A DNA stretch of 39,611 nt from ANME-2 cluster archaeon (GCA_019429385.1 JAHYIS010000026.1:1-39611), one strand, 5' to 3'. Counted from the first letter of the stretch, positions 1-39,611 are shown. Program-made: numbers and translations. The notes: generated by a model from the letters alone, not told the origin.

Positions 1-5
1 CAAAT

Positions 6-839
6 TTGTATAAACGAATTGCGCTGATTCTGGCGGTGGTATCAGTATTAGCTACGGTATTGACGGGTAATGCGGCTGCGGATGTTGTTGTGACTGCGAG
101 TGGGGATCCGATCGAGGGTGCACTTGTCAAACTTACAGCATATCCACAATATAATGGCACTACCGACGTTAATGGAGACTATACCATAAACAATGTTCCA
201 GTAGGATCGTATTTTATGTTAACAACCCATCCAGATTATGCTCCCAATATCACAAGCATTAACTCCACCACGGGAATTAATATCAAGAATATTACATTGG
301 ATGTATGCCGCGATAACTTTTCAGATGTGGGCTGCGTTTTTTGGGGCTATGTATATGTAATGTACCTATATGACAATGGCGTTACATCAGGTTATCCAGA
401 TGGGACATTCAAACCAGATAACCAGATTAGCAGAGCTGAAACTGCAACTTTCATTGTCAGGGCTATGAATCTGACATATACCGGTGGACTTACTGATTTC
501 AGCGACGTTCCCCCAACTCATTGGGCTTATCAATATATCATGGCTGCAAAGCAGAATGGGATTGTAGGTGGCTATCCAGATGGTACCTTTTTACCGGATA
601 ATCTGGTTTCAAGAGCTGAGATCTCAGTGATGGTATCCAGGGCAAGGGGATGGAGTTTTAGTGGTATAGGTGTTGATTTCATCGATGTTCCTTCAACTCA
701 TTGGTCCTATCCGTATGTCATGACTGTAAAGGAAAAAGGTGTTGTCGGTGGCTATCCAGATGGTACCTTTTTACCGGATAATAGGGCCTCAAGAGCTGAA
801 ACCAGTGTTATGACATCACGAATGAGGTTGTGGGTCTAG
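6..839 (+). CDS. Secreted SLH-repeat surface protein with a carboxypeptidase-regulatory-like domain
   Basis: Predicted exported cell-surface protein of 277 aa. Residues 1-25 form a signal peptide (short basic start, hydrophobic core, ending NAAA). Residues about 26-100 look like a CarboxypepD_reg/Ig-like beta domain (GALVKLTAYP, TDVNGDYTINNVPVG). Three S-layer homology repeats follow at about 101-155, 163-216 and 223-277, each with a GYPDGTF core and an SRAE motif (ISRAE, VSRAE, ASRAE). In bacteria, SLH triplets bind pyruvylated cell-wall polysaccharide; here that role is inferred. The TTG start at 6 puts the signal peptide at the N-terminus, but the frame is open to the window edge, so an upstream start is possible. 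The gene ends TAG TAA and converges on the polysaccharide island. SLH domains are uncommon in archaea. Confidence 0.85.
   Translation: MYKRIALILAVVSVLATVLTGNAAADVVVTASGDPIEGALVKLTAYPQYNGTTDVNGDYTINNVPVGSYFMLTTHPDYAPNITSINSTTGINIKNITLDVCRDNFSDVGCVFWGYVYVMYLYDNGVTSGYPDGTFKPDNQISRAETATFIVRAMNLTYTGGLTDFSDVPPTHWAYQYIMAAKQNGIVGGYPDGTFLPDNLVSRAEISVMVSRARGWSFSGIGVDFIDVPSTHWSYPYVMTVKEKGVVGGYPDGTFLPDNRASRAETSVMTSRMRLWV
567..782 (+). repeat. 36-bp exact repeat inside the SLH gene
   Basis: The stretch 567-602 is identical to 747-782, exactly 180 bp (60 codons) later. Both encode the GGYPDGTFLPDN core of SLH repeats 2 and 3. Repeat 1 has the same motif with different codons. This suggests recent duplication or gene conversion between repeats 2 and 3. 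Confidence 0.8.
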
Positions 840-859
840 TAAGCCAACAAAAAGTGAGT

Positions 860-885
860 ATGGTTCCAGAAAATTTTGGAACCAT
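860..885. terminator. Palindromic hairpin between convergent genes
   Basis: A perfect 9-bp inverted repeat (ATGGTTCCA at 860-868, TGGAACCAT at 877-885) with an 8-nt loop sits between the end of the SLH gene and the end of the convergent radical SAM gene. An oligo-T run follows it in both directions (AATTTTTC on plus, ACTTTTTG on minus). It probably works as a bidirectional terminator. Confidence 0.6.
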
Positions 886-902
886 AATTTTTCACGTCAT
901 TT

Positions 903-1874
903 TTAGGTATCAGCTTCTATTTTCCATAAATCTAGTTCTTTCGAATTTCTTTCTATGCAGTGCTTGCAGAATAATTCATCATTACCTTCAGTTTTATTTG
1001 AAAGGTAATTCACCATATCTTTGCCTTTATATTTAGTGAAAATTTCTTCAAGACTATTATTTATTGCATTACCAAGACTGTATTTATTTGGACCATAGTA
1101 AGAGCAACAGGGGAACACTTCGCCATCGAAGTTTATAACTATTGTGTCATAGAAAAATTCACACTTCATCTTATCTGGATTTTTTGTCACAGGGGTCGGA
1201 AACATTGGGTAATCCGGTGTAATTCCACCCGTAGCCGAATAAAAAATTATATTATGTTTGTCACAAAAATTTCGTGCGGCTTGTATTTCATCCAACGACC
1301 ATGGGAATTCCAGGTATTGCCACATTACTGTAGTATATGGTGGTCTATTTTTTATTATTAACTGAATATTATGCATTACATTATCAAAATCAACATTTTT
1401 CCGATACATTTCACATATACCTTGTGAAAAACCATCACATGAAATAATAATTACATCTCGATTTAGATGCTTTAATACTTCTTTCAGTCGTGTATCATCA
1501 GTAAACGAAAAATTTGAATTGATTATTAATGTTGTTTTTGTCGTCTCTTTTAAATATTTGACTATTTCTGGAAGTTCTGGATTGAGGAATGGTTCACCCC
1601 AGTTATATAACCCAATATTTCCACAATATTCTTGGAATGATTTTTCAGAGATATCTTTCAATGATTCTAATTTCATCATTCCTTTTGGTGTATCTTTGAG
1701 CTTCAATCTCATGCCTGTAGGACAATAAGGGCAATTCAAGTTACATATATTACATGATTCAATGGAGATTTGTTTAAAATTATTTATATTAAAATGGTTC
1801 ACATTTTTTGTCCGTCTGGTAAATCTAGTGAATACTCGCTTTAAAGATCTATAAAAAACATTTTTGAATCTCAT
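903..1874 (-). CDS. Radical SAM/SPASM domain protein
   Basis: Radical SAM enzyme of 323 aa. The cluster-binding CxxxCxxC motif is at residues 44-51 (CNLNCPYC), followed by a TIM-barrel-like body and a SPASM-type C-terminus with several cysteines (FPCCSYYG, FCKHCIERN) for auxiliary Fe-S clusters. The signature NIGLYNWGEPFLNPELP fits the GGEP-like strand after the first cluster. It is the last gene of the minus-strand polysaccharide run, 68 bp downstream of a family 2 glycosyltransferase. The substrate is unknown; a sugar or lipid modification is possible, but peptide substrates are commoner for SPASM proteins. The ATG at 1874 is clear. Confidence 0.8.
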   Translation of the reverse strand: MRFKNVFYRSLKRVFTRFTRRTKNVNHFNINNFKQISIESCNICNLNCPYCPTGMRLKLKDTPKGMMKLESLKDISEKSFQEYCGNIGLYNWGEPFLNPELPEIVKYLKETTKTTLIINSNFSFTDDTRLKEVLKHLNRDVIIISCDGFSQGICEMYRKNVDFDNVMHNIQLIIKNRPPYTTVMWQYLEFPWSLDEIQAARNFCDKHNIIFYSATGGITPDYPMFPTPVTKNPDKMKCEFFYDTIVINFDGEVFPCCSYYGPNKYSLGNAINNSLEEIFTKYKGKDMVNYLSNKTEGNDELFCKHCIERNSKELDLWKIEADT

Positions 1875-1942
1875 TACCAGTTTCTCATTATTACAGTTTG
1901 TTTATTATCTTTCGACATTTCTAGTTCATTCTATTATTCCTG

Positions 1943-2923
1943 TCAGAATAAATATTGCTCAAGCAGTCTTATCTTATATTTCCGCAAAGGTAATGAATTA
2001 TTATATGAAATGCATTTATTTAATCTACTTTGATCTTTTTGCCGTTCTTTAAGTGTTTTTCGTAAATTAACCATATTCCAACTGATTGCTTTTATTCGTA
2101 ATCTGGTTTCTCTAAAATTAAGTTTTCTCACGTTTTTAAGGAATTTAAGGCCAGTACTGATAAATAAAAAGAATACAAAAATCGGAATGTATGTAAAGTC
2201 AAAATTCTTTAAAACAAATCGAATTCTGCTGCGTTCCATATAATATAATTTCCAATCGCCTTCGCCAAGAGATGCAGATACTACATGTTTTACTATTGCA
2301 GATGGAACATACATGAGGTCATATCCTGCACGTATCATTCTTGCACACCAATCAGTTTCATCGAAATACATGAAATATCCTGTATCCAACAATCCGATTT
2401 CATCAATAATTTCCTTTTTCACAAGCATTGCACAACCGGTGAGATAATCTACTTTATTGGCCGTTTCATCTCCCGTGAAATTATAGGCACATCCGGTATA
2501 TGGATCAATTTTTGACCATGTACTTGAGACTGCGTTTTTTCCATAGGTGTCATTATAGAAATATACTTTCCCTGCGACAGCAGCGATATTTTCGTTTAAT
2601 TCTATTTCCTCTATCAATTTTACCAACCAATCTTTCTTTGCAACCGCATCTTGATTAAATAAGGCCAATAATTCTCCATTAGCATTATTGATGCCGATAT
2701 TTGTACCCCCTGCAAAACCTTGATTATCATCATTTTCAATAATTCGGACAATTGGAAAGTTTTCTTTGACCAATTCTACTGAACCATCCGTGGATGCATT
2801 ATCTACCATGATTATTTCAAAATGTGTGTAAGTTTGGTCCAGCAACGATGAAATACATTCACGGAGATATTTTTTTCCATTCCATGTAACGATTATTATG
2901 GAAACGAGTGGATTGTAATTCAT
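1943..2923 (-). CDS. Family 2 glycosyltransferase (rhamnosyltransferase-like)
   Basis: GT-A fold transferase of 326 aa. The N-terminus shows the GT2 nucleotide-sugar site (VSIIIVTWNGKKYL, VDNASTDGS, NQGFAGGTN) and a modified DXD segment (FNQDAVA). An acceptor-side motif (DETDWCARMIRAGYDLMYV) lies near residue 190. A hydrophobic stretch at about 245-262 (IPIFVFFLFISTGLKFL) suggests membrane association. This architecture is typical of rhamnosyltransferases, and dTDP-rhamnose is made by the rml genes upstream, but the donor is an inference. A strong AGGAGGT site (2928-2934 on minus) precedes the ATG at 2923, so translation is initiated independently here. Confidence 0.85.
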   Translation of the reverse strand: MNYNPLVSIIIVTWNGKKYLRECISSLLDQTYTHFEIIMVDNASTDGSVELVKENFPIVRIIENDDNQGFAGGTNIGINNANGELLALFNQDAVAKKDWLVKLIEEIELNENIAAVAGKVYFYNDTYGKNAVSSTWSKIDPYTGCAYNFTGDETANKVDYLTGCAMLVKKEIIDEIGLLDTGYFMYFDETDWCARMIRAGYDLMYVPSAIVKHVVSASLGEGDWKLYYMERSRIRFVLKNFDFTYIPIFVFFLFISTGLKFLKNVRKLNFRETRLRIKAISWNMVNLRKTLKERQKDQSRLNKCISYNNSLPLRKYKIRLLEQYLF

Positions 2924-3006
2924 GTAAACCTCCTATATCGTTGTGTTTAAGTTCTGAATGTTATGATGCCGTGTTAATTCGAATAAATATTTGAGTATTC
3001 ATCCTT

Positions 3007-5772
3007 TTATAATATTTTATCAATGTTCGATTTTAGTAGTTCATATCTTGAATCCCATGTATTATTTTCTGCAAATTGTATCCGTTTTTTTTCCATAACG
3101 GAATCATTTTCTTGCAATGCAATGTCGATTTTTGTCATGAAATCTTCCTTATCTTTTGCAATATAGCATAAATCACTATAGGGTAACAATTCAGGTAATT
3201 CTGTTGACACTACTGGTTTTCCCGTACTTAAATATTCATAAAACTTAACAGGATGCGTTGCTTCAATAAGCGGATTCAATTTAAAAGGAATTATACAAAC
3301 ATCAAACCAATACAAATATTGTGTAAGGTCTGTATAGGGTTTTTCACCTAGAAAATGGACATTTGAAAGTCTATTTAATATGTTATTATCCGAACCAAAA
3401 GTTCGCCCAATAAGTACAAAATTCCAATCGTTTCTTTTCTGTGCAATATATTCAATTATTTCATTATCAAACCATTCTGCAATTGCCCCGTAATAGCCTA
3501 TTATGGGTTTTTTCATATCCTGTAATAGATTGTTAGGTATCAATTTTGAAAAATACTGAAAATCACCGGCATTAGGAACTAAAATCGTTTTTTCATTTCT
3601 ATATTTTTTAGATTTTTTATTGAGATGCATTGAAGAAACAACCAATAAATCGCTTTCAGCAAATAATTTTTCTTCTTCTTTAACCCTATTCCTATTGATA
3701 TTTGAAAATCCTGTGTGTTCATCCATACAATCATAGACTATTTTCCATCCATAGAGTTCTTTTAATCTTAATGCTAAAGGAGTCCACGATGGAAAGGCGA
3801 TGAGACTCATGGCTTTTATCTCGAAAGTATGTATTACCATATTTATTGAATCAATAAGGCTTTCTAATTGTCTGTCACTCAGGACATCATTGTAAATATT
3901 AAAATTTGATGAAATATCTAACCGTAGTTCAAATATATGGTCGGCAATTTTTCTGACTTTAAAGATTTCATCCAATGGCACTGATTCTATAGTCAGATAA
4001 AAAACCCTATGGCCATCATTTGCAAATTTCAATAAAAGCTGTTGTGGTCTTTGAAATCGAAAATCCCAATTGATAATAGGAAAACAGAATATATCTATTT
4101 TATTTTCAAGTCTTGGAGGAATATTAATAAATTTATAGTTATCTGAAGTTGATTCTTGTTCAGAAGGATGGTCGGGATGGTTACCACCAATCTTTCTAAT
4201 CGCGAGCAGTAACGACATATACACTTTCCACCTTCTGGATCCCGGAAGTAAGAGCCTCTCAATAACGCCATTAAATTTCATCACCATACGCCATGTTATT
4301 GATTGATAAATCGATTGGAGGGTCTTTTGGAGTTCAATGTTGTTGGATTGTAGCGTTGCTATTTCTGCATCTTTAGTATTTATTTCAGATACCAAGTTAT
4401 TGAATTTCAAGACTGATTGGTGACTCTCTTCATATCCGATGCTCAGCACATAATGTACGCCATCTTTTAGGTCGATTAGTTTTTGCACCTCTAAAACAGC
4501 GTTAGAAAAATCCCCATCTGTATAATATAACCGCGCCAAGAGATAATGGACTATTAAATTATTCTCTTCCAATAAAATAGCTTTATTATACATTTCAAAT
4601 GCTTTGGAGGCTTCATCTTTCTTATCATATTCCATCCCAAGTTGAATGTATGCTCCGATATGATATGGTTTCTCTGAAATTATATCTTTATATGTATCAA
4701 TAATTTGAGATTCATTGGTTAAAATATGCGCTTGATTTTGTATTTTCGTGAATCTTTTTTCCTCAATTTCTTGTTTAATTACTGAGAAATAGCCCAATAA
4801 ATCTTGTTTCATTTGTTTAATACTTTCTGAAATTTCTGTTTCAATCTCTTGCTTATTGTGAAGTACCTCTTCAATTTTATCCAATAGAATATCACGCTGA
4901 ATTTCTCCCAAATCCACCGTAAACTTTTCTTGTCCGATTGACTCCATAAATCTTCGAACTTTTGTAAAATAATTAATCCCGATAACAGGTATGCCATTTG
5001 TTGCAGCAAATATCAGAGAATGGAGTCTCATCCCGATAACAATATCCATTTTAGACAAAAGGTATTTTATTTCACCAGGTGACAATTCATTTTGAATATT
5101 TATGTAACAATTATGTTTTAGGCTTGAAATAATCATGTCATGAATTATTGCGTCATCTTCGATGCCTTCATGAGTTGATAACGGAATAAAAACAAATTTT
5201 GCACCAAATGTTTCAAATGCCGAATCTAACGTGTGTGCAATTTCTTTTGCTGCGTCTTCAATGTTTCTCCACCATCTTTGTCGCAGACATATCCCGATAT
5301 GAATCCCTTCACCGATGTTGAATTCCATGGGAATGTCATGTAGTAATACCGCCATGTCGGGTATTAAGTAAATATCTTTTGTTGGTAAAATACGTTCAAA
5401 TTCAAATTTTGAGACATAATCCCTTACACTTACTTTAAGGGAATGCTCTAACAACAGCTTTAAGTTATTTTGCTCATTTGGTCCATAAATGGGGCATGTG
5501 ACACCAACACCTAAAATAAGAATTTTAGCATTTATTTTGTCAAACCATTCAGTATAATTATTAAACGGAGCCGGAGGGCCAAAATTGAATACTCCTCCGC
5601 CTCCGAGAATAATATAATCCATTTCTTGAAATGTCTTCAATATTTCTTCATTTAAGAATTGAATATCAAATATTTTGATTTCATATTCGGAAAAAAAATA
5701 CTCTAACACACATCTGAGAGCTTCATCACCCGCATTCTTCTTTCCGTACCATCCAATTAATGCTATTTTCAT
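3007..5772 (-). CDS. Polysaccharide pyruvyltransferase-TPR-glycosyltransferase fusion
   Basis: A 921-aa multidomain cytoplasmic protein. Residues about 1-330 match the polysaccharide pyruvyl transferase (CsaB-like) family: start GWYGKKNAGDEAL, then YIILGGGGVFNFG, and the conserved MRLHSLIFAATNGIPVIG near residue 255. TPR-like repeats lie at about 365-440 (IQLGMEYDKKDEASKAFEMY, HYLLARLYYTDGDFSNAV). A short coiled coil follows at about 445-480, then a linker (SITWRMVMKFN) of the kind seen in multidomain glycosyltransferases. Residues about 545-921 form a GT-B glycosyltransferase with the N-terminal motif NWDFRFQRPQQLL, also found in the separate gene at 10099-11205. Likely role: adding pyruvate ketal and a sugar to the same surface polymer. 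The pyruvyl and sugar substrates are inferred. Confidence 0.8.
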   Translation of the reverse strand: MKIALIGWYGKKNAGDEALRCVLEYFFSEYEIKIFDIQFLNEEILKTFQEMDYIILGGGGVFNFGPPAPFNNYTEWFDKINAKILILGVGVTCPIYGPNEQNNLKLLLEHSLKVSVRDYVSKFEFERILPTKDIYLIPDMAVLLHDIPMEFNIGEGIHIGICLRQRWWRNIEDAAKEIAHTLDSAFETFGAKFVFIPLSTHEGIEDDAIIHDMIISSLKHNCYINIQNELSPGEIKYLLSKMDIVIGMRLHSLIFAATNGIPVIGINYFTKVRRFMESIGQEKFTVDLGEIQRDILLDKIEEVLHNKQEIETEISESIKQMKQDLLGYFSVIKQEIEEKRFTKIQNQAHILTNESQIIDTYKDIISEKPYHIGAYIQLGMEYDKKDEASKAFEMYNKAILLEENNLIVHYLLARLYYTDGDFSNAVLEVQKLIDLKDGVHYVLSIGYEESHQSVLKFNNLVSEINTKDAEIATLQSNNIELQKTLQSIYQSITWRMVMKFNGVIERLLLPGSRRWKVYMSLLLAIRKIGGNHPDHPSEQESTSDNYKFINIPPRLENKIDIFCFPIINWDFRFQRPQQLLLKFANDGHRVFYLTIESVPLDEIFKVRKIADHIFELRLDISSNFNIYNDVLSDRQLESLIDSINMVIHTFEIKAMSLIAFPSWTPLALRLKELYGWKIVYDCMDEHTGFSNINRNRVKEEEKLFAESDLLVVSSMHLNKKSKKYRNEKTILVPNAGDFQYFSKLIPNNLLQDMKKPIIGYYGAIAEWFDNEIIEYIAQKRNDWNFVLIGRTFGSDNNILNRLSNVHFLGEKPYTDLTQYLYWFDVCIIPFKLNPLIEATHPVKFYEYLSTGKPVVSTELPELLPYSDLCYIAKDKEDFMTKIDIALQENDSVMEKKRIQFAENNTWDSRYELLKSNIDKIL

Positions 5773-5800
5773 TATGATTTCTCTGTAAAATAATGATTGT

Positions 5801-6382
5801 CTAATATACTAATTTTAGATTTATTCTACCTTCATTTTTAAGTTTCAAATAAAATCTTTCATCACGTTTCAATTTTTCATATTCTTCAATATTCCGATAT
5901 TTAAGAATTCTTGCAGGATTACCACCAACAACAGCGCATTTTGGTACATCCTTTGTAACAACAGACCCCATAGCCACCACTGCACCCTCATTGATTGTAA
6001 CACCTGGTACAATTTTGACAAACCCACCTATCCAGGTATGTGAACATATCCGGATTTTTTTTAAAATTACTACCCCATCGTAAGGTATTGATTCTGCATT
6101 TTCATAATTATGGTTGGCAGATATTATTGCAACTTTTGGCCCAATTATCACATAATCGTCTATTATCACACCACCAGTGCCCCAAAATAGAGCTCCCGGA
6201 CCGATATGTACATAGTTACCAATCTCTATTGTATGAGGTTCCATAAAAACACTATCTCCGGTAATCTCAACGTATCTCCCAATACGTTTAAATTTAGTAA
6301 GCATTATTTTGACTTTAATATCTAAATAATTCTTATTGATTTTATCTATAATGCTTATAATGGCAGCATACATTTTCTTCAT
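5801..6382 (-). CDS. Hexapeptide-repeat (LbH) acyltransferase
   Basis: Probable O-acetyltransferase of 193 aa with a left-handed beta-helix. Repeated isoleucine/valine-rich hexapeptides run from about residue 35 to 165 (ITGDSV, IEIGNYVHIGPGA, VIIDDYVIIGP). The catalytic-type SANHNY and the C-terminal GSVVTKDVPKCAVVGGNPA are typical of WbbJ/Maa-like enzymes that take acetyl-CoA. It lies between the pyruvyltransferase fusion (28-bp gap) and the Wzt-like ATPase, which suggests decoration of the same polysaccharide. An in-frame ATG two codons later (6376-adjacent, MYAAI) could be the start instead of 6382. The stop is TAG. Confidence 0.85.
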   Translation of the reverse strand: MKKMYAAIISIIDKINKNYLDIKVKIMLTKFKRIGRYVEITGDSVFMEPHTIEIGNYVHIGPGALFWGTGGVIIDDYVIIGPKVAIISANHNYENAESIPYDGVVILKKIRICSHTWIGGFVKIVPGVTINEGAVVAMGSVVTKDVPKCAVVGGNPARILKYRNIEEYEKLKRDERFYLKLKNEGRINLKLVY

Positions 6383-6432
6383 TTCAGGTCAGGCCTACAT
6401 AAAAAAAAATTGAGTTAATCACTTTTTTCATT

Positions 6433-7566
6433 TCAATCCTCTATTCCGTGTATAACATTTAATTTAATCGAAAATATTCTCATATCACCTAATGAATTCG
6501 CATATTTAGAAATTTGAGCTGGTCTTGCCACAACAGACCATCTATACGTCTTACCTCTTTCCAAGATCAATCTTTCATTATCATGTACTATTCCACTTGT
6601 TGGTATCTCAAATGTATCCGCGTTTTTTGGTAATTTGAAGACATATAATTTACCTTCTTCACTATCTGTGATATCTCTTATCCTTAAATCAATACCATCC
6701 ATAAGCTCTAATGGATTATTTATTTTCCAATTCAAAGCAATCTTTGTATCTTCAATCATTGAAAAAACCGGTGCATTCAAGACAGGCATATTTAATGTTT
6801 GAATCCCCAGGGATTGAATATATTTTGATCCTACCTCCCACACATTACCACTTGTTTTAAGGGTTCCATGTTCCAGTAATATTGCTTTATCGCATATATC
6901 TTGAATAGTGCTGAGAGAATGAGATACAAGAACGATTGTGACACCAGATTTCCTAAATTCATGCATTTTTTCCTTGCACTTCATCTGGAACTTCTCATCC
7001 CCTACAGCCAGTACCTCATCCAGTAGCAGGATGTCTGGCTCTGTGGCCACCGCAGTTGCAAAAGCAAGGCGCGCATACATTCCAGAAGAAAAGTTTTTAA
7101 TTTTCACGTTTTCGAATTTTTCGAGTTCTGAAAATTCAAGAATCTCATCATATTTTTCATCCATTTCTTTTTTTGTCATACCGAGGATGCTTCCGTAAAG
7201 ATATACGTTCTCTTTTGCTGAAAGTTCACTCTGGAAGCCTACTCCCAGTTCCAGGAAAGGTGCAACCTTTCCATTTATGGTAACATTTCCTACATCAGGG
7301 GAGAGAACCCCTGCTAATATCTTCAATAAGGTGCTTTTTCCAGAACCGTTCTCACCTATGATGCCTATGGATTCTCCCTGTTTAATAGTAAAGCTTATGT
7401 TCTGAAGCGCCTGGAACTCATCGTAACCACGCTTTCCCTTAATAGAACCAATGATGTTCTCCTTTACCGTTGACTTCTTCTCATGGGGGATGCGGAATCG
7501 TTTTGAGATATTCTGGACTATGACAGCCTGTTCTTCTCGTTGTTTGGTTTTTTGATGTTGGGACAT
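6433..7566 (-). CDS. Wzt/TagH-like polysaccharide ABC exporter ATPase
   Basis: ATP-binding subunit of an ABC-2 polysaccharide exporter. It has Walker A GENGSGKST, signature FSSGMYARLAFA and Walker B ILLLDEVLAVGD, and opens with VQNISKRFRIP, a start typical of Wzt/TagH ATPases. A C-terminal extension of about 130 residues after the nucleotide-binding domain matches the position of the Wzt C-terminal domain, which in O-antigen systems recognises the finished polymer. The ATG at 7566 (MSQHQKTKQ) is preferred; the frame extends 18 codons upstream to a TTG at 7620, with no ribosome site for either. Its membrane partner is probably the permease at 11202-11960, unusually separated from it by three genes. 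Confidence 0.88.
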   Translation of the reverse strand: MSQHQKTKQREEQAVIVQNISKRFRIPHEKKSTVKENIIGSIKGKRGYDEFQALQNISFTIKQGESIGIIGENGSGKSTLLKILAGVLSPDVGNVTINGKVAPFLELGVGFQSELSAKENVYLYGSILGMTKKEMDEKYDEILEFSELEKFENVKIKNFSSGMYARLAFATAVATEPDILLLDEVLAVGDEKFQMKCKEKMHEFRKSGVTIVLVSHSLSTIQDICDKAILLEHGTLKTSGNVWEVGSKYIQSLGIQTLNMPVLNAPVFSMIEDTKIALNWKINNPLELMDGIDLRIRDITDSEEGKLYVFKLPKNADTFEIPTSGIVHDNERLILERGKTYRWSVVARPAQISKYANSLGDMRIFSIKLNVIHGIED

Positions 7567-7745
7567 ATTTGAGCGAAAAAACAATAAACCGATACGGTCT
7601 GGATTAACTCCAAAAATCAAATATTGGATGTGTTAATTTCAGTTCATTGTTGATTTTGAATTAATTATTGTTGTTAGTGCTATACTATAACATTTGTTCT
7701 TTAATTTTCGGAAATTTCGGTAATTGATTTTAGATAGAGATTTTT

Positions 7746-7931
7746 TCAACGCATCCATAAATCAAGGAATTCTCTCCTTTCGAAATCAGAGTTATTTGTT
7801 TTCATTTTTTCAATATACTGGAGCTTGATAGATGAGATATGAATTGCATCATAAGATAATAAATTATATTTTTGATAAATCGACGTGCATGAATAAGTAT
7901 CCCTAAGTTGGGCCAAATAATCCTTTATATG
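7746..7931 (-). other. Coding-like in-frame extension beyond the methyltransferase stop; rest of 7567-7931 without a clear feature
   Basis: The longest spacer of the island (about 365 bp) lies here. Directly after the TGA of the methyltransferase (7932-7934) the same frame stays open for 61 codons to a TGA at 7746-7748. The translation is protein-like (starts HIKDYLAQLRDTYSC, ends DFERREFLDLWMR) and has no ATG of its own. It could be a C-terminal domain cut off by a nonsense mutation, the remnant of a former gene, or chance. I see nothing definable in 7567-7745. Confidence 0.35.
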
Positions 7932-8759
7932 TCAGTTAGGTTTTTGGAGGGTGACAATATCTTGACCTGTAATTCTAGGATTATAATCTAATATCTCGAA
8001 AAATTGTGCATAATTTTCAAGAACATATTTTTCGTTGTGATATGCCGTTTGGTACCATTCAGGAAATATTCCATTAAATGTATTGTCAGTAATAAAAACA
8101 AATCCTTCATTTTCCATCTTTGCAACATTATTGATATCAAGATTCTTCTCCCAGTAATATCTACCATGAAGAGTTAATATCAAGATACCACCAGGTTTGA
8201 TAATCCGATCAAGCTCTCTCAGCCAATGAAATTGATTGTCCTCGTTAAGGTGGGTAAAAACTGAAATCGCATAAATAAGATCAAAGAAATCAGAAGGATA
8301 TTCTAAAGGTGGCAATGCCTTATTAACATTAAACGTAGCAAAATCGAGATTATTCTTGCACCAAGAGATTGCATCAGAGTCAATATCCGTTCCATAGAAA
8401 TGTGTTGATTTCGATTTATCTTCAAACCACATTAATGTACGCCCACACCCACAGCCAAAATCTAAAACGTGTTGATATGAATCCACGCTTCGATTGATTT
8501 TTGAAAGTGTAGTTTCGATATCTTGGCTGCATATTTTGCCAAAAAGGAAAAAAGTATCAACATCAGGTGAACCATGGACCCGGTATCTTAAAGATGCCGA
8601 AGGTAAACGATTTAAACCATTATGTTCTATGTAGCGATGGTCATGTAAACCGACATACCAAACATACATTTTAATGTATTTTCGGTGGAAGAATTGTATA
8701 ATATAAATAGCCTTTTTAGGCAAATAGGGTTTAATTTTTTTCCAAATCTCTATGAACAT
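7932..8759 (-). CDS. Class I SAM-dependent methyltransferase
   Basis: Rossmann-fold methyltransferase of about 275 aa. Motif I is VLDFGCGCGRTL, followed by FYGTDIDSDAISWC (acidic residue binding the SAM ribose), FDLIYAISVFTHL and LDRIIKPGGILILTLHG. The C-terminus ITGQDIVTLQKP is the usual end of this methyltransferase group. It probably O-methylates a sugar or polymer end of the surface glycan, inferred from its position between the Wzt-like ATPase and wecB. The chosen ATG at 8759 has an AGGA upstream; a GTG at 8834 would add 25 hydrophobic residues after an in-frame TAG. Confidence 0.82.
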   Translation of the reverse strand: MFIEIWKKIKPYLPKKAIYIIQFFHRKYIKMYVWYVGLHDHRYIEHNGLNRLPSASLRYRVHGSPDVDTFFLFGKICSQDIETTLSKINRSVDSYQHVLDFGCGCGRTLMWFEDKSKSTHFYGTDIDSDAISWCKNNLDFATFNVNKALPPLEYPSDFFDLIYAISVFTHLNEDNQFHWLRELDRIIKPGGILILTLHGRYYWEKNLDINNVAKMENEGFVFITDNTFNGIFPEWYQTAYHNEKYVLENYAQFFEILDYNPRITGQDIVTLQKPN

Positions 8760-8977
8760 GTTAATTTTTCCTATTATATACATTGACTTACATATAATCC
8801 AAGGGAATAGATGAGTAATAAGATTTCCTATCACCTATTGTGGAATAATTATTGTTGGTATTGATTCTTCTTTTGGAAGGAAGTCTATAATATAATTATT
8901 CATTTATATTTTTCGATATTAAATGGTAACCAGACAAAAATATGCCATGTCAGTCAATTCAAATTAGATATTTGAAA

Positions 8978-10102
8978 TCATTTAATTGCCTTAACTTCAC
9001 CGTGGTGTAATTTTTTGCTTTTCATAATAATATTCAATATTCTATCACTGCTATTCCCGTCCCCGAATGGATTTTTCCAAGAAGTTCTTTTGACCATCAT
9101 CTCATTCGCTGCCTTTGCAATGCTCAATGGTTCAATTCCTGCAAGCAAATTCGCACCAGTTTCGATCGTTTCAGGACGTTCTGTGTTATCCCTTAAAGTT
9201 ATACAGGGTACACCTAAGATACATGCTTCTTCCTGGATACCGCCTGAATCCGTCGCTATGAGTTTGGCATTCTTTTCTAATTGTAAAAATTCTAGATAAC
9301 CAAATGGTTCGCACATAATAAGATTATTAATCTTGTTGAGTTCATCCTGAAGATGTAACATGCCGATCATTTTTTTTGTTCTTGGATGAATTGGGTAAAC
9401 AATAGTAACTTTATTCCGAGAGGATATTTCAGCGAGACCCTGAAGAATTCCTTGAAATCTATCTTTTTTGTCTACATTTTCCTGTCTATGGATGGTTACA
9501 AGAATATAGTCTTTCTTAGCAAGGTCAAGGATATTCATAACATCCATTTTTCGATTAGACAGTTCAAGATTCTTGTAAACTGCATCTACAACCGTATTTC
9601 CTGTCACAAAAATTTTTTCGTCCGGAATCCCTTCTTTCAATAGATTTTTTTTGCTCCCTTCGGTAGGTGCAAAAAGGTAATCCGAAATATGATCTGCAAT
9701 GATTCGATTAATTTCTTCAGGCATCGACCTATCAAAACTTCGAAGTCCAGCTTCAACATGACCTACCTTGATTCCCAATTTTACTGAAGCCAGGGCGCCT
9801 GCCATAACAGTATTTGTATCACCCTGAACAAGGACGATATCAGGCATTTCTTTTTGAAGGACCGCTTCAATTCCTTCCAGCATCTTTCCTGTCTGCGTAC
9901 CATGAGTCCCTGAACCGACATCCAGGTTGAATTCTGGTTGCGGGAGTTCCAGTTCTTCGAAAAATATCCTATCCATCTCATAGGAATAATGCTGTCCAGT
10001 GTGAATTTGGAAAAAATCCTCATTACGTTTTTGAAGTTCCGTAATTATAGGAGCCATTTTAATAATTTCAGGGCGGGTTCCTAGAATTATAGCTAATCTC
10101 AT
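8978..10102 (-). CDS. wecB: UDP-N-acetylglucosamine 2-epimerase (non-hydrolysing)
   Basis: Interconverts UDP-GlcNAc and UDP-ManNAc, supplying ManNAc units for surface polysaccharide. The 374 aa match the usual length. Diagnostic motifs: GTRPEIIKMAPI at the N-terminus, LVQGDTNTVMAGALAS, HVEAGLRSFDRSMPEEINR and DSGGIQEEA near residue 290. The start overlaps the stop of the upstream glycosyltransferase by 4 nt (ATGA), and a GGGGA element lies just before the ATG. No UDP-ManNAc dehydrogenase (wecC) is present in the window, so ManNAc itself may be the incorporated sugar. Confidence 0.95.
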   Translation of the reverse strand: MRLAIILGTRPEIIKMAPIITELQKRNEDFFQIHTGQHYSYEMDRIFFEELELPQPEFNLDVGSGTHGTQTGKMLEGIEAVLQKEMPDIVLVQGDTNTVMAGALASVKLGIKVGHVEAGLRSFDRSMPEEINRIIADHISDYLFAPTEGSKKNLLKEGIPDEKIFVTGNTVVDAVYKNLELSNRKMDVMNILDLAKKDYILVTIHRQENVDKKDRFQGILQGLAEISSRNKVTIVYPIHPRTKKMIGMLHLQDELNKINNLIMCEPFGYLEFLQLEKNAKLIATDSGGIQEEACILGVPCITLRDNTERPETIETGANLLAGIEPLSIAKAANEMMVKRTSWKNPFGDGNSSDRILNIIMKSKKLHHGEVKAIK

Positions 10103-11205
10103 GGATCCCCTTTTGAATACTTAATTATAATGTCTATCATTGTTTCAGCTCTTTTATCCCATGTATTGTTAATAAGAAAATCAACATAATTCCTTTTTTT
10201 GTTATTATTTAATGCCTTTTCTATGGCACGAATAAATGTGTCATGGTCTTGGGCTATGTATACGATATCTTCATATTCAAAAATATCTGGAAGTGAAGTA
10301 CTAACGACAGTTTTATCAGATGCAAGATATTCATATAGTTTGACCGGATTAACATAATTCGTCAGATCATTTACTTTAAAGGGTATGATTGCTACATCAA
10401 ATTGACTGATATAATTTGGCAGATCATTATATGATCTGGCCCCAATAACATGAATATTCTCATATTTTTTTAATGCAGATATATTACTTAATTGTTCAGG
10501 ATGAACAGGTCCTATAAGCAAAATGGAAGACGCGACAAATTTTAATGCAATCTTTTCTATCAACTCGAAATCAAACCATTCATAAAGCGCACCAACATAG
10601 CCAATAATGGGTTTTTGTAACAGTTTTATATCAAAAGGAATATTATGTTTTTGATTTTGAAAATGGTCAATATCTACAGCATTTCTGACCAAAAATACTT
10701 TCTTTGCACCATTTGACAGCGCATTTTCATACAAATTTTTGGATGAGGTAGTCACGACATCTGATTTTTTCATGAGCAATTCAATATAATATTTCATCCA
10801 TCGGGGAACTTCAGTAAAACCCAACCTGTTATCAATGAAATCATATATTATCAATTTTTCATTAAAATGTCCGATGAGACTTGAATATCTGGGCTCATAA
10901 AAAAGTAAAATCGGTTCAGACACCTTGAAAATAGAGATGCTGGATCTAATAATCAATAAAGAAACAAAATCATTGATCTTTCTGAGAAATGAATGTTTTT
11001 CGAAAAGAGATAATCTTGGTAAAGGAAAAATCACAATATTCTTTAATTTTCTAGGCTGAATCCTGCTTGGATTTTTCAGAATTTTTTTAATAGAAATTGG
11101 CTCGATAAATAAGATATTCCATGATAAAGGAAATCTGGTCAATAGTTGTTGATGTCTTTGCCAGATGAAATCCCAGCAAATATCAGAAAAACAAATGATA
11201 TTCAT
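10099..11205 (-). CDS. GT-B glycosyltransferase (group 1, WDFxxQRxQQL type)
   Basis: Glycosyltransferase of 368 aa. It opens with ICWDFIWQRHQQLL, closely resembling the start of the C-terminal domain of the 921-aa fusion (NWDFRFQRPQQLL), so the two are probably paralogues. The second half carries the GT-B donor site (PIIGYVGALYEWFD, IIPFKVNDLTNYVNPVKLYEYLASDKTVVST). Cytoplasmic, acting on nascent polysaccharide; donor and acceptor unknown. It is coupled to the permease upstream and wecB downstream by 4-nt ATGA overlaps. Confidence 0.85.
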   Translation of the reverse strand: MNIICFSDICWDFIWQRHQQLLTRFPLSWNILFIEPISIKKILKNPSRIQPRKLKNIVIFPLPRLSLFEKHSFLRKINDFVSLLIIRSSISIFKVSEPILLFYEPRYSSLIGHFNEKLIIYDFIDNRLGFTEVPRWMKYYIELLMKKSDVVTTSSKNLYENALSNGAKKVFLVRNAVDIDHFQNQKHNIPFDIKLLQKPIIGYVGALYEWFDFELIEKIALKFVASSILLIGPVHPEQLSNISALKKYENIHVIGARSYNDLPNYISQFDVAIIPFKVNDLTNYVNPVKLYEYLASDKTVVSTSLPDIFEYEDIVYIAQDHDTFIRAIEKALNNNKKRNYVDFLINNTWDKRAETMIDIIIKYSKGDP

Positions 11206-11960
11206 ATTACTTCTGCGAACCTTTTAGATAATTTTTTAAATAATATTGTTCCCATGAATAGCACTACTAATCCGATCATGAATACATAGATCATATCAGA
11301 CATTTTTGGCAATGCTCCATCCAGAATTATTGCTCTGTACATTTTAATTAATAGTGTAATAGGATTCAGATTATAATAGAAAAGATACTTGTTAGGTATA
11401 TAAGAAATTGGATAAAATATTGGTGAAAGAAAAAAGCCAACCTGAAGAATAAGTTCCCATATTTGGTTCATATCTCTATAATAGACAAACAATGACGCAA
11501 GTATCAATCCGGTTCCATAGATAATAATAAAAAAAATGAGATGGATAAATGGAAATAGAAGGAATGTGCCTGATAGGCCCATCCCCAGAATAATTAATAA
11601 TGGTATAAGCACTAAAAATTCAATGAGGGAACTTATTAAACTTGAGATTACTACACTTATTGTAAGAATTTCTCTTCTAATATAGATTTTAGTCACCAGG
11701 TTTGATTTACTTACGATAGAGTTCATAGCAAATGTAGTTCCCATGGAAAAAAAACGCCATGCTAGTAGGCCAGTAAGCAAATAACCAATAAAATTATCCT
11801 GGTTCTGAAAAACATTACCGAAAACAAAAAACAGAACAAGCATCATAAGGAGGGGGTTCAGTATCGACCATGCAAATCCCAGAACTGAATTTGAATATTT
11901 AATCTTAAGGTCGCTTATGACCAGGTTTTTTATTAATTCTTGATATTCAAATAAGTACAT
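11202..11960 (-). CDS. Wzm-like ABC-2 polysaccharide exporter permease
   Basis: Membrane subunit of 252 aa with about six hydrophobic segments (for example LLMMLVLFFVFGNVF, FIHLIFFIIIYGTGLILASL, GFFLSPIFYPISYIP). The N-terminal LIKNLVISDLKIKYSNSVLG and the central YYRDMNQIWELILQ are typical of ABC-2 permeases that export O-antigen or teichoic acid. It should pair with the ATPase at 6433-7566. It follows rmlA by 6 nt and overlaps the next glycosyltransferase by 4 nt, so it belongs to the rhamnose-polysaccharide operon. Confidence 0.9.
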   Translation of the reverse strand: MYLFEYQELIKNLVISDLKIKYSNSVLGFAWSILNPLLMMLVLFFVFGNVFQNQDNFIGYLLTGLLAWRFFSMGTTFAMNSIVSKSNLVTKIYIRREILTISVVISSLISSLIEFLVLIPLLIILGMGLSGTFLLFPFIHLIFFIIIYGTGLILASLFVYYRDMNQIWELILQVGFFLSPIFYPISYIPNKYLFYYNLNPITLLIKMYRAIILDGALPKMSDMIYVFMIGLVVLFMGTILFKKLSKRFAEVI

Positions 11961-11966
11961 AGGTGT

Positions 11967-12683
11967 TCATATACTCCGTTTTCGAAAATCTCGTACCAGT
12001 TCACCTGCATGGATCAACGAGTCAAATGTTCCTGCATCGCTCCAGAATCCTGAAAGGATGGAATAACTCATTTCACCCATGTGGATATAGGAATTGTTCA
12101 CATCTGTTATCTCAAGTTCACCCCTTCCGGATGGATTCAGATCATATATCAGATTGAAAACCTTCGGGTCATAAAAGTATAATCCAGTAACCGCCAGATT
12201 CGACTTTGGTACATCAGGTTTTTCTTCAATAGACAAAATTCTATCACCACTGACCTCAGCCACCCCGAACCTGTTAGCATCCGTCACTTCCTTTAAGAAT
12301 ATCCTGGCGCCTGTTGAAAAACCATCAACTGTACTCCTGACAGTATCCTGGAAAATATTATCCCCCAAAATAACCGCTACCGATTCATCATCAGCAAAGT
12401 CCTCAGCAAGACCCAGGGCCTGCGCGATACCACCGGCTTCTTCCTGTATCTCATATGTTAGTTTGACACCGAACTCTGCGCCAGAGCCCAGCAGTTCGAG
12501 GAAATGCCCGGCATGCCCCCGGCCCGAAACAATCATAATATCCTCAATACCTGCATCGACCAGTGTCTGCAGCGGGTAATATATCATAGGTTTGTCATAC
12601 ACCGGTAATAAATGCTTATTTGTGACCTTGGTTAAAGGAAACAATCGGGAACCGGTACCACCTGCAAGAATTATTCCTTTCAT
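11967..12683 (-). CDS. rmlA: Glucose-1-phosphate thymidylyltransferase, short form
   Basis: Makes dTDP-glucose from dTTP and glucose-1-phosphate, the first step to dTDP-rhamnose. The nucleotidyltransferase signature is ILAGGTGSRLFPLT at the start, followed by KHLLPVYDKPMIYYPL, VILGDNIFQD and SIEEKPDVPKSN, ending at the RGELEITDVN region. At 238 aa it is shorter than the roughly 290-aa bacterial RmlA and lacks the usual C-terminal helices, as in other short archaeal or bacterial forms. It overlaps rmlD by 4 nt. Confidence 0.92.
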   Translation of the reverse strand: MKGIILAGGTGSRLFPLTKVTNKHLLPVYDKPMIYYPLQTLVDAGIEDIMIVSGRGHAGHFLELLGSGAEFGVKLTYEIQEEAGGIAQALGLAEDFADDESVAVILGDNIFQDTVRSTVDGFSTGARIFLKEVTDANRFGVAEVSGDRILSIEEKPDVPKSNLAVTGLYFYDPKVFNLIYDLNPSGRGELEITDVNNSYIHMGEMSYSILSGFWSDAGTFDSLIHAGELVRDFRKRSI

Positions 12684-13501
12684 GTTACATGACCTCCATG
12701 TTTTCTTAATTCTAGATATTCTGCCAGCGCATCTTTCCAGTGCCGCATTGGACTTGTTCTTGTATTTACCAGAATAGAATATTTTGGACGCTGAGCTTTT
12801 CGTATAAATTCATCGCTGGAACAGGGAATTACATTATCAACAATCGCTTCTGCAAATTCGAACCATGAACATACTCCCTCATTCGTGATGTGGTAGATGC
12901 CAGGGACATTTCCAACAATGTCTTTTGTTTTTCTGGCCAGGTCAGCGGTATATGTCGGTTTACCGAACTGGTCATTTACTACTTTGACCGCATCCATCTC
13001 ACCAGACAGTTTTACCATGGTCTCAACAAAATTTCTGCCATGTATCCCAAAGAGCCATGAAGTACGTATTATCTGGTATTCTTCCATGTTCCTGATAATA
13101 TTTTCTTCACCCATGAGCTTTGATCTGCCATACACATTGATAGGAGCAGTGGGGTCTGATTCCCGGTATTCCTTTTTGGAACCGTCAAATACATAATCGG
13201 TACTGTAATGCACCAGTCTTGCTCCTATCCTGGCACAACAATGTGCAATATACCCGGGGGCATGACCATTGACATCAAAGGCCAGTTCCTGGTTATCCTC
13301 ACAATCATCCACTGCTGTGTAGGCTGCAGCATTGATCACTACAGCAGGATGGTGCTTCGTGATGGATGCATTAACCTGTTCCCGGTCAGTAATATCAAGG
13401 TCACTATGCGTTAATTTTACCGCGTCAGGGAACACTGTGCACAGGTCCGAGCCCAGCATACCGCCCGCACCCAGTATCAGTGTTTTAATTTTTCCCACCA
13501 C
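12680..13501 (-). CDS. rmlD: dTDP-4-dehydrorhamnose reductase
   Basis: Last step of dTDP-L-rhamnose synthesis (NAD(P)H-dependent reduction). It is an extended SDR of 273 aa with the nucleotide site ILGAGGMLGSDL, VINAAAYTAVDDCE, catalytic YSTDYVFDG and YGRSKLMGEE (YxxxK), and IIRTSWLFG. The start is a GTG at 13501 lying 25 nt inside the end of rmlB; a second GTG follows immediately. It ends in a 4-nt overlap with rmlA, which suggests strong translational coupling. Confidence 0.93.
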   Translation of the reverse strand: MVGKIKTLILGAGGMLGSDLCTVFPDAVKLTHSDLDITDREQVNASITKHHPAVVINAAAYTAVDDCEDNQELAFDVNGHAPGYIAHCCARIGARLVHYSTDYVFDGSKKEYRESDPTAPINVYGRSKLMGEENIIRNMEEYQIIRTSWLFGIHGRNFVETMVKLSGEMDAVKVVNDQFGKPTYTADLARKTKDIVGNVPGIYHITNEGVCSWFEFAEAIVDNVIPCSSDEFIRKAQRPKYSILVNTRTSPMRHWKDALAEYLELRKHGGHVT

Positions 13502-14445
13502 CAGGTGTTTTTCACATACCAGTCAACAGTATTCTCAATTGCATTATCAAAATTATACTCGGGTACCCAACCAAGCGCCCTTAACTTTGAACAATCAAGC
13601 GAATATCTAAAATCATGTCCGGGACGGTCTTCAACATACTCGATCATAGATTCATCTTTCCCAAGTCTATTCAGTATCCTTTTTGTGATATCGATATTTG
13701 ATAACTCATTCCCGCCGCCGATATTATAGATATCACCGGCAGTTCCATTATGCAAAATAAAATCAATGCCCTTACAATGGTCCATTACATATATCCAATC
13801 CCTCACATTCTGTCCGGTCCCGTACACAGGGACCTTTTTGTCTTCCAGGAGATTGGTGATGAACAGGGGGATAAGTTTTTCAGGATATTGATACGGACCA
13901 AAATTATTGGTACACCGGGTAATGATCACAGGCAATCCATGTGTGATAAAATATGATCGGGCCAGCAGGTCAGAACCAGCTTTGCTCGACGAATACGGGC
14001 TGGAAGGCAGGAGCAGGGAAGTCTCTTTGAATGACCCTTCAACCGTGCTGCCGTACACCTCATCAGTAGAAACATGAATGAATTTATTGATAGCATGTTT
14101 TAATGCACTATCAAGAAGGACGAATGTGCCCATTACATTTGTTGTTACAAAAGCTGAACTGTCCTCTATCGAGCGGTCAACATGGCTCTCGGCGGCAAAA
14201 TGAATTACCTGGTCAACCTGTTCCATAAGTTCATCCACTACAACCTTGTTACAGATATCACCATGAACGAATGAATAGTTCGATTTTTGTTCAATATCTT
14301 TCAGGTTATCCGGATTACCCGCATAGGTCAATTTGTCCAGGTTTATGATCCGGTATCCAGGATATTTATCAAGCATATACCTGATAAAATTACTCCCGAT
14401 AAAACCGCAACCGCCAGTTACCAGAATATTTATTTTTTTCCTCAT
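13477..14445 (-). CDS. rmlB: dTDP-glucose 4,6-dehydratase
   Basis: Converts dTDP-glucose to dTDP-4-keto-6-deoxyglucose. Extended SDR with NAD-binding TGGCGFIGSNFIRYML, HFAAESHVDRSI, HVSTDEVYG and catalytic YSSSKAGSD (YxxxK), plus TRCTNNFGPYQYPEKLIPL, all typical of RmlB. The ATG at 14445 (MRKKINILVTGG) is preferred to an upstream start at 14487, which lies inside rmlC. It sits 8 bp downstream of rmlC, and its last 25 bp overlap the start of rmlD. Confidence 0.95.
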   Translation of the reverse strand: MRKKINILVTGGCGFIGSNFIRYMLDKYPGYRIINLDKLTYAGNPDNLKDIEQKSNYSFVHGDICNKVVVDELMEQVDQVIHFAAESHVDRSIEDSSAFVTTNVMGTFVLLDSALKHAINKFIHVSTDEVYGSTVEGSFKETSLLLPSSPYSSSKAGSDLLARSYFITHGLPVIITRCTNNFGPYQYPEKLIPLFITNLLEDKKVPVYGTGQNVRDWIYVMDHCKGIDFILHNGTAGDIYNIGGGNELSNIDITKRILNRLGKDESMIEYVEDRPGHDFRYSLDCSKLRALGWVPEYNFDNAIENTVDWYVKNTWWWEKLKH

Positions 14446-14453
14446 AGTTGAAT

Positions 14454-14927
14454 TCAACCGTGTTTTAGTCCGGGCGCAAGCCCCCAATCATAGGGAATTT
14501 CATCAGTATCCGGAGGCAGTCGGTATTCATCAGGTTCGTCATAATTATAGGGCAGCGTCGGAATGCTCAGGAAATATGCAGTATCAGGTCCGATTGCCTT
14601 GAATCCGTGATAGACACCAGGGGGAACACTTATCAAGATGGGATTTTTCTCACCGGCAAATAATTCCATGATGTTTTCATGGGTCGGTGAATCTTTTCTC
14701 CCATCAAATAAGACCACTTTCATCATTCCATGGAGACAGGTGAAATTATCGGTCTGCTTTTTATGATAATGCCAACCCTTTACAACTCCAGGATATGCTG
14801 TCGTGAGATAGACCTGTCCGAATTGTTCGAAATTTTCATCATCATTCCGCAAAATTTCCATGAGCCAGCCACGCTCATCCGGAATGACTTTCAGGTTTTT
14901 TATTAAGACTCCATTAATATTGTTCAT
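14454..14927 (-). CDS. rmlC: RmlC-family dTDP-4-dehydrorhamnose 3,5-epimerase
   Basis: Cupin-fold sugar epimerase of about 157 aa, shorter than classical RmlC (about 180). It has VIPDERGWLMEILR at the N-terminus, the histidine-rich GWHYHKKQTDNF in place of the usual GLHYQ, and SVPPGVYHGFKAIG in the second half of the barrel. With rmlB, rmlD and rmlA beside it, it most likely supplies the 3,5-epimerase step. The altered active-site motif marks it as a divergent branch, and a different epimerase is possible. The ATG at 14927 is preferred to one at 15041, which would overlap the preceding glycosyltransferase. Confidence 0.8.
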   Translation of the reverse strand: MNNINGVLIKNLKVIPDERGWLMEILRNDDENFEQFGQVYLTTAYPGVVKGWHYHKKQTDNFTCLHGMMKVVLFDGRKDSPTHENIMELFAGEKNPILISVPPGVYHGFKAIGPDTAYFLSIPTLPYNYDEPDEYRLPPDTDEIPYDWGLAPGLKHG

Positions 14928-14967
14928 AGTTGCTATCTCGAATAATCTCTTTATATTATTAATCTTA

Positions 14968-15945
14968 TTAATCTTGTCTGTTCTCTGGATGTGAACGAAT
15001 TTTCGCCCATGTTTTAATATATGTTCGGATCTTCTTTTCATTCACTGAACGTGGTGATCTTTTTGCAAACATTTTCGGGATTCCTTTGATTCCATCGATC
15101 TTTGATCGGAGAACTGTTTTGCCATGTCCTTTTATTGTGTAATACGGTATCACTCCGATATTCCTGACAATGATCCAGGGTAAAGAGGAAAAGAAGAGTA
15201 ATGGTGGAAAATTCTTAACAGTATTCCAGACAATATTCCTGTTTCCAAAATAAATGGTATAATCAGTTTCAAAACCGGCTGTACCACCATGCATATGATA
15301 CACAACTGCTTTTGGAACATACAGGCATTTCCACCCTGAAAGGCGTCCTCGAAATGCCAGGTCTGTATCTTCTACGTAAGCAATAAAATCTTCATCAAAT
15401 AATCCGATCTCATCAAGCATACTTTTTTTGTACATTGCTGCACCTGCGCATGGACCAAAAACTTCTTCTTCAGATTCATATTGGCCTTTATCGAGTTCAA
15501 ATATGCCCCTGTCCCAACTCGTTCCGCTGCGTGAAATGCATATGCCGGTTGAATTTATCATATCCGGATCACTCATGAAGAGCATCTTCGAAGCACACAT
15601 TCCGATATTTTCATGGGAAATTATTGATAGTACTAATTTCTCTATCCATCTCGGCGTGACCACAGTATCATTATTTAATGACGCAATCAACATTCCATTG
15701 GCAGATTTGATCCCAATGTTATTACCTTTGGCGAATCCTAAATTTTCATTATTACAAATAATTGTAACAGATGGAAATGCATTAAGGACAAAATCAACTG
15801 AGCCATCATTCGACCCATTATCCACGAGAATGATCTCAAAGAGAGGGTACGTCTGCAAAAGCAAGGAAGATAGACAATTTTCCAGGAATCTCATCCCGTT
15901 ATAATTTACAATAACAACTGAAACGAGAGGGTAAGATTCATTCAT
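14968..15945 (-). CDS. Family 2 glycosyltransferase (rhamnosyltransferase-like)
   Basis: GT-A enzyme of about 325 aa with VSVVIVNYNGMRFLENCL, VDNGSNDGSVDF, NLGFAKGNN and SLNNDTVVTPRWIE (DXD-like). Further on is FGPCAGAAMYKKSMLDEIG, then EDTDLAFRGRLSGWKCLYVP, typical of the acceptor side. A hydrophobic segment at about 245-260 suggests membrane contact. The ATG at 15945 is chosen because it makes a 4-nt ATGA overlap with the upstream gene and has a GGAAGG site 9 nt before it. It immediately precedes the rml genes, which fits a rhamnosyltransferase (inference). Confidence 0.88.
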   Translation of the reverse strand: MNESYPLVSVVIVNYNGMRFLENCLSSLLLQTYPLFEIILVDNGSNDGSVDFVLNAFPSVTIICNNENLGFAKGNNIGIKSANGMLIASLNNDTVVTPRWIEKLVLSIISHENIGMCASKMLFMSDPDMINSTGICISRSGTSWDRGIFELDKGQYESEEEVFGPCAGAAMYKKSMLDEIGLFDEDFIAYVEDTDLAFRGRLSGWKCLYVPKAVVYHMHGGTAGFETDYTIYFGNRNIVWNTVKNFPPLLFFSSLPWIIVRNIGVIPYYTIKGHGKTVLRSKIDGIKGIPKMFAKRSPRSVNEKKIRTYIKTWAKIRSHPENRQD

Positions 15946-17045
15946 GTACTGCATCCTTCCTGTAACATCACCATTTTGACATTTTCACTTATTTGAAGAA
16001 AAAAATTCGGATTAAATTTCTTAGCCTGTTCAATACATTGTTCTTTGAACCTGGATGGTTCTTGAGAGATTATCTTAATGGCATTTACGATTTCAGGTAT
16101 ATCAGGATTAACGAGCAACCCTGTAGAACCATCAATAATGGTTTCCGAACATCCTCCTTCATTTATTCCGACTACTGGTTTCCCTGAAGCCATTGCTTCA
16201 ACAGGTGCCATTCCGAAAGGCTCCTCGATCGAAGTGATGATAAATCCTCTGCAATGGGCATAGAGTCGTATCAACTCCTCTTCGGACAAAGTGCCAAGTA
16301 ATTTTACATTATCCGGTAGGTTCTGTATTATTTGATCTACATACGTTGAAGAACGGTCAGCATCTGTATAGCCACCTACAATCAGCAATTGTTCATCGGG
16401 AAGTTGCCTGAATACTTCCACCTGCAATTCGATGCGTTTTTCCGGATAAAGCCTGTTCACCGAAAGCCAGAAATCACCATATTCCTCGAATCTGAATTGA
16501 GAAGTATCAACCATGGGATAAATTACTATCGAATCTCTATTCAGATAGTGTTTGACTTTTTTTTGAACACTTATCGAATTAGCAATGATAAGGCAAACAT
16601 GGGTAAAATAATATTCGTATATCCTTCGATGAATGGTTACCCACATTTTAAATATCAGAGATGGAAAAAACGATAGTTGCTGTAGATATAGGTCATACAG
16701 ATCATAAAAAATCCTTACCGGAGTGGATTGGCAATACAATAGATTCGGCTTGTGCTTTCGTGCTGCAAAATGTGCCCAGTTATTTGAAAAAATAAAAAAA
16801 TCATACTTATCTGAAAAATCACATAATGCAAATCTTATCGATGCTGATACCTGTTTTAGCGCTGGCAATTTGATCGTCCTTCCAAGGCTAATGATATTTA
16901 CATCTCCAAATCCCATAAGTTCAACAGAATCCATATCCACGTCAGTAGTGATCACATCTGCGTTTAACTCCCGGGCAAGTGTCAACACCAGTTTATCGGC
17001 TCCACCAATAGCTCCAATATAGTCATGGAATATGGCAATTTTCAT
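15942..17045 (-). CDS. Family 4 glycosyltransferase
   Basis: GT-B retaining-type glycosyltransferase of 367 aa. It begins MKIAIFHDYIGAIGGADKL, and its donor site includes FWLSVNRLYPEKRIELQVE, LLIVGGYTD and the E-x7-E element EEPFGMAPVEAMASGKPVVG. Cytoplasmic, adding a sugar (often mannose, glucose or GlcNAc in this family) to the lipid-linked polymer; exact donor unknown. It is coupled by 4-nt overlaps to the glycosyltransferases on both sides. Confidence 0.88.
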   Translation of the reverse strand: MKIAIFHDYIGAIGGADKLVLTLARELNADVITTDVDMDSVELMGFGDVNIISLGRTIKLPALKQVSASIRFALCDFSDKYDFFIFSNNWAHFAARKHKPNLLYCQSTPVRIFYDLYDLYLQQLSFFPSLIFKMWVTIHRRIYEYYFTHVCLIIANSISVQKKVKHYLNRDSIVIYPMVDTSQFRFEEYGDFWLSVNRLYPEKRIELQVEVFRQLPDEQLLIVGGYTDADRSSTYVDQIIQNLPDNVKLLGTLSEEELIRLYAHCRGFIITSIEEPFGMAPVEAMASGKPVVGINEGGCSETIIDGSTGLLVNPDIPEIVNAIKIISQEPSRFKEQCIEQAKKFNPNFFLQISENVKMVMLQEGCST

Positions 17046-18178
17046 AGTATATCCTCATAAATTCGGGTCAAATTTTCAACGATCGAATCCCAATCATATT
17101 CCTGTGCAGCTTTTTGGGCTAAAACTGACATGATGTGCCTGGCCTTACTATCATTGAGCAATTCAATGATATGCTCGCTGATTATTTTTTTGTCAAGCTC
17201 TACAATATAACCCCGTTCATTTTTTACCAGTTCAATAGCAGCATTTGTGTGGCTTTTTACCGTTATAACTGGTAACCCGCATGCAAAAGCTTCTATGACG
17301 ACCATACCGAATCCTTCACGAGTAGAAGGAAAAACAAATATTTTTGAAGATTTCATGCGGGCGATTATTTCATCATACTCCATAAATCCAAAGAACACAA
17401 CATTTTTTTCAAGTCCATATGATGAAGTATATTGTTTCAGTTTTTCTTTCTCAGGCCCATTACCAATGATATGGCATTGTACATCCGGCAGGACATCCAG
17501 AACCAAAGTCAGAGTTTCAAGTAATACATTTACATTTTTCTCCTTGATCAATCGACCGGCAAATATAATATCACACGTATCAGAATGTGGTTCTATTGCA
17601 TGAATATTGTTCAAATCAATGCCATTTGGAACAATAGTGATATACTGGGGCCTCACACCAAGTTCTGCCAGGTTTCGTTCTGTAAGGGATGAAACCGAAA
17701 TATTGCAATTGGTCAATTTTGATACGCATTTCTCGATTCCTTTCCCAAAGAAACCAAAAAATCCCAGGTATTTATACCAGTAATCACCCCAAACTTCATG
17801 CCAGGTAATTATCATAGGAGTTCTTTTTATAAGCGAAATGATCTTTGTGCTAAAAACTGAAAAATAAGGAAATACACATACATCTATAATATCAAATTCT
17901 TCTTTCAAGAGATGGGGAAATAATTCGACCGAAAAAAGAATCGCTTCGGAAATAGAGCGTCTCCCATTGACATACAGGTTTCTAGGTCCGCATACACCAT
18001 GCAGGGTCATCCCCTCGTGTGTTATCACATCAACTCCGTCCCACCATTGTATGCCATAGAGGTGAACATCATAGCCAGAACTGGCGAGCCTTTTTCCAAT
18101 CTCATATATTCGCCGCTCAGCTCCCCCTTTGACCCAGGGGTAAATAGCATCATAGATAAATGCAATTTTCATTATCAT
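17042..18178 (-). CDS. Family 4 glycosyltransferase
   Basis: GT-B glycosyltransferase of about 376-378 aa. The N-terminus is IAFIYDAIYPWVKGGAERR, a form common in archaeal GT4 enzymes. The donor domain has IIFAGRLIKEKNVNVLLE, CHIIGNGPEKEKL and the catalytic STREGFGMVVIEAFACGLP with the E-x7-E pattern. It begins right after the stop of the membrane GT2 gene; the ATG at 18178 and another two codons later are equally possible. It ends in a 4-nt overlap with the next GT4. Role: assembly of the surface glycan; sugar specificity unknown. Confidence 0.88.
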   Translation of the reverse strand: MIMKIAFIYDAIYPWVKGGAERRIYEIGKRLASSGYDVHLYGIQWWDGVDVITHEGMTLHGVCGPRNLYVNGRRSISEAILFSVELFPHLLKEEFDIIDVCVFPYFSVFSTKIISLIKRTPMIITWHEVWGDYWYKYLGFFGFFGKGIEKCVSKLTNCNISVSSLTERNLAELGVRPQYITIVPNGIDLNNIHAIEPHSDTCDIIFAGRLIKEKNVNVLLETLTLVLDVLPDVQCHIIGNGPEKEKLKQYTSSYGLEKNVVFFGFMEYDEIIARMKSSKIFVFPSTREGFGMVVIEAFACGLPVITVKSHTNAAIELVKNERGYIVELDKKIISEHIIELLNDSKARHIMSVLAQKAAQEYDWDSIVENLTRIYEDIL

Positions 18179-19309
18179 TCACGGATTATTTTTTAAGTCG
18201 AGCATCAACACACTTAATAATATAGACATAGATATCATTAAAATCCCAATTGCTGCAAAATCCATTGCCATTATTGCTGTTTCTATCTCTGACAATGACC
18301 CATATCCTGAATGCATCCAGGTGAGTATCACCTTAATGCCAAAAAACATCCCGATTCCTAGAAGGACAGTCCCGGTAATAATCTCTTTTTCCAGTGAGTG
18401 GTAATTCAGCAGTCGTTTAACAAATATATCGTCCTTCCCGGATATTCCATGCACGGCACTATAGGCTTTCAAATATACGCCGGTACTGATTATATTGCTT
18501 CCAATGATAAGGAGAAAACTGGCCAGGATGAATGAATGCAACCGTGTTGTTACCACATCTTCTCCTGTTGTTAATATTAAAACGGTCAGAAAAAAACCCA
18601 GAAGGAACACAAAGAGACCCGGGATGAACAAGAACGGTATAGGTTTGTAGAGCATGATAAACCTGAGGTGTCTCCATCCATCCTCGAAAGAACGAAGTTT
18701 TGATGGTGCTTCTCTGGTATAATAGTTGATGGGAATCTCTTGTATCCGGAGACCTCTATCAGCAGCTTCGATAACCATTTCGGAAGCAAATTCCATTCCC
18801 CCGGTTTTGAGTTTCATCGTATCCAGTGCTTTCCGGGTAAATGCCCGCATCCCGCAATGAGAATCAGAGATGTGGGTCTTGAAACTGAAATTCAGGACCT
18901 TTGTCAATAAAGGATTTCCAATGTACTGGTGAAGTACGGGCATAGCTCCCTTTTCAATGTTCTTCAACCGGTTTCCTATCACAAAATCGGCTTCATCGTT
19001 CATTAAGGGTTCGAGGAACCGGGGAAAATCAAGGAAATCATAGGTATTGTCCCCATCTGCCATGGCAATATAATCTCCTTTTGCATGCGAAAAACCGGCA
19101 AGATAGGCATTCCCGTATCCTTTCACAGAATTTATCACAACAGCACCCATAGAGCGTGCAATCTCAGCTGTCCTGTCCGTGGAATTGTCAACGACGATTA
19201 TTTCACCCTCCACCCCATATCCTTTAAAGACGGTCAATGCTTTTTCGATACATATACCAATAGTTTTTTCCTCGTTCATTGTAGGTATTACTATGGATAT
19301 ACCGGGCAT
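18179..19309 (-). CDS. Membrane-anchored GT2, dolichyl-phosphate hexose synthase-like
   Basis: Probably transfers a hexose to a polyprenyl or dolichyl phosphate carrier, the usual first membrane step of archaeal glycan assembly. The catalytic domain (about 1-220) has SIVIPTMNEEKTIGICIE, VVDNSTDRT, GKGYGNAY-like VKGYGNAYLAGF and ADGDNTYDFLDFP (DXD), plus SDSHCGMRAFTR. The C-terminus carries four hydrophobic segments (for example IPFLFIPGLFVFLLGFFLTV). The ATG at 19309 (MPGISIVIP) matches the family start; one at 19378 would add 23 residues. It is the first gene of the minus-strand island. Confidence 0.82.
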   Translation of the reverse strand: MPGISIVIPTMNEEKTIGICIEKALTVFKGYGVEGEIIVVDNSTDRTAEIARSMGAVVINSVKGYGNAYLAGFSHAKGDYIAMADGDNTYDFLDFPRFLEPLMNDEADFVIGNRLKNIEKGAMPVLHQYIGNPLLTKVLNFSFKTHISDSHCGMRAFTRKALDTMKLKTGGMEFASEMVIEAADRGLRIQEIPINYYTREAPSKLRSFEDGWRHLRFIMLYKPIPFLFIPGLFVFLLGFFLTVLILTTGEDVVTTRLHSFILASFLLIIGSNIISTGVYLKAYSAVHGISGKDDIFVKRLLNYHSLEKEIITGTVLLGIGMFFGIKVILTWMHSGYGSLSEIETAIMAMDFAAIGILMISMSILLSVLMLDLKNNP

Positions 19310-19539
19310 GACGTAATATATAAAAATAGAAGCATATAACAATTTTGATTTAAAATTAAGCTGAAGAACACTTGACATTGTGTGATGATATTCTCTTCCA
19401 GACCGATTAAAATAAAAATAGTCACACTCTGTTAGACCGGTTTCGACAGTATCCCCCTATCCAAAACAGAAGAATTAAGAACTATTCACCGGTATTCTTT
19501 GAACTACGTATCGTGAAATACTTGTAAAGAGGACCTAAC

Positions 19540-20304
19540 ATGAACTACAGAAGAGTTATCCCCTGTCTGGATGTAAAGGACGGTCGCCTGGTAAAAGGAG
19601 TCAATTTCGTTGATCTCAAAGACGTGGGCGATCCGGCCGAGAATGGTGCAGCATACAGTGATGCCGGAGCCGACGAGCTGGTGTTCCTGGATATCACAGC
19701 GACCATCGAAAACCGGAAGACCATGGTCGATGCCGTGGCAAGGACTGTTGACAGTATCTCCATACCGCTGACCGTGGGCGGTGGCATCGCAAGTGTCCAG
19801 GACATACAGAGAATGCTGGACGTGGGCGTGTCCGGGCTGTCCATAAACTCTGCCGCGGTGCGGGCACCGGAACTGGTAAAAGAGGCAGCTTCACAGTTCG
19901 GCAGCGAGACAATAACCATAGCTATCGACACCCGCCAGAACCCGCACCTGCCATCCGGTTTTGAAGTGATGGTCAACGGTGGCAACCAGCCAACGGGCAT
20001 AGACGCTGTCCAGTGGGCCATGCAGGTAGAGGATCTGGGAGCCGGTGCCATTTTACCGACCAGTATGGATGCTGACGGGACACTTGCCGGATATGATATA
20101 CCCATGACCAGGGCCATTGCAGATGCTGTCAGTCTTCCCGTTATTGCATCAGGGGGTGCGGGCATGCTGGAACACCTCTATGAGGCCATTCATGATGCAC
20201 ATGCCGATGCTGTGCTTGTTGCTTCCATTGCCCACTTCGGTACTTTTACCATCCGGGAAATGAAAGGATACCTGGCAGGAAAGGGTGTCCCTGTGCGATT
20301 ATAA
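19540..20304 (+). CDS. hisF: Imidazole glycerol phosphate synthase subunit HisF
   Basis: Cyclase subunit of IGP synthase. It uses ammonia from HisH to convert PRFAR to imidazole glycerol phosphate and AICAR (histidine pathway). It is a (beta/alpha)8 barrel of 254 aa with catalytic Asp11 in IPCLDVKDGRLVKGVNF, TVGGGIASVQD, IAIDTRQ with the second catalytic Asp, and phosphate-binding VIASGGAG near the C-terminus. GAGGA at 19529-19533 lies 6 nt before the ATG. No other his genes are in the window; it stands divergent from the glycan island. Confidence 0.97.
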   Translation: MNYRRVIPCLDVKDGRLVKGVNFVDLKDVGDPAENGAAYSDAGADELVFLDITATIENRKTMVDAVARTVDSISIPLTVGGGIASVQDIQRMLDVGVSGLSINSAAVRAPELVKEAASQFGSETITIAIDTRQNPHLPSGFEVMVNGGNQPTGIDAVQWAMQVEDLGAGAILPTSMDADGTLAGYDIPMTRAIADAVSLPVIASGGAGMLEHLYEAIHDAHADAVLVASIAHFGTFTIREMKGYLAGKGVPVRL

Positions 20305-20347
20305 TGCCGCTCAATTCCAAATATGCCCGGATAGTACATTGTTCGTA

Positions 20348-20363
20348 ACCATACGAAACAGTT
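20348..20363 (+). promoter_or_regulatory. Single copy of the ACCATAC element upstream of the DUF2098 gene
   Basis: ACCATACGAAACAGTT resembles the last unit of the 16-bp repeats upstream of pheS (ACCATACGGATAGTTT). It lies 47 bp before the ATG of the DUF2098 gene, just upstream of a TTAAAT stretch that could serve as a TATA box. The regulatory role is speculative. Confidence 0.3.
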
Positions 20364-20394
20364 AAATCGTAGAAGACACCAATTATAAAAGTGG

Positions 20395-20727
20395 ATGAAT
20401 AATTACAGGGTTCCGGACAATTTCGTGTTCATTGACTGTAACGGCAACACCTTGCGTATAGGCAGCCCTGTACGGTATACTGGTACCGGAACTACCGGTT
20501 TTATCACTGACCTTGAGTTCAGGGAATGTGAGATGTGGGTCAGGCTGGACAGTACCGGCCTTACTTACCACTCCAGCAGAATCGTGCTTATTGATGCCGA
20601 TAAAGTCAAAGTGAAAGGAAATTATGGTAATACTGCACCTTCCATAGCTGAGATGCACGAGGAAATGAAACGAAAGCTTCTGGGCGATGTCACAGGGGCC
20701 GATGACCGCAATATTATAGGCCATTGA
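20395..20727 (+). CDS. DUF2098 family protein
   Basis: Small soluble protein of 110 aa that matches the methanogen-restricted DUF2098 group by its core: LRIGSPVRYTGTGTTGFITD followed by MWVRLDSTGLTYHSSRI. The core reads like a small beta-barrel. The last 40 residues are charged and probably helical (SIAEMHEEMKRKLLG). No biochemical function is known to me. It lies 90 bp after hisF and 43 bp before purM on the same strand, so co-transcription with purM is likely. The ATG at 20395 has no clear ribosome site and may be leaderless. Confidence 0.75.
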   Translation: MNNYRVPDNFVFIDCNGNTLRIGSPVRYTGTGTTGFITDLEFRECEMWVRLDSTGLTYHSSRIVLIDADKVKVKGNYGNTAPSIAEMHEEMKRKLLGDVTGADDRNIIGH

Positions 20728-20770
20728 ATTTCGAAGTCTTTTTGAGGTATTGCAGCCCTTACGTGCTCAT

Positions 20771-21769
20771 ATGACTGAAAAAATGACCTATGCCCGCTCG
20801 GGCGTTGACATACACCTTGAGGAGAAAGCCATCAAAGCACTTGCTGCCGGTATCACCTATAAGCGTACAGGACGGGGTGCGCCTCTGACAGACATAGGTC
20901 ATTATGCCGGCCTCATAGAGTTTGGAGAATATGCTCTGGGACTGGCCACGGACGGTGTTGGCTCCAAAGTGCTCATCGCCAATGAAATGCAGCGATGGAA
21001 CACGGTGGGAATAGACTGCATTGCCATGAACGTCAATGACCTGCTGGCCGTTGGTGCCGAACCCCTGTCCTTTGTTGACTACCTTGCCATTGCGAAACCC
21101 GATGAACATCAGATGGCCCAGATAGGCGAAGGGTTGCAGCGGGGTGCCCAGCTGAGCAGGATGACCATTGTAGGCGGGGAAACCGCCACCCTGCCCGAGA
21201 TAGTCAACGGATTCGACCTTGCCGGCACCTGCCTGGGTGCTGTAAAAAAGGACCGTATCATCACCGGTGAGCATATCAGAAAAGGTGATGTACTGGTCGG
21301 GGTCCCGTCTTCAGGTATCCACAGTAATGGATACACCCTTGTCCGCAAGATAATGGAACGGTCATCGTATGGGTATCATGACCCGTTCCCCTACGATCCG
21401 GATACTACTATCGGTGATGAGATGCTCATCCCCACACGCATATATATCGAGCTCCTGGATGTGATACGGGAATGCGATGTGCATGGCCTGGCCCACATAA
21501 CAGGCAGCGGGGTGCTGAAACTTCGCAGGATAACCAACCTTGGTTTCAACATACATTCCCCGCTCGAGCCCCAGCCCATCTTCAGATTCCTGCAGGAAGA
21601 AGGGAATGTTGACGATCTTGAAATGTATAAAACCTTCAACATGGGCATGGGATTCCTGATAGTCCTGCCCAAAAAAGATGCACCGCGGGCTGCCGGGATA
21701 ACCGGTGGCAGGATAGTGGGAGAGATCGTGGATTCAGGTATCAGGGTCGGCGATATGGTGTTCGAATGA
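20771..21769 (+). CDS. purM: Phosphoribosylformylglycinamidine cyclo-ligase (AIR synthetase)
   Basis: Converts FGAM to AIR with ATP in purine synthesis. The 332 aa match the family: TYARSGVDIHLEEKAIKAL, GVGSKVLIANEM, IDCIAMNVNDLLAVGAEPL (metal and ATP binding), VGGETATLPEIV, and the C-terminal ITGSGVLKLRRI and NMGMGFLIVLP. The ATG at 20771 (MTEKMTYARSG) is the family start; a TTG at 20750 would add seven residues but lies too close to the GAGGT at 20744. A second purine gene, purF, lies 2.3 kb downstream. Confidence 0.95.
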   Translation: MTEKMTYARSGVDIHLEEKAIKALAAGITYKRTGRGAPLTDIGHYAGLIEFGEYALGLATDGVGSKVLIANEMQRWNTVGIDCIAMNVNDLLAVGAEPLSFVDYLAIAKPDEHQMAQIGEGLQRGAQLSRMTIVGGETATLPEIVNGFDLAGTCLGAVKKDRIITGEHIRKGDVLVGVPSSGIHSNGYTLVRKIMERSSYGYHDPFPYDPDTTIGDEMLIPTRIYIELLDVIRECDVHGLAHITGSGVLKLRRITNLGFNIHSPLEPQPIFRFLQEEGNVDDLEMYKTFNMGMGFLIVLPKKDAPRAAGITGGRIVGEIVDSGIRVGDMVFE

Positions 21770-21786
21770 TAGATACACCAGAGTAT

Positions 21787-22389
21787 TCAACGCAATGACT
21801 CTGGCAGGTCATCCTTTTCAAGCACGATCATACCTGTTTTCAGGTTTTCAGCTTCTTGGGGTGTCAGTTCCTGCTTTATTGCCCGCTCAGCTATAATTGC
21901 ACTGTTGCCAAGCGGGTCTTCGATGATAAGAGTAATATCACGTTCGCCACGTTTCACCTCATCCAGTGCATGTAATACTTCATGGGCCCGGTCAGTGGTC
22001 TGTAGGGGCTCATCTTTCCAGCGGCTCACCATACCCAGCACTTCCTCAACGCGGCAGAGCACCCCCTCCACATTGGATATGAAGGATTCACTGGCAGAGC
22101 CCGGTTCAATATCAATGCCTAACTCAGGTATCCGTATCGTACCTGATGAGGAACGTACTACCCTGGCATCCAGGTCAGCCAGTGACTCGACCCTCAACGT
22201 GTACTTTACCGGTTCACGCTGGTTAAGTACCATGGTATCAGCATATTTAAAACCGCAATTACAATGAGCACTGTTAATTACGATCTCACCAAAAAAAGGA
22301 ATAGTATCTATGTACCAGGTGAGTATAATTTCACCCTGGCACAGGGGACATGTTGTCCTGGTTAAAATTGGTTCGATGTCCTCATTCAC
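21787..22389 (-). CDS. ZPR1 zinc-finger domain protein
   Basis: Archaeal ZPR1-type protein of 200 aa. The N-terminal zinc finger is seen as CPLCQGE near residue 18 and HCNCGFKYAD about 28 residues later, followed by the A/B-type beta-domain (RVESLADLDARVVRSSSGTI, IPELGIDIEPGSASESFISN). The C-terminal half includes DITLIIEDPLGNSAI. The eukaryotic relative ZPR1 interacts with elongation factor 1A; the archaeal role is not established. It overlaps sepF by 4 nt, so the two are translationally coupled. Confidence 0.85.
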   Translation of the reverse strand: MNEDIEPILTRTTCPLCQGEIILTWYIDTIPFFGEIVINSAHCNCGFKYADTMVLNQREPVKYTLRVESLADLDARVVRSSSGTIRIPELGIDIEPGSASESFISNVEGVLCRVEEVLGMVSRWKDEPLQTTDRAHEVLHALDEVKRGERDITLIIEDPLGNSAIIAERAIKQELTPQEAENLKTGMIVLEKDDLPESLR

Positions 22390-22763
22390 TTTTTGACACC
22401 GATGATCTTTGAGCGATTTATCCTTACACCCATCGGAGCCACGATAACCTGGTCTTCCCCAATACCGGCAATATCTCCGTGGGTATCCTCTACTACCTGC
22501 TTGAGTTCCTTAATTGCCCGGTCCAGATTGAATTTATCCTGCTTTATCAGAGATATATCCACCAGCAGTACATTTCCATTATATATCTCTTTTTTCAGGT
22601 CCGGTATATCATTCAGGTTATTGAGCTCTGCAATTCGGATATACATCTCTGCAGGTTCATTTTCGACGACCTCTTCATAATCGCTGAGGTCAAGGTCCAC
22701 ATATTCGTCACTTGCTGATTTTGAAGATGACGAGCCACCGAATATTTTCTTGAGTGCTACCAT
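22386..22763 (-). CDS. sepF: Archaeal cell-division protein SepF
   Basis: SepF-like protein of 125 aa, the membrane anchor for FtsZ in many archaea. The C-terminal SepF domain (about 40-125) is visible as MYIRIAELNNLNDIP, NGNVLLVDISLIKQ, ELKQVVEDTHGDIAGIGEDQ and VIVAPMGVRI. The N-terminal MVALKKIFGG could form a short amphipathic membrane-targeting helix, and an acidic linker (DLDLSDYEEVVENEPAE) follows. AGGGGA lies 7 nt before the ATG at 22763. FtsZ itself is not in the window. It overlaps zpr1 by 4 nt. Confidence 0.9.
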   Translation of the reverse strand: MVALKKIFGGSSSSKSASDEYVDLDLSDYEEVVENEPAEMYIRIAELNNLNDIPDLKKEIYNGNVLLVDISLIKQDKFNLDRAIKELKQVVEDTHGDIAGIGEDQVIVAPMGVRINRSKIIGVKK

Positions 22764-22841
22764 TCTATTTTCCCCTGAATAATTTGAATTAGAATAATTA
22801 AGTTTACTATACCTGTGCCACTACATATATATTTTGATATA

Positions 22842-23324
22842 TTACACCGTCATATTCCATAATTTATCGCCTACAATGTGTACCGTCCTTATCGCTTTCC
22901 CGCCCCCTTCGGTCATCTGGTCCCCTGGCACCAGCGCACGACCCACAGCTAATGCTTTACCATGTGTTTCTTCAATGACTATGACGAGATCGCCTTCTGC
23001 TATACCCGGGTCCGCAGACACGATACCCGGTTTCATGACATCAGCACCCTTTACCACAAAAGGTATCGCTCCTGCATCAACAGTTACTACCTTCTTATCC
23101 GGTTTTAGTTTCAGTGCTCCTTTTACCGTGAAGAACGGCTCACCATCCATGATAAAAAAAAGTGGTTCACTATCGACCAGCAGCAGTTCGTATTCATCTG
23201 TGACCGCTATCTCAAACTTTTTATTGGCAAGTATGACATTGGCATCGGTAAATAATTCCCCTATCTTATGTATCATGTCTTTTGACTGGCTTTTTCGTAA
23301 CTGGTGTCTGGCTCTAATTTTCAC
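22842..23324 (-). CDS. PUA-domain RNA-binding protein (MCT-1-like)
   Basis: 160-aa archaeal protein with an N-terminal DUF1947-like region and a C-terminal PUA domain (about 75-155: VVTVDAGAIPFVVKGADVMKPGI, EGDLVIVIEETHGKALAVGRA). It is related to eukaryotic MCT-1/DENR-type translation factors; in archaea it probably binds tRNA or ribosomal RNA. The start is a GTG at 23324 with GAGGT about 10 nt upstream. It is divergent from the Sm protein gene and precedes sepF by 78 bp. Confidence 0.85.
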   Translation of the reverse strand: MKIRARHQLRKSQSKDMIHKIGELFTDANVILANKKFEIAVTDEYELLLVDSEPLFFIMDGEPFFTVKGALKLKPDKKVVTVDAGAIPFVVKGADVMKPGIVSADPGIAEGDLVIVIEETHGKALAVGRALVPGDQMTEGGGKAIRTVHIVGDKLWNMTV

Positions 23325-23349
23325 GTATGTTATACCTCTGGATTCGATA

Positions 23350-23358
23350 GTTATAAGT
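23350..23358 (-). promoter_or_regulatory. Possible TATA box of the PUA gene
   Basis: On the minus strand the sequence reads ACTTATAAC, with TTATAA 27-32 bp before the GTG start. That is the expected spacing for an archaeal box A with a very short leader. Confidence 0.35.
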
Positions 23359-23477
23359 ATGTCTATTACTACTTTGAAGCACTATTAATTGGTTGAACAT
23401 TTAAGTTTTTGGTATGCAATTAAATGTGAATCATGTACTTGAAAAATACATCCGTGAGATGTAAAAATGTATGGTAA

Positions 23478-23717
<240 letters not shown>

Positions 23718-23806
23718 TATCCACAATATATATTTAGTCTGAAGACATAGGGGATTTCTCTTAACAAACAGTAATCATATAATTATAATCATCCAAGGTG
23801 TAAATA

Positions 23807-23986
23807 ATGGTAAAAGGAACTCCATCTCAAGGAAAGAGGCAGAAACGCACCCACATTAAATGCAGGCGGTGCGGCAGTGTTTCAATGAACATTCATTCAA
23901 AATTATGTTCATCATGCGGATTTGGCAGAACATCACGCATGAGAAGTTATAAGTGGATCCGTAAATCAGGATTGAACGGCGATTAA
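23807..23986 (+). CDS. rpl37e: Large-subunit ribosomal protein eL37
   Basis: A 59-aa ribosomal protein read directly from the DNA. It starts [19 protein letters not shown] and has a zinc ribbon of two CxxC pairs (CRRCGS and CSSCGF), followed by the basic [15 protein letters not shown] typical of eL37. AAGGTG at 23795-23800 lies 6 nt before the ATG. It is located between the Sm protein and purF. Confidence 0.96.
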
Positions 23987-24019
23987 TCGTAAATAGTTCA
24001 AACAATCAGGTGAACCTTA

Positions 24020-25426
24020 TTGCGTGAATCGTGCGGGGTTGTCGGTCTCGCATTTGCTGATCGGGAATCGGATAAAGCAGCCCTGCCTATTTATTATTCG
24101 CTGTATGCCCTGCAACACCGGGGGCAGGAATCCACAGGTATTACGGTGCATGACGGTAGAAGTGCCCAGACCCAGAAGGGGATGGGACTTGTACCTGACG
24201 TTTTTAAGAAATATAACATGAAAGACCTGAAAGGCTATGTGGGCATCGGACATGTCAGGTATTCCACGACCGGTGACTCTTCTCTTGAGAACACGCAGCC
24301 GTTGATCGTGAATTTCATGGACCGCACCATTGCCATTGCCCATAATGGTAACCTGGTGAACAGTGCGGAGCTGAGGTATGAGTTCGAAGCCGAGGGACAG
24401 ATATTTTTAACGTCATCAGATACAGAGGTCATTGCCCGCCTGCTGGTAAAAGAACTGATATGCACTGATATCCTGGGCGCGGTAAAAGAACTGATGAGAC
24501 GGCTGGTGGGGTCATACAGCCTTACCATACTGGTGGATGACACCCTTGTAGTGGTCAGGGACCCCCTGGGTTTCAAACCATTATGCCTGGGTGAAATTGA
24601 CGGTGGGTATGTGGTTGCATCTGAAAGTGTTGCCATTGATACCATAGGTGGCACCCTAATTCGGGATGTACGGCCCGGCGAGGTTATTATTTTCAAAGAT
24701 GGCAGGTACCACTCACACCAGCTCAGCAAGACACGGAATACGGCAAAATGCGTGTTCGAATACATTTATTTTGCCCGTCCGGATTCGATCATTGATGGGA
24801 AACTTGTATACCAGACCCGGTTACAGATCGGTGAACAACTGGTTGATGAACATCCGGTCAATGCAGATATCATATCTCCTGTACCGGACAGTGGCATAAC
24901 ATTCGCCATTGGATACAGTAAAAAATCCGGTATAGATTACATGGAAGGCCTGATGAAGAACAGGTATATCGGCCGGACCTTTATCATGCCTGACCAGAAT
25001 ATGCGGGAGACTGCAGTGAAGCTGAAGCTCAATACCATCCCCCAGAACATTAAGGATAAGAGCGTCATCCTGTTGGACGACAGCATTGTCAGGGGGACCA
25101 CTTCAAGGCGAATCGTGGATATGGTCAAAAAGGCCGGGGCCAAAGAAGTACATGTACGTATCGGCAGCCCGGCAATCATAGCACCCTGTTATATGGGCAT
25201 CGACATGGCTACGAGGGCAGAACTGGTTGCAGCCCACAAAACAGTGGCCGGTGTGGAGGCGGTCATCAATGCCGATAGTCTCGGGTATATCAGTGTAGAA
25301 GGGCTGGTAGATGCCGTGGGAATACCTGCGGATGACCTCTGCCTTGCTTGCCTGACCGGAGTTTACCCTATCGAAGTACCTGGTGAGATATGCAAGCGAC
25401 ACCAGATGACCCTCAGTCAATTTTAA
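24020..25426 (+). CDS. purF: Amidophosphoribosyltransferase
   Basis: First committed enzyme of purine synthesis: PRPP and glutamine give phosphoribosylamine. The protein is 468 aa. After a four-residue propeptide (MRES) comes the N-terminal nucleophile Cys in CGVVGLAFADRES. The glutaminase domain shows LQHRGQESTGI, GIGHVRYSTTG and AHNGNLVN. The PRPP-binding site is VILLDDSIVRGTTSRRIV near residue 355. A C-terminal CLACLTGVYP likely contributes to an Fe-S or metal site. The start is TTG at 24020, supported by AGGTGA at 24008-24013 six nucleotides upstream. Confidence 0.96.
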   Translation: MRESCGVVGLAFADRESDKAALPIYYSLYALQHRGQESTGITVHDGRSAQTQKGMGLVPDVFKKYNMKDLKGYVGIGHVRYSTTGDSSLENTQPLIVNFMDRTIAIAHNGNLVNSAELRYEFEAEGQIFLTSSDTEVIARLLVKELICTDILGAVKELMRRLVGSYSLTILVDDTLVVVRDPLGFKPLCLGEIDGGYVVASESVAIDTIGGTLIRDVRPGEVIIFKDGRYHSHQLSKTRNTAKCVFEYIYFARPDSIIDGKLVYQTRLQIGEQLVDEHPVNADIISPVPDSGITFAIGYSKKSGIDYMEGLMKNRYIGRTFIMPDQNMRETAVKLKLNTIPQNIKDKSVILLDDSIVRGTTSRRIVDMVKKAGAKEVHVRIGSPAIIAPCYMGIDMATRAELVAAHKTVAGVEAVINADSLGYISVEGLVDAVGIPADDLCLACLTGVYPIEVPGEICKRHQMTLSQF

Positions 25427-25445
25427 TCGCGCCTGTATCTTTTCA

Positions 25446-26243
25446 CTATATCTTTGCTTTTCCGAACATAAACCCGCCCAGTCCTATGGTGGTTGCGGCA
25501 AAAAGAACCAGGACTGCAACGCAGATGTTTATTGGTATTTCGGTATCTCCTATGAGTGTGAAGCGCAGTGCCATGATGCCGTAGGTCAGCGGGTCAAGGT
25601 AAACCAGTGTCTTCATCCATGATGGGAGGTCACCTATCCTGAAGAACGCACCGCTTAGCAATAGCACAGGCATTGTGATGAAAGTCATTATCATCTGGAA
25701 CCCTTCATGACTTTCAATATGGGATGCAAGTGCAATGCCCAATCCTATGAACCCCAGCCCGATGAGAAGCATCACACCCACACTGGCAACCATACCAGGT
25801 ATCGATTGGTATTCCACACCCAGTGCAAATGCGATGAGCATGATCAAAGTCCCCTGTATCATGGCTGTAGTAACTCCTCCAAGTGCTTTTCCCAGCGCAA
25901 CAAAGAACCTTGACACCGGAGCGATCAAAATCTCCTTCAGGAATCCAAATTCACGGTCCCAGATAATGCTAACGCCTCCTGTAAGGGATGAGAACAGGAT
26001 TGACATGCCGATAATACCAGGGGCAAGGAACGCTATATCTGTCTGTCCGCTACCACCTCTCATCTGGAATGACGAGTTAAAAGCCGTTCCAAGGATTACC
26101 AAAAAGAACAGGGGGGTTGCAAGTGAACCTATGATACGACTCTTGGAACGCCTGAACCGGTACATCTCACGCAGCCACAGGGTATAGACCGTGTTCATGG
26201 AAGTCAGGAGCTTTTGTCTGGATCCAGGTAATCGTGTCATCAT
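25446..26243 (-). CDS. DrrB-like ABC-2 exporter permease
   Basis: Membrane subunit of an ABC-2 exporter, 265 aa with about six hydrophobic segments (IIGSLATPLFFLVILGTAF, VGVMLLIGLGFIGLGIAL, LYLDPLTYGIMAL-type region near the end). It resembles daunorubicin-type DrrB permeases. The start is the ATG at 26243, set by GGAGG at 26251-26255 on minus with 7-nt spacing; this site lies within the end of the ATPase gene just upstream. Substrate unknown. It converges on purF with a 19-bp gap. Confidence 0.88.
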   Translation of the reverse strand: MMTRLPGSRQKLLTSMNTVYTLWLREMYRFRRSKSRIIGSLATPLFFLVILGTAFNSSFQMRGGSGQTDIAFLAPGIIGMSILFSSLTGGVSIIWDREFGFLKEILIAPVSRFFVALGKALGGVTTAMIQGTLIMLIAFALGVEYQSIPGMVASVGVMLLIGLGFIGLGIALASHIESHEGFQMIMTFITMPVLLLSGAFFRIGDLPSWMKTLVYLDPLTYGIMALRFTLIGDTEIPINICVAVLVLFAATTIGLGGFMFGKAKI

Positions 26244-26244
26244 G

Positions 26245-27246
26245 TTATCGCCTCCTTCCCTGGAGCTTGTACGTAATACGGTCCACATCACTGGCCTCTT
26301 CCACCCGTATATCCCTGCCTGTATAGGAAAGGAACACATCATCCAGGGTCGGCCTGTGCAGGTCAACGGACAGGATAGGGATCCCTGCCTCAGCAGCGAG
26401 CTTCAGTAAATGGGGTATCTGGTGAGTTCCGTCAGGTACGGTGATCTGGACCATGTTATCTTTGAAGTGTACACTACCTGCACTTCCGTTCCTGTCATAC
26501 AGGTCACACAGTAATGATGCCTGGATGTCATTTTCCGTACCCAGTCCGACCACATCCCCTCCCAGTGCATTTTTCAGGTGTTCGGGGGTGTCCAGGGCCT
26601 TGATGCCACCATGATCGATTATCGCTATTCGCTTGCATAACTGGTCAGCTTCTTCCATATAATGGGTGGTAAGCATTATCGTAACATTCTCTTCGCGGTT
26701 CAGGCGCCTGATATAGTCCCAGATATGGTTGCGTGTCTGCGGGTCCAGTCCCAGCGTAGGCTCGTCCAGGAACAGTACTCTTGGATGGTGCATCAGTCCC
26801 CGGGCGATTTCCAGCCGTCTCATCATGCCGCCGCTATAGGTCTTGACCAGCACTTCGGCCTTGTTGTCCAGTTCCACAAGTTCCAGCACTTCGCTGATTC
26901 TCTGTTTTCGCATTTTTCCGGACAACCCGTACAGGCGGCCGTGCAGGTCCAGGTTCTCTCTGCCTGTTAATCTGTCGTCCAGTGTCGTACCCTGGAACAC
27001 CACTCCAATGTTCTGCCTGACCCTGGATGGGTTTGCTCTGACGTCAATACCCCATACTTCAGCCCTGCCGTTACTTGGAGGTATCATGGTTGACAGCATG
27101 TTGATGAATGTGGTCTTGCCTGCACCATTGGGTCCGAGCAGCCCGAAAAGTTCACCATGCTCTATCTTGATGCTGATTTTATCTACTGCTACCAGGTCAT
27201 CGAATCTGCGGGTAAGGTCAAATGTCTCTATGGCAGGTGTATTCAT
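26245..27246 (-). CDS. DrrA-like ABC transporter ATPase
   Basis: ATPase of 333 aa with Walker A GPNGAGKTTFINML, signature YSGGMMRRLEIARGL, Walker B VLFLDEPTLGLDP and the DrrA-type C-terminal LHRPTLDDVFLSYTGRDIR. It energises the permease immediately downstream. A TATA-like CTTATATA lies 25-32 bp before the ATG, consistent with a short or absent leader. It is divergent from the FecR-like secreted protein. Confidence 0.92.
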   Translation of the reverse strand: MNTPAIETFDLTRRFDDLVAVDKISIKIEHGELFGLLGPNGAGKTTFINMLSTMIPPSNGRAEVWGIDVRANPSRVRQNIGVVFQGTTLDDRLTGRENLDLHGRLYGLSGKMRKQRISEVLELVELDNKAEVLVKTYSGGMMRRLEIARGLMHHPRVLFLDEPTLGLDPQTRNHIWDYIRRLNREENVTIMLTTHYMEEADQLCKRIAIIDHGGIKALDTPEHLKNALGGDVVGLGTENDIQASLLCDLYDRNGSAGSVHFKDNMVQITVPDGTHQIPHLLKLAAEAGIPILSVDLHRPTLDDVFLSYTGRDIRVEEASDVDRITYKLQGRRR

Positions 27247-27270
27247 AAGCGGTACATTTTATTCTCGTTG

Positions 27271-27278
27271 TATATAAG
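27271..27278 (-). promoter_or_regulatory. Likely TATA box of the drrA-like gene
   Basis: CTTATATA on the minus strand, 25-32 bp upstream of the ATG at 27246, where an archaeal box A is expected for a nearly leaderless transcript. Confidence 0.45.
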
Positions 27279-27373
27279 AATAAGGCATGTTTCAATTGTT
27301 GTTTCATCTGTTTGAAAAAAGTTGGTAATAAATATTTATTAATCATTAGGGATATCTGGTGGAGTATCATTTA

Positions 27374-27399
27374 ACCATACATATAGCCACATCATATAA
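27374..27399 (+). promoter_or_regulatory. ACCATACATAT element and TATA-like box upstream of the FecR-like gene
   Basis: ACCATACATAT at 27374-27384 is identical to 11 nt of one of the 16-bp repeats upstream of pheS (from 37858). A TATA-like CATATAA follows at 27393-27399, about 30 bp before the TTG start. The element is thus just upstream of the inferred core promoter, as at pheS. Confidence 0.35.
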
Positions 27400-27427
27400 C
27401 CAGTACGTCAAAACGGAGTGATATTTA

Positions 27428-28633
27428 TTGAAGATTATTAGTAATGTTTTTTTGCTTTTTATCTTAATGCTATTTGTTCCCAGTGCCCTGGGAGAAGGGC
27501 AATGGATACTCACCGCAGTTGAAGAAGATATAAAAGCGGGTGTGTCCGCTGAAGAATACAACAATGATATTTCGAGTTCCATTGGTGAAATAATAATCAC
27601 CAGGGAACATTTCGGCACAAAAGGTTACGACCCCTACACCCAGATATCTATCATGACATGGAGCCAGATGCCCACTGTTATCAGGCCAGGCGAGAAAATT
27701 AATATTCAACTGGTGGTCAGGGACGGCGGCAGCACACCGGAATACCGCAATAATGGTATACTATCATTTAGCCAGGCTGGCAAGAGGGACTTTGATTTCA
27801 TTGCAAGTAAATACCGCGGCATGGAGGAAATGGTCGATTATACAATGCCGGAAGGGGAAGATGGGAATAAACTGTTCCTCAAGATCGATGGAAGTATGGG
27901 CGCGAAAGGCTTTCCTTCTGCCACCTATATTTATACATACACTTTTACCCTGGATGATATTGAGATAGTACCGTTGATAGAAGCATCAGGGGAGGTTACC
28001 CTGAATACGAATGGAGCGGTAATACCAGGAGTATCAGGAACCCTTGTTAAAGCGGGAGATGTGCTCCTATCGGGTGCTGATGGCAAAGCTGTCGTATCAG
28101 TACAAAAAGGTCAGTTTACCATGGATAAAGATACCTACGTGGGTATAATTGACCTGGATTCTATGGTATTATTCACAGGCAGATTGCACGTCACAGGTTC
28201 TCAGGAACTTGAATTAATACTCCCCGGCTCAGGGGAGGAACTGATAAATGACCAGTATTTGATATACAGGTTGAAGACCGGCCTGGATGAGATTTCCAGC
28301 GCTCTTGACTCTGGAAATGGTACAGAATTGTCTCTCATAGTGAATGATGGGGGCGAGTTCACCGTATCAATACCGGATGCCGGTACTATCAATATCTCTG
28401 TCCTGCAGGGTGGTGTCAACATGAAAAGGGGTGCCAGTACCGTGAACGCTAAAGCAGGTGAGACCATCACGGTCCAGCCAGGTAGCGAGCCACAGGTTGT
28501 TGCCGGAGTTTCACAGGATGAGTGGTGGAAGGCTGCTGAAGAGAGGAAGGCTGGCGGGAAACAGGACAGTCCGGGTTTTAGTCTTTTTTTTGCAATGACA
28601 ATGTTCTTTTTGGTACGATCTCTTAAAAAATGA
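27428..28633 (+). CDS. Secreted FecR-like surface protein with PGF-CTERM-like anchor
   Basis: 401-aa predicted cell-surface protein. Residues 1-22 are a signal peptide (hydrophobic LLFILMLFVPSALG). The N-terminal half is an unassigned beta-rich region with a MTWSQMPTVIRPGEKI stretch. Two FecR-like segments follow in the second half (GTLVKAGDVLLSGADGKAVV and LQGGVNMKRGASTVNAKAGE). The last 20 residues begin with PGF, continue as a hydrophobic helix and end in a basic RSLKK, as in PGF-CTERM signals cut by archaeosortase A. The TTG start is supported by GGAGTGAT at 27415-27422. Its partner may be the divergent ABC exporter; function unknown. Confidence 0.75.
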   Translation: MKIISNVFLLFILMLFVPSALGEGQWILTAVEEDIKAGVSAEEYNNDISSSIGEIIITREHFGTKGYDPYTQISIMTWSQMPTVIRPGEKINIQLVVRDGGSTPEYRNNGILSFSQAGKRDFDFIASKYRGMEEMVDYTMPEGEDGNKLFLKIDGSMGAKGFPSATYIYTYTFTLDDIEIVPLIEASGEVTLNTNGAVIPGVSGTLVKAGDVLLSGADGKAVVSVQKGQFTMDKDTYVGIIDLDSMVLFTGRLHVTGSQELELILPGSGEELINDQYLIYRLKTGLDEISSALDSGNGTELSLIVNDGGEFTVSIPDAGTINISVLQGGVNMKRGASTVNAKAGETITVQPGSEPQVVAGVSQDEWWKAAEERKAGGKQDSPGFSLFFAMTMFFLVRSLKK

Positions 28634-28667
28634 TCTGAATGAGTTATTCAGAGAAAATCATGCTAAA

Positions 28668-30104
28668 TCAGGAAAGACCTTTCCAGCAATGAGGGTCCTG
28701 AGCGAGCAGATTTCCAGATAATGCATATGCAGCAGCTCGACAACCGCCCTGACAATAGTGTGGAATATATTCACAATTACTACATTTTCCTTCCAGCCTG
28801 TTATTGTCCAAATTTCGAAAAATATCTAAAATGTCCGAATGATACCAGATATCCTGCAAACGTGTTTTACGAATATTACCGGCAATCAGGTCAATGAAAA
28901 ACGGACATGGCAATACATCACCTGTGGGAGTTATTACCAGATGTGATGTACCCGCAGAACAACCAACCTGGGAAGCAGATGAGATGGTATTTCGTCGATA
29001 TCCAAAACAGGGTTCATTTAACCAGGGAAATATACCATCTATCTGTAAATCAATATTTTTATCATAGTTATTTTTTATTTGCATTATTCGGTTTGCAATA
29101 TCTTTAATCTCAAGTGGTGTTATTGCCAGATCCTTATTGTTCTGTTTTCCTTTTCCAACTGGTACAAAAGGTGATGCTTTAAAGGAAGAGGCACCGCACT
29201 CAAGTGCCAATCCAATAAGCTGTTCGATTTCATTGATATTGTATTTTGTGATAGCAGTGCTCATAATTGTCCAGTAGCCAGCAGCGGAAAATGATTTCAA
29301 GGCTGAAACCGCTTTTACAAAAGAATTATTGCTTCCTCGAAAAGCATTATGCGTCTGCTCAAGACCGTCAACACTTACCTGTACAGAGAATACATTCGTC
29401 TCTTTGAGCCTGTCAAGAAGAGTATCATCTACAAGAATCCCATTCGTTGATACCTTGATGCCAAAATTGTATCTTGAAGCATAGTCCACAATATCTAAAA
29501 AATCATCCCTTATAAGTGGTTCTCCACCGCCAAACGTGATATTGAATACCTTCAATTCTGCCAATTCATCGATGATTTTTTTTACCTCTTCCAGGGACAT
29601 TTCATTCTGTTCCTGCTTCCCTGCGTTGACAAGGCAGTGTTTGCAGCTTAAATTACATTCATTCGTTAGCTCCCATAACACTGATAGAGGTGCACTGAGA
29701 ATATTTTTTTCAGGTATGTGGTTCAGGATGGCTGAACTATTCGATGAGGAAAGAGAATAATTTGAACTAACAGGAAATTCCTTTATTGAACCTTTTTCTG
29801 TTTTTAAATGAATCGCACGACTCCTTTCAAAAATCGTACATGCTTCTATAACGTACTGTTGTGCCAGGTTGTTTGGAAGAGAGAATTCCTGTAAGATTAT
29901 ATCTTTGATCTCATTTATTGAAAAATATCCATTACAGTGTTCCAGGATGCGCAACTCAATATTATTTATGGGGATTTCTTTAAAAAGATACGGATTAAAT
30001 AAAAAACCGCCTACTCGCTCTTTTCTAAATACGATAAAAGAATACAGGACAGGGATTGCTTCCCCATCCTTGTCATCGTAATTTACCGGGAAGGTACTTC
30101 CCAT
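28668..30104 (-). CDS. PqqD-like/radical SAM/SPASM peptide-maturase-like enzyme
   Basis: 478-aa enzyme in three parts. Residues about 15-105 resemble a PqqD-type peptide recognition domain (VGGFLFNPYLFKEIP, ELRILEHCNGYFSINEIKD). The radical SAM core has CNLSCKHC at 150-157 and NITFGGGEPLIRDDFLDIV. The SPASM region near the C-terminus has GCSAGTSHLVITPTGDVLPC and CSNCEYIPHYCQGGCRAAAY for two auxiliary Fe-S clusters. Such enzymes usually modify ribosomally made peptides, for instance with thioether or C-C links. It lies 3 nt after the Cys-repeat peptidase, in the same frame, with GGAG 9 nt before its ATG. The substrate is probably the tail of that neighbour (inference). Confidence 0.85.
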   Translation of the reverse strand: MGSTFPVNYDDKDGEAIPVLYSFIVFRKERVGGFLFNPYLFKEIPINNIELRILEHCNGYFSINEIKDIILQEFSLPNNLAQQYVIEACTIFERSRAIHLKTEKGSIKEFPVSSNYSLSSSNSSAILNHIPEKNILSAPLSVLWELTNECNLSCKHCLVNAGKQEQNEMSLEEVKKIIDELAELKVFNITFGGGEPLIRDDFLDIVDYASRYNFGIKVSTNGILVDDTLLDRLKETNVFSVQVSVDGLEQTHNAFRGSNNSFVKAVSALKSFSAAGYWTIMSTAITKYNINEIEQLIGLALECGASSFKASPFVPVGKGKQNNKDLAITPLEIKDIANRIMQIKNNYDKNIDLQIDGIFPWLNEPCFGYRRNTISSASQVGCSAGTSHLVITPTGDVLPCPFFIDLIAGNIRKTRLQDIWYHSDILDIFRNLDNNRLEGKCSNCEYIPHYCQGGCRAAAYALSGNLLAQDPHCWKGLS

Positions 30105-30107
30105 GCC

Positions 30108-31061
30108 CTATTTCTCCAATCGGATTTTTCTCTCCAGCTGTGTTAAAGGTTTTGTGTATGGTAGCTCCTGCCATTCCAATTCATTATCTAACACGGGACC
30201 TGCCGAACATCTATCCAAAATATTCGGGCCGGCATTACATGCTAATAACGGAAGGCTTCTACAGAGAACCATCGAATCCGGAAGACCTGTCCTGCAATGC
30301 AATGTCATATCCGGAAGACCTGTCCTGCAATGCAATGTCATATCAGGAAGACCTGTCCTGCAATGAAGCACAGCAGGACATGCAGTAGCATCTCCCGAAC
30401 CCAGCATTACAAAACAATCTCTGTCATGCAAAGCCCAATTTGCAGCAAACACGTCTCCACTCGCTATCAGGTTATTGTAAAGGTCAGTATACGCCGCGAT
30501 ACCTGCATCATATGCCTGAGATACGCTCTTGCATTCAAGCAGGGCATAGTTTGCAGCATTTGAAGCTTCTCCAAATTCATCTTGATGATCAATCACAAAA
30601 ACGTGATTCTCATCATAACCCAGATAGCTGATAGCACCGTTGGTTATTGCCAGCGGACCAAGTCCGGATGCTGATTGACATGAAACTGTGCTGGCAATAC
30701 GGTTTGATAAAATCCCCACGTTCGCACTGTCAATTGCAGGTTCGAGAATGTCTGCTTCCTGGCCCCATAAGGTAAACGAACTGCCATGATCATAATGAAT
30801 GACCAGATTTGGTTTGATCTCGTTTATCTTACTTTCAACATTTTCACGTGTGGCATTATTTATAGCCAGGTCTGTTACCTGCCAGCCAAGGTTTAATGCT
30901 CTTTGTTTTACATTTCCTGCCCATATGTAAGAACCCAATTCGGTGTAAGCATCGTTTGGCTTTTTTGGACGTATCAACAGAAGCTTCTTTGTACCAACGA
31001 ATGGAAACAGTTTATGGATTGCGATTTCGCTTATCTTTTCATAAAGCAATTTTTCAGCCAT
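30108..31061 (-). CDS. Caspase/gingipain-like (clan CD) cysteine peptidase with Cys-repeat tail
   Basis: 317-aa protein. The N-terminal domain (1 to about 225) has a clan CD layout: strand LVIHYDHGSSFTLWG with candidate catalytic His92, then STVSCQSASGLGPLAITNGA with candidate Cys128, followed by ISYLGYDE. The C-terminal 91 residues are different: three repeats of an 11-residue unit with core LHCRTGLPD, a degenerate fourth (VLCRSLP), then ACNAGP and RCSAGP, seven cysteines in all. No signal peptide. The ATG at 31061 is set by GAGGAGGGG (31068-31076 on minus) and overlaps the preceding stop by 1 nt (TGATG). Self-processing or acting as substrate of the adjacent radical SAM enzyme is inferred. 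The stop is TAG. Confidence 0.75.
   Translation of the reverse strand: MAEKLLYEKISEIAIHKLFPFVGTKKLLLIRPKKPNDAYTELGSYIWAGNVKQRALNLGWQVTDLAINNATRENVESKINEIKPNLVIHYDHGSSFTLWGQEADILEPAIDSANVGILSNRIASTVSCQSASGLGPLAITNGAISYLGYDENHVFVIDHQDEFGEASNAANYALLECKSVSQAYDAGIAAYTDLYNNLIASGDVFAANWALHDRDCFVMLGSGDATACPAVLHCRTGLPDMTLHCRTGLPDMTLHCRTGLPDSMVLCRSLPLLACNAGPNILDRCSAGPVLDNELEWQELPYTKPLTQLERKIRLEK
30277..30365 (-). repeat. 33-bp tandem repeats encoding LHCRTGLPDMT units
   Basis: Three copies begin at 30277, 30310 and 30343 on the plus strand, exactly 33 bp apart. Each contains GGAAGACCTGTCCTGCAATG; the third differs by one base in its first five and diverges after 30365. They keep the reading frame of the peptidase and add one Cys each. 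The near identity shows recent expansion or active homogenisation. Confidence 0.9.
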
Positions 31062-31753
31062 CACAATCCCCTCCTCTTTTTTGAAAGTTCTAGCCGTCCT
31101 TTGTCAAGCGTCCTGGTGACCATCCTTCCGATATCAGTATCTTTTTTCACTTCTTCCAATAGCTGGTTTGGCGTGTAACTATGAACTCCCATTATCAGGT
31201 ATGGTTCGTCACGCTTTTGTGATGCCATCTTTCCTATCCACTGCTCGACATCATCAAGTATAAGTTTCTTTTTTAAATTTGCCTCCTCAGCATACCGTTT
31301 TTCATACGAGTTATTAATTTCATCTGCATTCTTAGGCATTATATTCTCCATCCTTTTGATTGATCTTTCTGGTATATCTACTACAAATTCTTCAACTTTA
31401 TCAGCCTTATATCTCACCTGATCTTCAGTTGTATGAATTATATTTCCGTCTGGATTTTTGATCCTTAGATAAAGATCTGGCTTTGTGTCAAGATAAGCGT
31501 CCTTAAAATCGACCTCATCGTAAAATATCTCGAATTTTCCATCCTGGTCTGTAATAACAGAACCCAATCGGTCATCACATTTATAATCTTTATCCACGGG
31601 CTCAACAATTAAACCTTGGAGAGGTTCTTTGTTTTCCAAAGTCCTTACTTTCCCGAATATTCTAAATCTTTCATCACGATTTATTTCAGCACCTCCTATA
31701 GCAAAGTAATACTTCACACCGTGCGTTTTGAGATGAAAGAAAGAGTTATTCAC
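31061..31753 (-). CDS. Transthyretin-fold protein, first gene of the peptidase/radical SAM operon
   Basis: 230-aa protein without a clear signal peptide. Residues about 28-128 form a transthyretin/prealbumin-like beta domain (FRIFGKVRTLENKEPLQGL, LGSVITDQDGKFEIFYDE, PDLYLRIKNPDGNIIHT). A charged helical stretch follows at about 130-170. The last 45 residues contain a separate motif (PYLIMGVHSYTPNQLLEEV, then DTDIGRM) that I do not recognise. It heads the three-gene operon with a TATA-like box about 60 bp upstream of its ATG and ends in a TGATG overlap with the peptidase. It may be a partner, carrier or target; function unknown. Confidence 0.65.
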   Translation of the reverse strand: MNNSFFHLKTHGVKYYFAIGGAEINRDERFRIFGKVRTLENKEPLQGLIVEPVDKDYKCDDRLGSVITDQDGKFEIFYDEVDFKDAYLDTKPDLYLRIKNPDGNIIHTTEDQVRYKADKVEEFVVDIPERSIKRMENIMPKNADEINNSYEKRYAEEANLKKKLILDDVEQWIGKMASQKRDEPYLIMGVHSYTPNQLLEEVKKDTDIGRMVTRTLDKGRLELSKKRRGL

Positions 31754-31813
31754 ATATTCTACGTTGGATTAAGTGAATACTCCAACTAACCAAAAATCAA
31801 TATGGGACGAAAC

Positions 31814-31821
31814 ATATATAA
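31814..31821 (-). promoter_or_regulatory. Likely TATA box of the three-gene operon
   Basis: TTATATAT on the minus strand within an AT-rich block, 61-68 bp before the ATG at 31753. It would give a leader of about 35-40 nt. It is the most box A-like sequence in the 188-bp gap between proS and this operon. No ribosome site is visible before the ATG. Confidence 0.4.
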
Positions 31822-31942
31822 TATTTTCTGTTTTAGAGGCACCAAAACCCCTTTTGTATTATTATCAGGTATGATTCCTGTATCTGACAGGTCATGAGCA
31901 ATTCTTAAGGTTAGATATCACGGATAGAAAATAATCTGGTTT

Positions 31943-33412
31943 TCAATACGTTCGCGCCATCAACACCACAATATCAGTGGGTTTGCCGCAGATGGGGCAC
32001 GTACCATTGCCCCTGCCCAGTGCCGGGTCTTCAGGTTCCCCAAGTATGCCCGCACCTACGATCTCTTCCATCTCCAACCCACACGAGCGCTCACCACACC
32101 ATGCTATCCGGGCAATACCTGTCCGGATATGATCCTTAACTTCATCCAGGTCAGTGCACAATGTTATCCGGCTTTGAAGCGATTCTGTTGCTGCATCATA
32201 CAATTTCTGCCGCATTTCCTCTAATGATCTGTCAATCTCATGCAATACCGTATCTTGTGGCACAGATGTCTTAACTCCATCACGCCTTGCCATGACCACA
32301 ACATTATTCTTGAGGTCGCGTGGACCGATCTCGATACGGACTGGCACACCCTTTAACTCCCACTTGTAGTACTTGGCACCGGGCCGCGCATCACTATCAT
32401 CAATAACCACCCGCAAACCGGCCCGCCTGAGGGTATCTGCCAGGTCGTTACATGCTGAGAGTACTGCCTCGTCCTTACCGAACAGGATCGGAATGATGAC
32501 TATCTGGGTGGGTGCAACCTCAGGCGGCAGGATGAGTCCTTTATTGTCACCATGAATGGATATCATGGCCGCAATACAGCGCTCACTGATACCATAACAG
32601 GTCTGGTGTGCCAGTACCTGTTCACCCTGCGGGTCCTCGTAGGTGATATCGAACGTCTTCGCGAAATTATCCCCGAGGTGATGTGCGGTACCCACCTGCA
32701 AGGTCTTGCCGTCAGGCATCAGGGCATCCACTGCCATAGTATAATCGGCGCCCGGGAACTTGTCCCAGTCGGGCCGCTTGCTCACTATGGTAGGTACAGC
32801 CAGACGAGTATAGAACTGCTGGTAGATACGCGTGGCCTCCCTGACCTGCGCCGCAGCACCGTCCCATGTGGCGTGCACGGTATGTGCCTCCTTGAACGAG
32901 GTGATCTCCCGCAATCGTATCAGGGGACGGGTGTGTTTGGTCTCGTACCGGAAGGTATTGACTATCTGGTAAATAAGCAGCGGCAAATCGGAATGTGAGC
33001 GCACCCATAATTTATACATGGGATATATGGCTGTCTCGCTGGTAGGTCGTAACGCCAGTTTCACATCCAGGGGAGTGGTCCCACCATGGGTCACCCAGTA
33101 AACCTCATCCTCGAACCCTTTGATATGCTCGGCTTCTTTCATGAACTCATGTTCCGGAATGAGCAACGGGAACATTGCCTCGACATGACCGGTAGTATCA
33201 AGCAGTTCCCGTATTATGGAATATACCTTGCTGCGAATGGAAAAACCAAACGGGTTCCACACATATAATCCCTTCACAGGATAGCGCACATCCATAATTT
33301 CGGCTACCTGCAGCAGTTCATTGTACCATTCACTAAAATCCGATTTCAGAGGGAGGGTCTTTGATCCCTCGTTCTTGCTTGCTTTTTCCTGTGAACTGGA
33401 TGGGTCGGTCAT
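31943..33412 (-). CDS. proS: Prolyl-tRNA synthetase, archaeal/eukaryotic type
   Basis: Charges tRNA-Pro. The 489-aa class II synthetase has [20 protein letters not shown], motif 2 [33 protein letters not shown], and the anticodon-binding domain ([34 protein letters not shown]). The archaeal C-terminal zinc domain has [12 protein letters not shown] and CPICGKPT and ends in the family-typical Tyr. The N-terminal 20 residues are a low-complexity extension. The ATG at 33412 lacks a ribosome site and may be leaderless. Confidence 0.97.
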
Positions 33413-33456
33413 ATAAAGGTTTTAGAAGGTGGGTAAAGTGATATTATTTTCGGTTC

Positions 33457-34017
33457 TTACCAAATGATCTGGCCTGTTTTTCGTTCCATTTCCCGCACCA
33501 TTTTCTGGTAGTTCATCAAGAGAGGGCCGTTCCATGAATATTCGAATTCCTGTATCATCTCACCAAGCTGCGCAAGTTCTTCCTTATCCAGACCCTGTTT
33601 CAATATCTTGAACACAGCCTCATCCTCCCCTTCAAAAATAGGCCTTACTTCTTCTATGAAGGTAAGACCATTCTCAACGATCTTCGCAGCCACGCTCATA
33701 TCACCTGAAGCATAGGCTTCCATAACGGCAAGGATGTTATCTATATATTCAAAACTGTTATTATAATCATTTAAATAAGATTCGAGAGCCGTCTTTAAAT
33801 CTGTTTTTCCCATACTATCCAGATACGGCAGGATTATATTCATTTCTTTCCCGCAATGGTACTCATTGGCACATTCCGCGAGCATACCGATATTTGTCAT
33901 TATCAACTCTGGAGAAACTTTTATACCGTTCTCCAGACCTTCGATAAGTTTATCAAATATATCCACTACTCTTTCAATTACTCTGTGTTCATCCATTAAT
34001 TGTTTAACAGGGTCCAT
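33457..34017 (-). CDS. Hemerythrin-like (HHE) protein, incomplete metal ligands
   Basis: Four-helix protein of 186 aa. Recognisable parts are MDEHRVIERVVDIFDKLIEG at the start and EYHCGKEMNIILPYL near residue 57, matching the first two HHE helices. The expected His in helix 3 is replaced by an Asn-rich YLNDYNNSFEY, and the C-terminal His/Glu element reads EEVRPIFEGEDEAVFKI. It may bind a different metal set or have lost O2/NO binding. AGGTGA at 34023-34028 (minus) fixes the ATG at 34017 rather than the GTG at 34026. Single gene between proS and the divergent VTT gene. Confidence 0.7.
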   Translation of the reverse strand: MDPVKQLMDEHRVIERVVDIFDKLIEGLENGIKVSPELIMTNIGMLAECANEYHCGKEMNIILPYLDSMGKTDLKTALESYLNDYNNSFEYIDNILAVMEAYASGDMSVAAKIVENGLTFIEEVRPIFEGEDEAVFKILKQGLDKEELAQLGEMIQEFEYSWNGPLLMNYQKMVREMERKTGQIIW

Positions 34018-34112
34018 ATAGTTCACCTAAATATTATGTGTCATCTTCATAATCTACAAGTGATATAAAATATAGGTACCATTGACAGACTTCAAAACGT
34101 TCGAGGATACCG

Positions 34113-34574
34113 TTGATTGAAAATATCGTAACACCCGGAACTTATTTTGGCATCTTTGTGTTTTCATGTATTGCCAGCAGCATGCTCCCCATATTCCTGG
34201 AACCTGTTGTGGCAGGTCTTCCGGCAATGGGATTCCCACTCATGCCCACGGTGCTGGTGGTCTCTGCCGGTGCAACCCTGGGAAGTCTCACGACGTATTT
34301 CATTGGCAGGGGAAGCGAGGCCATAGCCGAGCGGTTCAACAAAGGTGGGATTGGAGAAAGACTTCACGGCTGGTTCAATATGCATGAATGGATAGGCATT
34401 ACCGTGGTATTCCTGGGTGCCCTGACGCCGTTCCCTTTTGAGGTGGTCACGTTCGTGGCAGGATTCTCCCGCTTCCCGGTACGGTTGTACACGTTAGGGT
34501 GTTTTCTGGGCAAACTGGCAAAGTTTGTTATCCTCATGCTGTTCGGGAATGCATTGCTTTCCTATTTCGTCTGA
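34113..34574 (+). CDS. Small VTT/DedA-like (YqaA-type) membrane protein
   Basis: Integral membrane protein of 153 aa. The hallmark of the VTT/SNARE-associated family is ATLGSLTTYFIGRGSEAIAE followed by a short charged segment and WIGITVVFLGALTPFPFEVV, with FLGKLAKFVILMLFG at the end. About four hydrophobic segments are visible. Bacterial relatives act as lipid scramblases or transporters; here unknown. It is a TTG start at 34113 with GAGGA at 34103-34107. It converges with the ABC permease at 34584. Confidence 0.75.
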   Translation: MIENIVTPGTYFGIFVFSCIASSMLPIFLEPVVAGLPAMGFPLMPTVLVVSAGATLGSLTTYFIGRGSEAIAERFNKGGIGERLHGWFNMHEWIGITVVFLGALTPFPFEVVTFVAGFSRFPVRLYTLGCFLGKLAKFVILMLFGNALLSYFV

Positions 34575-34583
34575 ACTACCGGT

Positions 34584-35765
34584 TCATTCAAACCTGAACC
34601 GTTGAATGGCAATCCCGAAAAAGAGGACCATCATGAACATCAGCCACCCTACTTCTTTCACTATCCCGGCCAGTCCCAGGTCGAAATACAACAGGTCGTA
34701 GAATCCTTCCATGGCCCATGCCGTTATGGTGAAATGCGCCATATCCTGCATGAACTGGGGCTCAATGAACAGCGGCCACCATGAACCGCCAACAGCTGAC
34801 ATTGTCAATACCAGCAGGTTGGATACTGAATTTGCCTGGTCCTCTGTTCTCACCAGTACGGCCACCAGCAATCCCAGTCCTGTGGATGCCAGCGTGATGG
34901 CTGCTATCAGTACCAGTAGGGCCAGCGTGCTACTACCCAGATTCAGGTCAAATACCACATGCCCGAAATACATCAGGACCGTAAGCTGCACAAATCCCCG
35001 AATGAACGTACTGGTAATCTTGCCTCCTATGATCTCTGCCCTGCTGATGGGGGCCGTGACCAGCCGTCGTAATGTTCCTGCGTCCCGTTCCTTTATGAGA
35101 CTGGCCGAACCTATCTGTACTGTGGTGAACAGGAGGAACATAACCGCGAATCCGGGAACATACTGGGTAAAAGGCGAAAATTCAGCCAGGTTGGTCGTAG
35201 TACTTTCGGTAATGACCTCAACGGGAGGGGGCTGCGTGAACTGTTGTGCAGTAGACACGATTTCCAATATCTTCTCTTCAGAATACGTGGGAATCCCGTA
35301 CGCGTCTGCCGTCTTGACAACCACGACATTGGTCGACAATCCACTGGCATAACCTTCCACTATTTTCTCAAGAACCGTGTTCTGTGAATCCTCGACCGGA
35401 TTTACCATGATGTTCAGTTCACTGCTTTGTCCCGTCATGATGGATTGGGTGAAATCCATCGGGATAATGATAAGCCGTCCGTATTCCTGGTTCCTGACCC
35501 TTTCCCTGGCAGCGAACTCGTTCGATTCCATATCCACATCAAGGATATCAATATCTTCCAGGAACTCGATAAATCCTTTTGAAACAACATCGTTGTCAAG
35601 GTCAACTACCAGTACACTTATTCGGATATTCTGTTCAAACTCGCCTCCGAGTGCCAGCCCGGCAACGGATATTATTATCATGGGCAGCAGGAACATCAGC
35701 AATATCGCGTTCCGGTCCCTCAGCACGATCTTCAGGTCCTTGGCGGCAATGATATGGAATTTCAT
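34584..35765 (-). CDS. ABC-2 type exporter permease with large extracytoplasmic domain
   Basis: 393-aa permease of the YhgE/NatB-like ABC-2 group. TM1 lies near the N-terminus (NAILLMFLLPMIIISVAGLA), followed by an extracytoplasmic domain of about 160 residues, then five C-terminal TM segments. The conserved IKERDAGTLRRLVTAPISR loop lies near residue 225. The ATG follows the stop of the ATPase by 3 nt (TAG TGC ATG). Together with the upstream CARDB-type protein it probably forms an exporter or cell-envelope system; substrate unknown. Confidence 0.88.
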   Translation of the reverse strand: MKFHIIAAKDLKIVLRDRNAILLMFLLPMIIISVAGLALGGEFEQNIRISVLVVDLDNDVVSKGFIEFLEDIDILDVDMESNEFAARERVRNQEYGRLIIIPMDFTQSIMTGQSSELNIMVNPVEDSQNTVLEKIVEGYASGLSTNVVVVKTADAYGIPTYSEEKILEIVSTAQQFTQPPPVEVITESTTTNLAEFSPFTQYVPGFAVMFLLFTTVQIGSASLIKERDAGTLRRLVTAPISRAEIIGGKITSTFIRGFVQLTVLMYFGHVVFDLNLGSSTLALLVLIAAITLASTGLGLLVAVLVRTEDQANSVSNLLVLTMSAVGGSWWPLFIEPQFMQDMAHFTITAWAMEGFYDLLYFDLGLAGIVKEVGWLMFMMVLFFGIAIQRFRFE

Positions 35766-35768
35766 GCA

Positions 35769-36713
35769 CTAACCTCTCAGTTTCGTCCCTGTCAGGTGAA
35801 GGAACAGGGTTTCCAGGTCAGGTTCGGTGATGCGGATGGATTCTACCCTGGTTCCTGAAGATATCAGGAGTTCGATAATGCCTGCCAGTGATTCCCTGCC
35901 CCGTACCAGCTGGATGGTCATATTCCCCCCATCCAGTGAAACCTTCCTGACATTTGGCAAATTCGTTATGGATTCTACCGATCCGGGAAGTATCTCAGGT
36001 GCCACGATATGTATCATATCGTTCTCGCCAACCATTTTGAGCAATCCACCAAGCGTGTCCATGGCGATCATTTTTCCTTTATCCACAATGGCTATACGAT
36101 GGCACAATTTCTCTGCATCTTCCATCTGGTGAGTGGTCAAAAGCACGGTCATGCCCTGCCGATTTAAGTCCTGGATAGTATCATATATCCTCCTGCGGCT
36201 TTGCGGGTCAACACCAGTGGATGGTTCGTCCAGGAATACTATCCCGGGTTCGTGCAACAGTGCAGCGGCAATATTTATCCTGCGCTTCATCCCTCCTGAG
36301 AATCCTTCCAGCAGGTCATTGCCTCGCTCGGTCAGGCCGACCATATCCAGGAGTGTTTCTACCCGCGACTTCAGGGCCCTGCGAGAGAGACCGTATATCC
36401 TCCCATAGAATACCAGGTTCTCCCTTGCGGTAAGTGTGGGGTACAGGCTTATTTCCTGGGGCACAACACCTATGACCTTCTTTATCTGGGTGGAATCGTC
36501 ATGAATATCAAATCCATCAATGAGGACCCTGCCCCGGGTGGGTTCCAGCAAACAGCACAGAATAGATATGATCGTGGACTTTCCCGCACCGTTTGGGCCA
36601 AGCAACCCGAATATCTCGCCCCTCTTTATCTCGAAAGAAACTCCATCAACAGCTGTATGACCGTTATATGTCTTGACCAGGTCCTTTACAGTGATAATAA
36701 TATCACTATTCAC
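35769..36713 (-). CDS. ABC-2 exporter ATPase
   Basis: ATPase of about 314 aa with Walker A GPNGAGKSTIISIL, signature FSGGMKRRINIAAALLH, Walker B IVFLDEPSTGVDP and a C-terminal ITEPDLETLFLHLTGT. It partners the permease downstream. Two GTG starts are possible: 36731, inside the preceding gene, and 36713, which has AAGGTGG nine nucleotides before it and overlaps the preceding stop by 8 nt; 36713 is preferred. The stop is TAG. Confidence 0.9.
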   Translation of the reverse strand: MNSDIIITVKDLVKTYNGHTAVDGVSFEIKRGEIFGLLGPNGAGKSTIISILCCLLEPTRGRVLIDGFDIHDDSTQIKKVIGVVPQEISLYPTLTARENLVFYGRIYGLSRRALKSRVETLLDMVGLTERGNDLLEGFSGGMKRRINIAAALLHEPGIVFLDEPSTGVDPQSRRRIYDTIQDLNRQGMTVLLTTHQMEDAEKLCHRIAIVDKGKMIAMDTLGGLLKMVGENDMIHIVAPEILPGSVESITNLPNVRKVSLDGGNMTIQLVRGRESLAGIIELLISSGTRVESIRITEPDLETLFLHLTGTKLRG

Positions 36714-37749
36714 TACTGTTGCCACCTTCACGCCGTTTCATATAAATAATTACCAGTACAGCGACAATTACCAGACCTGCACTTAATAGCAGGGGATTAT
36801 CGAAAATCCCCCCTGTTTCTTCAGGTTGGCTGACCCGGGCAGGAACATACATAACATCTGAAATTCTGGTCTCCCCTTCTCCATTCTCATATTCTATTTC
36901 GGCTTTGACCGAATACGCCTTGGAGGTGGCATCAGAATCCACATCAAGGGTAAACCGTGCCATGGACTCGTTACCGGGTTCCATATCTCCCAAAAAGGCA
37001 GTATAATCCGTGCTGCTCAGGGGGTCTGATAATCGCAGCCTGGCAGTTGCCCTGGCGGCCATTTCTTCTCCTGTGTTCCTGAATGTTACGCTCAGGATAC
37101 CGGGCTTTCCCGGCAGGAGGTCACCATGTACCTCGGTCACTGCAAAATCTGCCTGTTCCCTGACAATGATAACTATTTCGTGGGTTTCATTAACATGCTG
37201 GTACAGCATATTGTAATCGAGCTGGTTGTTTGAAACATTCCCATCCACCTGGACATCTTTCTGGTACTGGTAGGAAAGGTCGACGTTCATTGCATATTTG
37301 CCGGCAGGAGCGCTGTCCCATATCTTAATGTCAAAAGCCAACGGCATTGATACCTGTCCGGCGACCAGGGAACCTGCACTCTGGGTTGTTGTTTTTATAT
37401 CCACAGGAATGTCATCTGCCGACAAAGAGACCACTATTCCGACAGCCGTAGTGATGCCGTATTCCAGTTGCTGTTCTATCTTTGAAAGGGCAATTTCATT
37501 GGGACCAATGGCCTTGTCCTCTGATTTAAATCCCGTAATCTTGCCCTGGTTCATGACCTGGACCAGTATGGTAGATGTCTCGCCTCTTTCATATTCAGGG
37601 CTGCCTGCAATACTTACGACCATCTCCGGACCCCCATATGCAGTAAAATAGTCATCATTGAACGTCCATTTATTGGGTGGAATGTTCTCACCGCTTGACT
37701 GGACAAGTAATATCGATATCAGAAACACCATCAATAGTAATCTGTTCAT
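36706..37749 (-). CDS. Secreted CARDB/COG1361-type envelope protein with C-terminal membrane anchor
   Basis: 347-aa predicted extracytoplasmic protein. The signal peptide is LLLMVFLISILLVQSSG; the body is rich in beta-strands, with a CARDB-like domain at about 205-310 (FAVTEVHGDLLPGKPGILSV, FRNTGEEMAARATARL). The C-terminus is a TM helix (LLLSAGLVIVAVLVIIYM) and a basic tail MKRREGG. In methanogens such proteins are often encoded with ABC-2 exporters, as here. It heads the operon; a TATA-like CATTATACTT lies about 30 bp upstream of the ATG. Confidence 0.8.
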   Translation of the reverse strand: MNRLLLMVFLISILLVQSSGENIPPNKWTFNDDYFTAYGGPEMVVSIAGSPEYERGETSTILVQVMNQGKITGFKSEDKAIGPNEIALSKIEQQLEYGITTAVGIVVSLSADDIPVDIKTTTQSAGSLVAGQVSMPLAFDIKIWDSAPAGKYAMNVDLSYQYQKDVQVDGNVSNNQLDYNMLYQHVNETHEIVIIVREQADFAVTEVHGDLLPGKPGILSVTFRNTGEEMAARATARLRLSDPLSSTDYTAFLGDMEPGNESMARFTLDVDSDATSKAYSVKAEIEYENGEGETRISDVMYVPARVSQPEETGGIFDNPLLLSAGLVIVAVLVIIYMKRREGGNSSE

Positions 37750-37825
37750 GGCTGGCCCCCCAAAACGGTTGGATTGAAGTATAATGTTATCTACTGGTTA
37801 AAAAATATTTGTACTTGGATTCGGG

Positions 37826-37889
37826 GTCATACATATATAAAACCATACGTATCTACAACCATACATATCCAGAACCATACGGATAGTTT
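37826..37889. repeat. Four imperfect 16-bp tandem repeats (iteron-like operator)
   Basis: Units begin at 37826, 37842, 37858 and 37874, exactly 16 bp apart. The consensus begins ACCATAC: GTCATACATATATAAA, ACCATACGTATCTACA, ACCATACATATCCAGA, ACCATACGGATAGTTT. They lie between the promoters of the CARDB operon and pheS, ending 6 bp before the pheS TATA box. A multi-site operator is the simplest reading; the regulator is unknown. Confidence 0.7.
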
Positions 37890-37895
37890 TAAGTC

Positions 37896-37902
37896 TTTTA
37901 TA
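37896..37902 (+). promoter_or_regulatory. Likely TATA box of pheS
   Basis: TTTTATA at 37896-37902, 37-43 bp before the ATG, right after the 16-bp repeats. It would place transcription start near 37925, just before the AAGGTGG ribosome site (37926-37932). Confidence 0.45.
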
Positions 37903-37938
37903 GGGAAGTATAATACCCGATAACCAAGGTGGAAAACA

Positions 37939-39429
37939 ATGGCCAATGTTACCCAATCAGACCTTATCCCCAATGAAAAGCAGGTACTCTTATCTCTGGG
38001 AGCACTGAAGACAGCTGACCCGATAACTCTCTCAAAAGCCTCAGGTCTCAATGTAGAGGCAGCCATGCAGGGTGCTTTTCTACTGGAAGAGAAAGGGCTG
38101 GTGCAGGTATCTGAAAATATCAGTGAAACCTACCACCTGACCAGTGAAGGTGAAGAATATACTCTGTCTGGTCTGCCTGAGCGTCAGGTCATTGAAAAAG
38201 TAACCGAAATCACATCTCTGGATGACCTGAAAGGCAGGTTCGGTCCGAAATTGATGGGTATCGCTATGGGTTGGCTGCGCAGGAAAGGATGGGCACAGAT
38301 ACAGGACGGCAAACTGATTCCCGGTGAAATTCCTGCAATGGGTGAGGATGAGGAAGTGCTTGCCAGACTACACAAGGGCGCACAGGGATTAGAGGCCGCT
38401 TCAGGGGACATACCTCGAAAAGTCGCAACAGAACTGGTCAAGCGCAACCTTTTAGAGGTCACCGAAGAGAAGATACGGACCATAACGATTACAGACAGGG
38501 GAGAGGTAATGTTCCAGGCCGGCATCACCCTGGAGGAAGAGGTTGCCCAGCTTACATCAGACCTCATCAGGACAGGGGAATGGAAACAGAAACACCTGCG
38601 TTCATACAACATCAACGCACCGGTGCAGCCTATCTACGGTGCCAAGATACACCCGTACCAGCGGCTCATCGATGAGATGCGGCAGATTTTCCTTGAAATG
38701 GGATTCACTGAGATCAAGGGGGATATTATCCAGAGCAGTTTCTGGAACTTCGATGCTCTGTTCCAGCCACAGGACCATCCCGCCAGGGAGATGCAGGATA
38801 CCTTCCACCTGGACAGCACCAGCGACCTGCCTGAAGAATACACATCGTCCGTGGCTGCCATGCATGAACACGGTGGCGACATACCGAGTACAGGATGGGG
38901 GTATACCTGGAGTGCTGATATTGCCCGGATGAACGTACTGCGCACCCACACGACTGCCATCACCATCAAACACCTGGCAGATAACCCGGAACCTCCGGTA
39001 AAGGCATTCTGCATTGATAGAGCGTACCGCCGCGAGACCATTGACCCGACCCACACCCCGGAGTTCGAGCAACTGGAAGGTGTGGTCATGGACGAGGGTA
39101 TGAGCTTTGCAGACCTGCTCGGGCTTTTGATGGAATTCTACCACAGGATGGGGTTCGAGGATGTCAGGTTCAGGCCTGCCTATTTCCCCTATACAGAACC
39201 CAGCGTGGAACCTGAAGTGTATATCGAGGGCATGGGCTGGATAGAACTGGGCGGCGCAGGGGTGTTCCGCAAGGAGGTCACTGAACCACTGGGTATCAAG
39301 CATCCGGTACTGGCATGGGGACTGGGCGTGAGCAGGCTGGCAATGTTGAGGCTGGGGTTGAGGGATCTGCGGGAGCTGTACCAGTCGGATATTGACTGGT
39401 TGAGGAAGAGTCCTGTGTGTGGGGATTGA
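37939..39429 (+). CDS. pheS: Phenylalanyl-tRNA synthetase alpha subunit
   Basis: Catalytic subunit of the alpha2-beta2 PheRS; 496 aa, as usual for archaea. The N-terminal half (about 1-220) contains winged-helix modules ([20 protein letters not shown]). The class II core follows: [40 protein letters not shown], motif 2 [20 protein letters not shown], and motif 3 [23 protein letters not shown] lies 6 nt before the ATG. The beta subunit (pheT) is not in the remaining 180 bp of the window. Confidence 0.97.
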
Positions 39430-39445
39430 GTTTCTGATTCTTTGT

Positions 39446-39493
39446 TGATGTCAACGACCCCGGACGGCGTTACGCTTTGTCGCGGGGGCATCA
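39446..39493. other. GC-rich interrupted stem-loop after pheS
   Basis: Nested pairing: TGATG (39446-39450) with CATCA (39489-39493), CCCCG (39458-39462) with CGGGG (39483-39487), GAC with GTC (39463-39465/39479-39481) and GCG with CGC around a TTA loop. No T-run follows directly, so it is not a classical terminator; a T-rich stretch at 39571-39586 is a better archaeal terminator candidate. It could be a repeat-type element or structured RNA. Confidence 0.4.
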
Positions 39494-39611
39494 GGGTTGG
39501 CGCATGATATTGTGCATATCAAAGTATGCTTCTGCTTTTCTCATTCACTATTAATAAAATTTCATGCACTTATTTTTGTTTTCTTCTGAATAAACAAATG
39601 ACTCCAAATAA

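Follow-up and report, generated by a model that had tools for sequence, protein, structure and literature searches.

A caspase-like peptidase that ends in a tail of cysteine repeats is encoded directly beside a radical SAM/SPASM enzyme in an ANME-2 cluster archaeon, and the pairing of such a tail with such an enzyme recurs on unrelated proteases and on a putative phage-tail-like fibre protein. The pairing is real and conserved, it falls within radical SAM/SPASM protein modification, and it is undescribed within the reach of our search. Our preferred explanation, to which we assign a probability of roughly 0.6, is that the radical SAM enzyme modifies the units of the tail and that the tail stays in place as an arm on an active clan CD peptidase. 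The three genes occupy positions 28668-31753 on the minus strand of the window, by which we mean the whole stretch of 39,611 nucleotides that was analysed (GCA_019429385.1 JAHYIS010000026.1:1-39611).

Results

The initial annotation had read this locus as three tightly packed minus-strand genes, and the layout stands. The peptidase gene and the start of the radical SAM gene are separated by 3 nt, and the overlap of 1 nt proposed between the genes for the transthyretin (TTR)-like protein and the peptidase holds for the ATG start (31061), while the GTG start (31064) gives 4 nt. The features are listed in Table 1.

Table 1. Genes, domains and motifs of the three-gene locus, with positions counted from the first nucleotide of the window
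Feature	Position	Strand	Basis
TTR/CnaB-like protein, 230 aa	31061..31753	-	ORF
Predicted TTR/CnaB-like beta-sandwich domain, residues ~28-128	31370..31672	-	AlphaFold2 and Foldseek
C-terminal partner domain, residues ~143-223, motif PYLxxG-x-x-[YF]TPxQLxxEVxxDTxIGR	31085..31327	-	Profile search
Predicted clan CD peptidase (caspase/gingipain/CHAT-like) with Cys-repeat tail, 318 aa	30108..31064	-	GTG start, or ATG at 31061
Putative catalytic His93 codon, HYDHG motif	30786..30788	-	Invariant in 10-sequence alignment
Putative catalytic Cys129 codon, TVSC motif	30678..30680	-	Invariant in 10-sequence alignment
Cys-repeat tail: three CRTGLP units, one degenerate CRSLP, then CNAGP and CSAGP	30195..30380	-	
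33-bp direct tandem repeat within the tail, 2.7 copies, 98% matches	30276..30365	-	Tandem Repeats Finder
Predicted C-terminal helix after the tail, residues 306-317	30114..30149	-	Model; alignment of three complete peptidases
PqqD-like/radical SAM/SPASM enzyme, 478 aa	28668..30104	-	ORF, Pfam
PqqD-like (RRE) N-terminal segment, residues ~19-100	29805..30050	-	Pfam PqqD in homologues
Radical SAM core, CNLSCKHC cluster motif, residues 145-299	29208..29672	-	Pfam PF04055, E 7e-28
SPASM domain, residues 382-445	28770..28961	-	Pfam PF13186, E 1.5e-12

The peptidase and its tail

The sequence libraries gave no match to the peptidase, the sequence search of the PDB returned no credible relative, and in viral contigs no relative of the peptidase or of the radical SAM enzyme was found. 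An AlphaFold2 model was built from ten aligned relatives, with pLDDT mostly above 80 in the core. In Foldseek this core matched the SAVED-CHAT effector most closely (5.9e-6), followed by gingipain R (2.3e-5) and caspases (about 2e-4), the matches ranging from 6e-6 to 9e-4. His93, Gly94 and Cys129 are invariant in all ten aligned relatives. The modelled caspase-haemoglobinase fold, together with the His-Gly motif and the Cys of the dyad, identifies the protein as a predicted clan CD cysteine peptidase, in agreement with the caspase-like His/Cys protein suggested initially. Since the dyad is retained even in relatives of 21-28% identity, the peptidase is probably active.

The tail of the window peptidase consists of CPAVLH, two units CRTGLPDMTLH, then CRTGLPDSMVL, CRSLPLLA, CNAGPNILDR and CSAGPVLD, and is followed by a charged stretch ending KPLTQLERKIRLEK. 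Five C..G.{0,1}P motifs are seen, against 0.06 expected from shuffles of the same protein, and the three CRTGLP units are the product of the 33-bp tandem repeat; the tandem Cys repeats described at the end of the peptidase are thereby confirmed. With copies so nearly identical, the tail of the window allele appears to have been expanded recently by unit duplication. Residues 233-305 are predicted to be disordered (pLDDT below 50). The predicted helix sits within a conserved KPLxQLxxRxRxEK-like ending, is preceded by the repeats in all complete trios, and is a possible docking site. Across the complete trios the tails comprise 5, 5 and 7 units, in which Cys, Gly (+3) and Pro (+4/5) are all kept and the linkers diverge. 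Copy number thus varies while the peptidase domain is conserved, which was the pattern to be checked.

The radical SAM/SPASM enzyme

With its CX3CX2C motif, core (Pfam Radical_SAM, 98 bits) and SPASM domain (48 bits), the third protein is a radical SAM/SPASM enzyme. Pfam PqqD gives no match at E<1 in the window enzyme itself, whereas homologous enzymes score 38.8, 32.9, 31.5, 27.0 and 25.2 bits, above the curated cut-off of 23.4. The orthologue of a GoM-Arc1 genome, the closest homologue scored, lies just under this cut-off with 20.7 bits, and a PDB search with the segment reaches PqqD (3g2b) at no better than E 0.27. The PqqD-like N-terminus named in the initial annotation is therefore upheld via the homologues, and we regard it as a probable RRE domain.

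The profile of the enzyme matches solved SkfB, PqqE and CteB-like chains. Among NCBIfam models it scores with those for mycofactocin, AhbD, NirJ2 and GeoRSP enzymes, all below cut-off. An assignment as mycofactocin MftC was rejected at 216.2 bits against the TIGR03962 cut-off of 265. The heme enzymes AhbD and NirJ were likewise rejected (212 and 210 bits, equivalog cut-off 500; PqqD-like N-terminus present). On plasmids the enzyme matches only generic mycofactocin, NirJ or unnamed radical SAM enzymes.

The TTR-like protein and its partner domain

Pfam TTR-52 matches the first protein with 19.8 bits, below the cut-off of 24.9. The model of its N-terminal domain, of moderate confidence (pLDDT about 75), matches TTR-52 (3uaf, E 6.6e-4) and SpaA (E 3e-4) in Foldseek, with E-values of about 1e-4 to 1e-3 overall. 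A prealbumin-like beta-sandwich of the transthyretin/CnaB type is thus predicted, and the transthyretin fold originally proposed is supported by the model, with Pfam weak. The protein is 51-67% identical in four other loci. At the GoM-Arc1 locus the TTR half of the gene is lost, with transposase-like remnants in its place, and the C-terminal domain is intact before the peptidase, so that the C-terminal domain is probably the needed part of the protein.

We ran a profile of this C-terminal partner domain over 1317 ORFs from 17 loci. Outside the trios it matches mainly ORFs directly upstream of distant peptidases, with 57.8 bits in G198 (two copies), 21.0 in G071 (the end of a receiver-domain protein), 19.5 in G015, 19.0 in G016 and 16.7 in G395, and weakly in G053 (11.3) and G438 (6.6). 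Pfam, NCBIfam and PADLOC contain no match to it. The domain appears to be a conserved, tail-independent companion of the peptidase family, a point absent from the initial annotation.

Recurrence of the trio

Our genome searches covered one phylum, with 238 genomes of the class for the peptidase and 186 genomes of the order for the radical SAM enzyme. Close relatives of the peptidase, 68-85% identical, are present in 5 of the 238 genomes, the window included. Complete trios number three, in three Methanosarcinales families, each with tail and radical SAM enzyme, so the trio does recur in other archaea, as anticipated; the enzymes of the other two are 59% identical orthologues. In the GoM-Arc1 Methanosarcinales MAG (G019; L004/L018) the peptidase precedes the enzyme and carries 5 units (three CxxGLP, two CxAGP), and in G076 (L016) the same order is found with 7 units (five CxxGLP, two CxAGP). 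In G074 and G075 the contig ends before the tail is reached, leaving the TTR-like gene and the first part of the peptidase. A congener of the window genome (G009) retains, beside the same ABC genes, only a fragment matching residues 386-478 of the radical SAM enzyme at 83% identity and containing stops, which looks like decay of the locus.

Seven distant peptidase relatives have no tail motif, and no radical SAM enzyme was found in the 2.6-17 kb around each. A tail-less relative that keeps the enzyme as partner was looked for and was absent from these flanks. Wherever a locus allows a judgement, tail and enzyme occur together (3 of 10 loci), and neither occurs alone. Since the distant relatives keep the partner domain and lack both tail and enzyme, peptidase and partner domain appear to form an old two-gene core to which tail and enzyme are an add-on.

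Next to the three trios no small ORF is conserved, in line with the initial view that no other short precursor gene is nearby. One candidate, a small ORF common to the 3' ends of the radical SAM genes, overlaps these genes out of frame, and another small-ORF match is only 9 residues long. In place of the short leader-core precursor of an RRE-dependent RiPP pathway, the locus appears to carry the repeats on a large enzyme.

The same kind of tail on other carriers

Ranked homologues of the radical SAM enzyme comprise two orthologues at 645 and 615 bits and then enzymes at 189-224 bits, among which a PqqD-like N-terminus goes with a Cys-repeat tail on the adjoining gene. In 14 genomes of one genus the carriers are M4 thermolysin-like peptidases, about 700 aa long and with 8-10 C[PL]P.P units. 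Two genomes have an S8 subtilisin-like peptidase (632 aa; CLRGPIQ-type units), in one of them with only the tail end on the contig, and four have CIS13-like proteins of 1170-1400 aa with 4-20 C-x-A-G-x-P units, one cut by the contig end. The last contain CarboxypepD_reg repeats, their CIS13-like N-terminus scores 84 bits, below the cut-off of 370, and they adjoin genes for eCIS_core and Tail_P2_I proteins. By these features they are putative fibre-like proteins of a contractile injection system, which is phage-tail-like, and not peptidases. In these other carriers, too, further sequence or entire domains come after the repeats, among them a helical-hairpin-like region in M4 and a stretch of about 80 aa in S8.

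The units read C-x-x-G-L-P or C-x-A-G-P in the caspase-like carriers, C-x-A-G-x-P in the CIS13-like ones, C-P-P-[SA]-P in M4 and C-L-R-[GA]-P or C-P-P-[AG]-P in S8, and are mostly 7-13 residues long. Their common denominator is a Cys, a small residue at +3 and a Pro at +4 or +5, of which the +3 and +4/5 residues are partly inherent in the search pattern; the arrays were first spotted by eye. The fetched loci comprise 393 distinct ORFs of 100 aa or more; 22 of these contain at least three motifs, and all 22 adjoin such a radical SAM enzyme, a statement that holds within the sample, as the loci were mostly fetched through this enzyme. The AhbD-like homologues, which are about 350 aa long and lack the N-terminal domain, have no neighbouring tail, and neither has a homologue of 480 aa (L106). 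The PqqD-containing enzymes of G202 and of the G039/G379 type adjoin proteins without such tails, so that PqqD-containing radical SAM enzymes overall have other substrates. Homologues beside a different short precursor were not found; those linked to a tail adjoin large tail-bearing proteins. The pairing of tail and enzyme thus appears to extend beyond caspase-like carriers, which the initial annotation had not noted.

In a maximum-likelihood tree, which contains long branches, the radical SAM enzymes of the CIS13-like, S8 and M4 carriers form one supported clade (98/96) and the caspase-type enzymes fall outside it. Monophyly of all tail-linked enzymes is unsupported by the tree, and the tail common to caspase-type and other carriers may accordingly be convergent.

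Discussion

Because the repeat tail is the common neighbour of these enzymes and the carriers are unrelated, the tail is probably the substrate. The radical SAM enzyme would dock on the adjoining peptidase via its PqqD-like domain, probably at the conserved C-terminal helix or at the peptidase core, and its radical SAM/SPASM clusters would modify the C-x-x-G-(L)-P units one after another. Thioether crosslinking of Cys is common SPASM chemistry on Cys-bearing cores. Such crosslinks, put in by a radical SAM enzyme, are the mark of sactipeptides and ranthipeptides, for which the tail, with its conserved Cys residues and their conserved neighbours, would be a candidate. A Cys thioether or another crosslink is the most likely modification, although crosslinking is a first guess at which we would put even odds. 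The tail would become a chain of small rings, and that it stays attached is somewhat favoured. The modified arm would tether, stabilise or gate the active clan CD peptidase, which would be the effector of the older two-gene module, and the TTR-like protein would act as its adaptor, gripping the peptidase by the C-terminal partner domain. A broader, carrier-independent scheme in Methanosarcinales, with C-x-x-[GAS]-(x)-P arms on unrelated full-size proteins (three peptidase classes and a phage-tail-like fibre) as the crosslinking targets of PqqD-radical SAM-SPASM enzymes, seems to us evenly balanced between right and wrong.

The initial annotation had suggested a self-releasing precursor, in which the modified tail is cut off by its own peptidase to yield a free modified peptide or to activate the peptidase. 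The trio has no separate leader peptidase, and peptidases make up three of the four carrier types, each from a catalytic class unrelated to the others (clan CD cysteine, M4 metallo and S8 serine). In the caspase-type tails, 10 of the 17 units have Arg or Lys directly after Cys (+1), a residue that a gingipain-like specificity would favour. The recurrence of peptidases and this residue preference keep self-release alive, but we consider it unlikely as the purpose of the tail. The conserved helix, the M4 hairpin-like region and the S8 extension after the repeats would make two cuts necessary, the CIS13-like carrier is not a peptidase, and no transporter conserved with the trio was found among the trio loci compared. 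The structured or conserved sequence behind the repeats and the non-peptidase carrier favour a permanent arm over a released peptide.

A further reading gives the Cys-rich tail a role in binding metal or Fe-S clusters or in forming disulfides, lets the enzyme act elsewhere (on a small molecule, the TTR-like protein or the core of the peptidase) and explains adjacency by operon membership only; we consider it quite improbable. The best NCBIfam scores of the enzyme do include heme-synthesis and mycofactocin enzymes, all below cut-off; yet a like tail on four unrelated carriers remains as the common neighbour of the PqqD-containing enzymes, and a PqqD-like domain (RRE) points to a peptide substrate. 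Somewhat doubtful is a trio that works within a defence or signalling system, as caspase-like effector and adaptor with tail and radical SAM enzyme as regulatory extras. The nearest fold match of the peptidase is a SAVED-CHAT effector, and one distant relative (L020) lies behind genes for a receiver-domain protein with the partner domain at its end, a HATPase and a DNA cytosine methyltransferase, together with a Vsr-like gene. The window trio, on the other hand, is surrounded by housekeeping and transport genes, and PADLOC gave zero matches for the peptidase or the TTR-like protein and only generic cross-hits of the viperin model for the enzyme. A defence or signalling role is compatible with a modified, permanently attached arm and does not oppose it.

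Radical SAM peptide chemistry is known mainly from short precursors that are later released. The pairing on unrelated proteases and a phage-tail-like fibre suggests an undescribed way of decorating large proteins. If true, a radical SAM partner that recurs with tails on active peptidases and on a contractile-injection fibre would extend this chemistry to durable decoration of large proteins and would explain one kind of tail across several peptidase types. It would also offer defined archaeal pairs for direct tests of the chemistry, some of them in the closed, possibly cultured genomes of the M4 group.

Our search of the literature outside subscription papers turned up no account of peptidases that bear such tails and adjoin a radical SAM enzyme. 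The RRE-dependent radical SAM/SPASM RiPP maturases (CteB/SCIFF, PapB, AlbA, SkfB, PqqE) are alike in the PqqD/RRE-like N-terminus, the core, the SPASM domain and an adjoining Cys-bearing core region. In contrast, the candidate substrate here is a C-terminal tail on a protein of 300-1400 aa and not a short leader-core peptide, and the window enzyme reaches no equivalog cut-off. In the CXXX-repeat, ACGX and glycine-rich-repeat (GRRM) systems of TIGRFAM/NCBIfam, peptide-sized precursors whose repeats contain Cys or Gly go with a radical SAM/SPASM enzyme; the ACGX model scores the window enzyme far under its cut-off, with 155 of 400 bits. In TvgB/TvgA, too, the core that the radical SAM enzyme works on is a tandem repeat, whose TVGG motif is converted to cyclopropylglycine (PMC9062424). 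There, the motif lacks Cys, the precursor is short, and accessory genes encode oxidase and transporter functions (PMC9062424). With gingipain R, caspases and CHAT proteases (SAVED-CHAT, Craspase) the window peptidase shares the predicted fold and the His/Cys dyad, to which it adds the Cys-repeat tail and the radical SAM partner. In the maturation of quinohemoprotein amine dehydrogenase, QhpD forms thioethers on a protein subunit, and the subtilisin-like protease of the operon, QhpE, has a separate subunit as its target, whereas in the S8 carrier the protease itself bears the repeats. This carrier matches the QhpE model weakly, with 54 of 165 bits.

Cys-repeat tails on other carriers

The Cys-repeat tail is also found outside the clan CD peptidases. 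An M4 thermolysin-like peptidase with a CPPxP tail is present at L063-L066 and L113 (14 genomes, one genus). No signal peptide is obvious in these M4 peptidases, which have a helical-hairpin-like region at the C-terminus, and in most cases their gene overlaps the radical SAM (rSAM) gene by 4 nt. At the S8 peptidase locus L111, the rSAM gene is adjoined by a 105-aa gene, the product of which by eye resembles the N-terminal region of the peptidase and is possibly a stand-alone propeptide or inhibitor. The contractile injection clusters L035-L038 (G060, G043, G045, G051), with CIS13-like, Tail_P2_I and eCIS_core genes, include a Cys-repeat fibre-like protein together with a PqqD-rSAM.

At L043, L049, L050 and L060, tandem proteins of about 225 aa are followed by PqqD-rSAM genes. 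These proteins, with leader-like halves and Pro-rich ends (FPGPLDPWLLNVLE), are another possible precursor family.

Positions of individual features
Feature	Location	Position	Remark
Decayed rSAM 3' fragment	L110 (G009:C745)	about 161-439	83% identical, stops
16-bp tandem repeat (CATACATATCTAAAAC)	window	37828-37880	3.3 copies
rSAM and CLRGPIQ-repeat S8 peptidase	L111 (G173)	5506-9150	
Clan CD peptidase gene group	L020 (G071:C112)	5922-10921	

Flanks and distant clan CD peptidases

The rSAM fragment at L110, in a congener of the window organism, adjoins ABC genes common to the flanks of the window trio.

Among the distant, tail-less clan CD peptidases, the one at L020 follows a receiver-domain protein that has the partner domain (the C-terminal domain of the window transthyretin/CnaB-like protein) at its end. 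A HATPase-containing protein, a DNA cytosine methyltransferase and the product of a Vsr-like gene are also encoded ahead of this peptidase, and the group is a candidate defence or signalling cassette. Stand-alone partner-domain proteins lie immediately ahead of the peptidase at L025 (G198:C9; 125 aa, two domain copies) and L026 (G395:C130; 113 aa, one copy). At L026 the peptidase continues at its C-terminus into a long extension resembling a series of repeated beta-rich domains.
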